Shown: positions 1 to 64,000 of the stretch, piece after piece
Numbering within the stretch: the stretch's first letter is position 1
Layout: every line of letters starts with the position of its first letter
NCBI RefSeq assembly: GCF_900110815.1
Contig: NZ_FOIT01000007.1
Span: 1 to 64,000 of the forward strand
DNA from: Aliicoccus persicus
Lineage (GTDB): Bacteria > Bacillota > Bacilli > Staphylococcales > Salinicoccaceae
Direction of reading: 5' to 3'
DNA: 64,000 nucleotides
Made by a program: the position numbers and the translations under genes
Notes under the pieces: generated by a model
Database searches by the model: none
The model's input: only the letters and a program-made list of their open reading frames with translations
Told to the model about the DNA's origin: nothing

Positions 1-366
<366 letters not shown>

Positions 367-556
367 TAATTAGTAAACTATATTTTAGTTTATAGCTCGT
401 TTGCATTTTTTTACTTGGTTACCCCAAGTTGGTTATATACCAAAATTATTAGAATTAACGTTGACTTATTGTCATTCAGTTTTCAATGTGCAAATCCGCT
501 TTTTCAAGCGTTTTGTAAGCACTCCAAAACGTTCTAGTTTTCTCGAGTGCTTTACT

Positions 557-585
557 ATAGTATCACGCTGAATTTTTTAATGCAA
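557..585 (-). promoter_or_regulatory. rRNA operon promoter
   Basis: On the minus strand a -35 TTGCAT (585-580) and a -10 TACTAT (562-557) are separated by 17 bp. They lie about 190 bp upstream of the 16S 5' end, so the 367-549 stretch would be the rRNA leader. No other gene is visible in 367-619. Confidence 0.6.
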
Positions 586-619
586 GCTTTTTATCTTTTT
601 TCTTTTAAAGATTTTTCAC

Positions 620-1216
620 TTATAGTTCTGTCCTGAATTCCATCGCTTTTGACAGTGTTACTTCGTCCGCATACTCAAGATCTCCTCCGACTGGTAGACC
701 ATGTGCGAGACGTGTAATTTTTAATCCGAGCGGCTTGACCAATCTCGAAATATACATCGCAGTTGATTCGCCTTCGATATTTGGATTTGTCGCCATAATA
801 ATTTCTTTTACTTCTTCATCTTTCAAGCGCTCGAGCAATTGCGGGACGTTGATATCTTCTGGGCCCACACCATCCATCGGGCTAATTGCCCCATGTAAGA
901 CGTGGTAAAGTCCTTTGTACTCACGCATTCTTTCCATCATGATGACATCTTTTGTCTCTTGCACAACGCAGATGACTGAGCGATCGCGCTCTTTATCCTT
1001 ACATATATAACAAGGGTCAACTTCAGTTATATGTCCACAAGTCGAACAAAACGTCAGATCGCGTTTGACGTCCATCAGACTTTTAGAAAACTGTACGACA
1101 TCTTCTTCCTTCATATTAAGAACATAAAACGCCAGGCGAGCGGCCGTCTTAGGTCCAATGCCTGGCAGTTTCATGAAGCTATCAATTAATTTTGATATTG
1201 GCGCAGGGTAGTGCAT
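620..1216 (-). CDS. recR: Recombination protein RecR
   Basis: RecR acts with RecO and RecF to load RecA at single-strand gaps during recombinational repair. The 198-residue protein has the full family length. It shows an N-terminal helix-hairpin-helix ([17 protein letters not shown], residues 18-34), a four-cysteine zinc motif ([16 protein letters not shown], about 57-72) and a C-terminal Toprim region containing [15 protein letters not shown]. It follows ebfC by only 1 bp, so dnaX, ebfC and recR form the classical operon, transcribed toward the rRNA genes. Identification is secure. Confidence 0.97.
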
Positions 1217-1217
1217 A

Positions 1218-1538
1218 TTACATCATCCCTGGAATGTTAAGACCTTGTGTATGTTTTCCTAATCGTTCAGACGTCAGTGCATCTGCTTTGTTCATCGCTT
1301 CGTTGATCGCTGCAACGATTAAGTCTTGTAACATTTCTACATCATCAGGATCTACAACTTCCTCATCGATTTCTACGTCCATGACTTCTTTGTGCCCATT
1401 CATGACAACTTTGACCATACCGCCACCAGCAGTACCTTCAACTGTTTCTTCTTTTAATTTTTCTTGCTCTTCAGCCATTTTCTTTTGCATCTTCTGCATC
1501 TGTTTCATCATGCCTTGCATATTGTTCATTCCACGCAT
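1218..1538 (-). CDS. ebfC: YbaB/EbfC family nucleoid-associated protein
   Basis: This small DNA-binding protein of 106 residues is conserved between dnaX and recR across bacteria. It has a Met/Gln/Lys-rich N-terminal helix (residues 1-25) followed by the YbaB core with [15 protein letters not shown] (about 38-52) and a C-terminal helix. The family forms dimers that bind DNA without strict sequence specificity. An AAGGGG Shine-Dalgarno lies upstream of the ATG at 1538. It is placed 58 bp after dnaX. Confidence 0.95.
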
Positions 1539-1596
1539 TACTTACAGCCCCTTAATGAGTTTTCTTATTAATCTATTCATATATTACATGACACAG

Positions 1597-3228
1597 CTAT
1601 TCTGTTTCAACCATGTGACTTCCGAACATCTCTTTTGCGATGTCCGATGATTTTTTTTCTTGTTGTTGTGTACCTTGTTTCTGTTTCTTCTTATAATTTT
1701 CACGGAACACGTCAACTTGTTGTTGCCACTCTACATTTGGAATACCTCTGACTTCAATGTTACGGTCGATGACGCTCGCGATTGCTGACTCTATTCTTTT
1801 ACGCTTTTCTTCATCACGATTTAATATGTCACTTTGGACACCGTTGTCGAAACCAATCAACACCGCTTCATCACTTGCCGCAACAGGTTGCGTATGTTCA
1901 ATCATTGTAGATATTGAGAAATCTTGACTCTCGTTAACATGCGATAACACTTTCTGCCAATCCTGTTTCAATCGTTCCAAGTCTTCGCGGTTCGCATTGT
2001 TTAAAATCTTTTCAATTTCACGCTCAGTTAAACCGTTTTTCGTTGGCGTCACTTTTGGCTGTTGAACCGGTTCACTCGTCGGCTGCGCGTTGTTTTCAAG
2101 CATTTGCTCCAGCTGCCTAATTCGCGCTTCAAGTGGACCAAGGTCTACATTTGGAACATCTTGCTCTGTTGATGCTTTGATAACTTCTATCAATTTAATA
2201 ATGACAACTTCCAAGTGCACACTTGTGTTAACTGAGAAGCGCATCATCACCATCGCATCATTCAGCACATTGATCATCTTATACATTGTTTCTTCACTCG
2301 TATTGAAAAATGCATCGCCATCTTGTAACTGATTGCTCGTTTTTAAAATAATACTATCTCGGATAAAATACACGAGTTCATGAATCAATCGCGTCGGATC
2401 TTTACCTTCATCAATCAACCGATGATACATTTCAAATGCTTCTTTTGATTTAGACGCTTCAATCAATTTCATCCATTCACTTAACTGGTCAGTTTTAATC
2501 CCACCCGTAATCATCACGACATCATCTAGCGTCACGTTCTCCTGACTATATGCCAGCACTTGATCAAGAATCGATAGTGCATCACGCATACCACCTTCAG
2601 CCGTTCTTGCAATGTAAGCAAGTGCCTCATCATCATACGCTACGCCTTCAGTAGAAGCAACGTGTTCTAGATGCGAGATAATTTCAGTATGTTCAATCGC
2701 TTTAAAGTCAAAGCGTTGTGTTCTGGATATGATGGTTGCTGGAATTTTATGTGGCTCCGTTGTCGCCAAGATAAAGATCGCATGCGCCGGTGGTTCTTCC
2801 AACGTCTTGAGCAGCGCGTTGAATGCACCGATTGTTAACATATGCACCTCGTCTATAATGTAAACTTTGAATGTTGCTTCTGTCGGTGCGTACTTAATTT
2901 TGTCACGGATATTTCTAATTTCATCGACACCGTTGTTTGATGCCGCGTCAATTTCCATCACGTCATTTGCTGACCCATCCGTTATACTCTCACAGATGTG
3001 ACATGTGTTACACGGTTCTCCATTTGTCTGTTGTGGACAGTTCAAGGCTTTTGCAAAGACTTTTGCAATGCTCGTTTTACCCGTACCTCGCGGCCCACTA
3101 AATAAGTAAGCATGCGATTTTTTATCGCGTATAATCGCATTTTTCAGAGTTTTGGTGACATGTTTCTGTCCAACGACATCGTTAAATGTCTGCGGCCTAA
3201 ACGCACGGTACAACGCTTGATACTCCAT
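1597..3228 (-). CDS. dnaX: DNA polymerase III subunits gamma/tau
   Basis: DnaX is the clamp-loader ATPase that ties the replicative helicase to polymerase III. The chosen ATG (MEYQALYRAFRPQTF) follows GGAGGAG at good spacing; a longer frame reaches 3264 but lacks a ribosome site. The 543-residue product has Walker A GPRGTGKTS, a four-cysteine zinc module (CPQQTNGEPCNTCHIC), DEVHML Walker B and the sensor region ATTEPHKIPATIISR. The C-terminal part is a Gln/Pro/Glu-rich linker and tau-like domain. I saw no obvious frameshift signal for a separate gamma product. It heads the dnaX-ebfC-recR operon. Confidence 0.97.
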   Translation of the reverse strand: MEYQALYRAFRPQTFNDVVGQKHVTKTLKNAIIRDKKSHAYLFSGPRGTGKTSIAKVFAKALNCPQQTNGEPCNTCHICESITDGSANDVMEIDAASNNGVDEIRNIRDKIKYAPTEATFKVYIIDEVHMLTIGAFNALLKTLEEPPAHAIFILATTEPHKIPATIISRTQRFDFKAIEHTEIISHLEHVASTEGVAYDDEALAYIARTAEGGMRDALSILDQVLAYSQENVTLDDVVMITGGIKTDQLSEWMKLIEASKSKEAFEMYHRLIDEGKDPTRLIHELVYFIRDSIILKTSNQLQDGDAFFNTSEETMYKMINVLNDAMVMMRFSVNTSVHLEVVIIKLIEVIKASTEQDVPNVDLGPLEARIRQLEQMLENNAQPTSEPVQQPKVTPTKNGLTEREIEKILNNANREDLERLKQDWQKVLSHVNESQDFSISTMIEHTQPVAASDEAVLIGFDNGVQSDILNRDEEKRKRIESAIASVIDRNIEVRGIPNVEWQQQVDVFRENYKKKQKQGTQQQEKKSSDIAKEMFGSHMVETE

Positions 3229-3305
3229 AAAACGACTCCTCCACACAGATATTATTATGTTCATAATTATAACATAGTCGGTGTATTTCTCTCTCTTTAA
3301 ACAAG

Positions 3306-3331
3306 AAAAAACTCCGTCCTATGGACGAAGT
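3306..3331 (-). terminator. Terminator of the SRP RNA gene
   Basis: On the minus strand the stem CTTCGTCC / GGACGGAG with a short ATA loop is followed by TTTTTT. It lies just after the SRP RNA 3' end and before dnaX. Confidence 0.75.
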
Positions 3332-3342
3332 TTAATTATGTA

Positions 3343-3609
3343 GCCGTGCACCGTTATCTCGACAGCCACATCAAGCGTTACTTCTATACCTCGCTCAAGT
3401 TCGGCAACCCTACGGCACATAAGATGAGTTGCTTAATGCTGCTACCTTCCGGTCCTGACATGGTTCACAACGTCCTATTGCATAGGACCGAACTCTCAAC
3501 ACGAGAATATAAAAGGCAGACCATAATGTGGACAGCCTCAAAAACGGATCTAGGCCCTGCTAGAGCGGATTGCAGGTACAGGGTTCCGCTACTCCCCCAC
3601 TTAGCACGG
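3343..3609 (-). ncRNA. ffs: Signal recognition particle RNA, long Bacillus type
   Basis: The minus strand contains the SRP domain IV loop GTCAGGACCGGAAGGTAGCA near 3445-3465, the Ffh-binding hallmark. The 5' end CCGTGC (near 3609) pairs with GCACGG near 3345, closing a ~267 nt RNA like the 6S-type scRNA of Bacillus rather than the short 4.5S RNA. Location directly upstream of dnaX is the usual gram-positive arrangement. The ends are taken from the terminal pairing and are approximate. Confidence 0.93.
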
Positions 3610-3670
3610 TATTTAACATAATATCAAAGTAAAAGTTCAAATGCAATTGATTCATGAGCAGTTTATACAA

Positions 3671-4243
3671 TTAATCTTGAATATGTGTATAACCTTCGTC
3701 AATAAAGAATTCAATCGCATCTTCAACCGTTGTATCGCGCGTTAGAATCGGTATTTCATTCATAAACAAGCTATTTAACGTTTCTATTTCATCACGTTGG
3801 TTACGGTAGTCGATGATCATTTTCTCAGTACCACCGACGTAAATTAACTCTGTCTCATATGTGACATCATAGATGCTTGAATAGTCTGCTGTTAGGTTCG
3901 CTTCCTCTTCTGTTGCACTTTCAAGCGTTAGCCCAACATCTTCAAAGTTTGCTGAGTTCTCTGTTGTTTGTTGTAACACAACGTTATCTTCAAATTCTAA
4001 AGTTACATTCGATGTCACTCCAGATTCAACACGTTCAAATTTCTCAAGACCTAAGCCTTGGTATTCTTCCGGAATGTCTTCAACTGGTTCTGTATCTTCA
4101 GCATCTTCAGAAACTTTTGTTTCTTCTGTATCACTTGCTGCTTCATCCGTATCTAATGTAATTGGGTCACGATCATTCGAATCATTATTACACCCTACAA
4201 TGAAGAAAACTGATACGAGCATAAGCATTAATAATTTTCTCAT
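3671..4243 (-). CDS. YehR-like (DUF1307) lipoprotein
   Basis: This is a 190-residue lipoprotein: residues 1-18 form a signal peptide ending in the lipobox FIVGC (Cys18). An acidic Asp/Glu/Thr linker of about 40 residues follows, then a globular domain starting near FERVESGVTSNVTLEFEDN. The stretch with QQTTEN, the later YSSIYDVTYETELI and MIIDYRN resembles DUF1307/YehR lipoproteins, whose function is not established. It is monocistronic, between the SRP RNA and a VOC gene. The family call comes from pattern memory only. Confidence 0.6.
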   Translation of the reverse strand: MRKLLMLMLVSVFFIVGCNNDSNDRDPITLDTDEAASDTEETKVSEDAEDTEPVEDIPEEYQGLGLEKFERVESGVTSNVTLEFEDNVVLQQTTENSANFEDVGLTLESATEEEANLTADYSSIYDVTYETELIYVGGTEKMIIDYRNQRDEIETLNSLFMNEIPILTRDTTVEDAIEFFIDEGYTHIQD

Positions 4244-4353
4244 AAGTACTTCCTTTCAATAATATCTCTACAAATACCTACCTAGTATAGAGATTAATTA
4301 TTGCAAAGGAAAGTGAATTGCATTACATTTGTATAACATTTTTTTACAATAAA

Positions 4354-4728
4354 CTATTCAAATTCTAATTCTTTTGCTTCTTTAATACGGAAAACATACT
4401 GGTCAGGATCGTTAAATGTGAACGTACGAACGCCATTTACTTCCTCTACATTGCCAACAGTCAAAGTCTCACTTAACGTTTCATATACTTCGTCAAAACG
4501 CATCGTATTGAAAATGAGCATTGGTGCTACTTGTTTCACACCATTCTGCTTTTGGAGTACGAGTGTCGTTTCTGCATTTAAATGTGCGCCGACTTCAACG
4601 ACCGGTTCATTCGTTTCAGAAGCTGTCGTGCGATTGACAATAACAAATCCTAGCTTTTCTTCCCAAAACTTTGCTGATGCTTCCTCATCACTAACAGCTA
4701 AAACCACTTGACTTAAATTTCTGATCAT
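4354..4728 (-). CDS. VOC (glyoxalase/bleomycin resistance) superfamily protein
   Basis: The 124-residue protein has the βαβββ pattern of the vicinal oxygen chelate fold. It begins MIRNLSQVVLAVSDEEASAK and contains FWEEKLGFVIV near residues 22-32, a typical VOC helix and strand. The C-terminal FTFNDPDQYVFRI matches the usual 'DPDGN' element, with Gln in place of Gly. A start at 4728 fits the AAGGAG site 8 bp upstream better than the GTG at 4737. The substrate cannot be told. The downstream secreted-protein gene lies only 12 bp upstream of this start, so these genes may be cotranscribed. Confidence 0.75.
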   Translation of the reverse strand: MIRNLSQVVLAVSDEEASAKFWEEKLGFVIVNRTTASETNEPVVEVGAHLNAETTLVLQKQNGVKQVAPMLIFNTMRFDEVYETLSETLTVGNVEEVNGVRTFTFNDPDQYVFRIKEAKELEFE

Positions 4729-4740
4729 CTGATTCACTCC

Positions 4741-5643
4741 TTATTCTTCTGATTCTGTTTCTTCTGTATCTTCAGCTTCATCATCTTCTTCATATTCAAA
4801 TGCATTTTCATCGTACATCTCATCTAGATTTTCATACATGTCATGATCGTAGTAATACGTATAATATTCTGTGCGATATGACTGTTCATCGACATTGTTC
4901 ACTGCATCTGTAACAAGGCCGTTGTAATCAATACGTGACGTTTCCTTTTTGATGAGAACAATATATGAATACTCGAAACTATCCTCGACAAGCGAGTCCA
5001 GCGACCAACCCGATTGCGTTAAGAATTGGTTCTCTAACTCAGGTAATGCTTCAGAAACAAAAATAAAATACTCAACATTTTCATAAATATCAAATGCATC
5101 AATATTACTTGCTAAATTTTCGTAAATATTGTCGTAACGCTCAATCATAATATCGTCATCTGTAAAACCTGATGTCGTATAATCAATAAATGACCCTGAG
5201 ACAGTATCATATAAATACATCTCATTATTAATAGAGTTCATATATGATTGTGGTGCTAAAATATTACGCTCACTATCTGTACGATACCGTTCCACTTCCA
5301 ACTGTGAGCCCTCTTCATGGACCAATGATTGAGTGAACGTCGTCGTTACAAGCGATTCATCAACCGGTGTGTCACCCTCTGTGACTTGACCTGAGTAAAA
5401 GCTAGAAAAAGCTAAATACGTACTCACATCTTCCGCCTCTGCTAAAACATCTTCTATGTCTTCTTCAAATGGCGTCGCACCATTCATCAGTTCTAATAAC
5501 CATTCAATTTCTTCAGATTCAGGCGTGAAGTTGACTATCGATTCTTCGACCTCATCATCCGTTTCTTCTTCTTGTGCATATGCAGTCGTAGATAAAACAC
5601 CTACACACAGTACACAAGAGAGTGTATAAATTAATTTCTTCAT
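4741..5643 (-). CDS. Secreted acidic protein of unknown function
   Basis: The 300-residue product starts at the ATG at 5643, behind GGAGG. Residues 1-23 are a Sec signal peptide ending near TAYAQ. The mature protein is strongly acidic, with an Asp/Glu-rich start and a C-terminal tail of about 25 residues that is almost all Glu, Asp and Thr. The middle (SQLEVERYRTDSERN, SYMNSINNEMYLYDT) resembles the LolA/LppX-like lipid-carrier folds of gram-positive lipoproteins, but that is weak inference. It follows the next secreted gene by ~30 bp, so the two are probably an operon. Confidence 0.7.
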   Translation of the reverse strand: MKKLIYTLSCVLCVGVLSTTAYAQEEETDDEVEESIVNFTPESEEIEWLLELMNGATPFEEDIEDVLAEAEDVSTYLAFSSFYSGQVTEGDTPVDESLVTTTFTQSLVHEEGSQLEVERYRTDSERNILAPQSYMNSINNEMYLYDTVSGSFIDYTTSGFTDDDIMIERYDNIYENLASNIDAFDIYENVEYFIFVSEALPELENQFLTQSGWSLDSLVEDSFEYSYIVLIKKETSRIDYNGLVTDAVNNVDEQSYRTEYYTYYYDHDMYENLDEMYDENAFEYEEDDEAEDTEETESEE

Positions 5644-5673
5644 ATGTAATGCCTCCACAATTTCTAACAATCA

Positions 5674-7425
5674 TTATTTATCTACCGAAATAATAACATA
5701 ACCTAAGCCCACATATTCATCAATTACATCATTCATCCGTCTGTCTTCACTATCCTCATCAACAGAATTCAAGAGACCCGCTTCAAATTTAAGTTCTATT
5801 TGACCATGATGTGCATGCTCTAAAATCACCTGTGTCGATTCTGAACTCACTTCATTCGGATGATAACGGTACCCCTCCTCAATCAATGTCTGATGCACAT
5901 TTGAAAGACGATAGCTCATATATATAGGTAATAACTCTTCGGCGATAGGAATATAAGACTCTGGTAATGAGAATGCAGTGTAGTCAATCCCAACTTGATA
6001 ATATATCGTATCCTCATTACTCGATACGCTACTATTATAACCAGAAATATTATCCATCAGTTGATACCGATTGTATTCCTCTTCTAATCGAAACGCCAAA
6101 TCAAATGGTGTTTCAGTATGTTCCATATAAATGTGAGATATAACACCATCTTGATGAATGATATTGATCTTTGCATCCGAATCTTGATACACGGCAACAT
6201 TGCCATAGCTTGAGTATTGATGCAGTGAGACACTATCTCCAAATTCATTTGGAATTTCTTCTTCAATAATTTCTTCATCTGGTGCGTCATCAAGTTCTTC
6301 TGTTATATCTTCTTGCTCTTCAGATTCTTCCTCGGTCTCTTCGACTTCATCAGGTTCAATGTCTTCATTTATTATTTCTTGTTCTTCTGATTCTTCTTCA
6401 ATAATTTCTTCTTCCAGCTCGTCTTCAATCTCTTCATCTAACTCTTCCTCAGGCGCTTCGATTATATCATCTACAATATCCGGATAATTCTCTTCAAGGG
6501 CAATCTCTGAAGCATCGTTATATAGTTGCTCGAAATCAATACTTGAGTTTCTATCAAACTCAGGAGAATTATTCGTGTGTCGAATCACTTCATAACCCCG
6601 AGAAATATAATTGTTGACTCTCTCTTCAACGGCGTCCACACCATTTGGATAACGCGTATAATATTCCGCTTCATCAAGGTTATACAAATTCATAAAAAAC
6701 GTTTGGGGAGATAATAAGTAAAACCTAACTTCTGTTGTCTCTCCTAAAAACTCATCTTCAACATAATAATTGTATGCATACCCTTCACTGTTGACGCGTT
6801 GTCTATGATTTTCGGCATATTGAATGAAATCATCAACAGTTTCAAAACCGTAATATTCAAGTGATGGTTCCAACAACGATGTCATAATAAATATTCGCTC
6901 ACCGATGTAATCTATTTCAACACGATTAAACAATGTGTCATCTTCATATTCCAAAACGATATTTCCACTTACATATAAATCATCCGTTAAAATAAAATTC
7001 TCTTCAGCCGGGTATCGATCTGTACGAGTGAACCCCTGTTGAATCAGCGTGTTGATTTGTTCGGTAAGACTCAAATGTTCAGATGTGACACCAAAATCAA
7101 CAACTAACAATTCTTCAATAATACTCGGTGTTATTGAGTAAAAGTGTTTGAATCCATCTCTACTATTATAATTTTGCGAGCGAACGCCCATAGCGATATT
7201 CGCTAAGCTTTCACTTTCAAACTGCTGGTATTGATACGTCGTTCTACTTGCTGTAGACATTCGACTGACAGTGTCTCCATTTGCAACGATCTCTGTAAAT
7301 ATCGTTGCGTCTTCAGTTTCTAACTTAAATAAATAAGATTCTGCATCCGTTGCTTTAACATGTGTTGCAAACAGAAGTACGATCAGAACAGAAGAAAATA
7401 AGGCGATAAAAAATCGAATGAGCAA
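5674..7425 (-). CDS. Large secreted acidic protein with Glu-rich linker, unknown function
   Basis: A TTG start at 7425 is preferred because CGGAGG sits 7 bp upstream; this gives 583 residues beginning MLIRFFIALFSSVLIVLL, a signal peptide cleaved near VKATDA. Two tyrosine-rich globular parts (about 30-310 and 405-583) are joined by a roughly 90-residue linker made almost wholly of Glu, Asp and Ile. No cell-wall sorting signal or catalytic motif is visible. With its neighbour it forms a pair of very acidic exported proteins, as is common in salt-tolerant bacteria. I do not recognise a family. Confidence 0.7.
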   Translation of the reverse strand: MLIRFFIALFSSVLIVLLFATHVKATDAESYLFKLETEDATIFTEIVANGDTVSRMSTASRTTYQYQQFESESLANIAMGVRSQNYNSRDGFKHFYSITPSIIEELLVVDFGVTSEHLSLTEQINTLIQQGFTRTDRYPAEENFILTDDLYVSGNIVLEYEDDTLFNRVEIDYIGERIFIMTSLLEPSLEYYGFETVDDFIQYAENHRQRVNSEGYAYNYYVEDEFLGETTEVRFYLLSPQTFFMNLYNLDEAEYYTRYPNGVDAVEERVNNYISRGYEVIRHTNNSPEFDRNSSIDFEQLYNDASEIALEENYPDIVDDIIEAPEEELDEEIEDELEEEIIEEESEEQEIINEDIEPDEVEETEEESEEQEDITEELDDAPDEEIIEEEIPNEFGDSVSLHQYSSYGNVAVYQDSDAKINIIHQDGVISHIYMEHTETPFDLAFRLEEEYNRYQLMDNISGYNSSVSSNEDTIYYQVGIDYTAFSLPESYIPIAEELLPIYMSYRLSNVHQTLIEEGYRYHPNEVSSESTQVILEHAHHGQIELKFEAGLLNSVDEDSEDRRMNDVIDEYVGLGYVIISVDK

Positions 7426-7674
7426 TGAATAGCCTCCGTTCAAAGTTGAGTTATGTTTAATTATAATAGGAATATTTAAAAATAGAAGTGTAATAAGTAA
7501 ATATTTCTGTCGATAAAATACGTCTAATGTTTACATAATTGTGAGTATTTTGGATGAAACTGGATATAGCTTTCAAAAACATCAAAAATTGAGATAAGTG
7601 GTTTAGATTATGTCTACAAAAATAAAGTTATAAAAAGTAAAACTTACATATTGAGTATGTACCATTTCACATCT

Positions 7675-7704
7675 TTGTCATACTTTAATTCTTACGTGTA
7701 TAAT
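7675..7704 (+). promoter_or_regulatory. Promoter of the MFS gene
   Basis: TTGTCA (7675-7680) and TATAAT (7699-7704) with 18 bp spacing lie 32 bp before the MFS start codon. The rest of 7426-7674 shows nothing else I can support. Confidence 0.65.
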
Positions 7705-7736
7705 AGACATATTATATTTCTAAAAGGTTGTTACAT

Positions 7737-9146
7737 ATGGAAATTTCTAAGCCAGAGAGACGTTTTATCATTTCGATTATTGTCGTAAGTGCGATCGTTG
7801 TTATCCTCAATCAAACCTTACTTCTTACGGCAATTCCTGAAATCATGAATGATTTGAATATTGAATTTGCTCAGGCGCAGTGGTTAAATACGGCGTTCTT
7901 TTTAGTGAACGGTATTATGATTCCGGTCTCAGCATTTTTCATAAATAAATTTACGACTCGTTCGCTCTTTTTAGTTGCGATGGGTATTTTTATGACAGGT
8001 ACTTTAATCGCAGCACTATCTAGTGATTATTTTGTCTTGCTTGCAGGTCGTATTATTCAAGCGATTTCCGCTGGTATTATGATGCCGTTGACTCAAGTCA
8101 TTTTACTTAATCTATTCCCTGTTTCTAAGCGAGGAAGAGCGATGGGTTTATTCGGTATGGTCATCGGTGTTGCACCAGCTGTTGGTCCTGTACTCGGTGG
8201 TTTTGTTGTTCAATCATTCGAATGGAGCATGTTGTTCTGGATCGTCTTACCGATCGCTGCTGCAAACTTTATCTTCGCGGCATTTACGATGCGTAATGTC
8301 ACAACCCAGACAAATCCGAAATTCGATTTATTGAGTTTAGTTCTTTCTATATTAGGTTTCGGTAGTTTGTTATATGGATTTTCAGCAGCAGGTACGATGG
8401 GCTGGTCTGATCCATTCGTAATCGGTTCACTTATTTTTGGAGCAATTCTCGTCTCTGTATTTGTCAGACGTCAATTGAATCTTGAACAACCGATTTTGCA
8501 ATTACGCGTGATGAAATCTCGTGCATTCACATTGAGTTCGGTCATTGCGATTGTCTTTTTCACATCGATTATTAGTGGAAATAATATACTGCCTGTCTTT
8601 ATGCAAGAGATGCTCGATTACACACCACTTGAATCTGGTCTTGCAATTTTACCAGGGGCATTCATCATGGGACTGATCATGCCGATTGCAGGTTACATAT
8701 TTGATAGATATGGTATTAAGTACCTGACCATTCTTGGCTCAGGCATGCTGCTTATCACATCAGTCATGATGGCATTTTTAGATGAAAATTCTTCATTCTG
8801 GGCGATTACGATTATTTATACATTACGACTCGTGTCCGTCGGCTTTGCAATGATGCCACTTACAACTTATGCGATGAACTCGATCAGCAACCGTTTGATT
8901 CCAGATGGTACCGCACTGAACAATACGATGCGCCAGATTGGAGCGTCACTATTCACTGCGATTATGGTAACGATTATGACATTGATACCCGCGTCAATCG
9001 ATGGCGCGTCGCCGAGCATTGAATCTCAAGTGTTGGGTGTAAATGCGACCTTCTTATTCAGTGGATTCTTGGCATTACTCGCACTGATCATGGCATTTTT
9101 CTTAAAAGAATTGAAAGATATTCCCGAAGAGGATATTGTGGAATAG
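7737..9146 (+). CDS. DHA2-family MFS drug exporter (EmrB/QacA/LmrB type)
   Basis: This 469-residue membrane protein has about 14 hydrophobic segments and belongs to the 14-TMS drug:H+ antiporter family. Seen motifs are the motif C-like GVAPAVGPVLGGFVVQ (about 145-160) and QWLNTAFFLVNGIMIPVSAF in TM2. The ATG at 7737 is chosen over the upstream TTG because AAAGG is at proper spacing. It probably exports lipophilic drugs or metabolites across the cytoplasmic membrane; the substrate cannot be read from sequence. It has its own promoter and a strong terminator, so it is a single-gene unit. Confidence 0.85.
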   Translation: MEISKPERRFIISIIVVSAIVVILNQTLLLTAIPEIMNDLNIEFAQAQWLNTAFFLVNGIMIPVSAFFINKFTTRSLFLVAMGIFMTGTLIAALSSDYFVLLAGRIIQAISAGIMMPLTQVILLNLFPVSKRGRAMGLFGMVIGVAPAVGPVLGGFVVQSFEWSMLFWIVLPIAAANFIFAAFTMRNVTTQTNPKFDLLSLVLSILGFGSLLYGFSAAGTMGWSDPFVIGSLIFGAILVSVFVRRQLNLEQPILQLRVMKSRAFTLSSVIAIVFFTSIISGNNILPVFMQEMLDYTPLESGLAILPGAFIMGLIMPIAGYIFDRYGIKYLTILGSGMLLITSVMMAFLDENSSFWAITIIYTLRLVSVGFAMMPLTTYAMNSISNRLIPDGTALNNTMRQIGASLFTAIMVTIMTLIPASIDGASPSIESQVLGVNATFLFSGFLALLALIMAFFLKELKDIPEEDIVE

Positions 9147-9170
9147 TTTTTGTTTTAAATATAGAGAAAC

Positions 9171-9210
9171 GGATTTGGAATTAGTAAGATAAAGTTCCAA
9201 ATCCTTTTTT
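9171..9210 (+). terminator. Terminator of the MFS gene
   Basis: GGATTTGGAA (9171-9180) pairs perfectly with TTCCAAATCC (9195-9204), followed by TTTTTT. Confidence 0.9.
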
Positions 9211-9230
9211 GTGGTTTTTAGGGGTTTTGA

Positions 9231-9548
9231 GTGACTGTGAGCGAGGCTCATTGGCGCGTAAATCAATCTGCGTGTCTGTGAGCGAACCTCATTGGAACGT
9301 AAATCAATCTGCGTGTCTGTGAGCGAACTTCATTGGAACGTAAATCCGCTTGCGTGTCTGTGAGCGAGTTTCATTGGAACGCAAATCAATCTACGTGTCT
9401 GTGAGCGAACCTCATTGACGCGTAAATCAATCTGCGTGTCCGTGAGCGAGGCTCATTGGAACGTAAACCCGTTTGCGTGTCTGTGAGCGAACTTCATTGG
9501 AACGTAAATCCGTTTGCGTGTCTGTGAGCGAGTTTCATTGGCACGAAA
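9231..9548. repeat. 41-bp tandem repeat, seven full units and part of an eighth
   Basis: Units begin at 9231, 9272, 9313 and so on every 41 bp. Each starts with a GTGTCTGTGAGCGA-like core and contains TTCATTGGAACGTAAAT with small changes. Variants seem to alternate in blocks (GAACC, GAACTT, GAGTTT), suggesting duplication of two- or three-unit groups. No spacer diversity is present, so it is not CRISPR. It fills most of the gap between the MFS terminator and the next gene. Confidence 0.95.
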
Positions 9549-9569
9549 ACTACCAAAATCCACTCCATC

Positions 9570-9657
9570 TGCCAATTCACAGCGTTTTCACATACCGAAT
9601 TGGCAACAAAAAGAAAAACCTGCCAATTCACAGCAATTTCACACCCCGAATTGGCAG
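9570..9657. repeat. Two copies of a GCCAATTC / GAATTGGC dyad element
   Basis: Two ~36 bp units share TGCCAATTCACAGC and CCGAATTGGCA. Each forms a stem: TGCCAATTC 9570-9578 with 9597-9605, and CTGCCAATTC 9620-9629 with 9648-9657. The second stem may also end transcription of the small minus-strand gene that stops at 9674. Confidence 0.85.
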
Positions 9658-9673
9658 GCACTCCTCAAACAAC

Positions 9674-9850
9674 CTACTCTTTATTCTTTTTAACTTCTTC
9701 TTCTCGCTCTACTTCTCGTTTCAATTCACCATCTGGGGGACTATCTGCTGGGACGTCCTCTTTGATTGGTCTATCTCCGCGACGCTCATTCAATTTTCGC
9801 TCATCTTCTTTTGTTGTCATGCGTTTATCTTCATCATTACGTTTATTCAT
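9674..9850 (-). CDS. Small highly charged hydrophilic protein, unknown function
   Basis: The predicted 58-residue protein is nearly all Lys, Arg, Glu and Asp, starting MNKRNDEDKRMTTKEDERKL and including a Pro/Asp stretch (DVPADSPPDGE). Start at 9850 is supported by AAGGAG 8 bp upstream. No hydrophobic core is present, so it is probably disordered, like small stress or spore-type acid-soluble proteins; no function can be assigned. Its promoter region is shared with the divergent PPC-domain gene. Confidence 0.6.
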   Translation of the reverse strand: MNKRNDEDKRMTTKEDERKLNERRGDRPIKEDVPADSPPDGELKREVEREEEVKKNKE

Positions 9851-9965
9851 CTCTATCACTCCTTAATTATATATTCCACCTAAACCAAGCAATGAAACGC
9901 TTTTGTTATTTTATAAATGGTCGTATGATAAAAGACAAGACTAAAAAGAAAGTAGTGATATTGAA

Positions 9966-10382
9966 ATGAAGACGTTTGAATCTGGCAATACGGTGTTGTT
10001 GGTGCTTGAGATTGGTGAAGATATTAACGAAAGTTTAGAAAAGCTATCCGAGCAATACGGAAATAAGTTTGCAACGATTTCTGGCATTGGCGCGTGCGAC
10101 CTAGTTTCCCTAAATTTTTATGATATTAAAACGAAGAAGTATTATGAGAAAGTTCTAGAAGAAGATGTTGAATTGATCAGCTTGATGGGTAACTTGACGC
10201 TGAAAGACGGCAAGCCGTTCGCACACATTCACGGTACTTTCGGTGATGATAAATACCAAACTTGGAGTGGTCATGTTTCAAAAGCGATTGTTTCGGTCAC
10301 TGCTGAAATTGTTGTGACTTTCACGGATATGCAGGTTTCTCGCGAGTTGAATGAAGATGTCGGTATCTATTTAATCCCATAA
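9966..10382 (+). CDS. PPC/DUF296 domain protein
   Basis: The 138-residue protein consists of one PPC (plants and prokaryotes conserved) domain. Diagnostic parts are the ISGIGACD turn near residue 41, the strand ELISLMGNLTLKDGKPFAHIHGTF (about 72-95) with the metal-type histidines HIH, and the closing VVTFTDMQVSREL. Bacterial single-domain members form trimers and are often described as DNA-binding, though the role is unknown. It is a free-standing gene before the aromatic operon. I saw no clear terminator in 10383-10457. Confidence 0.85.
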   Translation: MKTFESGNTVLLVLEIGEDINESLEKLSEQYGNKFATISGIGACDLVSLNFYDIKTKKYYEKVLEEDVELISLMGNLTLKDGKPFAHIHGTFGDDKYQTWSGHVSKAIVSVTAEIVVTFTDMQVSRELNEDVGIYLIP

Positions 10383-10457
10383 CTCTTTTAGCTTTTATAC
10401 TGTACGCACTATATTTTATGTATTTATCGTAAGTATTGTAAAAGTTTTGTAAATATT

Positions 10458-10486
10458 TTGACTTTTCAAAATATACGTACTATGAT
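10458..10486 (+). promoter_or_regulatory. Promoter of the aromatic amino acid operon
   Basis: TTGACT (10458-10463) and TATGAT (10481-10486) with exactly 17 bp spacing. Predicted transcript start is near 10493, about 30 nt before the leader peptide. Confidence 0.8.
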
Positions 10487-10522
10487 TGCAATTATAATAT
10501 TAAAGAACAGAGGTCGTTCATT

Positions 10523-10579
10523 ATGCAGCACATTCATTTAACGACAACTCAATCGTTTTATTTTAGCTATTTTAGATAG
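10523..10579 (+). CDS. Phe/Tyr-rich leader peptide of the aro operon
   Basis: An 18-codon frame reads MQHIHLTTTQSFYFSYFR, followed by TAG. Five of its last seven residues are aromatic (codons TTT TAT TTT AGC TAT TTT). AGAGG lies about 9 bp before the ATG. It sits between the operon promoter and a series of alternative hairpins ending in a terminator, the layout of a ribosome-stalling attenuation leader: scarce charged tRNA-Phe or tRNA-Tyr would stall the ribosome and favour read-through. The reading frame is seen; the function is inferred. Confidence 0.7.
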   Translation: MQHIHLTTTQSFYFSYFR

Positions 10580-10767
10580 AGTTTGTATCTAGTTTTCATA
10601 GATGCAAACTGAGTTTGTATCTATGATGGCTAATTGTAATGCAATTGTTGCCACATAGATTGAAAAAATCTAATGTAGGCAACAAATAAGATGAACCATA
10701 CTCTTAAATGTATAAGAGAACCCTACTTAGATTTTTTATAACAATCTAGGTGGGGTTCTTTTTTATT
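10580..10767 (+). promoter_or_regulatory. Attenuator of the aro operon with competing hairpins and terminator
   Basis: GTTTGTATCTA (10581-10591) can pair with TAGATGCAAAC (10599-10609), and the latter can instead pair with GTTTGTATCTA at 10613-10623, so two exclusive stems exist. A third stem joins TTGTTGCC (about 10644) to GGCAACAA (about 10677). The last is a terminator: GAACCCTACTTAGATT (10718-10733) with AATCTAGGTGGGGTTC (10743-10758) followed by seven T. No T-box motif (TGGNACCGCG) is present. How the early stems talk to the terminator is not resolved here. Confidence 0.7.
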
Positions 10768-10802
10768 ATATAAAAATGATAAAACCCGGAGGCGAAGGAG
10801 TC

Positions 10803-11816
10803 ATGATTATTATGTTAAAACAGAATCACACGAAGGAACAAAGGGAATCTCTACTGGAAGCATTAAGGGAATACAACGTGCAGGTCCACAAGGTGCAAGG
10901 TGAATCTCGTGAAATTATCGGTCTTGTTGGGGAAACGAACCGCATTTCCACTGACTCGATCAGTAAGTTTGATGCAGTTGAACGTATTGAGCGTATTGCT
11001 GAACCTTACAAACAAGCGAGTCGTTCGTTCCAATCAAAAGATACGATCGTCGATGTGGATGGTGTAAAAGTTGGTGGCGGTCATTTCATGATTGCAGCGG
11101 GTCCTTGTTCAGTAGAAGATGAAGATTTAATGGTCGAAACGGCGATTAAATTAAAAGCCATGGGTGCCAACATGTTCCGTGGTGGTGCATTTAAACCGAG
11201 AACGTCTCCATACAGTTTCCAAGGTCTTGGTAAAGAAGGGTTACGTCGCTTACAAGTGGCAAAGCAGGAAACTGGATTACCAATCGTCTCTGAACTCATG
11301 AGCGCAGATAATTTAGATATGTTCGTAGAAAATGTCGATTTAATTCAAATTGGTACACGTAACATGCAAAACTTCTCACTATTAAAAGAGCTTGGGAAAA
11401 TTGACAAGCCAATTCTATTGAAACGCGGTCTAACGGCAACGTACGAAGAGTGGTTGATGTCTGCGGAATACATTATGGCTGGCGGAAACACGAACGTCAT
11501 TTTATGTGAACGTGGAATTCGTACATTTGAAACAGGCACTAGAAATACATTGGATTTACAAGCGGTCCCTTACTTGAAATCAAAAACACACTTGCCGATT
11601 GTGATCGATCCATCGCATGCAGCGGGTATTCGTGATTTTGTCACACCGATGAGTAAGGCTGCGATTGTCAGCGGTGCTGATGGCCTCGTTATCGAAGCAC
11701 ATCCAAATCCAGAGAAAGCATGGAGTGATGGGCAGCAAACTGTTTCTTTAGAAACATTTGAATCACTCGTACGTGCATCGAAACCATTACTCGACTTAGA
11801 ACAACTGCAAATTTAA
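10803..11816 (+). CDS. aroF: 3-deoxy-7-phosphoheptulonate (DAHP) synthase
   Basis: DAHP synthase condenses phosphoenolpyruvate and erythrose 4-phosphate, the first step of the shikimate pathway. The 337-residue protein has an N-terminal ferredoxin-like regulatory domain (about 1-70, MLKQNHTKEQRESLLEALRE) and then the TIM-barrel with AAGPCSVE, GGAFKPRTSPYSFQG, IGTRNMQN, LLKRG and DPSHAAG. This matches type Iβ enzymes of Thermotoga and Bacillus type, but without a fused chorismate mutase; that activity is encoded separately at 14696. The start at 10803 follows GGAGG; a frame from 10776 also exists. It is first in the operon. Confidence 0.93.
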   Translation: MIIMLKQNHTKEQRESLLEALREYNVQVHKVQGESREIIGLVGETNRISTDSISKFDAVERIERIAEPYKQASRSFQSKDTIVDVDGVKVGGGHFMIAAGPCSVEDEDLMVETAIKLKAMGANMFRGGAFKPRTSPYSFQGLGKEGLRRLQVAKQETGLPIVSELMSADNLDMFVENVDLIQIGTRNMQNFSLLKELGKIDKPILLKRGLTATYEEWLMSAEYIMAGGNTNVILCERGIRTFETGTRNTLDLQAVPYLKSKTHLPIVIDPSHAAGIRDFVTPMSKAAIVSGADGLVIEAHPNPEKAWSDGQQTVSLETFESLVRASKPLLDLEQLQI

Positions 11817-11828
11817 TGAGGTGAGCAC

Positions 11829-12650
11829 ATGAATATTGGGTATCTAGGTATACCTGGATCGTATAGTGAAACAGCACTTACTGAATATTTACCAGCAGGT
11901 GCAAGTAAAACAAATGTTGAATCGTTTGATTCATTGGTGGCTATGCTTAAGTCCGGCGAGCTTTCTCATATTATTTTACCAGTCGAGAATTCAACAACGG
12001 GAATGATTACACGCACGATGGATTTACTCAAATATGAGAATGTGTACATCGTCGATGAATGGTACTTGCCGATTGAAAATCATCTGTGGGCAAAGTCGAA
12101 AATGGATTTGTCTGAACTGACGCATGTCTATTCTCATCCAGAAGCATTTACACAAACCGAGGATTATTTTAAAGATTATCCGAACATCAAACGCGTGAGT
12201 TATACGGACACTGCAAATGCTGCACGTCATGTTGCAGAATCAGATCAAACGACATATGCGGCACTCGCGGGTGATCGTGCAGGTCGCTTAAACGGCCTCG
12301 TAAAAATTGCCAGTGACATTAACTCTGAACAAGCAAACACGACACGGTTTTTTATCTTGTCGACGAAGAAAAATGAAGAACTCGGCGCACTCAGTTATTT
12401 TTATATCGAAACACCGCATAAACCGGGTGCCCTGCTGAAACTATTAAATATTTTTGATGAACACAAATGTAACTTGCTCAGTTTGAACTCACGACCGATT
12501 CAAAACAAACCATTTCGCTATGGATTTTTCATTGAAGTAGATATTTTAGACACGAATTTAGGTGCACTCATCAATACGTTAAAAACTGAATCCACATATC
12601 ATCATACGTTTGGATCATTTAATCCATTTAGAGGAAAGGAGTCACCTTAA
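11829..12650 (+). CDS. pheA: Prephenate dehydratase
   Basis: It converts prephenate to phenylpyruvate for phenylalanine synthesis. The 273-residue protein has the PDT domain (YLGIPGSYSETAL at the N-terminus, VENSTTGMI near residue 52, NTTRFFIL near 171) followed by an ACT regulatory domain (about 190-265) with KPGALLKLL and the LNSRPIQNKPF version of the ESRP motif, which suggests feedback by phenylalanine. It lacks the chorismate mutase domain of the E. coli P-protein. AGGTGAG precedes the ATG, 13 bp after aroF; its stop overlaps the tyrA start. Confidence 0.95.
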   Translation: MNIGYLGIPGSYSETALTEYLPAGASKTNVESFDSLVAMLKSGELSHIILPVENSTTGMITRTMDLLKYENVYIVDEWYLPIENHLWAKSKMDLSELTHVYSHPEAFTQTEDYFKDYPNIKRVSYTDTANAARHVAESDQTTYAALAGDRAGRLNGLVKIASDINSEQANTTRFFILSTKKNEELGALSYFYIETPHKPGALLKLLNIFDEHKCNLLSLNSRPIQNKPFRYGFFIEVDILDTNLGALINTLKTESTYHHTFGSFNPFRGKESP

Positions 12651-13519
12651 TGAAACATATTGCGCTCGTCGGTCTAGGTGTCATCGGTGGTACATTTGCA
12701 AAAGCCATTGATGCACATATGCCGAACACTTTTAAAGTGACAGCGATAGATAAAAACGAAGAAACGCTCGCTCGTGCGAAAGAAGACGGCGTTATCCAGC
12801 ATGGTGAGGTGACGAACCAGACGATTTTACAAGATGCAGATCTCGTCATTATTTCACTTTATCCGAAAGTCTTGAAGACATTTTTAGAAACGCATGCACA
12901 GGACTTTAAGCCCGGTGCTATCGTTACTGAGACGTCTGGTATAAAACAAACGATGCTTGATTTTATTGCGCCACATATCCCGTCGCATGTTGATTTTATC
13001 TTTGGACATCCGATGGCTGGACGTGAAAAACAAGGTTACAACTATGCCGATGCCGCCGTGTTTAATAAAGCGAACTATTTGATTACACCGACGGAACTGA
13101 ACGACAGAAAAAACATCGAAGAATTCACTAATTTTCTTAAGTCAATCGGTTTTGGACGCGTGTCTGAAGTAACGCCGCGTATGCACGATACGATGATTGG
13201 TTACACGAGTCAGCTGACGCATGCAATTGCAGTGGCACTGATGAACAGCGATGATACGAGTCGTGAAACATACAAGTACGTCGGCGATAGTTTCCGTGAT
13301 TTAACGCGTATTGCGAACATTAACGAGTATTTATGGACGGAATTATTTTTAGAAAATAAAGAAGCATTGCTTGAGTCTTTCGATACTTTTGAGGCAGAGA
13401 TGCAACGATTAAAAACGGCCATTCAAAATGATGAGGTTGAAAACATGTATGATATCTTCCGTCAATCATCAGAGCGCCGCTTAGCATTTGAGAAATCCGA
13501 TTCAAAAAGAAAGGACTGA
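12650..13519 (+). CDS. tyrA: Prephenate dehydrogenase
   Basis: It oxidises and decarboxylates prephenate to 4-hydroxyphenylpyruvate for tyrosine synthesis. The 289-residue protein has an N-terminal Rossmann motif GLGVIGGTFAKAI (residues 8-20), TSGIKQ (about 98), the substrate-binding FGHPMAGREKQG (about 118-130) and the helical dimerisation domain with SQLTHAIAVAL. The C-terminal ACT domain found in Bacillus subtilis TyrA is missing, so feedback control may rest on transcription attenuation. Start and stop overlap with both neighbours (TAATG, TGATG), showing translational coupling. Confidence 0.94.
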   Translation: MKHIALVGLGVIGGTFAKAIDAHMPNTFKVTAIDKNEETLARAKEDGVIQHGEVTNQTILQDADLVIISLYPKVLKTFLETHAQDFKPGAIVTETSGIKQTMLDFIAPHIPSHVDFIFGHPMAGREKQGYNYADAAVFNKANYLITPTELNDRKNIEEFTNFLKSIGFGRVSEVTPRMHDTMIGYTSQLTHAIAVALMNSDDTSRETYKYVGDSFRDLTRIANINEYLWTELFLENKEALLESFDTFEAEMQRLKTAIQNDEVENMYDIFRQSSERRLAFEKSDSKRKD

Positions 13520-14718
13520 TGGAGATGTCATCGCATATTACATTCAACAAAAATCTAGCGAACATCGAAGGCTCGCTTATACGTACATTAGATGCAGAGA
13601 TGCAGAAGATTCCGGATATGGTTCGCCTCACGCTTGGGCAACCGGACTTCAACACGCCGAGGCATATTAAAAATCGTGCGATTGAAGCGCTCGAAAAGAA
13701 TCTAACAACGTACACACCGAGTCAAGGAACACCTGATTTACTTAATGCTTCCAGTCATTTTATGAAAGAGAAATATGACGTAACTTATGATCCAAACACT
13801 GATATCTTAACGACCAATGGTGCAACAGAAGCATTGACCGCTTCACTGTTAGCCATCATTAACCCAGGCGATAAAGTTCTGATTCCATCACCATTTTTCA
13901 CACTCTATGAATCTATCGTCGAGATGGCAGGCGGCGTTCCGGTCTTTATCGATACGGTAAAAACGGAATTTATGTTAAAACCAGAATCGATACATGAAGC
14001 GATGACTGAACATGACAATGTCGTCGGCATCGTACTGAATTTCCCGAACAACCCGACAGGTGTCACTTGGATGGAAGATGAATGCAAACAAATTGCGGAT
14101 GCACTGCGGAAGTATCCACAGCTCTGTGTCATCAGTGACGAGATTTATAGCGAGTTCGTCTACACGGGAAAACACGTATCAATCGGTCGATTTCTGAAGG
14201 ACCAATCAGTCGTGATTAATGGATTATCTAAGTCACACGCGATGACTGGATGGCGCATCGGATTTACGTTTGCACCAGCACACATTACGCGTGAGATTAT
14301 GAAAGTCCATCAAAACATGGTGACGAACGTCAACTCTATCGCACAATATGCAGCGACATTTGCGATGTCTGATGGCATTGATGATGCGGATCCGATGCGT
14401 GAAGAATACCGCACGCGACGCGACATTTTCTGCAACGCGTTGACGGAACTCGGATTTAAAATCGCTGAACCGAATGGTGCATTCTATATATTCGCCAAAA
14501 TTCCCGATGGCAGCAACCAAGACAGCATGGCATTCGCGCTTGATTTAGCAAAACAAGCACAGGTTGCAGTCGTACCCGGAATCGCCTTTGGTGCAGCCGG
14601 CGAAGGATACATCCGACTCAGTTACGCCGCAAGTATTGAAATGATAGAAAAAGCCATTGAGCGAATATCGGGTTATATGAAGGGAGGCGTTACCCATGAA
14701 CAATCAAGCATTCAATAG
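13519..14718 (+). CDS. PLP-dependent aromatic/aspartate aminotransferase (class I)
   Basis: This 399-residue fold-type I aminotransferase probably transaminates phenylpyruvate and 4-hydroxyphenylpyruvate, the last step of Phe and Tyr synthesis. Landmarks are the N-terminal LTLGQPDFNTP, NFPNNPTG with the PLP-ring Asn, SDEIYSEFVY, and the Schiff-base lysine in LSKSHAMTGWRIG (about 235-247), plus the C-terminal carboxylate-binding Arg in YIRLSYA. It resembles PatA-type enzymes. Start alternatives are 13519 and 13525. It overlaps tyrA and the following chorismate mutase gene, so it belongs to the operon. Confidence 0.9.
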   Translation: MEMSSHITFNKNLANIEGSLIRTLDAEMQKIPDMVRLTLGQPDFNTPRHIKNRAIEALEKNLTTYTPSQGTPDLLNASSHFMKEKYDVTYDPNTDILTTNGATEALTASLLAIINPGDKVLIPSPFFTLYESIVEMAGGVPVFIDTVKTEFMLKPESIHEAMTEHDNVVGIVLNFPNNPTGVTWMEDECKQIADALRKYPQLCVISDEIYSEFVYTGKHVSIGRFLKDQSVVINGLSKSHAMTGWRIGFTFAPAHITREIMKVHQNMVTNVNSIAQYAATFAMSDGIDDADPMREEYRTRRDIFCNALTELGFKIAEPNGAFYIFAKIPDGSNQDSMAFALDLAKQAQVAVVPGIAFGAAGEGYIRLSYAASIEMIEKAIERISGYMKGGVTHEQSSIQ

Positions 14719-14971
14719 CTTGCGAAAGGAAGTCTCTGATTTAAATTTAGAGCTCTTAGAACTGCTCTTTAAGCGTGGTAAAGCAGTTGAGAAGCTGGGA
14801 GATTTTAAGCGCTCACACGGATTACCTGTATTCGATCCTGAAAGAGAACAACAAATACTAGATGGCATAGAACATATGGAACACGCACCCTACCCGCTTG
14901 AGAGCATCCAAAAAATTTACAAAGCAATCTTTGATGCGTCAAAAGATATTCAACATTTAGCGAGAAAATAG
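14696..14971 (+). CDS. aroQ: Chorismate mutase, AroQ type, monofunctional
   Basis: The 91-residue all-helical protein rearranges chorismate to prephenate, feeding both pheA and tyrA. AroQ signatures are LRKEVSDLNLELLELLFKRG (residues 9-28), Lys in KLGDFKRSHG (about 34-43) and DPEREQQIL (about 48-56). The start lies 23 bp inside the aminotransferase gene, behind GGGAGG. With this gene the operon encodes every enzyme from chorismate to Phe and Tyr plus DAHP synthase. In Bacillus this domain is fused to DAHP synthase. Confidence 0.92.
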   Translation: MNNQAFNSLRKEVSDLNLELLELLFKRGKAVEKLGDFKRSHGLPVFDPEREQQILDGIEHMEHAPYPLESIQKIYKAIFDASKDIQHLARK

Positions 14972-14989
14972 TGATTGATCAAATACTTG

Positions 14990-15029
14990 TTAAAACGCTT
15001 TCAACATAGTCGTATACCTATGGTATAAT
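14990..15029 (+). promoter_or_regulatory. Promoter with cre-like site before the cysteine-synthase-like gene
   Basis: A TATAAT -10 (15024-15029) has TCAACA at the -35 position (15001-15006). TTAAAACGCTTTCA (14990-15003) matches 13 of 14 positions of the CcpA cre consensus and overlaps the -35, which would fit repression by carbon source. This is inference from a single site. Confidence 0.45.
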
Positions 15030-15071
15030 TAAGAAATTGATTGAACAAAATACTATGTTGAGGTGTCGGAC

Positions 15072-15971
15072 GTGTCAAAAATTGAGAATTTAACAGGTAG
15101 TGTGAAAGACCGCATGGCGTTTCATATTTTAAAAGAAGCCATGAAACGCGGCGAACTAAAACCTGGCGATCGCTTCGCTGAGGCAACGAGTGGAAATACA
15201 GGGATTGCAATGTGTGCACTCGGCGCATACTTAAAGCATCCTGTCACAATTTTCATGCCTGACTGGATGAGTAAAGAACGCCGTGATTTAATTGCGAGTT
15301 TTGGTGCTGAAATCAGACTCGTTTCAAGTGAAGAAGGCGGATTTTTAGGCAGTATTAAAATGGCAGATGAAATGGCAGAAAATAATGAAAATGTCTTCTT
15401 ACCCCATCAGTTTGATAATGACGACAACATGTGGGGACAATACCACGGTCTCGGTCAAGAACTCATCTCACAGCTTGAATCGCTCGGCAAAAAAGTAGAT
15501 GGGTTTGTAGCAGGCGTCGGTACTGGCGGTGTCGTCATGGGCGTCGGTCGTGCGCTACGTGAAGTCAATCCAGAGGCTGTTATCCATCCGCTGGAGCCTG
15601 CAGAATCTCCAACACTATCTACAGGAACGAAAGTCGGATCACACCGTATCGCAGGTATTAGTGATGAGTTCATTCCTTCAATATGTAAGTTAAAAGATTT
15701 AAATGAAGTAATCACCGTAAGCGATGGTGATAGCATCATCATGGCACAAAAACTTGCCGCTTCAGGACTAGGCGTCGGCATATCATCCGGGGCGAATTTT
15801 ATCGGCACTGTGAAGATGATGCAAAACTTACCAGATGGTGCCGTTGCAACAACAGTATTCTCTGACGATAACAAGAAATATCTCTCAAGTGATTTAATGA
15901 AAGAAGAACCGATTAAAGCAGAATATCTTTCGCCGGATATCGAGATTTTAGATATTCAAATTCATCGCTAA
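15072..15971 (+). CDS. Cysteine synthase family protein with short N-terminus
   Basis: This PLP enzyme belongs to the O-acetylserine sulfhydrylase/cystathionine β-synthase family. The PLP lysine is in GSVKDRM, TSGNTGIAM and the phosphate-binding GVGTGGVVMG are present, and the C-terminal SSGANF matches. The odd point is that the lysine falls only about 11 residues from the start, against about 40 in usual CysK; the TPxVxL substrate-loop region is absent. A promoter and GAGGTG site directly precede it, so it may be a truncated gene that is still expressed or a short subfamily. Start may be GTG 15063 or 15072. The exact activity is uncertain. Confidence 0.75.
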   Translation: MSKIENLTGSVKDRMAFHILKEAMKRGELKPGDRFAEATSGNTGIAMCALGAYLKHPVTIFMPDWMSKERRDLIASFGAEIRLVSSEEGGFLGSIKMADEMAENNENVFLPHQFDNDDNMWGQYHGLGQELISQLESLGKKVDGFVAGVGTGGVVMGVGRALREVNPEAVIHPLEPAESPTLSTGTKVGSHRIAGISDEFIPSICKLKDLNEVITVSDGDSIIMAQKLAASGLGVGISSGANFIGTVKMMQNLPDGAVATTVFSDDNKKYLSSDLMKEEPIKAEYLSPDIEILDIQIHR

Positions 15972-15984
15972 CTTAAAATAAAAG

Positions 15985-16031
15985 TACTTAGACATTTTGG
16001 CTCACGCTCCAAGATGTCTAAGTATTTTTTT
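15985..16031 (+). terminator. Terminator after the cysteine-synthase-like gene
   Basis: TACTTAGACATTTTGG (15985-16000) pairs with CCAAGATGTCTAAGTA (16009-16024), followed by a run of T. Confidence 0.92.
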
Positions 16032-16143
16032 GTTTGTAAACCTTATGTAAAATTTAATAAGAATTGGATAATTTTAGGATATAATCGATTGTATTTCATA
16101 TAATGGTATTGAAATTCACTATCAAATGGAGCGCAACATTCAA

Positions 16144-16983
16144 ATGAATAACATCGGCATCAAAATTAAAGAACGACGTAAACTTATGGCACTGTCACAA
16201 ACACAACTCGCAGCGCGTGCGCACGTTTCACAAACGATGATCAGTCGACTGGAAAATCAGGATAATACCATCCCGCTCGAACACTTTATCTCCATCATCA
16301 ATGTGCTGAGCATTGATGTGACAGAAGTTGTGCCAAATGCGACGACTGAAAAAGTGTTAATTGCAATGCATATGCTGGATTCGGCACGTGCGACTCGAGA
16401 TTTAAAAAGCATACGTCACATCCTGAATAGTCATCCAATCAGCTTTTGGAACAAAAGTCCGGAACTTCAAATTTATAAGACGTGGCATGAAGCCATTATC
16501 GATTACCATAATGGTGATGTTGCGGATGCAATTTCAAAGATAAAACGCCTGATTAACCAGTATATGGATATCCCTGGCTGTTACGAAATCATGGCACAAG
16601 TGTTGAATAATTATGGCAACATATTAACCGAGCCGGAACAGAGAGTGCGCGTGTATACACATGCTAAGAAAATGTTCCTAAAAAGTGCGCAGCAAAACTA
16701 CAAAACGTACATCAATATACTGGTGAACCTTGCCAATCTGTACTGTGAGATGAGCAACTATAAGCAGTCGCTGCGTCATGTGAACGAAGGCTACAAAGTA
16801 CTGCATTCACAACACTCAACATTTCACTTGACGAAGCTGATTATCATCGAATGTAACGCACATCATTTCCAGAAAAATTACAGCAAGTGTATGGAAATCC
16901 TAATGGGTGCCCAAACTATATTTATGCTCTCAGAACAATTGGAACTATGGCAACGATACAAAGAATTATTCACTGGCGAATAA
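16144..16983 (+). CDS. XRE-family regulator with TPR-like C-terminal domain (RRNPP-like)
   Basis: The 279-residue protein has an N-terminal helix-turn-helix (residues 5-60: IKERRKLMALSQTQLA, SQTMISRLEN) and about 200 residues of paired helices with TPR character (YKTWHEAIIDYHNGDVADAI, YINILVNLANLYCEMSNY). This is the build of RRNPP regulators such as PlcR, Rgg and ComR, which bind a small imported peptide. Directly downstream is a 41-residue secreted-peptide gene, the typical partner. ATG 16144 follows GGAG; ATG 16126 is an alternative. That it senses the adjacent peptide is inference. Confidence 0.8.
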   Translation: MNNIGIKIKERRKLMALSQTQLAARAHVSQTMISRLENQDNTIPLEHFISIINVLSIDVTEVVPNATTEKVLIAMHMLDSARATRDLKSIRHILNSHPISFWNKSPELQIYKTWHEAIIDYHNGDVADAISKIKRLINQYMDIPGCYEIMAQVLNNYGNILTEPEQRVRVYTHAKKMFLKSAQQNYKTYINILVNLANLYCEMSNYKQSLRHVNEGYKVLHSQHSTFHLTKLIIIECNAHHFQKNYSKCMEILMGAQTIFMLSEQLELWQRYKELFTGE

Positions 16984-17031
16984 TGATGTTGATTAGACTT
17001 CCTTAATTTTACATGTCTTTATAAACTGTAT

Positions 17032-17058
17032 TTGCACAACATAGCTGTGTAATAGAAT
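17032..17058 (+). promoter_or_regulatory. Possible promoter/operator dyad before the secreted-peptide gene
   Basis: TTGCACA (17032-17038) and TGTGTAA (17046-17052) form an imperfect inverted repeat with a 7 bp centre. It overlaps a candidate -35 (TTGCAC), with TAGAAT as a -10 after a short 15 bp spacer. It lies 20 bp before the Shine-Dalgarno of the peptide gene, a plausible site for the upstream regulator. Confidence 0.35.
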
Positions 17059-17077
17059 GCAAACGGAGGTTAATTTA

Positions 17078-17203
17078 ATGAAACATTTAAACAGTAAACG
17101 TCTCATGATTACGAGTTTTATCGTTTTTACTACTTTCGTCGGAGTTGCTAGCTCACCTGAAAATGAACCAACTGAATGTTACTGTATCGATTATGTCTGG
17201 TAA
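17078..17203 (+). CDS. Small secreted peptide, candidate pheromone precursor
   Basis: A 41-codon frame has a very strong ribosome site (CGGAGGT, 8 bp spacing). The product has a basic start (MKHLNSKR), a hydrophobic stretch LMITSFIVFTTFVGVA and a polar tail PENEPTECYCIDYVW, the layout of PapR-type precursors exported by Sec. The tail ends in a Cys-x-Cys and aromatic residues that could be the mature signal. It lies 94 bp after an RRNPP-like regulator gene and overlaps the YfbU-family gene by 11 bp. The frame and its signals are seen; the signalling role is inferred. Confidence 0.65.
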   Translation: MKHLNSKRLMITSFIVFTTFVGVASSPENEPTECYCIDYVW

Positions 17204-17753
17204 AGATCTCATGTTGCAACACCCTTTTAACCGCTTACTATTATTACACTCTCTACAAATGAAACACATTTTAAATCAGACGCTAAAAGAGGATATTAAA
17301 TTCTATCAAGATGTATTAATCAATGGGATTGAATCTGAATATAATAGTATTTACGATGAAATCTCAACAGAAGATGCGACGATTTCTGTCGCAGTCACAG
17401 ATGAAGTGTGCGAAATCATTCGTATGTTTGAAGCGATTCACCATGCGCTTGAAAACAATTGTCATTCCATTCAACGCCTTGGATTTATCGATGACTATAT
17501 TTATAGTTTCAATGGATTCAATGGGAAGAATCCAGAAGAACGCGCGCACTTTATCTACTTGAGGTTTTATATGGAGTACCACCCTTGCACATTGCCGATA
17601 AAAGACACGAACTTCCTTTCGCTAAAACAATATCGAATGATGCTTGATAGGTATAAGCCGTACAAGACAAGTAAAGAATTGACAATTGACCAGCTAGAGC
17701 ACATTTGCTTTACATATTCCGATATCAATTTCCCAGGAATTGCGGTCCGATGA
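17193..17753 (+). CDS. YfbU-family protein
   Basis: The 186-residue product resembles E. coli YfbU. Shared features are FNRLLLLHSLQMKHIL near the start (cf. RLILSNQYKMM), VCEIIRMFEAIHHAL near residue 76 (cf. IIDIMEMYHAL), LGFIDDYIYSFNGFNGKN, and YRMMLDRYKPY toward the end (cf. YQRMLNVWHA). YfbU function is unclear, though it has been linked to cell death when overproduced. The ATG at 17193 overlaps the stop of the peptide gene and has no ribosome site of its own, so translation is probably coupled; a frame opening at 17145 offers other starts. Confidence 0.7.
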   Translation: MSGKDLMLQHPFNRLLLLHSLQMKHILNQTLKEDIKFYQDVLINGIESEYNSIYDEISTEDATISVAVTDEVCEIIRMFEAIHHALENNCHSIQRLGFIDDYIYSFNGFNGKNPEERAHFIYLRFYMEYHPCTLPIKDTNFLSLKQYRMMLDRYKPYKTSKELTIDQLEHICFTYSDINFPGIAVR

Positions 17754-17887
17754 AGGAATGAAGCATTTTTTACAGATTTAAACCCGCATGTTGGACTGTC
17801 GTTGATGATTGTCTGATGGGCGGGTTGTCTTTGTTGGATCGAGAGGGATATTGATGATGAAATTTGCGCCAGCTTGGTTTTTCTTGG

Positions 17888-18208
17888 GCTGACGCACACT
17901 TTTGATCTCGAACTGTGCGGCAGCTCGGGTTTTTTGGAGTTGCCGCACACTTTTGATCTCGAACTGTGCGGCAGCTCGGGTTTTCTTGTGCTGACGCACA
18001 CTTTTGTTCTTAAACTGTGCGACAGCTCGGGTTTTCTTGTGCTGACGCACACTTTTGATCTCGAACTGTGCGGCAGCTCGGGTTTTCTTGAGCTGACGCA
18101 CACTTTTGATCTCGAACTGTGCGACAGCTCGGGTTTTTTGGAGCTGTCGCACACTTTTGATTTCGAACTGTGCGGCAGCTCGGGTTTTCTTATGCTGACG
18201 CACAATTT
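17888..18208. repeat. 51-bp tandem hairpin array, six full units plus part
   Basis: Units start at 17888, 17939, 17990, 18041, 18092, 18143 and 18194. Each holds GCTGACGCACA near one end and TGTGCGGCAGC near the other. The end of one unit pairs with the start of the next across a loop with TCGGGTTTT; in two junctions the variable bases change together (TGTGCGACAGC with GCTGTCGCACA, GGCA with TGCC). Because 51 is a multiple of 3, open frames appear on both strands; these are not genes. It fills 17754-18302 together with flanking non-repeat sequence. Confidence 0.95.
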
Positions 18209-18302
18209 ATGATTTATGTGTTACTCAATCCCTTGATTTGTTATTGGGAGTAACACTTCACGTCAACAACTCAAAATGTTCGAAAGCACCAATCACCAAC
18301 CC

Positions 18303-18656
18303 CTACTCCGCTTCATCTCTCTCATTCATCTGACTCTCTCGCCTCTTCAAATCCTCAGGGTCAACGACGACTAAGTACTGGCCATCTTCAACATCTTTCA
18401 AGTAAGTCTCGATATCCTCATCACTGAATCGATGATCTCTTAAAAAGCTCTCACCCTGTGCTTCCTTAGAAAAGAATGCTTTTAATTGATTTTCTACCAA
18501 ATGATAGTGCACCTTTACACCTGTATATTTCAACGCATCAAAGTCTGTGTCTTCGGTTATTAAATGTATATCTTCCTCAAAGTAACCTTCTTCTTTCAAT
18601 CGTTCAAAATATTGAAGGACTTCTTCCTGAGTATTAAAAAATTCAAAATAATTCAC
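18303..18656 (-). CDS. YflT-like general stress protein
   Basis: The 117-residue protein begins MNYFEFFNTQEEVLQYFERLKEEGY and continues with DIHLITEDTDFDALKYTGVKV. This matches the small heat-induced stress domain of Bacillus YflT and general stress protein 17M, which have a ferredoxin-like fold. Such genes are usually SigB-controlled; I did not identify a SigB promoter. The C-terminus is charged and probably disordered (RRESQMNERDEAE). Start follows AGGAGG at good spacing. The biochemical function of the family is unknown. Confidence 0.75.
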   Translation of the reverse strand: MNYFEFFNTQEEVLQYFERLKEEGYFEEDIHLITEDTDFDALKYTGVKVHYHLVENQLKAFFSKEAQGESFLRDHRFSDEDIETYLKDVEDGQYLVVVDPEDLKRRESQMNERDEAE

Positions 18657-18767
18657 AAAACTTCCTCCTTTTCACTGAAATTATTTTTGTACTATACTAT
18701 ATGTGTACCCAAAGTAAATAAAACTTGAACACAAATCACTCTTTTGTTATCATATTAAATTAACTTA

Positions 18768-18832
18768 TTTCATATATTCATAAGATAAGGTTATGAGTCT
18801 CTACGCTTTACCTTAAATAAAGCACTATGAAG
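18768..18832 (+). promoter_or_regulatory. Purine (guanine) riboswitch upstream of guaB
   Basis: All parts of the purine aptamer can be placed. P1 is TTCATA (18769-18774) with TATGAA (18826-18831). P2 is CATAA with TTATG, closing the loop GATAAGG. J2/3 is GTCTCTAC, P3 is GCTTT with AAAGC closing ACCTTAAAT, and J3/1 is ACTAT with the C expected for guanine. It lies ~75 bp before guaB, whose product makes XMP for GMP synthesis. No clear terminator follows, so the expression platform is unresolved. Confidence 0.87.
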
Positions 18833-18857
18833 TACACTCTGGATTTTATTCAATTAA

Positions 18858-20378
<1,521 letters not shown>

Positions 20379-20392
20379 TCATATTCTATTTC

Positions 20393-20456
20393 GACAGCAT
20401 ACGACGTAATTTGTACGAAAGTCTTGTACAATAATCATGTATGCTGTCATTTTATT
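20393..20456 (+). terminator. Terminator-like hairpin between guaB and guaA
   Basis: GACAGCATAC (20393-20402) pairs with GTATGCTGTC (20439-20448), enclosing an inner stem TTGTAC/GTACAA, followed by ATTTTATT. guaA therefore may have its own promoter. Confidence 0.7.
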
Positions 20457-20506
20457 CTGATAAAATTAATACATAAGTAACGATTGATAAGAATGGAGAT
20501 AAAACA

Positions 20507-22051
20507 ATGGAAATGGCATTCGAGCAAGAACTGATCTTAGTCATTGATTATGGTAGCCAGTTTAACCAACTCGTCACACGACGTATTCGTGACTTAGGTG
20601 TATATAGTGAATTACATAATCCAAGTATCACTTTAGAAGAAATTAAAGCGCTCAATCCGAAAGGCATCGTGCTCTCAGGTGGACCGAAGTCTGTTTATAA
20701 AGATGATGCTTACACAGTAGATCCTGAAATTTTCAACCTTGGCATCCCTGTCCTAGGCATCTGCTACGGCATGCAGCTCATGATGCATAATCTCGGCGGT
20801 GTAGTTGTCGCGTCTAAAACAAGAGAATTTGGCCAGACGGTTGTCTCTTTAGATACTGAAAAACCAATCTTTAAAGACCTTCAAAATCAAGAAAAACTAC
20901 TCATGAGCCACAGCGATAAAGTAACGAAAATCCCGGAAGACTTCATTAAAATTGCAGAGACTACAAATTGCGAATTTGCTGCAGTTCAACATAAAACACT
21001 GCCTCTATTCGGTGTGCAGTTCCACCCGGAATCAAAGCACTCGATCAATGGTGATACGTTCATCAAAACGTTCATCCGTGACATAGCAGGGTGCAGTGGC
21101 GAATGGTCAATGGAGAACTTTATTGATATTGAAATCGAGAAAATCCGTGAGCAAGTTGGTGACAAAAAAGTACTATGTGCAATGAGCGGTGGCGTGGATT
21201 CATCAGTAACAGCAGTGTTGATTCACCGTGCAATCGGTGACCAATTGACATGTATTTTTGTCGACCATGGCCTATTGCGTAAAGGCGAAGGCGACATGGT
21301 TATGGAACAGTTTGGTGAAGGATTCAATATGAACATCATACGCATCGATGCGAAAGACCGCTTCCTATCAAAACTAAAAGGTGTGTCAGACCCAGAGCAA
21401 AAACGTAAAATTATCGGTAATGAATTCATCTATGTCTTTGATGATGAAGCAGGTAAATTAACAGATGTTGATTTCCTTGCACAAGGGACTCTGTATACAG
21501 ATATCATTGAATCAGGTACAGAAACTGCACAGACGATTAAATCTCACCACAACGTCGGTGGATTGCCTGAGGATATGCAGTTCGAACTGATCGAACCACT
21601 GAACACATTGTTTAAAGATGAAGTCCGTGCACTCGGAATTGAGCTTGGTATTCCAGAACATTTAGTATGGAGACAACCATTCCCAGGACCAGGACTCGGC
21701 ATACGCGTGCTTGGAGAAATTACTGAAGATAAATTATCAATCGTGCGAGAGAGCGATGCGATTTTAAGAGAAGAAATTGCAAATGCAGGACTCGAGCGAG
21801 AAATTTGGCAGTACTTCACTGTGTTACCAGACATCCGTTCCGTCGGTGTAATGGGAGACTATCGTACGTATGACCATACCGTTGGTATCCGTGCAGTCAC
21901 ATCGATCGACGGCATGACGAGTGACTTCGCTCGTATAGATTGGGAAATACTAGAGAAAATTTCAAAACGAATTGTCAATGAAGTCGAAGGCGTCAACCGC
22001 ATCGTCTATGATGTGACGAGTAAGCCACCAGCAACGATTGAGTGGGAATAA
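20507..22051 (+). CDS. guaA: GMP synthase (glutamine-hydrolysing)
   Basis: It aminates XMP to GMP. The 514-residue protein has an N-terminal class I glutamine amidotransferase domain (catalytic Cys in GICYGMQLM near residue 86; His/Glu in QFHPE) and a C-terminal ATP pyrophosphatase domain with the P-loop [10 protein letters not shown] (about 225), then the dimerisation domain ending [12 protein letters not shown] lies 8 bp before the ATG. The last 14 coding bases form the attachment site of the genomic island that follows; the island end restores the same reading frame, so the enzyme is intact. Confidence 0.98.
22037..22050 (+). other. attL: island attachment site in the 3' end of guaA
   Basis: ATTGAGTGGGAATA at the end of guaA recurs at 47669-47682 and 56313-56326. 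The three copies delimit two tandem islands. The 3' end of guaA is a known integration hotspot for genomic islands. Left-end sequence after this copy (22052-22216) is repeated nearly unchanged after the middle copy. Confidence 0.88.
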
Positions 22052-22318
22052 AAATAAGCGATATCTCAATCGACTTACCTTGATTTAGATGGATTTAGAG
22101 AGATGTTATTTGTTAAGACCAATATTTATTAATATAGTTCCCTGCCATTATCCCTGCCACTGTAAAGTTTCAACCAAACATAAGGAAATAATTAGACAAG
22201 CTATTTAACGAAGACTCATCAAACGAGAGTGTAAAATATTTTGTGTAAATAGAAAAAAGGAAGTCCCTTCTGTAGAATAGAGTTACCACACTAAATTCAC
22301 AGAAAAGAGGACTTCCCT

Positions 22319-22768
22319 ATGAACAATCTTACTACAGATATCTTACAGACTCTAGCTACAAAAGGTGATTTGAACGAATGTAACAAAGTTCTTTATGCAA
22401 TTAATAGAGCCATTGATGTTCTAACTCCTACTAAGTTAAGACTTACTTATATTTTTTATTACTATTTGAGTGATAATATAGAGGATTTGAATACATATTT
22501 CAATTTAAACTTAAGTATTAATACGAGATGGAAAAATAAAGACTTAAGAGACTCAATGGCCCATTATGGATTAGGAAAAATATTAAGAAATGATACAGAC
22601 CTTGAGGATGTATATGGAGGAATAACTAATAAACTTTTAGGTATTTCTTGGGACGAACTTTTTATAGAAATTGATAATGAGATTATGTTATTCGCGAGTG
22701 AATTAAATACAGTTATAAACGATAAAAATATTAAACACAAATATATTGCTAGAAACCGAATTGAATAA
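22319..22768 (+). pseudogene. Chimeric ORF: transposase start fused to a HEPN-like protein C-terminal part
   Basis: The first 20 codons (MNNLTTDILQTLATKGDLNE) belong to the truncated IS256-family transposase; from 22380 the sequence is unrelated. The remaining ~129 residues are AT-rich in codon use and contain KDLRDSMAHYGLG, an R-x4-H with an acidic second residue, which is the pattern of HEPN ribonuclease-type domains. The original N-terminus is missing, so this is a fragment. It sits just before a nucleotidyltransferase gene, a pairing that recalls HEPN–MNT modules, but the family assignment is inference. Confidence 0.6.
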
Positions 22769-22982
22769 AAAGACTTGTCAAAATCGGAAGGTTTTATAGA
22801 AGAAACTTTTGTAGTGAATAAGAACCTTATTTAGTTGTTCTGTGGAGAACCTTATCATAAGTGATAATGGTAAAATCATTTAAATATGATTTCAAACTAG
22901 AGTGATACTTGATAACTAACGGTAGTGCATTGTTTAAGAGATAATACTCAATTTAAATATGTTACTAGAAAGGAGAAGCTAG

Positions 22983-23747
22983 ATGGATGATAAAATAAAA
23001 GTGTCCTGCTATTTAAGCTTGTTAGAAAATAAATTAAAGAGCTTACTAAAGGATAAATTAGTAGGTCTATATGTCCATGGTTCGTTCGCTCAAGGTTCGT
23101 TTAAATGGGAAAGATCTGACATAGATATACTAGCTGTAGTGGATGGTAATTTGAGTACAACAATTAAACAAGATTTATTAAAAATTTTTCGTGAATTAAA
23201 ACCACACGGTCCAAAAAAAGAAATTGAGATATCTTTTTTAGATACAAACAAATTAAAGAGTGACAAGCATCCATATCATTTTGAGTTTCACTATTCACCG
23301 TATTGGTATATGAATATGTGTGAAAATCATTGGCAAATTAATACTAATAAAATAAAAGAAGATCCTGACTTAGCCGGCCATATAATGAATCTACGTTCAA
23401 AGGGAATAGTTCTATTAGGACCAGCCATTGAAGATGTTTTTCCGAAAATTACTGAGAAAGATTTCATAGACAGTTTAAACTACGATGAATCAGACGCACC
23501 AGTAAATATCGTAGATACAATTATGAATCTATGTAGAAGCCAATATTATTATACTAATAGTAAATTGGTCTCAAAACTTGAAGGTTTAAAGTGGATGATG
23601 AACGAAAAACCATATATGAATGAGTTTTTAGAGCAAATTCATTTGTTGTATGAAAATGATAAAGTAGAGATTCCTGAAAGCTTAGTTCCAAGAGCAATAG
23701 AATTTAAAGAATATATATTGATCGAGAGAAATAAAACTAATAAATAA
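22983..23747 (+). CDS. AadA-like aminoglycoside nucleotidyltransferase family protein (DUF4111)
   Basis: The 254-residue protein has the nucleotidyltransferase signature GSFAQGSFKWERSDIDIL (residues 30-47; GS-x-DxD metal site), DPDLAGHIMNLRSKGIVLLGP (about 124-144) like the DPDLA...SLFGP of ANT(9)/AadA, and a C-terminal helical part IMNLCRSQYYYTNSKLVSK like that of AadA. Such enzymes adenylylate streptomycin or spectinomycin. It is clearly different from the ANT(9) at 29283. AAGGAG precedes the ATG. Being the cargo of a composite transposon fits resistance; substrate unproven. I do not recognise a named allele. Confidence 0.75.
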   Translation: MDDKIKVSCYLSLLENKLKSLLKDKLVGLYVHGSFAQGSFKWERSDIDILAVVDGNLSTTIKQDLLKIFRELKPHGPKKEIEISFLDTNKLKSDKHPYHFEFHYSPYWYMNMCENHWQINTNKIKEDPDLAGHIMNLRSKGIVLLGPAIEDVFPKITEKDFIDSLNYDESDAPVNIVDTIMNLCRSQYYYTNSKLVSKLEGLKWMMNEKPYMNEFLEQIHLLYENDKVEIPESLVPRAIEFKEYILIERNKTNK

Positions 23748-23793
23748 TATTTGTGAAATAGTCATAAATACATATAGGCTTGTGATGTATCTA

Positions 23794-25130
23794 GAGAGTG
23801 TAAAATATTTTGTGTAAATAGAAAAAAGGAAGTCCCTTCTGTAGAATAGAGTTACCACACTAAATTCACAGAAAAGAGGACTTCCCTATGAACAATCTTA
23901 CTACAGATATCTTACAGACTCTAGCTACAAAAGGTGATTTGAACGAATTATTCCGTTCGCACTTGGAATTAGCCGTAAATACGCTCCTGAGAACAGAGCT
24001 GACTGCCTTTTTGGATTACGAAAAGTATGATCGGATTGGTTTCCATTCAGGGAACTCACGCAATGGGTCCCATGACCGTACGGTCAAGACAGAATACGGC
24101 GTAACTTCATCTACAGATTCCGCGCGACCGCAACGGTGAATTTAAACAACAGACTCTTCCTGCATATAAGCGAACCAATGGCACGTTAGAAGAAACCGTC
24201 ATTCATCTTTTTCAAAAAGGTATTACCATGTCTGAAATTGCTGATTTGATTGAGAAAATGTACGGTCATCACTATACACCACAAACGATGTCCAATATGA
24301 CTAAAGTCTTTACTGAAGAAGTATCAGCGTTCAAAAAGCGTAAACTAAACAGTCATTATGCAGTCATTTATCTGGACGCTACCTATATTCCTTTGAAGCG
24401 GAAAACCGTTGAGAAAGAAGCCATACACATTGCGGTGGGAATTCGACCAGATGGTGCCAAAGAAGTCCTAGGATACGCTATTGCCCCTAATGAATCGACC
24501 GTCACATGGAAAGAGATATTGGAAGATTTATCCGACCGTGGTGTCAATGATGTTCTTCTTTTCGTGACCGACGGTCTCAAGGGTATTAAAGATACCATTC
24601 ATCACGTTTTTCCTCAAGCAGCTTACCAACACTGTTGTGTCCATGTTTCTCGCAACATTTCTAGTAAAGTACGCGTCGCTGATCGCAAGGAAATATGCGA
24701 AGACTTTAAGACGATTTATCAAGCAGATTCACGAGAGACGGCCCTTGAAGCTCGCCTTGCTTTCTCAGAAAAATGGCGCAGTAGCTACTCTAAACTGGCC
24801 AAGTCTATTCTAGAAAATGATAACTTACTTACATTTTACGATTTCCCTTTATCAATCCGTAGGAGCTTGTATTCCACTAATTTGATTGAATCCTTTAATA
24901 AACAAATTAAAAAGTATAGTCGACGTAAAGAGCAATTTCGGAATGAAGAATCTATGGATCGCTTTTTGGTTTCCCGTTTTGATACGTACAATCAGAAGTT
25001 TTTGACACGGATTCACCGCGGCTTCCAACAAGCTGAAGCAGAGCTAGAAAAAATGTTTGAAAGATTAACAAATTAATAAATCGATTTTATAGAAGGAGCA
25101 CTTCATTTACACATAATTATTGACACTCCC
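23794..25130 (+). mobile_element. IS256-family insertion sequence (1337 bp), transposase frameshifted
   Basis: Terminal inverted repeats match: GAGAGTGT...GTGTAAAT at the left and, read inward on the other strand, GGGAGTGT...GTGTAAAT at the right. Length and the 8 bp duplication are typical of the family. It forms the right arm of the composite transposon. Confidence 0.9.
23888..25076 (+). pseudogene. IS256-family (mutator type) transposase, broken by a one-base insertion
   Basis: The N-terminal part reads LFRSHLELAVNTLLRTELTA and NGSHDRTVKTEYG; the frame then breaks at about 24102, where an extra T turns GGCGAACTTCAT into GGCGTAACTTCAT. Downstream the frame resumes (QIPRDRNGEFKQ) and holds the mutator DDE domain: YLDATYIPLKRK, LLFVTDGLKGIKD, HCCVHVSRN, and STNLIESFNKQIKKYSRRK. 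Together about 396 residues, normal for IS256-like transposases. A start at 24228 would give only the catalytic part. Probably inactive unless rare frameshifting restores it. Confidence 0.88.
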
Positions 25131-25188
25131 CATCAAACTGGATTACTTGATACTTCGTTATTTAGACTATATTAATATCGTAATATTA

Positions 25189-25222
25189 CCCCTAACTCCG
25201 AAAATGAGTTAGGGGCTTTTTT
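25189..25222 (+). terminator. Terminator in the island left end
   Basis: CCCCTAACTC (25189-25198) pairs with GAGTTAGGGG (25206-25215), then TTTTTT. The same hairpin recurs in island B at 47907-47940. Confidence 0.9.
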
Positions 25223-25260
25223 GTCATACACATTAAATTATAATAAAAGGAGAATTTTTA

Positions 25261-25627
25261 TGATTAACAATAATCAATTGAATCAGCTAGAAATAGACTT
25301 TATTCGTGAAGATAGAGAGAAAGTCGTACCAGCGAAGCGCGTGGATATTGTCAGTGTTAAGATGGTTAAGGAACAGAGTATGTTATATAAAAAAAGAGTA
25401 GTCAGCAGTCCACATGATGCATATGAGCTCATAAAGCAATTCTTGGGAGACGTCGATCGTGAGTATTTTGTCGTTGTCTGCTTAGATACGAAAAATCAGC
25501 CGACAGCAATTAACATTTGCCATATCGGCAGCTTGGCCGCGTCCATTGTTCACCCAAGAGAGGTGTTGAAGCCGGCTATACTGTCTAATGCAGCTGGCTT
25601 CATTGTAGGTCATAACCATCCATCAGG
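25261..25627 (+). pseudogene. radC: RadC/JAB-domain protein gene, cut by the Tn554-like element
   Basis: The fragment covers ~122 residues ending at the JAB metal motif HNHPSG, after which the sequence turns into transposon DNA (GTAATCC...) and soon meets a stop. Features seen are the RadC region FLGDVDREYFVVVCLDTKNQP and NICHIGSLAASIVHPREVLKPAI. Tn554 is known to insert into radC at att554 just after this motif. The downstream half of radC, expected beyond the right end of the transposon, is not present anywhere in the window. AAAAGGAG precedes the ATG. Confidence 0.88.
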
Positions 25628-25769
25628 CGTAATCCTTTAACCATAGTATAATAAATAATAGTAGTTAAAGTAGTTTAAGAGGAGATATTAAAGGGATATT
25701 TTACTTTAAATAAAAATTAACAAGGTTTATAATTTGTAGTAGTTAAAGTATTTAAAGAGGTGGGAACAT

Positions 25770-26855
25770 GTGAAGGTTCAAAGGATAGAAGTGGAGAATA
25801 AGCCGTATCCATTGTATTTATTACTAGATAAAGAATACCAGCTAATAGAACCAGTAATGAAATTTATTAAATACTTAGATAATACTGGTAAGTCTCCTAA
25901 TACCATTAAAGCATACTGCTATCATTTAAAGTTGCTGTATGAGTTCATGGAACAGAGAGGCGTTATTCTTAATGATATTAACTTTGAGTTGTTAGCAGAC
26001 TTCGTAGGCTGGTTGAGATATCCAACAGCAAATAATGTAATTGATCTTCAGTCAAAAGAAGCCATAAGAGAAGAAACGACAGTGAATACAATTTTAAATG
26101 CCGTTATGAGTTTTCTTGATTATTTAAGTAGATTAGGAGAATTTAAATCAATTGATGTATTTAAACAAGCAAAGGGAAGAAACTTCAAAGGATTTTTACA
26201 TCATGTTAATAAGGGTAGATACCAAAAGAATGTCTTAAAGTTAAGGGTTAAAAAGAAACAGATAAGAACATTGACATCAGAGGAAGTTAAGCAAATTATT
26301 GACGCTTGTCATACGAAAAGAGATAAGTTAATTATAATGCTTATGTATGAGGGTGGTTTAAGAATCGGTGAAGTGTTATCGCTTAGGCTTGAAGATATTG
26401 CCACTTGGGACAATCAAATCCATTTAACACCTAGAGATGTTAATATTAATGAAGCTTATATTAAATTAAGGAAGGAAAGAACAATACATGTGAGTAAAGA
26501 ACTCATGTCGCTTTATACAGATTACTTGGTATATGAGTATAGTGAGGAATTGGAGCATGACTATGTTTTTATTTCCTTAAAAGAAGGCTATTTTGGGAAA
26601 CCACTAAAGTACCAAAGTGTTCTTGATCTAGTTAGAAGAATAGTTAAAAGGACTGGAATAGAATTTACATCGCATATGCTTCGCCACACTCACGCAACGC
26701 AGCTAATTAGGGAAGGATGGGATGTTGCGTTCGTTCAAAAGAGATTAGGTCACGCACATGTTCAGACAACGTTAAATACCTATGTTCATCTTTCAGATCA
26801 GGATATGAAAAATGAGTTTAATAAATACCTTGAGAGAAAGGAGTATAAGAAATGA
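25770..26855 (+). CDS. tnpA: Tn554 transposase A (tyrosine recombinase)
   Basis: The 361-residue integrase-type recombinase equals the Tn554 TnpA length. The SAM-like core-binding domain (about 20-150) is followed by the catalytic domain with Arg in [12 protein letters not shown] (about 190), [15 protein letters not shown] (about 303-317), [15 protein letters not shown] with the nucleophile Tyr. Start GTG at 25770 follows AGAGGTGGG. Its stop overlaps tnpB's start by 4 bp. With TnpB and TnpC it directs site-specific insertion at att554 in radC. Confidence 0.95.
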
Positions 26856-28744
26856 ATGCTTCTAGTAAAAGGAAAATTATCAGTCAGAGTGAGATCAGCA
26901 AAAAAATAGCTGTAATGAATGAAGAAATGCAAGGGTTTTGGGCTAATAATAGTTGGGATATAAGAAAATGTCCACATCCTTCTGCCATAGAATTAAGTAA
27001 GAATCCTGCTTTACGAAATCGTTGGGTTCGTTTTGAACGTGTTAAAAATCTGTGGTTAAGAACAGAATTGAAATATTTTTATTTTTACCATTTAAACAAT
27101 GGAATATGGAATGCAAAAACTGTCTGGATTAGAAAAGGAACAGTAATTAATAAAATGTTAGATTTTTTAGATTTAAAGTATCCCAGCATTACTTCAATTA
27201 CTGAAGTTCCTATTGATAAAGCAATGACGGAGTATAGAACATATTTGACAAAACAGGGTGTTAGAATTACCACCACTAATTATAAGATTACTGCTAATCA
27301 AGAAAAAACACCTGTAAAAGCTAATTCTTACTATGTTACTAATCTAAAACAATTTATGGAGTTTTATGAGGATTTTTATTTTGATGGAGAGGAGTGGGAT
27401 AAAGACGTTTGGGATAGACGAAACTTACCTTTGTCAGATGATAAGGTTAACCCAACACAATATGAATATACAATTAACTTTAAAGGGTTTCGGAATACAT
27501 ATTTTAAACAGCTTGTAAAAAGATATTGTAAGTTAAGATTGAACATGGATAGCTTTTCCTATGTAAGGGATATTGCCCAAAAACTTAAAGAGTTCTTTAA
27601 TTTTCTGGACATAAAGTTTAAACACGTTCAGAGAGTACACCAATTAACGAGAGTGGAAATTGAAGCATATTTAAGTGAACTAAACATGATGGGGATAAAA
27701 CCTAGTACAATAACTGGGAGGATTTCTATATTGGAAGGACTATTTAGTACCCTTCATAGGCTAGAATGGGATGATGTTCCTTCCAAAATATTAATTTATC
27801 CCGAGGACTATCCGAAAATACCAAGAGCAAAACCTCACTTTATAGACGAATTCGTTCTAGAGCAATTGAACAGTCATCTTGATAAATTACCCGAATATAT
27901 AGCTACGATGACTATGATTGTTCAAGAATGTGGAATGAGGATAAGTGAATTGTGCACCTTGAAAAAAGGCTGTCTATTAGAGGACAAAGATGGAGATTAC
28001 TTTTTAAAGTATTATCAATGGAAAATGAAAAAGGAGCATATAGTTCCAATATCTAAAGAGGTAGCTTTACTTATTAAAGTTCGGGAAGATAAAGTTTCAG
28101 AGGAATTTCCAGATAGTGAATACCTCTTTCCAAGAAAAGATGGATCGCCATTAAAACAAGAAACATTTAGAGGCGAGTTAAATAAATTAGCTTATGAGCA
28201 TAATATAGTGGATAAATCAGGCGAGATTTATAGATTCCATGCCCATGCCTTTCGCCATACAGTAGGAACAAGAATGATTAACAACGGGGTGCCCCAGCAT
28301 ATTGTGCAGAAATTTTTGGGACATGAAAGCCCAGAAATGACAAGCAGATACGCTCATATCTTTGATGAAACTCTAAAAAATGAATTTACTAAATTTCAAG
28401 AAAAACTGGTTACCAATAATGGAGATGTGCTCAATCTAGATGATGATAGTGAAGTCGATGATGTAGAGCTTCAATGGTTCAAGAAAAATATAAATGCACA
28501 AGTGCTTCCAAATGGTTATTGTAGATTGCCAGTAGTAGCAGGTGGTTGTCCACATGCGAATGCATGCTTAGATTGCACTCACTTCTGTACCAGTAAGCAA
28601 TTCTTACCACAGCACGAAGAACAGTTAGAGCGTACAGAAGAGTTATTAGCCATAGCTAAGGATAAACAATGGCAAAGACAAGTAGAGACTAATAGCCGTG
28701 TTAAAGAGCGTTTAGAACAAATCATTGGAAGTTTGACGGGGTAA
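26852..28744 (+). CDS. tnpB: Tn554 transposase B (tyrosine recombinase)
   Basis: The 630-residue product matches the Tn554 TnpB length. Its C-terminal half has a tyrosine recombinase domain: [15 protein letters not shown] (Arg, about 355), [13 protein letters not shown] (about 463) and [15 protein letters not shown] with the nucleophilic Tyr. After it lies a Cys-rich segment ([20 protein letters not shown], then THFC) that may bind zinc. It is essential for Tn554 movement together with TnpA. It overlaps tnpA and ends just before tnpC. Confidence 0.95.
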
Positions 28745-28750
28745 TTATCA

Positions 28751-29128
28751 ATGGATAAACAAGTTAGAAATACAACAGAAATTGTACGTTTGGCGAAGCA
28801 GAAATCAAAAAAGACAAGGGAAAAAGTAGACAAAGCGATTTCTAAATTTTCGATTGAAGGTAAAGTTATTAATTTTAATTCAATAGCAAAGGAAGCTAAT
28901 GTTTCTAAATCATGGCTTTATAAGGAACACGATATTAGGCAAAGAATCGAATCCCTTCGTGAGCGTCAAATAACAGCAAATGTAGTCTCAAAACCCAAGA
29001 AAAGTTCTCGTTCGGAGGAAATCCTTATTAAAACCTTAAAAAGAAGAGTAATGGAATTAGAAAAAGAAAATAAAAAATTACAGAACCAAATTCAAAAATT
29101 ATATGGAGATCTGTATAATAAAGAATAA
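28751..29128 (+). CDS. tnpC: Tn554 accessory transposition protein C
   Basis: The 125-residue basic protein has a helix-turn-helix-like part ([21 protein letters not shown], about 40-60) and a C-terminal coiled coil ([20 protein letters not shown]). TnpC of Tn554 affects the efficiency and orientation of transposition. It lies 6 bp after tnpB. Together the three genes form one operon. Length and order equal the Tn554 arrangement. Confidence 0.92.
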
Positions 29129-29282
29129 TTATTAATCTGTAGACAAATTGTGAAAGGATGTACTTAAACGCTAACGGTCAGCTTTATTGAACAGTCATTT
29201 AGGTATATGTCCAATCTAGGGTAAGTAAATTGAGTATCAATATAAAATTTTATATGAACATAATCAGTTACGAGGTGAAATC

Positions 29283-30065
29283 ATGAGCAATTTGATTAAC
29301 GGAAAACTACCAAATCAAGCGATTCAAACATTAAATATCGTAAAAGATTTATTTGGAAGTTCAATAGTTGGAGTATATCTATTTGGTTCAGCAGTAAATG
29401 GTGGTTTACGCATTAACAGCGATGTAGATGTTCTAGTCGTCGTGAATCATAGTTTACCTCAATTAACTCGAAAAAAACTAACAGAAAGACTAATGACTAT
29501 ATCAGGAAAGATTGGAAATACGGATTCTGTTAGACCACTTGAAGTTACGGTTATAAATAGGAGTGAAGTTGTCCCTTGGCAATATCCTCCAAAAAGAGAA
29601 TTTATATACGGTGAGTGGCTCAGGGGTGAATTTGAGAATGGACAAATTCAGGAACCAAGCTATGATCCTGATTTGGCTATTGTTTTAGCACAAGCAAGAA
29701 AGAATAGTATTTCTCTATTTGGTCCTGATTCTTCAAGTATACTTGTCTCCGTACCTTTGACAGATATTCGAAGAGCAATTAAGGATTCTTTGCCAGAACT
29801 AATTGAGGGGATAAAAGGTGATGAGCGTAATGTAATTTTAACCCTAGCTCGAATGTGGCAAACAGTGACTACTGGTGAAATTACCTCGAAAGATGTCGCT
29901 GCAGAATGGGCTATACCTCTTTTACCTAAAGAGCATGTAACTTTACTGGATATAGCTAGAAAAGGCTATCGGGGTGAGTGTGATGATAAGTGGGAAGGAC
30001 TATATTCAAAGGTGAAAGCACTCGTTAAGTATATGAAAAATTCTATAGAAACTTCTCTCAATTAG
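29283..30065 (+). CDS. spc: Spectinomycin 9-adenylyltransferase ANT(9)-Ia
   Basis: The 260-residue protein matches ANT(9)-Ia of Tn554. The nucleotidyltransferase motif is FGSAVNGGLRINSDVDVLVV (about 35-54), with DPDLAIVLAQARKNSISLFG and the C-terminal AadA helical domain (VILTLARMWQTVTTGEITSK). It transfers AMP to the 9-hydroxyl of spectinomycin, giving resistance. GAGGTG precedes the ATG. It is convergent with erm(A) and shares the terminator between them. Confidence 0.96.
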   Translation: MSNLINGKLPNQAIQTLNIVKDLFGSSIVGVYLFGSAVNGGLRINSDVDVLVVVNHSLPQLTRKKLTERLMTISGKIGNTDSVRPLEVTVINRSEVVPWQYPPKREFIYGEWLRGEFENGQIQEPSYDPDLAIVLAQARKNSISLFGPDSSSILVSVPLTDIRRAIKDSLPELIEGIKGDERNVILTLARMWQTVTTGEITSKDVAAEWAIPLLPKEHVTLLDIARKGYRGECDDKWEGLYSKVKALVKYMKNSIETSLN

Positions 30066-30143
30066 GCTAATTTTATTGCAATAACAGGTGCTTACTTTTA
30101 AAACTACTGATTTATTGATAAATATTGAACAATTTTTGGGAAG

Positions 30144-30182
30144 AATAAAGCGTCCTCTTGTGAAATTAGAGAACGCTTTATT
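30144..30182. terminator. Bidirectional terminator between spc and erm(A)
   Basis: AATAAAGCGTCCTC pairs with GAGAACGCTTTATT (one mismatch), with A/T tracts on both sides. Confidence 0.8.
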
Positions 30183-30190
30183 ACTTTAAT

Positions 30191-30922
30191 TTAGTGAAAC
30201 AATTTGTAACTATTGAAAATAGAAAGAAATTGTTCCTTCGATAGTTTATTAATATTAGTGACATTTGCATGCTTCAAAGCCTGTCGGAATTGGTTTTTAG
30301 TGAAAAGATCACGATATTCACGGTTTACCCACTTATAAACAAAAGATCGATACTTTTTGTAGTCCTTCTTTGAAATCAATGGTTGATGTCGTTCAAGAAC
30401 AATCAATACAGAGTCTACACTTGGCTTAGGATGAAAATATAGTGGTGGTACTTTTTTGAGCATTTTTATATCCATCTCCACCATTAATAGTAAACCCAAA
30501 GCTCGTTGCAGATTTTGCAATCTTTTCGCAAATCCCTTCTCAACGATAAGATAGCTATATTTAGCCTGACTTTCAAAGGTAATTCTTTTGACAATATCCG
30601 TACTGATGTTATAAGGAATATTACCAAATATCTTATAGTTTATATGTTTTGGGAAGGAAAATTTTAGAATATCCGTTTGAATCACTTTTATATTCTCAGA
30701 GGGGTTTACCGCTTCTTTAGTCACTTGACATAAGCCTCCATCAATTTCTATAGCAGTAACTGATCGACTCATTTTGACTAGCTCTTTGGTAAAATGTCCT
30801 TTTCCTGATCCGATTTCTATTACGTTGTCTTGTTTACTGATATTCGTGTGATTCAATATTTCTTTTACATGCTTTTTAGAAGTAATAAAATTTTGCGTGT
30901 CTTTAGGGTTTTTCTGGTTCAT
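30191..30922 (-). CDS. ermA: 23S rRNA adenine-N6 methyltransferase Erm(A)
   Basis: It dimethylates A2058 of 23S rRNA, giving macrolide-lincosamide-streptogramin B resistance. The 243-residue protein has the SAM motif [13 protein letters not shown] and the catalytic NIPYN motif, as in Tn554 Erm(A). The correct start is [12 protein letters not shown] at 30922 behind AGAAGGAG; a longer frame to 30955 is an artefact of the fusion. The usual upstream leader peptides and attenuator are absent: hsdR coding sequence is joined directly before the ribosome site. Expression should therefore be constitutive, from whatever transcribes the hsd operon. Inducibility is predicted lost. Confidence 0.96.
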
Positions 30923-33761
30923 TATAACCTTCTCCTTCTTTCTGAGCTTTATCAATACTTTTAGCCAACTCTATGAGTTCTTCTATTACTTTGGAGGAGT
31001 CGATGGATCTCTTGTTATATTGATTAATCGCATTGTCCAGCATCTCTGAAAATTTCTTAGATTGCGTCGCATTAGTTCGCATTAACGAACGCACTTTACC
31101 TTTTAATAACCGGTCAAGTAACGCCACTGCGACATTTTTCTGTGGTAATGCCTGCACATCTTCTAAAAACTTATCAGATAATATAGAGATGTCAGGGTTT
31201 TCCAACCCTAATGTTTCGTAAATATCTACTATCTCATCAGTAACAACAGACTTAGAAACTAATTGATTCACTTCAGCATCTATCTCTGCCGGCGTTTTAG
31301 TCCGTCCACCCTGTGAAGGGGGAGAAACGAGTTTCACCACACCTGATTTAACGGACTTAAAGAAAGCAATTTCTCTGTTTAAATCTTTGGCTTCTTCCTC
31401 TGTCGCACATAATGCATATGCTCTGGATAATTCAGTTACCGTATCGATAAATAATTTACGATGATCTTTACTAAACTCCAGCACAAAATTTACTGTGTTA
31501 TTAAATGCAGTGTAACGTTCAATACGACTCTCCGATTCATAGTCAGAATAATCATGTTCATAGAACATATCCTGCAATACATCATATTTTGTCAACATTA
31601 ATTCGACAGCGAGTTCTGTATTCACACCTGTCTGCTCTCTATCATCAGCTGTATATTCTTTAAGTGCTTCTTTCAGACTATCTGCAATACCAATATAATC
31701 CACAATCAGTCCACCGGGTTTGTCTTTAAACACCCTGTTAACCCGGGCGATTGCCTGCATTAAGTTATGCCCTTTCATAGGCTTATCAACGTACATGGTA
31801 TGTAATGAAGGTACATCAAAACCTGTGAGCCACATATCTCGAACGATTACGAGTTTCAGTTCATCCTGTTCATCTTTCATACGTTTTTCCAACAAGACTC
31901 GGCGTTGTTTCGGACCAATATGCCTCTGGAAATTCTGTGGATCACTCGATTGTCCAGTCATAACTACTTTTATAACGCCCTTATGGTCATCATCAGAATG
32001 CCAGTCAGGTTTCTGTCTAACAATCTCATCATATAGTTCCACAGCAATACGTCTGCTCATAGCGACAATCATGCCTTTACCAACCATAGCCTGCTGACGT
32101 GTTTCAAAATGCTCAATAATATCTTTTGCGAGTGCCTTTACACGAGGTTCAGACCCAGCTAATGCCTCTATGCGAGACCACTTTGATTTGAGACGATCTT
32201 TTGTAAAATCTTCCTGCCCCTCAGTAATTTCCGCATAATCATCATCAATGCTCAAATCGTTAGGGAGGTTCAAAGGAATGATACGACTTTCATAATAAAT
32301 CTTAACTGTTGAGCCATCTTTGACAGATTGAGTCATATCATAAACGTCTATATAATCACCAAATACCTGCTCCGTATTCTTATCAGTGGAAGCTACCGGT
32401 GTACCAGTAAAACCTACAAAAGAAGCATTAGGTAAGGCATCTCTTAGATACTTTGCATAACCATATTTAACATCTTCACCCTGATCGCCGACTTTTGCAC
32501 TAAAGCCATATTGAGTACGATGTGCTTCGTCAGCCATCACCACTATATTTTTTCTATCAGACAGCCGTCTCATGAAAGACTCACCTTCTTCAGGTGCAAA
32601 CTTCTGCATAGTTGTGAAAATAATCCCGCCTGATTCCACAGAAAGTAATTCAATCAAATCTTTCGTACTTTCAGCTTGTTTAGGCGTTTGTCTGAGTAAC
32701 CCCTTACCACGTCTGCCTTTTGAAATTGAGAATGTGCCAAATAACTGGTTATCTAAATCATTCCTGTCTGTGAGTACAACAATGGTTGGGTTATTCATTT
32801 CTTGTATCAGCTTTCCACTAAAAAACACCATCGTTAAACTCTTACCAGATCCCTGTGTATGCCAGACTACACCTGCTTTACCATCACCCTCTGACGAAGA
32901 TGCCTCAAGTGTACTTTTAACTGCTTTATTAACAGCATAATATTGATGATAAGCCGCGACAATTTTAACTACCTGATCTTCACCAACATCTTGAAACAGG
33001 ATAAAATGTCTGAGCATGTCCAATAGAACATGTTTATTCAACATGCCTGTTATTAGTACTTCGAGACTCGGTATTGCTGAGGTTGCTTCAGTTTCCCCAT
33101 CTTTAGTTCGCCAGTGCATAAACCGATCGTAATTGGCAGTCAGAGAGCCTACCTTCGTATTAAGCCCATCAGAAGTCACCATAAATGCATTATGATTAAA
33201 CAACTGGGGAATTCTCTCTTTATATGTTTGTAACTGATTGTATCCCTGAAGAACACCTACAGATTCATTTGTCGCATTTTTCAGTTCAATGACGACCAAT
33301 GGCAGTCCGTTCACATACAGTACAATGTCCGGTATTCTCTGGTTGTCTCCCTTTTCTACAACAAGCTGTTTCACTGCCAGGAAATCATTGTTTCCCGGGT
33401 TATTAAAATCAAAAACTTTAACGATATCTCTTAGTGTTTTACCATCTTCATTATAGTGTTCAACTTCAATGCCATTTGTCATATATTCATGATAGATTCT
33501 ATTGTTTTCAATGAGACTTGGTGATTGTTCAATCGTCAATAAATGAGCAGCTTGTTTGATCGCTTCATATGCCACATCGGGATTAATTGATTGCAGTGCT
33601 GATTCTAGACGTTGCCCGAGTATGACATCTTCATAGCTATCTCTCTCAGATGCAATACCGATATGACTAATATCATTTCCATGTTTTATTTCGTATCCTA
33701 GATTCTCTAGCCATTCTAGTGATAGTTGCTCAAGATCATCTTCATTGAAGAAGCTCTTCAT
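30903..33761 (-). CDS. hsdR: Type I restriction enzyme HsdR, 3' end replaced by erm(A) sequence
   Basis: HsdR is the ATP-driven translocating nuclease of a type I system. Seen are the N-terminal nuclease ([19 protein letters not shown]), Walker [29 protein letters not shown] and the helicase part [19 protein letters not shown]-like WLTGFDVP region. The protein has 952 residues, shorter than the usual ~1030. Its last residues YNEPEKP come from the start of erm(A) in another frame, so the normal C-terminal helical domain that binds the methylase core is lost. Motor and nuclease remain, but assembly into the complex may be impaired. It overlaps hsdS by 20 bp. Confidence 0.92.
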
Positions 33762-34977
33762 AATCGTTCACCTCCGAATCATCTGGTAATTCGATTTCTC
33801 CTGACATTAGTATTGGTAGTAGAGTATCTCTTAGATTAACCAATTTATGATTCTCGCTTTTTAACTTTTGAATAAAGTCTAAATGTGTCTTTAGAGGTTG
33901 CATTAGTCTTGTTAAATCACTCTCGGAAGGAATAACAACCTCAGAGTTCCTTAAGTCTGTTTTATTAAATTTCATCTGCACTGACCCAGAAGTAATAGAA
34001 ACGATTAAAGATTTGCCTTCTTGACTATTAAAATATAGATAGATATATTCATTTAAATATCTTACTTTAGAGGTAACGAAAATTTGGTTATTCCCTAGCA
34101 CCATCGGCACACCCAAATTTGGTATCCTGTGAACGGTTCCTACATCACCTACATTAGATATAACGACCTCACCGCCAAATAATTTAGATTTCTTTAAGAA
34201 GTTATAGGTCTCCTTAGTAACATATTTTATGTCTTTTTGAAGATCATGTTTGAGGTCTATATTTCTTGCAAATATTGCATAATTGTCTTTAAGAGTATCA
34301 GAGAAATGAACATTGTCCTTTAAACTCTTAAAGCTCCCATTCGCAACATGATCCGATATAATACAATCTACGTCTTGCAACTTTTGTGTAGACCAGTACT
34401 CTGGTACCTGTTGAGAGAATTCAGTAGAAAAATTTCCTCCACTTGATTTATATGGATTCCCGTTTTCATCAGGGAACTCAAAATCCACAAACCACCTTTT
34501 GAATAGTGTTTGTGATAGCTCCTCGAGGTTTGCGATTATACTATTATTGACTTCTATTTTTTCATCGAAATAATTTAAAACTTTAGCTATTCTTTTTTGA
34601 ACAATTAAAGGAGGTAAAACTACTTTTATTTTGTTAAGAGTTTCCGTTCTTAGACTTGGAATGGTAGTGCCCTCGTTATAATACGTAAAATCAATTGTAC
34701 TTAGCCTATAATATAAGTACTTTGGATCTGCAAGATTTTCATTAATTTCAGTATAGAACAATGTGTCAATTGTCCAAAAAGGCTCATCTATGAATTTTAT
34801 CCTTTCTATGCTACCTTTTCTCCCTATCAATATACTAGGTTTATCGTAAAGGTATTCATCTGCGTAATCCATTATCCCTCCAGTGCCGAGTATGGGGTAT
34901 CGACCTTTAGGATTTCTTACTTTTTTTTGATTTTTACCGTACTTTATATTTACTAACTCGCCTAAACTATACTCCAT
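33742..34977 (-). CDS. hsdS: Type I restriction-modification specificity subunit HsdS
   Basis: HsdS recognises a bipartite DNA target through two target recognition domains. The 411-residue protein shows TRD1 (about 1-125, starting [17 protein letters not shown]), the conserved helix with [20 protein letters not shown] (about 126-145) and [24 protein letters not shown]2 (about 195-360, starting with WSTQKLQDV) and the closing helix with [18 protein letters not shown]. Both halves are full, so specificity should be intact. It overlaps hsdM by 11 bp and hsdR by 20 bp. The recognised sequence cannot be predicted. Confidence 0.93.
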
Positions 34978-36481
34978 AACCTAATCCCTCCAATGACTTT
35001 CGGATTTTATCCTCTAGCTCCTTGGATTTGGCAAACTGCTCACTTAAATCGGATGTAATACGCTCCATCTTCTGCTCAAATGGTTCATCATCTTCTTCCA
35101 TATCTGCCAATTCAACATATCTACCTGGAGTAAGAACATACTCATGCTCCCGAACTTCATCAAGAGTTGCTACTTTGCAGAAACCTTTAACATCTTCATA
35201 CTTATCATCGCTTGTACCTCTCCAAGCGTGGAAAGTGTTTGAGACTTTCTTAATGTCTTCGTCGGAAAACTCTTTGAGAGTCCTCGTTACCATATGACCA
35301 ATATTTCTCGCATCAATAAACAGAATCTCGTTTTTGCGTTCGTTCTTACCATTCTTTTCTTTATTTTTAGTTATAAACCACAGACACACTGGAATCTGTG
35401 TAGAATAGAATAACTGACCTGGTAATGTGACTATACATTCGACAAGGTCTTCTTCAATTAGATTCTTCCTGATTTCCAATTCAGCAGTTGTACTTGTTGA
35501 CATAGATCCGTTTGCCAGTACAAACCCAGCAGTTCCACTAGGTGCTAATTTTGACACCATGTGTTGAATCCAAGCGTAGTTCGCATTACTTTTCGGAGGA
35601 ATACCATACTTCCAGCGATAATCATCCAACACACGTTCTTGCCCCCACTCATCCGCATTAAATGGTGGATTAGCGAGAATAAAGTCAGCTTTCAATCCTT
35701 TGTGTTGATCATTGTGAAAAGTATCTGCGTGAGTTTTACCAAGGTTATTATCTATACCTCTAATTGCTAAATTCATCTTTGCAAGCTTCCATGTGGTTAG
35801 ATTGTACTCTTGACCATATATCGCAATATCCCCTAGCTGTCCTTGATGATTTTCAACAAACCTCTCGCTCTGTACAAACATCCCACCCGATCCACAGCAT
35901 GGGTCGTACACTCTCCCTTGATATGGTTCAATCATTTCAACTAATAGTTTAACGATAGAGGAAGCTGTATAGAACTCTCCTGCGTTCTTTCCTTCCGCGC
36001 TCGCAAATTTCGCAATGAAGTACTCATATACTCTCCCTAATACATCCTGTCTTTGACTCTCTTTATCTCCTACTTTGAATGTGAAGATATCGATGATACC
36101 ACCGAGTTTTGACTTGTCTAATCCTGGACGTGAGAAATCTTTAGGCAACACGCCTTTTAAAGAGTCATTCTCAGCCTCAATCGCTATCATAGCCTTGTCA
36201 ATAATCTGACCGATCTCTGGTTTCTTAGAATTATTATTTATGTATGACCAACGTGCCTCTTTAGGTACCCAGAATATATTCTCTGCCATATACTCATCTT
36301 TGTCTTCCTCATCTGAATATTCGTCTTGGACAAGTTCTGCATGCTTCTCTTCAAATGAATCTGAAACATATTTTAAAAATATCAATCCCAGAACTACACT
36401 CTTGTATTCTGATGCATCCATGCTTCCTCTTAATTTGTCCGCAGCCTGCCAGAGCTTTTCCTCGAATCCTATACTTGCCAT
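34967..36481 (-). CDS. hsdM: Type I restriction-modification DNA methyltransferase HsdM
   Basis: The 504-residue adenine-N6 methyltransferase has the N-terminal HsdM helical domain ([32 protein letters not shown]), the SAM motif [12 protein letters not shown] (about 190-202) and the catalytic [12 protein letters not shown] (NPPF). It methylates the host target with HsdS, and restricts with HsdR. It is the first gene of the minus-strand hsdM-hsdS-hsdR operon, preceded by a weak GGGAG site; the promoter lies somewhere in 36490-36600. Methylation is expected to work even though hsdR is damaged. Confidence 0.95.
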
Positions 36482-36727
36482 AATCTATCTCTCCCTAATA
36501 TAAATAATCGCTTTATCTTATATAATTCTATTGTAACAAATTGTATATGTTCTATATATATAAGAAAATCTTCATATAATTACCCCACAGCAATATTGAA
36601 ACAAAGTGACAACAATTATTGATACTAGTGTCAACACGTAACGTATAAATAACATCGCAGTGCGTGGATGGTATAGTCATTGATAGACTATTTCATACAA
36701 TATAAAGGAAGTTCTCATGTGGAAATG

Positions 36728-36781
36728 TTGTGACTTTGAACTTTAATTTGCACTAATTTTAAGAGTTATCTTGCACAATAT
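36728..36781 (+). repeat. Solitary copy of the mer-cad transposon end
   Basis: TTGTGACTTT then CTTTAATTTGCAC and a second TTGCAC 23 bp on match the two ends of the island B transposon (47942 and 55407). The orientation is that of a left end facing the arsR gene. No matching right end was found between here and 47600. It lies in the 36490-36890 gap, which otherwise shows nothing I can name. Confidence 0.6.
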
Positions 36782-36894
36782 AATGAAAATATATATTTTA
36801 CATTTAACTTAGATATTAAACTTGATTTTCTATGTATAAAATATTATGATTAATACATTAAAAAAAATTGATATAATCAAAGAAGGTGAATGAA

Positions 36895-37215
36895 ATGAAG
36901 TTAATAGATAATATAAATGAATTGAGTGAAGATATGACACTTGAATTCTATGAGCAGATGTTCAGTGCTTTGGCAGATAAAACACGTTTAAAAATTGTTA
37001 ATGAGATTAGTAAGAGTCTTGACAAGAGTCTCTGTGTCTGTGATCTTGAAGAAGTACTAGATTTAAAGCAATCTAAAATTTCTTATCATCTTAAAAAACT
37101 GGCGGATGCAAATATTCTTATTACAGAAAAGCATGGAACATGGAATTATTACAGTATAAATGAAAAACAAATACAAGTTGTTCTATCAGAAGATACTTGT
37201 TGTAGAATTCTATAA
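36895..37215 (+). CDS. arsR: ArsR-family repressor (first copy)
   Basis: The 106-residue winged-helix repressor has the metal site LCVCDLEEVL (Cys-x-Cys in the α3 helix) typical of As(III)/Sb(III) ArsR, the recognition helix KQSKISYHLKKL, and a C-terminal Cys-Cys (EDTCCRIL). The ATG at 36895 is 7-8 bp after AGAAGG; the earlier GTG overlaps that site. It precedes the ArsP-like permease by 79 bp and probably represses both. A second ArsR gene lies in the opposite operon. Confidence 0.9.
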   Translation: MKLIDNINELSEDMTLEFYEQMFSALADKTRLKIVNEISKSLDKSLCVCDLEEVLDLKQSKISYHLKKLADANILITEKHGTWNYYSINEKQIQVVLSEDTCCRIL

Positions 37216-37294
37216 TGAGTATCTTTTTTTATAGCTAATACATCAAATATTTTTGATTTATAAAACGGATTTAATTAAGTGAGGCGCGTTATCG

Positions 37295-38179
37295 ATGTCA
37301 GATTCAATACTGGAATTTATAAAAACATTTTTTATTTTATTTTTTGAACTGCTTGCCCTGTTTATTGTAATTAGTTTTATTGTCAGTCTGATTCAACAAA
37401 CTGTATCGGAAGAGAAAGTAAGAAGTGTCTTAAATCGTCCCAATAAAGGGGTCAATTATATTTTAGCGACTCTCTTCGGTGCAATTACACCATTTTGTTC
37501 GTGTTCAACCATCCCGATTCTAGCAGGTCTTCTGAACTCAAAAGTTCCTTTTGGACCGTCAATGAGTTTTTTGATGACTTCACCATTAATGAATCCAGTG
37601 ATGATCTTTGCGTTATGGATTCTGCTAGGCTGGAAGGTAGCTGTCGTTTATTTTATAGTTATTGGTATCTTTAGTGTCCTTGTCGGAGTCATATTCTCCC
37701 GTCTTAATTTAGAAGAAACCTATAAAGGTGTAACAATTAAAGGCGAAGGATTTTTTGCTGATGCTAAAGGGTCTAAAGTGAAACAAGCATTAAACGATGC
37801 ATGGGCATTTTTATATCCTTTACTCCCCTATCTGTTTATCGGTGTATTCATTGGTGCATTCATCTATGGTTTTGTACCGGAAGAATTTGTGACACGTTAT
37901 GCAAGTGGAGATGGTTTCATATCCGTGGCGATTGCATCCGTGTTAGGTATACCGATGTACATTCGCCCTGAAACAATGATTCCTATCGCAGATGCGCTTG
38001 TGACTAAAGGAATGGCTATCGGTACAGTCATTGCTTTGATTATCGGTGGCGCAGGCGCCAGCATTCCCGAGCTTGCGTTATTATCCAAACTATTTAAAAA
38101 GAAATTTTTAGTCGCTTTTATAACAGCGATTCTGGTGGTTGCGATTAGCGCAGGAATGATTCTTAATATAGTTATTTAA
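37295..38179 (+). CDS. arsP: ArsP-like permease (DUF318 family)
   Basis: The 294-residue protein has about eight membrane segments and the conserved ITPFCSCSTIPILAGLL motif (about 65-81) with a Cys pair and Cys-Ser, followed by FLMTSPLMNPV, hallmarks of the permease family that includes ArsP, an exporter of trivalent organoarsenicals. A second repeat has GIPMYIRPETMIP and GGAGASIPEL. The ars setting supports an arsenical exporter, but related YraQ-type permeases have other substrates. GAGGCG lies before ATG 37295. It is followed by a tiny Cys-Cys gene. Confidence 0.8.
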   Translation: MSDSILEFIKTFFILFFELLALFIVISFIVSLIQQTVSEEKVRSVLNRPNKGVNYILATLFGAITPFCSCSTIPILAGLLNSKVPFGPSMSFLMTSPLMNPVMIFALWILLGWKVAVVYFIVIGIFSVLVGVIFSRLNLEETYKGVTIKGEGFFADAKGSKVKQALNDAWAFLYPLLPYLFIGVFIGAFIYGFVPEEFVTRYASGDGFISVAIASVLGIPMYIRPETMIPIADALVTKGMAIGTVIALIIGGAGASIPELALLSKLFKKKFLVAFITAILVVAISAGMILNIVI

Positions 38180-38214
38180 GATACAGACTTATAATAAAAA
38201 AAGGAGGTGGGAAA

Positions 38215-38334
38215 ATGAGTGTGAAAGATTTTGTTAATAAATTAAAGCCTAAAGCACAAAACTGTTGTTCAGTTGAAATTGAAGAAAAAAAACCAGATGA
38301 AAAATCTAATAATGATTCTAAGAAAGAAAAATAG
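38215..38334 (+). CDS. Small vicinal-cysteine peptide of the ars cluster
   Basis: A 39-codon frame follows a perfect AAGGAGGTG site 35 bp after the permease gene. The product begins MSVKDFVNKLKPKAQNCCSV and ends in a Lys/Glu/Asp-rich tail. Adjacent cysteines (17, 18) could bind As(III), as the vicinal cysteines of ArsD do. It ends just before the bidirectional terminator, so it is the last gene of arsR-arsP-peptide. No named family is known to me; the metal-binding role is inference. Confidence 0.65.
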   Translation: MSVKDFVNKLKPKAQNCCSVEIEEKKPDEKSNNDSKKEK

Positions 38335-38341
38335 TTAAAAT

Positions 38342-38378
38342 AAAAAATCGTGTCGCTTGATAAGCGCACGATTTTTTA
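38342..38378. terminator. Bidirectional terminator between the convergent ars operons
   Basis: AAAAATCGTGTCGCTT pairs with AAGCGCACGATTTTTT around a GAT loop. It serves both the plus-strand arsR-arsP unit and the minus-strand arsD-arsB unit. Confidence 0.92.
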
Positions 38379-38387
38379 TTAAATTAT

Positions 38388-39677
38388 TTAATACATTAAT
38401 AAGGTTAAATAGAGCCCTAATAATGTAATAAAAAGTACAGGTGGAGTAATAATGATACCTATTTTAAAATAGGTTCCCCAAGAAATTTTCATATCTTTTT
38501 TAGCTAGGACATGCAGCCATAACAGTGTGGCAAGTGACCCAATAGGTGTAATTTTCGGCCCTAAATCTGAACCGATGACATTTGCATAAATCATTCCGTC
38601 TTGAATCAGTTTCGTCACATTTGCATGATCAATTGCAATGGCATTAATCATTACAGTAGGCATATTGTTCATTACTGAAGAGAGAATAGCCGCAATAAAG
38701 CCCACCCCCATAACTGAAGCGAACAATCCATATTCAGCAATATCGACTAACACGCTTGCTAAAGTATCAGTTAGACCGACATTTCTCAGTCCAAAGACAA
38801 CAACATACATACCGAGCGAGAATAAAACGATATTCCATGGTGCACCTTTAATGACTGGATTTGTATTAACAGCGGGAGAACGTTTTGCAAGTATTAAGAA
38901 GATGATTGCAATACCGCCTGCAATAAATGACACAGGCACGTTAATAAATTCGCTGATTAAATAACCAATGAGTAACATTAAAAGCGCAACCCAAGAATAT
39001 TTAAACATCTTTTGATCTTTAATCGCAGATGCAGGTGCTTTTAACTGGGATTGGTCAATTGTTTTAGGAATTGATTTTCTGAATAATAACCAAAGGACAA
39101 GAATACTTGCAATTAATGAGAAAATATTCGGGATAATCATCCGGCTTAAATATTCTAAAAATCCAATATTAAAGTAATCAGCTGATACAATATTCACTAA
39201 ATTGCTGACGACCAATGGTAGTGATGTGGTATCAGCGATAAATCCAGTTGCAATTACAAAAGGAAAAATGACCTTTTCTTCTAGTTTTAAATTTCTACCC
39301 ATAGCAAGAACAATTGGGGTAAGTATCAGTGCCGCCCCATCGTTTGCAAAAAATGCTGCGATAATAGAACCTAATATTGCGATATATATAAACATTTTCA
39401 AGCCATTTCCATTTGAAGCCTTAACCATATGTATGGCAGACCATTCGAAAAATCCAATTTCATCAAGTATCAATGAAATAAGAATGACTGCCACAAAAGT
39501 TAATGTCGCGTTCCAAACAATGCCAGTTACTTCTATTACATCACCGAATGAAACGACACCGGTGATGATAGCAAGCAATGCCCCAATCATTGCAGTAATA
39601 CCTATATCTAAATTTCTAGGCTGCCATATAACAAATATCAATGTAATTAAAAATATACTTAGTGCAAGTATCGTCAT
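38388..39677 (-). CDS. arsB: Arsenite efflux pump ArsB
   Basis: The 429-residue membrane protein has about 12 hydrophobic segments and ArsB-type sequence ([67 protein letters not shown]). It exports arsenite or antimonite and can work alone or with the ArsA ATPase, which is also encoded here. The ATG overlaps the stop of the ArsR gene (TAATG). It is the last gene of the minus-strand ars operon. Confidence 0.95.
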
Positions 39678-40015
39678 TATGAGCAGGTTCCTTTCCCGAT
39701 ACTGTCACATATACACGGAACCGTATCTGAACTTAAAAGTGATAATCTATTCATCAAACTGTTAACCACATCTTTATTTAAACTATACATATTTTTAGTT
39801 CCATCTTTTCGCATTAAAATTAAATTATTTTCTCTAAGTAATTTCATATGATGACTTAGAGTTGGCTGTGAAAAATCAAAGTGTTCCAGAAGATCACATG
39901 CACAGAGTTCGCCACATGACAGTAAATCCAATATCTCTAAGCGGTTACTATCGGAAATTACTTTCAAATACTGCGACAGGGTTTGATAACTCACTTTATT
40001 TTCTTCTTTTATCAA
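39677..40015 (-). CDS. arsR: ArsR-family repressor (second copy)
   Basis: The 112-residue repressor has [25 protein letters not shown], the standard ArsR Cys-x-Cys metal site followed by the recognition helix, and the wing [12 protein letters not shown] further Cys pair ([14 protein letters not shown]) closes the protein. It overlaps the oxidoreductase gene by 20 bp and arsB by 1 bp. Being inside the operon, it likely gives autoregulation at the palindrome upstream of arsD. Confidence 0.93.
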
Positions 40016-41654
40016 TTAAATTCACATACCTTTGATAGTTTTTATTACCACCTGATAAATTATAGACATTCTCAAAACCAAGATTAATCAGCACATTTTG
40101 GGCCGCATTGCCTGTCGTCCCTTTGTTACAATATGTGACGATTGTTTGGTCTTTATCTACTTCTTCTGCATAATCTCTTAAATCTTTTAGAGGAACATTC
40201 ACAGCATTTTCAACGTGATTGGTCTCGTATTGTTTGGGTGACCGTACATCAATGATCCGGAAATTCTCTTGCTCTGCTCTCTCTGTGAGTTCCTTCGGTG
40301 TGATGATTTTTCTGCCTCTTTGAATATTATGACCAATCATTCCAGTGTAAATGACTGGATCTTTTGTAGTCGAGAAAGTTGGTGCATAAGCGAGATCCAA
40401 ATGGAATAAATCTTCTATTTTCGCCCCAAAGGTAATTGCAGTGGCGAGAACATCAATACGTTTATCGACACCTTCAAATCCTATAATCTGAGCACCAATG
40501 ATTCTGGAATTTCGCTTATCAATAATCGCTTTGATGACCATTTCTTTACCATTCATATACTCAGGCTGATTTGGTTTGATGTTGTGGATGACATCAACAT
40601 TCATATTTAATCGATTAGTTTCTTTTTCAGTGAGCCCTGTCTGTGCAATTGTCATGTCGAAAATCCGTACAATACCAGTGCCTAAAATTCCTTTATGCTC
40701 CAAATCGCCACCAGTGAGATGATCACCTAAGATTCTTCCCATTTTATTAGCTGTTGAGCCGAGGGGTCTATATAAAGGTTGCCCTGAAACAATACTAAAA
40801 CTTTCTGCAACATCTCCAATAGCATACACATGAGGAATATTGGTTTCTAAGTGTTTATTGACTTGAATTGCACCCGTATCACCGATTTTTACTCCGATTC
40901 TTTCAGCCAATGATGTATTGGGCTTAATGCCGACTGCCAATATCACCATATCTGTGTCTATCGTCCGGCCACTTTGCAGAACAATTTGATTGATGGAGTC
41001 GTCTCCAACTACATGATCAATTGTATCTCCCAAAACGATATTTGCTTTATCCTTAAGGTATTCTTCAATCATATAGCTCATATCAGGATCCAAATTGCTC
41101 ATAAAGGTACTTCTTTGAATCATCGTTATTTGATATTTAGATAATTGTTCCAACATTTCCAGTCCAATAAATCCGCCACCGATAATTGCAATATGTTCAA
41201 CATCATTTAATTCAATATATTGATGAATACTTTTAGCATCATTGATGTTTTTGACCTGGAACGTATTTTTGTAATGACTGGAATCTAATTGTGGCAATTC
41301 TTTAGGGCTGGAGCCAGTCGCTAGAACAAGTTCATCATAGTCTTGATCAAAGGTCTCATCGTTTAATAAATTCTTAACTAAAATAGTTTTATTATCTTTA
41401 TCTATGTTCATCACTTCATGCTGTGTATGAATGTTAATATTGAACCGATCTTTGAACCATTTCGCATCTCTCGGTGTCAGTTCATCAATTTCTTCCACTT
41501 CGCCACCAATAAAATAAGGAATACCACAAACAGAATACGAAATATCCGTATCTTTATCATAGACAGTAATTTCAACATTTTCATCATTTCTTCTTGCTTT
41601 TGCTGCAACACTTGTACCGGCAGCTACCGAACCAATAATTACGATTTTCTTCAT
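39996..41654 (-). CDS. CoA-disulfide reductase with C-terminal rhodanese domain
   Basis: The 552-residue FAD protein has GSVAAGTSVAAKARR (dinucleotide site), the single active cysteine of CoADR enzymes in SYSVCGIPYFIGG (Cys43), a second Rossmann site IIGGGFIGLEMLEQL, and YAIGDVAES. From about residue 455 it carries a rhodanese domain with VTYCNKGTTGN (active Cys). Fused CoADR-RHD enzymes reduce CoA disulfide, persulfides or polysulfides. Placement between arsA and arsR suggests a role in thiol balance under arsenic stress. It lies 2 bp from arsA. Confidence 0.9.
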   Translation of the reverse strand: MKKIVIIGSVAAGTSVAAKARRNDENVEITVYDKDTDISYSVCGIPYFIGGEVEEIDELTPRDAKWFKDRFNINIHTQHEVMNIDKDNKTILVKNLLNDETFDQDYDELVLATGSSPKELPQLDSSHYKNTFQVKNINDAKSIHQYIELNDVEHIAIIGGGFIGLEMLEQLSKYQITMIQRSTFMSNLDPDMSYMIEEYLKDKANIVLGDTIDHVVGDDSINQIVLQSGRTIDTDMVILAVGIKPNTSLAERIGVKIGDTGAIQVNKHLETNIPHVYAIGDVAESFSIVSGQPLYRPLGSTANKMGRILGDHLTGGDLEHKGILGTGIVRIFDMTIAQTGLTEKETNRLNMNVDVIHNIKPNQPEYMNGKEMVIKAIIDKRNSRIIGAQIIGFEGVDKRIDVLATAITFGAKIEDLFHLDLAYAPTFSTTKDPVIYTGMIGHNIQRGRKIITPKELTERAEQENFRIIDVRSPKQYETNHVENAVNVPLKDLRDYAEEVDKDQTIVTYCNKGTTGNAAQNVLINLGFENVYNLSGGNKNYQRYVNLIDKRRK

Positions 41655-41656
41655 TA

Positions 41657-43378
41657 TTATTTCTCCATATATGGGATAAGATGATAGTTCGCATCACTGC
41701 GTTTTTTAATCATCTGAATCCACTTTGATTCATCTGTTTTTTTATTGCTGAATAATTTATCCTTCTGATCCAGTGTAACCAGGGATTGATTGATGACCCA
41801 CCACTTATGTCCAATATCTGCACGTTTTAAATCATCAGCCAATCGGTTTGCTTCATAATATGGTGTAGCTTCAGCTAAAGTAACGATGATCATTTGAGTT
41901 AAATTTTTATCTTGAATTTTTGGCAATAGTGTTTTAACAGAGTCAGAAACATTATTCCCTTGTTTCTCTAATTCTTTATGGTAGCTTTCACTTGAATTTA
42001 AAAGTAATAAAGTATGTCCAGTTGGTGCTGTATCAACAACTACATAATCTGTTTGATTATTATTTTCCATTACTTCGCTGAATGATTTAAAGAAAGCAAT
42101 TTCCTCAGTACAAGGCGATCGCAGATCTTCTTCGATATAATCGATATCATCTTGTGTGACATTCGGTCCTAAGGATGATAAAACTTCATTTTTATAATTC
42201 TGTAAAGATTCTTCTTCATCGATAAATGAAGTCATCAAATTATCATGATGCTGTGCAGCTGTAATTTCTTTTGTAGGATCTGTTGTTGCGAGATGCACAC
42301 TATGTCCTTTAGCCGCAAGTGTTTCTGCAAGTAACGTAGCAACACTTGTTTTGCCAACACCACCTTTACCCATTGTAAAGAGATAACGGACACTGCTATT
42401 TTCAATTTCTTCTATAAGTCCGTCAATCATTGGGTGATTTTCTCTTTCAAACGTATCTTCTTCAGTTTCAGTATTATCACTAAAAAGACCAATTAAATCA
42501 GGCGTTGAGCTATTGATCTTTCCACTGTATGGGACATGATAAACATCATTTCCCTTCAGCCAATCAGCGAAACTTTCAATTACACGATCCTGTTCATTTT
42601 TTTTGTATTCCGATATCTCACCATGAACAGATTCGATATAACCATTAATGATAATTTTAAAATGATTGATGGAAAGTTCTCTCAGTTCTTCCTGGGCCCT
42701 TTGAAGTTCTTTCATCGGGGATAGTTCAGGACGAGTAACCAGCATCATGGTTGTACTTTTCTCATCACGTAACCGTTCTAAAGCCCCTTGATACTTTTGA
42801 CGATTATCGTCCAGACCTGAAAGTTGTCCAAGACATGAGGCATCGTGACTGGTCGTATCCAAATAATCATTCCATGCAGTTGGTAATTCCAACATCCGCA
42901 ATGTGTGACCCGTCGGTGCCGTATCAAAAATAATATAGTCATATTGTGACTCTATATTTTCATCTGACAGAAAGTGTGTGAATTCATTGAAAGCAGCAAC
43001 CTCAACAGTACATGAACCACTGAGCTGCTCTTTCATATTCTCTAAAGTCTCTTCAGGTAAGATACCTTCATATGGTTTCACAACATTATTTTTGTAGTCT
43101 TGCGCAGCTGTCATTGGATCAAAATTGGCAATAGCTAAATTTTTATAGTCCGGATGTTTGTTGAGCTTATTTGTGAGTTCCATATTAAAGACATCCTGCA
43201 GATTACTTGCCGGATCTGTACTGATCAATGCAATGCTGAATCCTTCTTTTGCAAGGTTAAGTGCAAGTGCACACGATACAGTTGTTTTACCGACACCGCC
43301 TTTACCTGTGAAAAACAAATATTTCGTGAGTTCGATACTTTTAGTGTTTATTCTCCGCATGTCTCTAACAACATCCAT
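41657..43378 (-). CDS. arsA: Arsenite-activated ATPase ArsA
   Basis: ArsA energises ArsB. The protein (about 573 residues) has two homologous halves, each with a P-loop GKGGVGKT (about 26 and 335) and the DTAPTGHTL signature. The three As(III)-binding cysteines are in SGSCTVEVA, SHDASCLG and RSPCTEEIA, so the allosteric metal site is intact. The start is uncertain: frames open at 43399 and 43378, and MRRINTK at 43360 is possible; the gene overlaps the end of arsD. Confidence 0.96.
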   Translation of the reverse strand: MDVVRDMRRINTKSIELTKYLFFTGKGGVGKTTVSCALALNLAKEGFSIALISTDPASNLQDVFNMELTNKLNKHPDYKNLAIANFDPMTAAQDYKNNVVKPYEGILPEETLENMKEQLSGSCTVEVAAFNEFTHFLSDENIESQYDYIIFDTAPTGHTLRMLELPTAWNDYLDTTSHDASCLGQLSGLDDNRQKYQGALERLRDEKSTTMMLVTRPELSPMKELQRAQEELRELSINHFKIIINGYIESVHGEISEYKKNEQDRVIESFADWLKGNDVYHVPYSGKINSSTPDLIGLFSDNTETEEDTFERENHPMIDGLIEEIENSSVRYLFTMGKGGVGKTSVATLLAETLAAKGHSVHLATTDPTKEITAAQHHDNLMTSFIDEEESLQNYKNEVLSSLGPNVTQDDIDYIEEDLRSPCTEEIAFFKSFSEVMENNNQTDYVVVDTAPTGHTLLLLNSSESYHKELEKQGNNVSDSVKTLLPKIQDKNLTQMIIVTLAEATPYYEANRLADDLKRADIGHKWWVINQSLVTLDQKDKLFSNKKTDESKWIQMIKKRSDANYHLIPYMEK

Positions 43379-43712
43379 CTCCACTACAGCATCCTCCATT
43401 TCTCAACTGATTCACCATGATAATATCATTCACTTCATCTTCAGTCATATACTCGCCTGTTTTCACAATTTCATCATCGATTACTGTAATCGGCAAAACT
43501 GCTAATCCTTGTTCTTGAACCTTAGATATAATATTTTTGTTCTCAATGAATTTACTTGGATTGCCACCTAGATTAAATCTTTCTACACTAATATTGTTAG
43601 TTTTTAGTAATTCAGCCAGCTGATTCACTTTAATGAGTGTCTCATCAGGAGATGGACCACACACACCTGTAGAGCAACACATTTCTTCTTCATAAAATTT
43701 CACTTCCAACAT
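43365..43712 (-). CDS. arsD: Arsenic metallochaperone ArsD
   Basis: ArsD delivers As(III) to ArsA and weakly represses the operon. The 115-residue protein has Cys12, Cys13 and Cys18 in MCCSTGVCGPSPDE, exactly as in characterised ArsD, and extra pairs at the C-terminus (GGCCSGDGCC). ATG 43712 is chosen because AAGGTG lies 9 bp upstream; a GTG at 43724 overlaps that site. It is the first gene of the operon arsD-arsA-CoADR-arsR-arsB. Confidence 0.95.
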   Translation of the reverse strand: MLEVKFYEEEMCCSTGVCGPSPDETLIKVNQLAELLKTNNISVERFNLGGNPSKFIENKNIISKVQEQGLAVLPITVIDDEIVKTGEYMTEDEVNDIIMVNQLRNGGCCSGDGCC

Positions 43713-43750
43713 AATGACACGCACCTTATTAATAGAATATATTTCTCATA

Positions 43751-43784
43751 CATAGATTACCATCTATATAGATGGATGTCTATG
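43751..43784. promoter_or_regulatory. ArsR operator palindrome upstream of arsD
   Basis: A 34 bp near-perfect palindrome runs from CATAGATTACCATCTAT to ATAGATGGATGTCTATG, 15 of 17 pairs matching. It is 39 bp before the arsD start, where the promoter should be, so it is the probable ArsR binding site. Confidence 0.75.
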
Positions 43785-43817
43785 TAGTATTGAGGGTTGG
43801 TAAAAATTTATAAAAAA

Positions 43818-43856
43818 GAAGCGTGTATAGGATTTTCTATAGACGCTTCAAATGTT
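43818..43856 (-). terminator. Terminator after the universal stress protein gene
   Basis: GAAGCGTGTATAG (43818-43830) pairs with CTATAGACGCTTC (43837-43849), followed on the minus strand by TTTTTTAT. Confidence 0.88.
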
Positions 43857-44269
43857 TATTTAACAATCATTACTGGAATTTTCGAACGTTTGGCAACTTT
43901 GTGACTCACACTTCCCATTACCATTTCCTGCAGTCTATTCAATCCCCTATTGCCCAAAACGACTAATTGATACTGTCCTTTATTGGCAAAAGCGACAACA
44001 GTTTCATTCGGCACACCATGTTCATAATGAATCAGGTAAGGAATATCGTTCGATTCATAAACACTAATAATTTCTGACAGTTTTTCTTTTCTCTTATTAA
44101 TAATACTTTCTGAAGCTCCACTGTGAAGCACATCGTCTTTAGAATCTGCTGGATCGATGACATTGAGTATGGTAACTTCTGACTCTTCATTGATAAAATT
44201 TAACGTTTCCTTTGCGGCTCTGATACTATTATCAGAACCGTCTGCGGCAAGCAAAATTGATTTATACAT
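43856..44269 (-). CDS. Universal stress protein (UspA family)
   Basis: The 137-residue protein has the complete Usp fold: ILLAADGSDNSIRAAKETL at the start, TILNVIDP, HYEHGVPNETVVAFANK, and the ATP-binding signature VVLGNRGLNRLQEMVMGSVSHKVA-like G-2x-G-9x-G-S pattern near the C-terminus. It lies 18 bp after the SulP gene, so the two are cotranscribed. Usp domains are often paired with or fused to SulP transporters, where they are thought to regulate or sense transport. Confidence 0.93.
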   Translation of the reverse strand: MYKSILLAADGSDNSIRAAKETLNFINEESEVTILNVIDPADSKDDVLHSGASESIINKRKEKLSEIISVYESNDIPYLIHYEHGVPNETVVAFANKGQYQLVVLGNRGLNRLQEMVMGSVSHKVAKRSKIPVMIVK

Positions 44270-44287
44270 CGAAATTCCTCCTATATC

Positions 44288-45739
44288 TTAAGTAAGGTGC
44301 TGTTCATTCAACTGGCTCAGTTCTTTAACAATTTTACGACTGTCTGTATTTAATTGTTTGATATAAACTGTATTACCTTTTTCCTCAAACTTTCTTACGA
44401 TGGTATCAATCGCATCTACTGCGGAGTCATCCCATAAATGAGCTTTGGAAAAATCTAATTGAATCGGTTTATCATATTTCTTGAAATCAATTTTTTCAAT
44501 TGTTGTATCAATTGATGCAAAGAAAATCTGACCTTCAAAATGCAGCGTAATAGTATTTTCCATTTCTTCCAGATACACATCGACTTTTGAGATTTTCGTC
44601 GCAAAGAAGAGCGCACTGAATATAACACCCACAATAACACCGATTGCAAGGTTATGTGTAAATAATACAATAATGACTGTAATCAGCATCACGAAAGCAT
44701 CTGTACGGGGAGCTTTAGCGACATACTTGAATGAATCCCAGTCGAATGTACCAATAGCAACCATCACCATAATACCCGCAAGTATTGGCATTGGAATTTG
44801 GACGACCCAATCACCAAGCACGATAATCAGAAACATTAGAAAAACACCAGCAGTGAAAGTAGATAATCTTGTAGTCGCACCGGATCTCACATTAATGATT
44901 GATTGACCGATCATGGCACAACCACCCATTCCACCAAAGAATCCAGTAATGAAATTTGCGATACCCTGACCGCGGGATTCTTTATTTTTGCTGCTGTAAG
45001 TATCTGTTGCATTATCAACAATTCTAGCAGTTAGTAGACTTTCTACCAGTCCGACAATCGCCATAGAAAGCGAATAAGGCAAGATAATCATTAGAGTTTC
45101 CATAGTAAATGGAACGTCTGGAATGAAGAAGCTCGGCAGAGATCTTTCGATAGTACCAAGATCACCGACTGTGCCTACGTTAGATCCGAAAATAATATAA
45201 ACACCCGTCAGAACGACAAGAGCGATTAATGGTGCAGGTATTTTTTTAATGAACTTTGGAAATACATATACTATAAATAATGTAGCGATGACGTAAACAT
45301 AACTATCGATAGATATTCCAAAAATATGTTCAATTTGAGACATGAATATCATAATTGCGAGCGCATTAACAAAACCAATCATCACAGAGTTTGGTATGAA
45401 TTTCATCAGCTTACCAACTTTAAGAACACCAAATAATATTTGAATGATACCCATAAGTATAGTGGCAGCCAGTAAATAATCGACCCCGTATTCGTTGACA
45501 AGTGGCACAATGAGTAAGGCGATTGCGCCTGTCGCAGCTGAAATCATAGCTGGGCGACCACCGACGAATGAAATGATCACTGCAATTAGAAATGATGCAT
45601 ACAAACCGACCATCGGATCGACTCCGGCAATAATTGAAAATGCGATTGCTTCAGGAATTAATGCTAATGCAACCACTATACCAGCCATAATATTCGTACC
45701 CGGCGCTGTCAGCCATTCTCTTTTAAATTTTTCTAACAT
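44288..45739 (-). CDS. SulP-family anion transporter with STAS domain
   Basis: The 483-residue protein has the SulP membrane domain ([23 protein letters not shown] near residue 20; MNG-like [25 protein letters not shown] about 270-294) and a C-terminal STAS domain (about 395-483, [19 protein letters not shown]). Substrates in the family are sulfate, bicarbonate or other anions; the exact one is not readable. GGAAGTG precedes the ATG. It forms an operon with the UspA gene and lies beside the ars cluster in island A. Confidence 0.9.
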
Positions 45740-45867
45740 AATACACTTCCTGTCCTTTTTAAATATCTAAAATAAGTATAACAGAATAGTTTCATATGTA
45801 TACCCCTTTATGAGAAAGACTAAATGAGAAAGATGGTATAATATTGAAAAGAATGGAGTGAAGTTAA

Positions 45868-46410
45868 ATGAAACACGGTTATATAAGACCCATTGACTTA
45901 TACGATGATGTTGAAAGTCAAAAGAAAAAATTAGAGGAATACACTATTAATATTTATATAGAAGAACATGCTGAAAATAAAAAAAGGTACCAATTAGATA
46001 CATTGCTTAATGACACTGTGAAAAAGAATGATCAAATCATTATTACTGACATATGCATATTAGCGGACTCAACTAAACATCTTGTCGATATAATCGATGC
46101 GTGTAATGAAAAGTCTGTTCAAATTTATATTATTAATTCCGACATTTTAGTTTCGCCTAATTCTGTATACAATTTTCAACAAGTCTTAAATGAAATATCC
46201 AACTTTCAAAGTGATGTTGTCAGATTCAGGACTCAATTAGGTGTTAACAAGGCTATTAAAGAGGGTCAGAAAATGGGAAGACCTAAACGGAGCGACGATA
46301 ATATAAAAAGAGCAGTTGAAATGTATATGTCAAAAAAATACACATTAGATGACATTAAATCTGCCACAAATATAAGTCGTGCTACTCTCTATAGACACTT
46401 AGAGAAGTAA
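45868..46410 (+). CDS. Degenerate serine recombinase (resolvase family) with intact HTH
   Basis: The 180-residue protein aligns along the resolvase/invertase family, but the catalytic serine of the YARVS motif is replaced (GYIRPIDLYDD) and the LDRLxR motif reads LADSTKH. Downstream, the long E-helix and QLGVNKAIKEGQKMGRPKRS, then the C-terminal HTH (YTLDDIKSATNISRATLYRHLEK), are well kept. It is therefore probably not a recombinase but could still bind a res-like site, or it is decaying. GGAGTG precedes the ATG. It stands alone after the divergent SulP gene. Confidence 0.75.
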   Translation: MKHGYIRPIDLYDDVESQKKKLEEYTINIYIEEHAENKKRYQLDTLLNDTVKKNDQIIITDICILADSTKHLVDIIDACNEKSVQIYIINSDILVSPNSVYNFQQVLNEISNFQSDVVRFRTQLGVNKAIKEGQKMGRPKRSDDNIKRAVEMYMSKKYTLDDIKSATNISRATLYRHLEK

Positions 46411-46582
46411 TCTCATAAACGAATGTTTTTGAGACGTTATAAACTCACAGATTTTATGCATAAATACTAGGATATATTGTCTCTAAAGATTACTCAAAAT
46501 CTAAGTATCATATCCCTACATTTATGATATATAGTAACAACTTTAACTGTATATTATAAGCAGACCTTATAAATAATAGCAG

Positions 46583-46613
46583 GACCTTCCGATTGTTATA
46601 TCAGAAGGTCTTT
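46583..46613. terminator. Terminator between the recombinase-like gene and the methyltransferase
   Basis: GACCTTC and GAAGGTC form a stem with a 15-base loop and flanking T/A tracts. The rest of 46411-46582 is AT-rich with nothing recognised. Confidence 0.55.
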
Positions 46614-46622
46614 TACTCCGTC

Positions 46623-47342
46623 TTATTTCTTTTTTAACTTGATGCGATAAGATAAGCATTCATCCAATGCTGTTACTTTTTGATAAGCACCTTTTTCAAA
46701 GTCCATCGCACCTGAGGGATAATAAGCAGTTATCTGTAATCCTGCTGTTTTTCAAAGGGCATAGATTTGTTCAGGTGAGTAGCAAGCAAGGGATTGTGTA
46801 ATCGAATCGTTTTCTTGGCCACTTTCCCACCAAGTATCTGTCATTCTATTTTCCCCTTCATCATAATCATACTTTCGTACAATATCTTTCGTGCCAAACG
46901 GATACATCTCTTTTCCAGCAACTTTTTGCCAGTATAGCGGTTGATAAATATCTATTAAGGCACATCCGTCATCACTCAGCCAATTGTACATCCGTTGCAG
47001 TAAAAAGAACTGATCATCATCATTTCCAACTCCGAATCCATCAAGATACAAAATTAAATCGAATTCTCTATTTAACTTCACTGTATAGAAGTCACCACAT
47101 ATCACTTGAACATTTGGATGGGCATGCTTTTTCGCATATTCACAGATCTCTTCCACCAATTCAACAGTGACTATATCTTTATTCTGACGGGCTAGGCCAT
47201 TGGCTATCTCGCCACGCCCTGCCCCTAATTCCAAAACTTTAGTGAAAGGCCGCCCTACTTGTTCCAGGAGCAGGAGGACTTCTTTTTCAAAGAAGGAACT
47301 CTCTGGATAAATGGATTTAGATGTCATCATCTCAAGATGTTT
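46623..47342 (-). pseudogene. SAM-dependent methyltransferase with internal stop
   Basis: The class I methyltransferase motif VLELGAGRGEIANGLA, the acidic TVELVEE, and LILYLDGFGVGNDDDQFFLL (motif IV region) are seen. The frame hits TGA at 46752-46754, yet translation continues sensibly past it (KTAGLQITAYYPSGAMDFEK...YRIKLKKK) to a TAA at 46623. A single nonsense change thus removes ~43 C-terminal residues. The 5' end also lacks a ribosome site and abuts an MFS fragment at about 47340, so this looks like a decayed import. Confidence 0.75.
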
Positions 47343-47579
47343 CATTTTCTGTCTCTGCATCATTTTTAACAAGTATGATTTTAATCAGTATGTCTGCATT
47401 TTTACCACTTTGGATACAGAACGTACTCGGCATGGGTGCCACTGCAACCGGTATTGTACTCATACCACTCAGTCTCGGATGGCCAATTGGTTCTGTGCTC
47501 AGCGGACGAATATTTATAGAGCGACTTGGCATTAAGCAAACCGCTCTCGTTGGTTCGGGTTTTATCTTTGTTGGTTCGA
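47340..47579 (+). pseudogene. Fragment of a DHA2-type MFS transporter
   Basis: About 80 residues, including FLTSMILISMSAFLPLWIQN and MGATATGIVLIPLSLGWPIG, match an internal part of a 14-TMS drug exporter. No start or end is present: it begins at the methyltransferase boundary and stops at the conserved island right end (from about 47580). It is a remnant and different from the complete MFS gene at 7737. Confidence 0.75.
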
Positions 47580-47668
47580 TCAAGGATTTCACCTAGCTCA
47601 CCCTGCCGAATACCCTGCCGTATTTGCAAGAACCCTTACAGAATAAGGCCTAGACAACCCTGTTTTTT

Positions 47669-47682
47669 ATTGAGTGGGAATA
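47669..47682 (+). other. Internal att site between the two islands
   Basis: ATTGAGTGGGAATA is identical to the 3' end of guaA. It is preceded by the shared island right end (AATAAGGC at 47643) and followed by the shared left end (GCGATATCTCAATCGACTTA). Confidence 0.88.
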
Positions 47683-47906
47683 GAAATAAGCGATATCTCA
47701 ATCGACTTACCTTGATTTAGATGGATTTAGAGAGATGTTATTTGTTAAGACCAATATTTATTAATATAGTTCCCTGCCATTATCCCTGCCACTGTAAAGT
47801 TTCAACCAAACATAAGGAAATAATTAGACAAGCTATTTAATGAAGACTCATCAAACTGGATTACTTGATACTTCCTTATTTAGACTATATTAATATCGTA
47901 ATATTA

Positions 47907-47940
47907 CCCCTAACTCCGAAAATGAGTTAGGGGCTTTTTT
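47907..47940 (+). terminator. Terminator in the island B left end
   Basis: CCCCTAACTC and GAGTTAGGGG followed by TTTTTT, identical to 25189-25222. Confidence 0.9.
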
Positions 47941-48075
47941 GTGTCACTTTAATCGCTATTTTGCACATTTTTTGGGCGCTATTTTGCACTATAACACATT
48001 TGAAAAGAGGTGGAACACAGTCTAGTTCCAACCTCTTTAAGTTTAGGGTATTCGGATTTCATGGTGGAAAAGGGC

Positions 48076-49407
48076 TTATAAATCACCCTTCTCCAAATTC
48101 TTAATAAGTGTGGAAAAATCGACACCAAAGTTGTCTGTAATGTCGTGATCATTCACTTCATACCAATTGAAAGTATCGTATAACATAGCTTTATTGAAAG
48201 CACTTGAATTAAATCGTGGCTTACGCTTTTTATGGAGCTTCTCATTGAAAAGGATTTTGGCTCGTAAGGCATCAAACGAGTAACCTCTACCCATTCGCTC
48301 TACCTGCCTAATAATGCTGTTAATTGACTCCGTATAAGCGTTAGTGAGCCTTTTATCAAAGTAGTTGAATATTTCGACATGCCAGTTGTCTACGGCTCTC
48401 ACGAGGTCTTTATATGCGTCTTTAGAGTTACTGGACATACAACGGTGTCTCCATTGACTATAACGAAGACGACCTTCATCTGGATCAGGAGTATCCCATA
48501 TCCAGTAAAACTCTTCTTTGAGTTCATAGGCTTCTTTTAAAGCAGGAAGATTACCTAACCAAGTATCTAAGAGGAATGATTCACGTTCATTTAGATCGTG
48601 TTTACGCTTTAGAAGGATAAACCTTTCACGCATAAGGGTACGTCTTTCTTTTTGGCTCATATGGGCTTTCAAAGACTTTCTGACGTTATCTAAGGCTTGA
48701 TTAGCCATTCTAACTACATGAAACTTATCTACGACAACTTTAGCGTGTGGAAGGATAGTGTTCACTGCGTCTTTGTAAGGCTTCCACATATCCATTGTGA
48801 CGTACTCAATATAAGTCCTGTCACTGATTTCTGAAAGACGTTGGATGACTGTTTCCTTGTTACGGTTTGGCTTGATGTCATAAATAGTCCTGCGTTCAAT
48901 ATTAGTCAATACAAGCCGAGGTCTACGGATAATATGTATCTCGTCTATCCCAAGCCACTTAGGAGTTTCAAACTGGTATTCACGTTCTTTGAGTGCCACA
49001 TAGTCCTTAAAATCGTTCCTAATTGTTTTCTCGTCAACACCAACGCTTTCTGCGACTTCTACAAAGGTCTTAGACATGGATTGCTCTTGAATGGACTTTA
49101 AAAGCCTTTTGGTCATACTACGCTTTTCATCTACAGATATTAGGCGTTCCCAGAAGGTAGATCCGCATTCACGACACTTGTATCGTCTACGGTTCAATTG
49201 TAAGCCCACTCGCTTTAAACGAATGGGCAAATCCATAATTAGTTGATTTCTTGAACTGTGTTTGTACAACTTGTCAAAACCACATTCAGGACAACGTTCA
49301 GGTGGTCCGACTGCTTCAACTTTAAACATCATATCGGTTTCATTTTCTTGTGGTGGTTCTATTGTTTTAATGTCTGGTAGGGATAATAAGTCTGACATAT
49401 TGTTCAT
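48076..49407 (-). CDS. ISL3-family transposase
   Basis: The 443-residue protein has the ISL3 layout: an N-terminal zinc motif (CPECGFDKLYKH; CRECGSTFWERL), an HTH (SVGVDEKTIRNDF), and the DDE core with LGIDEIHIIRRP, VTMDMWKPYKDAV, KVVVDKFHVVRMANQALD, and the final Glu region RLTNAYTESINSIIRQVERMGRGYSFDALRAKIL. It appears complete. It is transcribed toward the left end of the block. Its own IS ends could not be identified separately from the large block ends. Confidence 0.93.
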   Translation of the reverse strand: MNNMSDLLSLPDIKTIEPPQENETDMMFKVEAVGPPERCPECGFDKLYKHSSRNQLIMDLPIRLKRVGLQLNRRRYKCRECGSTFWERLISVDEKRSMTKRLLKSIQEQSMSKTFVEVAESVGVDEKTIRNDFKDYVALKEREYQFETPKWLGIDEIHIIRRPRLVLTNIERRTIYDIKPNRNKETVIQRLSEISDRTYIEYVTMDMWKPYKDAVNTILPHAKVVVDKFHVVRMANQALDNVRKSLKAHMSQKERRTLMRERFILLKRKHDLNERESFLLDTWLGNLPALKEAYELKEEFYWIWDTPDPDEGRLRYSQWRHRCMSSNSKDAYKDLVRAVDNWHVEIFNYFDKRLTNAYTESINSIIRQVERMGRGYSFDALRAKILFNEKLHKKRKPRFNSSAFNKAMLYDTFNWYEVNDHDITDNFGVDFSTLIKNLEKGDL

Positions 49408-49639
49408 CCTTTATTACTCTGCGGTGTTAAGGTATCAATTATAGATTTGATGTCGAAATCATCATTGTTAAATTATTTTTGTGACCACAAATGCACTTAG
49501 AAAATCCCTTAAAGCATTTATATAATGGGTGATCGCAAAATAGTGTATGAAATCTTTTGTAGACTTTGCTAAACTACTGCACACCTTTAGTACAGTATTA
49601 GCTGGTTCACTTGAATAGGGAGTTGTAAAAAAAGTTCCC

Positions 49640-51280
49640 TTAGCCTGCACAACAAGATAATTTCGAAACATCTTTATCGAACGTAAGTGCAGCTAATTTT
49701 AGCCCTTCAGCCATTGTTAAATATGGTGCTAGGGTTTCTGTTAAATCTTCTATCGTTAAGCCAAATTTAACAGCTAATGATGCTGCATAGATGACATCTC
49801 CTGCATTCTCAGATACAATATGAACCCCTAATACTTTTAGTGTTTCTGCATCTGCTACTAGTTTAAATACACCGGTTGTTTCACGGTTTACAATTGCTCT
49901 TGGAACAGCATCTAAAGGTAATACAGATGTCTTCACATCATACCCTTTCTCTTTTGCTTGTTCTTCTGTTAAACCAACCGTTGCAACCGTCGGATTCGTA
50001 AACGTAACAGCAGGAACTACCGATAAATCTATTTTTTTGTTTAATCCACCGATAGCATTATCAGTAATAATTCCACCTTCATAGGCTGCTACATATACAA
50101 ATTGCGGTCCTAACGTCACATCTCCTGCTGCATAAATCTTTTCATTACTTGTTTGACCAAAATCATTGATCAGGATTTCATTATTTTTTCCAGTTTCAAC
50201 ACCTGCTGCACTTAAATTTAAAGAATCCGTATTTGGTTTTCTTCCAGTGGCAACAAGTAACTGATCTGATTCAATGACTTCTTTACTGCCATTTACTGTT
50301 ATGTAAACCTTTTTTATCTCTCCACTTTGTTCAACACGCTCAAAAGTTGCCCCTTTGACAAGGTTTATACCCTGTTCAATTAACGCTTTTTCAACTGACT
50401 CTGAAATCTCAGGATCATACTCCTTTAAAAGTCGCTCACTTCTTTGCATAAGCGTTATTTCTGAACCTAAATGATGAAATAGTTGTCCAAGCTCCATTCC
50501 AATGTATCCTGAGCCAATTACAGTTAATCGTTTTGGTATTTTCTTTAACTCAAGAAGTGTTGTACTAGTTAAATAGTCCATTTTTTCAAGTCCTGAAATT
50601 TGGGGCAACGAAGGCGATGCACCTGTTGCAATTAAAAAGCGTTTTGCAGATAACTTTGCCCCATTGACCTCAACCGTACTAGCATCAACGAATTTTGCTT
50701 CACCTTTAATTAAATCAAAATTATATTCATCAATTAAATCCATATATTTTTGATTCCGAAGTTCGCTCACCAATTTATCCTTTTGCGTGATTAAACTAGC
50801 TAAATCCACTTCTCCAGCGGATGTTTGTAAACCTTTAAACGGATTGTCTTTTGATAAATGATTGATTTCCCCTGCCCTAAGAAGAGTTTTTGACGGAACA
50901 CAGCCAATATTCACACAGGTTCCCCCAACCGTTCCACGCTCAATCATTCCAACTTTTGCACCGTATTCTATAGCTTTAATTGCCGAAGAAAAGGCAGCAG
51001 CACCAGAACCAATAATAAGAAGGTCATAATCGTCTTCATTAATTAACGCCAAGTTTTCTAGTGATGATACTTCTTCAATTTCTCCGGCTTGGTAATTTGC
51101 TTCATCAATCGTCTTTATTGCACTTTCAACCTCAATATCATCGGGCAGTTCAAATACTGCTTCACCACGACTAAAATTAGACTCAATATTTTTAGCACCT
51201 ATCTTTTCAAGTGCTGATTCTACGTGTTTTTCACAACCCGTACAAGTCATTCCTTGAATGTTTACCTTAAATTTATTCAT
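49640..51280 (-). CDS. merA: Mercuric reductase MerA
   Basis: MerA reduces Hg(II) to volatile Hg(0) with NADPH. The 546-residue flavoprotein has one N-terminal heavy-metal domain ([15 protein letters not shown]), the FAD motif [15 protein letters not shown], the redox-active [15 protein letters not shown] and the C-terminal vicinal cysteines needed for mercury transfer (KLSCCAG). It follows merR by 24 bp in the same direction. No merT/merP transporter or merB lyase is present, so this is a minimal mercury operon. The gene is transcribed toward the ISL3 transposase. Confidence 0.97.
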
Positions 51281-51304
51281 AAAAAAGCCCCTTTCGTTAA
51301 TGTC

Positions 51305-51697
51305 TCATGTTAATGTTTCTATTATTGGACACGAATGTAATTGCTTTTCATCTGGACATCGTTGTTTTAAGTCGTCTAACATAGTTTCAATTCGTTTTAA
51401 ATCCTCTATTTGTTTTTGCACTTCCTTTTGTTTTTTAGAAACAAATTCGAACATGTCTTGACAACGAACTTCATCTTTATCTACAACACCAAGTAATTTA
51501 TAAATCTCGCTTAAAGAAAAACCAAGTTCCTGTATTCGTTTAATAAACCCAACACGCTTAACGTCATCATATGAATATATCCGATAACCAGCTTCCGTTC
51601 GGTGAGGTTCTTGTAATAAATTTTTTCTCTCGTAATATCTAATCGTTTCTTTATTAACTCCACATTTATCTGCAAACTCACTAATGCGATAAATCAT
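51305..51697 (-). CDS. merR: Mercury-responsive regulator MerR
   Basis: The 130-residue MerR protein has the N-terminal winged helix (EFADKCGVNKETIRYYERKNLL) and the three mercury-binding cysteines at positions 79, 114 and 123 (VRCQD, QRCPDEKQLHSCPI), as in gram-positive MerR. It represses and, with Hg(II), activates the promoter in front of it by untwisting the long spacer. It is first in the merR-merA operon. Confidence 0.95.
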   Translation of the reverse strand: MIYRISEFADKCGVNKETIRYYERKNLLQEPHRTEAGYRIYSYDDVKRVGFIKRIQELGFSLSEIYKLLGVVDKDEVRCQDMFEFVSKKQKEVQKQIEDLKRIETMLDDLKQRCPDEKQLHSCPIIETLT

Positions 51698-51720
51698 CTT
51701 ATTTCACCCCATGAATATTA

Positions 51721-51751
51721 TAAACCGCGTACCATAGTACGCGGTCAAGTA
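51721..51751 (-). promoter_or_regulatory. MerR-controlled promoter and operator
   Basis: On the minus strand TTGACC and TATAAT are 20 bp apart, the over-long spacer used by MerR promoters. The spacer holds the dyad ACCGCGTAC-4 bp-GTACGCGGT (51723-51744). Confidence 0.9.
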
Positions 51752-52011
51752 AATTGGACTATTTTATTTTTCCCCAACGTATCACTCGTATGTGATTGAT
51801 ACTTTTATATAATACTATTGATTGTCCTAACATCCCACCAGAAAATCCGATTTAAACACCAGTTGTTTTTAAACTATTAAGAAAGTAATTCCACTATATA
51901 TTCCGAAGACCCATTATTTACCACAATAAAGTTCACTTACGATATCGTAATTTCTTTCAGCTTTATTTCAGAAAATTCTTTCTATGTCGAGAAAAACTTA
52001 TACAAATTTAT

Positions 52012-52077
52012 TATTATTCAAACGTCTGCTTGAATAAAGAAAAACAAGATGTTATGCTATACTCAAACAAATATTTG
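52012..52077 (+). promoter_or_regulatory. CadC-controlled promoter with two dyads
   Basis: TTGAAT (near 52031) and TATGCT, 17 bp apart, can serve as -35 and -10. TTATTCAAACGTCTGCTTGAATAA (positions near 52014-52037) is one inverted repeat, and CTCAAACAAATATTTGAAT (near 52062-52080) is the CadC-type operator overlapping the start of transcription. The remaining 51752-52011 region shows nothing else. Confidence 0.7.
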
Positions 52078-52094
52078 AATGATGAGGTGTATGT

Positions 52095-52463
52095 ATGAAT
52101 AAGAAAGAAACATGTGAAGTTTTTTGTTATGACGAAGAAAAGGTTAACCGGATGCAAGTGAATTTACAAACTGTAGATATTGCCGGTATATCACAGATGC
52201 TTAAGGCTATTGCCGATGTGAATAGGGCAAAAATCACCTATTCCTTATGCAAGGAAGAGGAATTATGCGTCTGTGATATCGCAAATATACTCGGTGTGAC
52301 TGTAGCAAATGCATCTCATCATTTACGCACGCTCTACAAAGAAGGCATCGTTACATTCAGGAAAGAAGGGAAACTCGCGTTCTATTCTCTGGAAGATCAG
52401 CATATTAAAGAAATCATGACGATTGCATTAATACATAGGAAAGAAGTGATTACCAATGTCTGA
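52095..52463 (+). CDS. cadC: Cadmium/lead/zinc-responsive repressor CadC
   Basis: The 122-residue ArsR-family repressor has all four metal ligands of CadC: Cys7 and Cys11 (TCEVFC) and Cys58 and Cys60 (ELCVCD). The recognition helix is [16 protein letters not shown]. It releases the cad promoter when Cd, Pb or Bi binds. GAGGTG precedes the ATG, and the stop overlaps cadA by 8 bp. Confidence 0.95.
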
Positions 52464-54690
52464 AGGGATTGCAGAGCTGACTGAAGAAGAAAAAAAAGTT
52501 TACCGTGTTCAGGGGTTTTCCTGTGCGAATTGTGCTGGCACATTTGAGAACAATGTGAAGAAACTACCTGAAGTTCAAGATGCGAAGGTGAATTTTGGCG
52601 CATCAAAAATTGCTGTATATGGTTCTGCAACGGTTGAGGAACTGGAAGAAGCAGGGGCATTTGAAAACCTCAAAGTGGTGCCCGAAAAGTCTCGAGAAGA
52701 AAGTGGACAAGACAAAAAAGAAAAGGAAGTAACCGTTCCATTTTATAAAAAGCACAGCTCTCTGCTCTATTCGCTACTATTTATCGCTTTTGGCTTCATT
52801 TCAATGTTGTTGAATGGTGATGACAATATTCTTACACCGCTGCTATTCATCACTTCCATGATTGTCGGAGGGGCTTCAATGCTGAAAACGGGTCTCCAGA
52901 ATTTAGTCCGGTTTGAATTTGATATGCGAACCCTGATGACAGTCGCAGTGATTGGCGGTGTCATCATCGGAGAATGGGCCGAGGTCGCCATTGTTGTCAT
53001 CTTGTTTGCCATCAGCGAAGCGTTGGAGCGTTTCTCGATGGATCGAGCAAGGCAATCCATCAGTTCATTGATGGATATTGCTCCTAAAGAGGCACTTGTC
53101 AGACGCAACGGACAGGAAATGACAGTGCACGTCAATGATATTGCTGTGGGCGATATCATGATTGTTAAGCCTGGACAGAAAATTGCTATGGACGGCGTAA
53201 TTGTCAATGGCTACTCTGCAATCAACCAGGCAGCAATCACAGGTGAATCAGTGCCGGTTGAAAAATCGATCGATGATGAAGTATTTGCAGGGACACTGAA
53301 CGAAGAAGGCTTACTGGAAGTTAAAATCACTAAATTGGTTGAAGATACGACCATTGCCAAAATCATTCATCTGGTGGAAGAAGCACAAGGTGAGCGTGCT
53401 CCTGCCCAGGCATTCGTTGATAAATTTGCAAAATATTATACGCCTGCCATTATGGTTGTCGCAGTGCTGGTTGCGATTGTACCCCCGTTATTTTTCGGTG
53501 CGAGCTGGTCCACTTGGGTGTATCAAGGGTTAGCGGTTCTCGTTGTAGGTTGTCCATGTGCATTGGTAATTTCCACGCCGATAGCGATTGTTTCGGCAAT
53601 CGGAAATGCTGCCAAGAAGGGAGTCCTTGTAAAAGGCGGGGTCTACCTCGAAGAAATGGGTGGATTAAAGGCCATTGCATTTGATAAGACCGGCACACTC
53701 ACAAAAGGCGTCCCGGTTGTAACTGATTATCGTTTAATCGACAATGCAATTGATGAAAAGGAAATGCTGGCAGTCATCACAGCATTGGAAGATCGTTCTC
53801 AGCATCCATTGGCATCCGCGATTATAAAGAAGGCAGACAGTTATAACCTTCCTTATTCTGATATCTTTGTCGAAGACTTTTCTTCCATTACAGGCAAAGG
53901 GATACGGGGCAAAATCAATAATGAAATGTATTACGTTGGCAGCCCGGCATTATTTGAAGAGATAGAGGCAGCTAATTTCAATGATGCAATTAAAAGTGAT
54001 GTCAAAACACTTCAAGAACAAGGTAAGACCGTTATGGTTGCAGGAACGAAAAATACAGTTCAGGCAATTATTGCAGTCGCGGATGAAGTCCGCGAATCAA
54101 GTAAAGCGGTAATCCAGAAGCTGCATCAGGCAGGCATCGAAAAAACAGTCATGCTTACGGGGGATAATCATAGTACTGCCCGTGCGATTGGTTCACATGT
54201 CGGTGTCACAGATATTCAATCTGAATTACTCCCGCAGGATAAACTAGACGTAATCAAGCAACTAAAAACTGATTATCGTCATGTAGGCATGGTCGGCGAT
54301 GGGGTCAATGACGCCCCGGCGCTGGCAGCTTCCACCGTTGGTATCGCTATGGGTGGCGCCGGTACAGATACCGCTCTTGAAACAGCGGATGTCGCTTTAA
54401 TGGGCGATGACCTGAGGAAACTGCCCTTTACCATCAAACTTAGCCGTAAAACATTGAACATCATCAAAGCGAATATCGCTTTTGCCATTGGAATCAAACT
54501 GATTGCTCTATTGTTGGTCATCCCAGGATGGCTGACACTATGGATTGCGATTCTCTCGGACATGGGTGCCACTTTAGTGGTGGCCTTGAATGGTTTGAGG
54601 CTTATGCGTGTGAAGGAAGATGCATTAAGCTTGGGTTCTTCCCAGATAAGTAAAAGTACTGATGTCGAAATATTGGAGTTGGAAAAATGA
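52456..54690 (+). CDS. cadA: Cadmium-translocating P-type ATPase CadA
   Basis: The 744-residue P1B-ATPase exports Cd2+, Zn2+ and Pb2+. One N-terminal heavy-metal domain has [12 protein letters not shown]; there follow the TGES actuator motif, the membrane CPCALV motif, phosphorylation site DKTGTLT, SQHPLA with the conserved His-Pro, and [12 protein letters not shown]. These define the Cd/Zn/Pb subtype. It overlaps cadC and its stop overlaps the cadD start (ATGA). Confidence 0.97.
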
Positions 54691-55307
54691 TTATAACGGC
54701 ATTTACAGCTGCTGCCATCTATGTAGCGACAGGAATCGACTATCTCGTCATATTGATTCTTCTGTTTTCGCAAATCAAAAAGAGTAATCAAATAAAACAT
54801 ATCTGGATTGGACAATATATTGGGACAGTCATTATTATAGGCGCAAGTCTTCTGGTCGCATTGGGAGTAGCCAATTTTATTCCTCAACAATGGATGATCG
54901 GCCTGCTTGGATTGCTGCCACTTTACCTGGGTATCAAAATATGGATCAAAGAGGAAGAGGACGAAGATGAAGATAACATTCTCTCCCTTTTCTCTTCAGG
55001 CAGATTCAATCAATTATTTATAACGGTCACTTTCATTGTACTGGCTTCCAGTGCGGATGATTTCGCTATCTATATACCGTACTTTACAACTTTAAATATG
55101 ATGGAAATCATTATTGCCGTCATTGTTTTCATGATCATGGTTGGTGTTCTATGTCTAATCAGCTATCGATTGGCTTCCTTGAATTTTGTTTCAGATAAAA
55201 TCGAAAAATATGAACGTTGGATCGTTCCAATCGTCTTTATAGGATTAGGAATTTATATCCTATTTGAAAATGGCACATTCAACGCTCTGTTCTCATTCCT
55301 ATTTTAA
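54687..55307 (+). CDS. cadD: CadD-family cadmium resistance transporter
   Basis: The 206-residue protein has five to six membrane segments, with [21 protein letters not shown] at the start, an acidic cytoplasmic loop ([10 protein letters not shown]) and the [14 protein letters not shown] motif (about 117-130) typical of CadD. CadD confers cadmium resistance in staphylococci, probably by binding or efflux. Here it is fused to the cadCA operon by a 4 bp overlap; in S. aureus, cadD is usually paired with cadX. The combination is less common. Confidence 0.92.
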
Positions 55308-55320
55308 TAGAAAATTTTAT

Positions 55321-55364
55321 AAGCCGATATCTCTCTTTTAATGTGAGATATCGGCTTAATTTTA
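55321..55364 (+). terminator. Terminator of the cad operon
   Basis: AAGCCGATATCTC pairs perfectly with GAGATATCGGCTT around an 11-base loop, followed by AATTTT. Confidence 0.93.
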
Positions 55365-55405
55365 GTGCAAAATATCACTTAAATAAGTGCAAAATAAAGT
55401 CAAAA

Positions 55406-55576
55406 GTCACAAGTAGGTTAGGTCATTCAAGTCCTGAAATTACGCTAAAATACTACTCTCATTTATGGAGTAGGAGTGACAAATCAATCGCTAATGTCAT
55501 TACAGGAGACATAGAAATTAATTTGGCAAAAAATTCACAGATTAACTTTTATGGTAGTCAACACGTTGTAAAATAA
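55406..55576 (+). pseudogene. int: C-terminal remnant of a tyrosine integrase
   Basis: The frame reads SRLGHSSPEITLKYYSHLWS, the last catalytic box of phage-type integrases (Gly-His and the nucleophile Tyr), then ~40 residues to the natural stop. The Arg and His-x-x-Arg boxes are lost where the transposon right end begins. Its place near attR suggests it was the island's own guaA integrase. An in-frame GTG at 55343 lies in the terminator and is not a real start. Confidence 0.75.
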
Positions 55577-55634
55577 CATATTGCACCTCAGGACAGCTAT
55601 CCTGGGATGCTATATTAATTAGGAGGAGCTATAA

Positions 55635-55841
55635 ATGATGGTAGGCACATCAAACGCAAGGAAGCAAAGGAATGCCGTTGTGATCACTATTCCTGCCAAG
55701 TTCCAAATTAAAGCAGGACAAAAGTTTTATATTATTGAAGAGGATGACACGCTGAGACTAATACCTCAAACCGAGGACTTCTTCGAACGCTTAGATGAAG
55801 AACAAGGTCTAGATAAGCTTATACAAAAATATAAACCCTAA
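55635..55841 (+). CDS. AbrB/MazE-like antitoxin
   Basis: The 68-residue protein has a swapped-hairpin AbrB domain: NARKQRNAVVITIPAKFQIKAG (about 7-28), then KFYIIEEDDTLRLIPQ, and an acidic C-terminal tail (EDFFERLDEEQGLDKLIQKY) that would wrap the toxin. GGAGGAG precedes the ATG. It lies 15 bp before the toxin gene, forming a type II toxin-antitoxin operon. As usual, the antitoxin likely binds its own promoter. Confidence 0.8.
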   Translation: MMVGTSNARKQRNAVVITIPAKFQIKAGQKFYIIEEDDTLRLIPQTEDFFERLDEEQGLDKLIQKYKP

Positions 55842-55856
55842 GGAGTGCTGGAGATA

Positions 55857-56192
55857 TTGAACCAGAAAGATGTCATTACAGTTGAAGCATATAATAAAGA
55901 GTCTAACCGATTCAATAAGACAGACTATATAGTCATCAGCAGAGATGAATACAATAGAGTGACCAAACAATGCTTAGCATGTCGTATCGTGTACACGGAT
56001 GAATCTCAACCTTTTCTGGTACCTATTGAAGTGAGTGGATTAAGACGAAATGGTAAGACTAACACGCTAAATATTCATATGATGAAGCAATACAATCCAG
56101 ACGCGACACATTCTGTTGTAGGTAAGATATCAGACAAAGAATTCATGAAGATCGCTCAAGGTGTTACACTCAATTTTAACTTCCCACTCTAG
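55857..56192 (+). CDS. PemK/MazF-like toxin
   Basis: The ~111-residue protein has a β-rich PemK/MazF-type pattern: DYIVISRDEYNRVTKQ (cf. PVVVIS...), CLACRIVYTDESQPFLVPIEVSGL, and NTLNIHMMKQYNPDAT, ending VVGKISDKEFMKIAQGV, like the Ds..ll..v...l of MazF. It would be a sequence-specific mRNA nuclease. TTG at 55857 fits the AAGGAG/GGAG sites; a GTG at 55845 is too near them. Adjacent to attR, it may stabilise the island. Confidence 0.7.
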   Translation: MNQKDVITVEAYNKESNRFNKTDYIVISRDEYNRVTKQCLACRIVYTDESQPFLVPIEVSGLRRNGKTNTLNIHMMKQYNPDATHSVVGKISDKEFMKIAQGVTLNFNFPL

Positions 56193-56312
56193 TCCATTCT
56201 TGAGTTCAAACTAACCTAGACAACTCAAGGATTACACCTAATTTACCCTGCCGAATACCCTGCCATATTATCAAAAACCCTTATAGAATAAGGCTTAGAA
56301 TCCCCTATATTT

Positions 56313-56326
56313 TATTGAGTGGGAAT
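56313..56326 (+). other. attR: right attachment site of the tandem islands
   Basis: Third copy of ATTGAGTGGGAATA, preceded by the conserved right-end sequence. Directly after it the sequence TAACG restores a stop codon, so it marks what was once the downstream flank of guaA. Confidence 0.86.
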
Positions 56327-56343
56327 AACGATGTAAAAAATGA

Positions 56344-56378
56344 AACCCTTTAACCATGGTGGTTAGAGGGTTATTTTT
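56344..56378 (+). terminator. Terminator 18 bp beyond attR, probably the original guaA terminator
   Basis: AACCCTTTAACC pairs with GGTTAGAGGGTT (11 of 12), followed by ATTTTTAT. Its distance from the att core suits the end of guaA before island insertion. Confidence 0.7.
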
Positions 56379-56461
56379 ATAGTGGACAAGCTATGAAAAG
56401 GGCAATTTGAGGGCAAAAATAAAGAGATTCAAATAAAGAAGACTAATTTTCACATAAAAAA

Positions 56462-56527
56462 GAGGTGACCGTCGCAACAGTCAGCCTCAAGTGCATTCAG
56501 CAGATATGCACCACTTTTTGTTTTTTT
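56462..56527 (+). other. Two consecutive hairpins with T-run (possible ncRNA or TA remnant)
   Basis: GAGGTGAC/GTCAGCCTC and GTGCAT/ATGCAC form stems, the second followed by CTTTTTGTTTTTTT. A short hydrophobic frame from GTG 56465 overlaps it. It resembles terminator ends of staphylococcal type I toxin loci, but I cannot show a toxin. The rest of 56528-56947 is AT-rich without recognised features. Confidence 0.35.
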
Positions 56528-56947
56528 ATTCTACTCTACATTAAGGTAGTTATCAAGATTATTGATAAAATATTTTATATCGCTAATTTTTCTTTTGACA
56601 TCTATCCCCCAGTTCCACCTCATAAAATTGGTCTCACAGTGCATGACATCGTTCAAAAACTCATATACTTTTAAATATTATAGACAATGATTAGTATACT
56701 GGTTCTTGGACTATTTTTATATGAATAAAGGACGATTTCACGCATACATCAAATCGTCCAATAAACGGTCGTTATTTGGAATCGCGGTGTATTTAAATAA
56801 AGATGACATAAACATTCATTTAAATTTTTTAGTTGTCATATTAAATACTAATAATATGCACAGTTTCTTTAAAAATTTATTTTAAGCTGATTAATGAAGA
56901 AAGAACTTTCTTTACTAACATCAGTGAAAAATAAATGGAGTGAGAAA

Positions 56948-58522
56948 ATGAAGAAGAAAAATCTATGGTTAATGCTGTTTTCTTTAATGGTTATGTCCAT
57001 TTTGTCTGCTTGTACTGATAATGACAGGGAGACATCGGCAGCCGGCAGTAGAGATGAGCAGGATACAAATGAAGAAACCAATATGGAAGGAGAATCTATG
57101 GAGGGCATGATGGATAGTAATTCTATGGGCGAGGAACACATGGACAGTATGATGAACGATGATTCTATGGATAATGAACATATGGACCATGATGAAATAA
57201 TAAGTTTAACTGATTCAACAGGAGAAAACGAGTTGATAATTCCTCCTGTGCTCAAAAGCGATAGCCAAGAGCAGACAGAATATACCTTGCGTGCACAAAC
57301 GGGTCAAACAGAAATATTCGATGGTGTCCAGACTATAACATACGGATATAACGGATCATTTCTGGGGCCGATGCTTCAGTTTGAAAAAGGAGAGACAGTG
57401 ACAATAAACCTAATCAATGAACTGGATGAGGATACGACTTTCCATTGGCATGGATTGGAAGTTTCAGGTAATAACGATGGCAGTCCACACAATGTACTGA
57501 AACCGGGAGAAGAAAGTACAATCGAATTTGAAGTAACACAGGAAGCTGCAACTTTATGGTTCCACCCTCATCCAAAAGGTCAGACGTCTGAACAGGTGTA
57601 TAATGGACTTGCCGGATTGATATATATTAACGATGAAAATTCCAAAAATCTCGGGCTTCCAAATGACTATGGAGAAAATGATATCCCGTTAATCTTCCAG
57701 GATAAAGTATTTGATGACGAAAAACAGTTGAATTATGATGCAGCAGCGAACGAAGATGGCACAGTCGGGGATACTTCTTTGATTAATGGTACACTGAATC
57801 CAAAATTGTCCGTGGATAAAGAAAAGGTCAGACTTCGATTATTAAATGGGTCGAATGCAAGAAATTATACATTCAAATTGAATACAGATGATGATTTTGT
57901 ACAAGTGGCAACAGATGGTGGATTTTTGAATGAACCAGTATTAATGAAAGAACTGACACTCACACCTTCAGAACGGGCAGAAATCATAATAGATTTTTCC
58001 GAAATCGACAGTAGTGAAGAAATCGCATTAATAGATGAAGAAGGTTCAACGCTATTGCCTTTCGAGGTATCGAATGAGATAGGTGAAGAAACGAACATTC
58101 CTGCCGAGATGAATGATTTCTCTGTCACCGAAGAAGAAAAGAACTTGCCTGTGACGAAAGAGATTGAATTGTTCGGAATGATGGATATGGTGACAATAAA
58201 CGGAAAGAAATTTGATCCGGAAAGAATTGATTTCACTCAGGAACAAGGCGTCACCGAAGTATGGGAAATCTATAACAAACCAGATATGATGGGCGGAATG
58301 ATACACCCCTTTCATATTCATGGCGCTCAGTTCAAAATAATCTCCCGTAATGGAGAAACACCACCAGAAAATGAAAAGGGTTGGAAAGACAGTATTTCTG
58401 TCGCACCAGATGAAACAGTTAGAATTGCTATTCAATTTAAGGATAAAGGTATATATATGTTCCATTGTCACATTCTTGAACATGAAGACAACGGCATGAT
58501 GGGACAGATTAAAGTAGAATAA
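56948..58522 (+). CDS. mco: Multicopper oxidase lipoprotein
   Basis: The 524-residue protein starts at ATG 56948 behind GGAG and has a lipoprotein signal (SILSACTD). A Met/Asp/His-rich segment (about 40-80, GMMDSNSMGEEHMDSMM) could bind copper. The oxidase has all copper ligands: HWHGLE, WFHPHP, HPFHIHG and the type 1/trinuclear HCHILEHEDNGMM. Such enzymes oxidise Cu(I) outside the membrane and give copper tolerance, as Mco does in staphylococci. The 18 extra residues of the longer frame are rejected. Confidence 0.93.
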   Translation: MKKKNLWLMLFSLMVMSILSACTDNDRETSAAGSRDEQDTNEETNMEGESMEGMMDSNSMGEEHMDSMMNDDSMDNEHMDHDEIISLTDSTGENELIIPPVLKSDSQEQTEYTLRAQTGQTEIFDGVQTITYGYNGSFLGPMLQFEKGETVTINLINELDEDTTFHWHGLEVSGNNDGSPHNVLKPGEESTIEFEVTQEAATLWFHPHPKGQTSEQVYNGLAGLIYINDENSKNLGLPNDYGENDIPLIFQDKVFDDEKQLNYDAAANEDGTVGDTSLINGTLNPKLSVDKEKVRLRLLNGSNARNYTFKLNTDDDFVQVATDGGFLNEPVLMKELTLTPSERAEIIIDFSEIDSSEEIALIDEEGSTLLPFEVSNEIGEETNIPAEMNDFSVTEEEKNLPVTKEIELFGMMDMVTINGKKFDPERIDFTQEQGVTEVWEIYNKPDMMGGMIHPFHIHGAQFKIISRNGETPPENEKGWKDSISVAPDETVRIAIQFKDKGIYMFHCHILEHEDNGMMGQIKVE

Positions 58523-58662
58523 TCTTTAATATATGCGAACGTAAAACTAACATTACAATTCTGTGCATTTTCTATGGAGTTTATCAATATCGGTTTATAT
58601 ATAAATTGGAATGGGAACTCGTAATATGTAAGGAATTCTTATTTCACAGGAGGTATATACAA

Positions 58663-58989
58663 ATGGCTCATGAACAACACCAACAACTGATTCAAACGTT
58701 ACATGAATGTGTGGGAGCATGTAATCATTGCTACGATGCCTGTTTGAAGGAAGAAGACGTAAACATGATGGCGGAGTGCATCCGGCTGGATCGTGAATGT
58801 GCAGATATCTGTGCATTCCTGGAACAAGCATTAATGAGAGGCACCCCATTTGCTTCTGATTTGGCAGCAGTATGCGCCAAAATCTGTGAAGCTTGCGGAA
58901 ATGAATGTCAGAAGCATGATCACGAACATTGCCAGAAATGTGCAGAGGCTTGTTTCAAGTGTGCAGAAGCGTGTAAGGAAATCGCCTAA
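58663..58989 (+). CDS. Four-helix-bundle copper-binding protein (Csp-like, DUF326)
   Basis: The 108-residue protein carries Cys in the CxxC and Cxx(x)C patterns of copper storage proteins: CVGACNHCYDAC, CIRLDRECADIC, CAKICEACGNEC, CQKCAEACFKCAEAC. These line the core of a four-helix bundle able to hold many Cu(I) ions. No signal peptide, so it is cytosolic like Csp3. ATG 58663 follows AGGAGG; an upstream frame to 58606 is ignored. It follows mco by 140 bp, supporting a copper role. Confidence 0.92.
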   Translation: MAHEQHQQLIQTLHECVGACNHCYDACLKEEDVNMMAECIRLDRECADICAFLEQALMRGTPFASDLAAVCAKICEACGNECQKHDHEHCQKCAEACFKCAEACKEIA

Positions 58990-59004
58990 AAAAATCAGTC
59001 ATAG

Positions 59005-59052
59005 AAGCAGTGCCATACCAGAGTAATAATTCTGGTATGGCACTGCTTTCTT
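59005..59052. terminator. Strong bidirectional terminator between csp and the APC permease
   Basis: An 18 bp perfect stem (AAGCAGTGCCATACCAGA with its complement, 59005-59022 / 59031-59048) flanked by A- and T-rich ends. Confidence 0.93.
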
Positions 59053-59089
59053 AATCATTTTAGAATTGTTTCAAAATCAAGAGCATTCT

Positions 59090-60409
59090 CTAATGTGCAT
59101 GTCCTTCATCTTCATCACTATTCCGGTTCTTAAGAAATACATATTCACCTATAAAGATGACGATGATAAATACGATGGACACGGCAACAATCAACCAGTC
59201 ATTCATCAGTTTGACCCATACAAAGGCCGTCAATACGATGCCGTCCAATATGAATGCAGTCATAACGATGGCTGGATTTGCTTTCACCTTACCTCTCAGA
59301 CGTTTGAATACACCCCAATGCACAATCATATCCATCACAAGATATAGTATTGCGCCGACTGAAGCGATACGGCTGAGATCGAAAACAACGGCCAGTACCA
59401 TCGCAAGTACAATCGTGTATACCAGTGTATGCTTCTGGATGCGTCCCGGCATGCCGAAATGCTTATGCGGAATCAATTTCATATCCGTCAGCATGGCAAG
59501 CATCCGTGAAACTGCAAATACACTAGCAATAATACCTGAGACGGTCGCAATGATTGCAATAGCGACGGTAAACCATACACCGTAATTCCCAAATGCTGGT
59601 CTTGCAGCTTCTGCGAGGGAGTACTCCTGTGCTGCAATGATTTCATTCAATGGCAGATTGCTGAATACCCCCCATGCAACGAGCAGATAGACAAAGAGGC
59701 TGATTGATATGGAAGCGACAATTGCTCTGCCGATATTCCTATTGGGGTTGACGATTTCCGACCCGCTGTTCGTTATGGTCGTAAATCCTTTAAATGACAG
59801 GATGGCGAGCGCCACAGCCGCAATCATGCTGGCAATGGTGGCATCTTCAGTCCCTCCGCTGCTTTCAGCAGGGGTAATTGAAAAGCCGGCTGCCCATAAT
59901 CCACCCATCGCAAAAACGACAAGTCCAAGAATCTTCAAAAGAGATACGATGGACGTAAACGTTTGAATGAAACTATTGCCGGAAATATTAATCAGAAACG
60001 CGAAGAGCAACAAGCCGACGGCAAGGGCCGGCACCAGGTAGGTCGTTTCATCAATATTAAATATCTGTAATGTATAGGTGCCGAATGTACGAGCCACCAG
60101 GCTCTGATTGATGACCATGGAGACTGCCATCAGCATTGCTGCTGCTGCAGTAACCGTACCTTGACCATACGCTTTTGCCAGAAACATGCCGATGCCCCCT
60201 GCTGAAGGATATTCATTACTCATTTTGACATAAGAGTACGCACTGAAACCTGTCACAACGCCACCGACTATAAATATGATTGGAAACCATGTACCAGCAA
60301 GTGCAGCAATCTGACCTAGCAAGGCAAATATCCCAGCGCTGATCATGACGCCTGTTCCCAGTCCAATGGCACCGAGTAGGGATAAGCTGTTTTTTTTATA
60401 TTCACTCAT
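59090..60409 (-). CDS. APC-family amino acid permease
   Basis: The 439-residue protein has about 12 hydrophobic segments and the APC start SLLGAIGLGTGVMISAGIFALLGQIA with the unwound TM1 GxG motif, EYPSAGGIGMFLAKAYGQG in TM2-3, and FKGFTTITNSGSEIVNPNRNIGRAI in TM6-loop. It imports amino acids or related amines; substrate unknown. The C-terminus ends in charged, His-containing EDEGHAH. MSEYKK at 60409 follows GAGGTGAT. It lies between copper genes and the two-component system, with no evident metal link. Confidence 0.88.
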   Translation of the reverse strand: MSEYKKNSLSLLGAIGLGTGVMISAGIFALLGQIAALAGTWFPIIFIVGGVVTGFSAYSYVKMSNEYPSAGGIGMFLAKAYGQGTVTAAAAMLMAVSMVINQSLVARTFGTYTLQIFNIDETTYLVPALAVGLLLFAFLINISGNSFIQTFTSIVSLLKILGLVVFAMGGLWAAGFSITPAESSGGTEDATIASMIAAVALAILSFKGFTTITNSGSEIVNPNRNIGRAIVASISISLFVYLLVAWGVFSNLPLNEIIAAQEYSLAEAARPAFGNYGVWFTVAIAIIATVSGIIASVFAVSRMLAMLTDMKLIPHKHFGMPGRIQKHTLVYTIVLAMVLAVVFDLSRIASVGAILYLVMDMIVHWGVFKRLRGKVKANPAIVMTAFILDGIVLTAFVWVKLMNDWLIVAVSIVFIIVIFIGEYVFLKNRNSDEDEGHAH

Positions 60410-60550
60410 TATCATCACCTCATAAATAACAGTTTCCAATACATATGCCCATTATTTATGCAGTTGGTGTGCAGATTTGAAAATATCTTGAATAAATTTT
60501 AAAATCATGTCGATTATGCATTATCCTTTACCCTTGTTAAAAAGTACGGT

Positions 60551-61222
60551 CTATTTTTTGATCCATTTGTAACCAACGCCCCATACTGTTTGAAAGTAAT
60601 CATCCATAGGGAAGCCGACGTCCCGGATTTTTTCACGCATATTTCTGACATGGGAGTCCACCGTACGGCCCTCGGTCTCAGAATGAATTCCCCACACCAG
60701 GTCAATCAATTGATCTCTTGAAAACACTCTGCCTGGATTTTTCATCAACAATCCAATGATTGCAAATTCTTTAGGCGTTAATTTTATATATTGATTTCTA
60801 TAGGATAATTCGAATTGGTCTTTGTCCCATAATAACCCATCCATCTCAACCTGGTTCACAGGTTTTGTTCTTCGTAGTGCGGCATCCATCCGTGCTACCA
60901 ATTCTGCTTCATCAAAAGGTTTTGTTATATAATCATCTGCCCCCAGTTTAAGTCCTTTCACGACGTCTTCTTTTTGTTCCCGTGCAGTCACCATGATGAT
61001 GGGCACATCAGAGTATTCCCGGATTTTTCTACATACTTCCCACCCATCCATTTCAGGCATCATAATATCCAGAAGAATAATATCGAACCTTTCTTCTTTG
61101 ATATATTCGAGTCCTTCATTTGCACCTAAAGCCTTACGACAAATATAGTGGTATGGCCTTAAGTATAAGTCCAGTAGTTCCAGCATTCTCTCTTCATCGT
61201 CAATCAATAACACTTTATTCAT
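60551..61222 (-). CDS. OmpR/PhoB-family response regulator
   Basis: The 223-residue protein has a receiver domain with acidic pocket (DDEER at 8-12), phospho-acceptor Asp in DIILLDIMMPEMDGWE (about 52), Thr in MVTARE and Lys in YITKPF. A C-terminal winged helix follows (KLTPKEFAIIGLLMKNPGRVFSR; GRTVDSHVRNMREKI). It overlaps the kinase gene by 8 bp. Placement in the copper cluster suggests control of these genes in response to copper or envelope stress, which is inference. Confidence 0.93.
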   Translation of the reverse strand: MNKVLLIDDEERMLELLDLYLRPYHYICRKALGANEGLEYIKEERFDIILLDIMMPEMDGWEVCRKIREYSDVPIIMVTAREQKEDVVKGLKLGADDYITKPFDEAELVARMDAALRRTKPVNQVEMDGLLWDKDQFELSYRNQYIKLTPKEFAIIGLLMKNPGRVFSRDQLIDLVWGIHSETEGRTVDSHVRNMREKIRDVGFPMDDYFQTVWGVGYKWIKK

Positions 61223-62603
61223 CCAAATCTTCCTTCGTCAAAGATATGATAAAAGTAGTTCCTTTGCCTGATGTACTTTCTACTCTAATATCTCCGCCAT
61301 GCAATTCCACAATTTCTTTAGCAATGGTCAGACCGAGACCAGACCCTCCGCTCGCCCGGGACCTGGATTTTTCGGCACGATAAAGACGCTCAAATATAAA
61401 GGGTACATCTTTTTCTGGAATTCCGTCTCCATTATCTGAAATAGTCGTTAAGATTTCATTTTTATTTTGACTCACTACTATTGTGATATGCCTCTCCTCA
61501 GGCGTATACTTTATTGCATTATCCAATATATTCAATAAAACCTGTTGCATCCTTGCGGGGTCTACCATAACAATCAGATTTTCCGGACAATCAAAAGTAA
61601 GTTTTATATTTTTTTGTTTGAGCGCCGGATGAATGCGTGCCAAAACAATTGCAATCAAGTCGCCATATACTACGCTCTCTTTCCTGATGTCAAATTCATT
61701 ATGATCTATTCTGGCTAACTCAAACAGATTTTTAATCAGGTCTGTTAAATGCTCTGTTTCTTCCTGGATAATTTTGATGTATTTATCCCTATCCGTCATG
61801 GATATATTTTTTCTGCTAATGATATCCGTATATCCTTTCATATAGGTCAAAGGTGTCCGCAATTCATGGGATATACTCCCCAAAAATTCATTTCTCTCAT
61901 TTTTTAAACGCTCCAAATCCTGCGACAACCGGTTAATTGAAGTCGCCAAATCTCCGAGTTCATCCTTTCGTTGTGTATATAATTGCACATTATGATTGCC
62001 CTTGCTTAATTGCTCTGCCGCTTTTTTCATCTTTAATATCGGCCGGGTAATGACTCTGGAGAGAATAAACACTGTGATCACAGTCAGAAGTAAAGTTAAC
62101 AGGCCGACAAATAAAAACTGACGGCTGAGATGATCAATAATTCGTTCGATGCTATCACTTTCAGCGAACATGAAGACATGTCCGCTATGCGTGTCGTTAG
62201 AAGTGATCGGACTGTCTGTAGACACATACTTTTCTTCCGACCAATTCGATTCCAGAATGGCTCCGCTCTGGGGGATTTCACCATAATCAGTATGTTCGAT
62301 GAGTGAAGACATTTCGGATTCAACCGGATCAGAACTGGTGATTACTTCTCCATTTTCATCTGTTATCACCACAATAAAATCTGATTCTGACTCCATAATG
62401 GCGACATGGTTCATAGTCGAAGGTGTATAGTTTTCTTCCAATACGTCTCTGTGAGTATTCCCACGTGCCAACAAATCTCCCATCACTTCTTCCACACGAT
62501 CGTTGACCAAGTTGGTATATAATATGTAGAATAATATGATTTCAATCGTAAGTATCACCAGGAAAAAAAATAATCCAATCTTTAAGGCTAATTTGTTGAA
62601 CAT
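61215..62603 (-). CDS. Sensor histidine kinase
   Basis: The 462-residue kinase has TM1 (about 8-30), an extracellular sensor domain of ~130 residues (31-160) with acidic and His residues, TM2 (about 165-187), HAMP (RPILKMKKAAEQLSKGNHN), the HisKA box GSISHELRTPLTYMKGY and an HATPase domain with NILDNAIKY, DNGDGIP and GGSGLGLTIAKEIVELHGG. It is the partner of the adjacent regulator. Histidines in the sensor part (DTHSGHVFMF) could bind metal, but this is speculative. Confidence 0.93.
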   Translation of the reverse strand: MFNKLALKIGLFFFLVILTIEIILFYILYTNLVNDRVEEVMGDLLARGNTHRDVLEENYTPSTMNHVAIMESESDFIVVITDENGEVITSSDPVESEMSSLIEHTDYGEIPQSGAILESNWSEEKYVSTDSPITSNDTHSGHVFMFAESDSIERIIDHLSRQFLFVGLLTLLLTVITVFILSRVITRPILKMKKAAEQLSKGNHNVQLYTQRKDELGDLATSINRLSQDLERLKNERNEFLGSISHELRTPLTYMKGYTDIISRKNISMTDRDKYIKIIQEETEHLTDLIKNLFELARIDHNEFDIRKESVVYGDLIAIVLARIHPALKQKNIKLTFDCPENLIVMVDPARMQQVLLNILDNAIKYTPEERHITIVVSQNKNEILTTISDNGDGIPEKDVPFIFERLYRAEKSRSRASGGSGLGLTIAKEIVELHGGDIRVESTSGKGTTFIISLTKEDLDE

Positions 62604-62729
62604 AAAGATCTCCTCAGTTCTGACATGTCTCTACATGGATATAAACCATTATAAATGATTTCCTCACTTCAATTATTATTCGAGATTATTCGTACATATA
62701 GCAAATCATTACATTTTAAATCATGCATT

Positions 62730-63647
62730 TTATTTTACTTTACCTTCATTTAAAATATTTTTCCACTGTCCCTCTCTTCCGGTATCAGTCAAATAAGCAT
62801 CTTGAGTTGTCGTATAGATTGCTAACTCATCTTCATTATTCGGGTTGATTGCAATATACAAAACATCCGCCTCTTTCAGTTCCGACAGGCTAACAGTTGT
62901 TGAATCACTATTTTTAATTTCTCTTTTGATAAGTGTCGGCTGCCCGTCGTAGGTAGCATAATATAAATCATCTTCATAGAAATAAACAGCAGTGCCTGAC
63001 TGATTTGAATCTGTTAAAATTTTAAATTCTTCTCCACCATTTTCTGATAAAAATATTCCAGTGGAGGTGGCAGCTGCAACAAAGTTTGAATCTGAGGGAT
63101 GTAAGGCCAGGTGTAACACTTCACCATCAAGGCCGTTTGCATCTGCTTGTTCCCAATTTTCTCCCTCATCAACACTCTTATAAAACCCCCGTTCTAATTC
63201 AGAGTTGACTTCAGGGTTAAACAAAAAAATATCATGACTGTTATACCCTAACGCCATAGCATGATAATCCGTCTCACCTTCAAATTTAACGTGTTCCAAA
63301 GTCCGTCCGCCGTCAAAACTGCGTTGAATGCCAAATGGGTTTGGAATATCCGAATCCCCTCCTGGATGGCCGGAAGTATAAAAGCCTTCATCTACAGCAT
63401 TAAAGCCCATATAGTCATTATAATTTCGGGTGGTTTCATACCATTCACTGTCACGGAACATCTTCAAGCCGCCATGCGTTGCAAAATATAATCCATCAGT
63501 CTCCCCTGCGTATCCCACTCCATGAATATGTTGTATTTCGCCACTAAAAGCTGCCTCAAAGTTATCTGTGTGATCGTTCCTGCATCCTGCCAGAAATATT
63601 ATTGATACTGCTATTAAAATAATTACTAAATATTTTGATATCATCAC
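62730..63647 (-). CDS. BNR/sortilin-like repeat lipoprotein (F510_1955 type)
   Basis: The 305-residue lipoprotein has a signal ending in the lipobox FLAGC (Cys22). The body has β-propeller blades of BNR/sialidase-like type: IQHIHGVGYAGETDGLYFATHGG, QRSFDGGRTLEHVKF, YKSVDEGENWEQAD, FLSENGGEEFKIL. I recall such 'F510_1955 family' proteins beside copper and multicopper oxidase genes in Firmicutes; their role is unknown and no sialidase catalytic residues are obvious. It is separated from the kinase gene by 126 bp and runs in the same direction. Confidence 0.75.
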   Translation of the reverse strand: MMISKYLVIILIAVSIIFLAGCRNDHTDNFEAAFSGEIQHIHGVGYAGETDGLYFATHGGLKMFRDSEWYETTRNYNDYMGFNAVDEGFYTSGHPGGDSDIPNPFGIQRSFDGGRTLEHVKFEGETDYHAMALGYNSHDIFLFNPEVNSELERGFYKSVDEGENWEQADANGLDGEVLHLALHPSDSNFVAAATSTGIFLSENGGEEFKILTDSNQSGTAVYFYEDDLYYATYDGQPTLIKREIKNSDSTTVSLSELKEADVLYIAINPNNEDELAIYTTTQDAYLTDTGREGQWKNILNEGKVK

Positions 63648-63853
63648 TCTATTCTCCCACTTTATTTACTGATTAATACACTGGACTCTTTATATATTTT
63701 ATTATTTAAGTATCGATTTTTCGTGCAGATTCGAGTACAGATACTATCTCATTTTACTAATTAAATACATTTATTTTTCATTAAATATGCACATAAACTG
63801 CAAATATTATGGGTAGAGTTTCAATTAGAAATAATGAAATGGAGGGTATATAC

Positions 63854-64000
63854 ATGGTAAAAAACAAGATATTATTAGGTTTTATTTCAGTATTTGCTGT
63901 ATCTTTACTAGCTGCATGTGGTAATGGAGAAACTCAGACCAGTGAAAATGAAGACAGTCAAAGCACTGAAACAGAATCCAGTTCCGAAGAAGAAATGGAT
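63854..64000 (+). CDS. Lipoprotein, 5' part (runs off the window)
   Basis: The frame starts at ATG 63854 after GGAGGG and encodes a lipoprotein signal with lipobox LLAAC, then an acidic Ser/Glu/Thr linker (SENEDSQSTETESSSEEEMD) to the end of the window. The start resembles YdhK/DUF1541 lipoproteins, which often accompany mco and copper genes, but the diagnostic domain is not in view. It is divergent from the BNR lipoprotein gene. Confidence 0.7.
   Translation, partial: MVKNKILLGFISVFAVSLLAACGNGETQTSENEDSQSTETESSSEEEMD

Follow-up and report, generated by a model that had tools for sequence, protein, structure and literature searches.

The question raised by this locus is whether three genes in a row, encoding a putative regulator, a very short peptide and a YfbU-family protein, form a peptide-signalling cassette in Aliicoccus persicus. 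The locus lies in a stretch of 64,000 nucleotides (the window) from a 2.06 Mb genome, the sole representative of its genus among the genomes compared. The original prediction described an RRNPP-like regulator, a secreted peptide and a coupled YfbU gene, all on the plus strand; sequence and coordinates are as it described them. No RNA families were found in the locus. The features, in order, are:

16144-16983, + strand: XRE-TPR transcriptional regulator, PlcR-like receptor, 279 aa; HTH at about residues 1-62, TPR-like helices from residue 66 (HTH_3, AF2, Foldseek, PlcR profile)
16636-16980, + strand: residues 165-279 of the regulator, its C-terminal TPR half; by alignment, the counterpart of the segment that Salinicoccus species exchange along with promoter and peptide
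17020-17025, + strand: probable -10 box TATAAA of the peptide-yfbU promoter; its position agrees with the -10 boxes of relatives
17032-17052, no strand: imperfect dyad TTGCACAAC-ata-GCTGTGTAA, candidate operator of uncertain role (sequence; dyad statistics)
17065-17069, + strand: ribosome-binding site GGAGG of the peptide gene (sequence)
17078-17203, + strand: putative peptide pheromone precursor, 41 aa, with a hydrophobic N-terminal leader and the end ECYCIDYVW (same-position ORFs in relatives; pN/pS)
17193-17753, + strand: YfbU-family protein, 186 aa, start overlapping the peptide stop (PF03887 profile; fold model)
18303-18656, - strand: YflT-like stress protein gene, a conserved neighbour (PF11181 E 4e-4, below the cut-off; YflT-like genes flank the cassette in relatives)

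The ATG at 16144 is taken as the regulator start because homologues align from there and not from an additional in-frame ATG at 16126. The ribosome site claimed for the tiny gene is present, as is the 11-bp overlap of the YfbU ATG at 17193 with the peptide stop, which ends at 17203. An in-frame ATG at 17211 is an alternative YfbU start, with which the overlap would vanish.

The N terminus of the regulator is a Cro/C1-type HTH (HTH_3, E 1.4e-10, 41.5 bits against a cut-off of 23 in a profile search), and TPR profile matches are weak. The AF2 model, built from a 26-sequence alignment, has a mean pLDDT of 90.6. Its best Foldseek matches are all RRNPP proteins, led by PlcR with PapR and DNA (3u3w, E 2.7e-7; also 2qfc) and followed by Rgg2, ComR, Rgg3 and PrgX. 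TM-scores are moderate overall (0.4-0.6) and identity is 12-19%, so the relation to the RRNPP structures is one of fold class and profile, not that of a near copy; the regulator family profile matches PlcR over nearly its full length (E 1.7e-12). In the model, the C terminus is a TPR superhelix like those of solved RRNPP structures. The RRNPP build proposed for the regulator is thereby upheld: its HTH and TPR fold is nearest to PlcR, Rgg, ComR and PrgX. When the window regulator alone served as query, named genomes gave no match, the query being too diverged. A defence-system reading was set aside, PADLOC matches being limited to HTH-type models.

A conserved trio in related genomes, the first check suggested with the original prediction, was found. 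Among the 100 genomes searched, which included 33 of the family, the regulator is present in 28 of those 33 (Salinicoccus, Lacicoccus and four further genera), and in 26 of the 28 a clear peptide ORF lies between regulator and YfbU, ending at or near the YfbU start. By these sequence comparisons the trio is far beyond chance. All seven Salinicoccus genomes with the regulator (28-30% identical to that of the window) have the order regulator, short ORF, YfbU, which also occurs in the genus groups g5, g3 and g6. The exceptions both belong to g6: the peptide is fused in frame to YfbU in L011, and no peptide ORF was seen in L023. The fusion junction in L011 (2324-3103) reads SCDCIGSYLS-MENILW, and may reflect either a natural fusion or a signal gene in decay. 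One genome, G002, has its regulator split over two frames. Apparent internal stops had suggested decay of the g6 regulators; this was rejected, the alignments having overrun shorter proteins. One record in the Lacicoccus group (g2) bears the name Salinicoccus halitifaciens. YfbU without regulator and peptide is retained in five Salinicoccus genomes. Two other families of the order have a solitary YfbU gene within a ychF-ssb neighbourhood. Elsewhere in the class YfbU is seldom seen (10 of 399 genomes sampled, 8 of the 10 from the same order). The cassette is best read as chromosomal and old in this bacterial family.

The window peptide matched no family among the profiles searched. The peptides vary between genomes, yet often have a PapR-like end, for example DCxCP[DE][FY]I[FW]. 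Those of Salinicoccus end in NCLCLPYIF, YRCLGCIF, NCWCLDFIF, DCWCLEHIF, DCLCPEYIF and, in two genomes, NCWCLDHIF. The ends in g5 are DCLCPDFIW and DCECPDFIW, and those in g3 are HCLCPEFIL (two genomes) and DCICPDFIIF. In g6 a single, nearly constant leader precedes the varied ends DCLLVVF, DCHISVF, CDCPDFEF, DCHIQVF, DCFIMVF, DCFTLVF and DCLLFIF. PapR7 is ADLPFEF, whose two Phe residues occupy hydrophobic pockets of PlcR (PMC6568020); the family ends CPDFEF, CPDFIW, CPEYIF and LPDREF are like it. A basic start and a hydrophobic stretch are found in the precursors of the window, of most Salinicoccus and of g3, g5 and g6. The PapR-like character first read from the window precursor alone thus gains from the aromatic ends of its relatives, which resemble PapR7. 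Six Lacicoccus-group genomes (L020, L022, L024, L026, L027 and L031) have an ORF without a leader, ending in SECVF, LQDLEF, LPDREF or GIY/GVY, and the precursor of L004 also lacks a hydrophobic leader.

Pooled over seven close pairs, the leaderless Lacicoccus-group ORFs included, pN/pS of the peptide frame is 0.31 (38 nonsynonymous changes in 628 sites against 30 synonymous in 155; Fisher p 1.3e-6). In two g6 pairs replacement changes outnumber silent ones, but each rests on only five or six events. Judged by this ratio, the peptide frame is under purifying selection, including in Lacicoccus. The frame, whose conservation the original prediction had made a point to be checked, has therefore held both by position in 26 of 28 genomes and by selection.

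The third gene was correctly assigned to the YfbU family, by profile (PF03887, 50.3 bits against a cut-off of 25) and by fold. Its score of 29.3 bits against the NCBI YfbU equivalog model is below the cut-off of 90, making it a distant member and not an equivalog of E. coli YfbU. Only E. coli YfbU was matched by the structure model (1wpb and 4lr3, E 2e-3 to 8e-3, probability 1.00), 1wpb with E 2e-3 and TM 0.62/0.68. The two proteins share a fold, whereas their identity is 18-19%. To our knowledge, no regulator-peptide pair has been reported for the E. coli protein. E. coli lacking yfbU showed less mazEF-mediated death, but only after DNA damage (PMC2646832). In a Staphylococcus-family genome (G127, L066 3287-3838) a YfbU gene lies beside dUTPase-like and phage-like genes, and PHROG family 6084 matches YfbU, indicating that YfbU also travels in phages.

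Comparison of Salinicoccus species suggests how regulator and peptide evolve together. In the YfbU tree L005 groups with L007, and L003 groups with L006, whereas in the regulator tree L005 and L006 group with L008/L009, and L003 and L007 fall outside. Identity profiles of the species pairs in 60-base steps locate the disagreement. For L005 and L007, identity is 87-100% upstream, 83-100% as far as regulator codon ~162, 40-67% from there to the regulator end and 33-46% across most of the spacer and the peptide; it returns to 88-93% in YfbU and mostly 87-98% downstream. For L003 and L006 the left limit is earlier: roughly the first 60 codons are 82-92% identical, the stretch from there to the end of the peptide 45-72%, and most of YfbU 73-88%. 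Overall, flanks and YfbU are about 80-95% identical and the block about 33-72%. In both pairs the low-identity block starts within the regulator and runs to roughly the peptide stop; the regulator's C-terminal TPR half, its promoter neighbor and the peptide belong to both blocks. A need for groove and ligand to match would predict this set. Fast divergence in place could also produce a low-identity block, but its limits are sharp. Moreover, L007 is closest to L005 by its flanks, and yet its C-half is 63% identical to that of L003, as close as or closer than the N-half (60%) and YfbU (54%). Exchange is therefore favored over divergence in place. The pattern looks like a pherotype exchange in which receptor groove, promoter and ligand moved together, and a regulator tail and signal that appear to be swapped as one have the look of a cell-to-cell communication system.

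Most genomes have a -10 box between regulator and peptide, which in g6 and in g3/g5 is an invariant TATAAT. A dyad spanning the presumed transcription start often follows it, and these dyads differ between species. The original prediction placed a dyad in the peptide promoter. It is present; its role as an operator is weaker than was implied, since on its own the window dyad is not beyond chance (p 0.14). Single-locus tests are mostly non-significant, and the dyads after the -10 box at 15 loci combined give p 3e-6, uncorrected for relatedness. In addition, the dyad changes with the exchanged block while the HTH does not, and so it may not be the operator. The dyad was accordingly not accepted as a clear operator and remains a candidate. 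Exact copies of the Salinicoccus promoter box number one per genome in three of four genomes, and sites with two mismatches are somewhat above control in three Salinicoccus genomes and not in the fourth.

The neighborhood may point to a stress setting. A divergent YflT-like gene adjoins the cassette, back to back, in Salinicoccus, Lacicoccus and g6, and the region upstream of this gene contains GTTT-N14/15-GGGTAT, conserved in three genera (L003-L008, L010-L023, L020-L031), which resembles a sigma-B promoter. Together, these neighbors and the promoter-like element suggest that the cassette may operate under stress. Directly downstream of the window YfbU (17865-18213) is a 51-bp tandem repeat of 6.8 copies, each unit with a TGTGCG...CGCACA inverted repeat. 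Farther along, at 22170-24139, two Mutator-transposase starts (22319 and 23888) flank an AadA-like nucleotidyltransferase gene (22983-23747), which is also bracketed by two copies of a small minus-strand ORF start (22170-22289 and 23682-23858); this segment looks like an IS-bracketed resistance-like gene.

Fold, conserved peptide frame, true YfbU and co-exchange of regulator, promoter and peptide all support the signalling cassette originally proposed, and the locus is probably a quorum-sensing cassette of the PlcR type (RRNPP), with translational coupling of the peptide to YfbU. The precursor would be exported through its hydrophobic leader and trimmed, and its last 7-9 residues would re-enter the cell through an oligopeptide permease; the window genome has 16 SBP_bac_5 matches to oligopeptide-binding proteins. 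The peptide would then bind the TPR groove, as the fold and the co-exchange of groove and peptide suggest, and the regulator would alter its hold on the promoter before the peptide gene, activating or repressing it. In this way the peptide would control its own synthesis and that of YfbU, which would be translated from the same message at the overlapping or abutting stop and start and serve as the dedicated local output. More tentatively, with slightly less than even confidence, the cassette may be a family-wide pheromone system with YfbU as its single conserved output, a density-controlled stress or cell-fate effector, and with an exchangeable block of groove, promoter and peptide that creates incompatible signalling groups.

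Some observations count against quorum sensing: the leaderless precursors of Lacicoccus and L004, the dyad that moves with the block while the HTH stays, the fused or missing peptide in two g6 genomes, and the five Salinicoccus genomes with YfbU and no pair. The leaderless ORFs, which occupy the same place and in Lacicoccus are under purifying selection, would fit an intracellular loop, in which an unsecreted small protein binds the regulator in the same cell and the cassette reports its own expression or stress instead of density. Such a loop is improbable, since most precursors have a basic start and hydrophobic stretch as in an export leader, nearly constant in g6, and since leaderless RRNPP peptides can be secreted, as described for the LCP of RopB (PMC10518010).

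It is also conceivable, although rather unlikely, that YfbU handles the signal instead of being its output, by binding, maturing or removing the peptide in a stoichiometry fixed by the overlapping genes. The overlap or abutment kept through the family and the in-frame fusion in L011 would suit such a role, but YfbU persists without regulator and peptide in the five Salinicoccus genomes, is solitary in other families and is not co-exchanged with the peptide. Far less probable still is that the short ORF encodes a toxin, bacteriocin or modified peptide with YfbU as immunity protein, antitoxin or partner. Its small size, hydrophobic start, Cys-x-Cys end and XRE regulator would be in keeping with this, but the neighboring genes examined include no modifying enzyme or dedicated transporter, PADLOC gave nothing beyond HTH models, the leader is absent from some precursors, and the conserved last residues are exchanged with the TPR groove, not with YfbU.

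The PlcR-type quorum-sensing cassette favored here is most like PlcR-PapR of the Bacillus cereus group, an RRNPP system that is the best match by profile and fold, with an HTH and TPR regulator of about 280 aa, an adjacent gene for a short secreted-type precursor, and an aromatic C-terminal end. It differs in its low identity (~18-19%), the Cys-x-Cys in many peptide ends, the coupling of the peptide gene to yfbU, the leaderless Lacicoccus precursors, and a regulon that is possibly only local. ComR-ComS/XIP and Rgg-SHP of streptococci share the fold class and a species-to-species specificity that changes jointly with the receptor, but their peptide sequences differ and they are known to control competence or other genes rather than YfbU.

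A literature search found no paper linking RRNPP with Salinicoccus and no mention of YfbU in the RRNPP papers it listed. By titles and abstracts, work on YfbU and quorum sensing includes no such regulator-peptide pair, and the main text of the RRNPP_Detector paper (PMC10075063) mentions neither YfbU nor Salinicoccus. The RRNPP kind is already known; what is new is the lineage, the coupling to YfbU and the leaderless Lacicoccus precursors. Staphylococcus makes up <0.05% of RRNPPA-encoding Bacilli genomes, and RRNPP systems are reported to be very rare there (PMC9765709). The cassette adds a lineage of staphylococcus relatives to these systems. YfbU has a solved structure and no known function, and its tie to a peptide signal offers a direct handle on it. 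Finally, the cassette offers a small, sharply bounded natural example of a receptor and its signal changing jointly between close species, and is suited to testing how signal specificity evolves.
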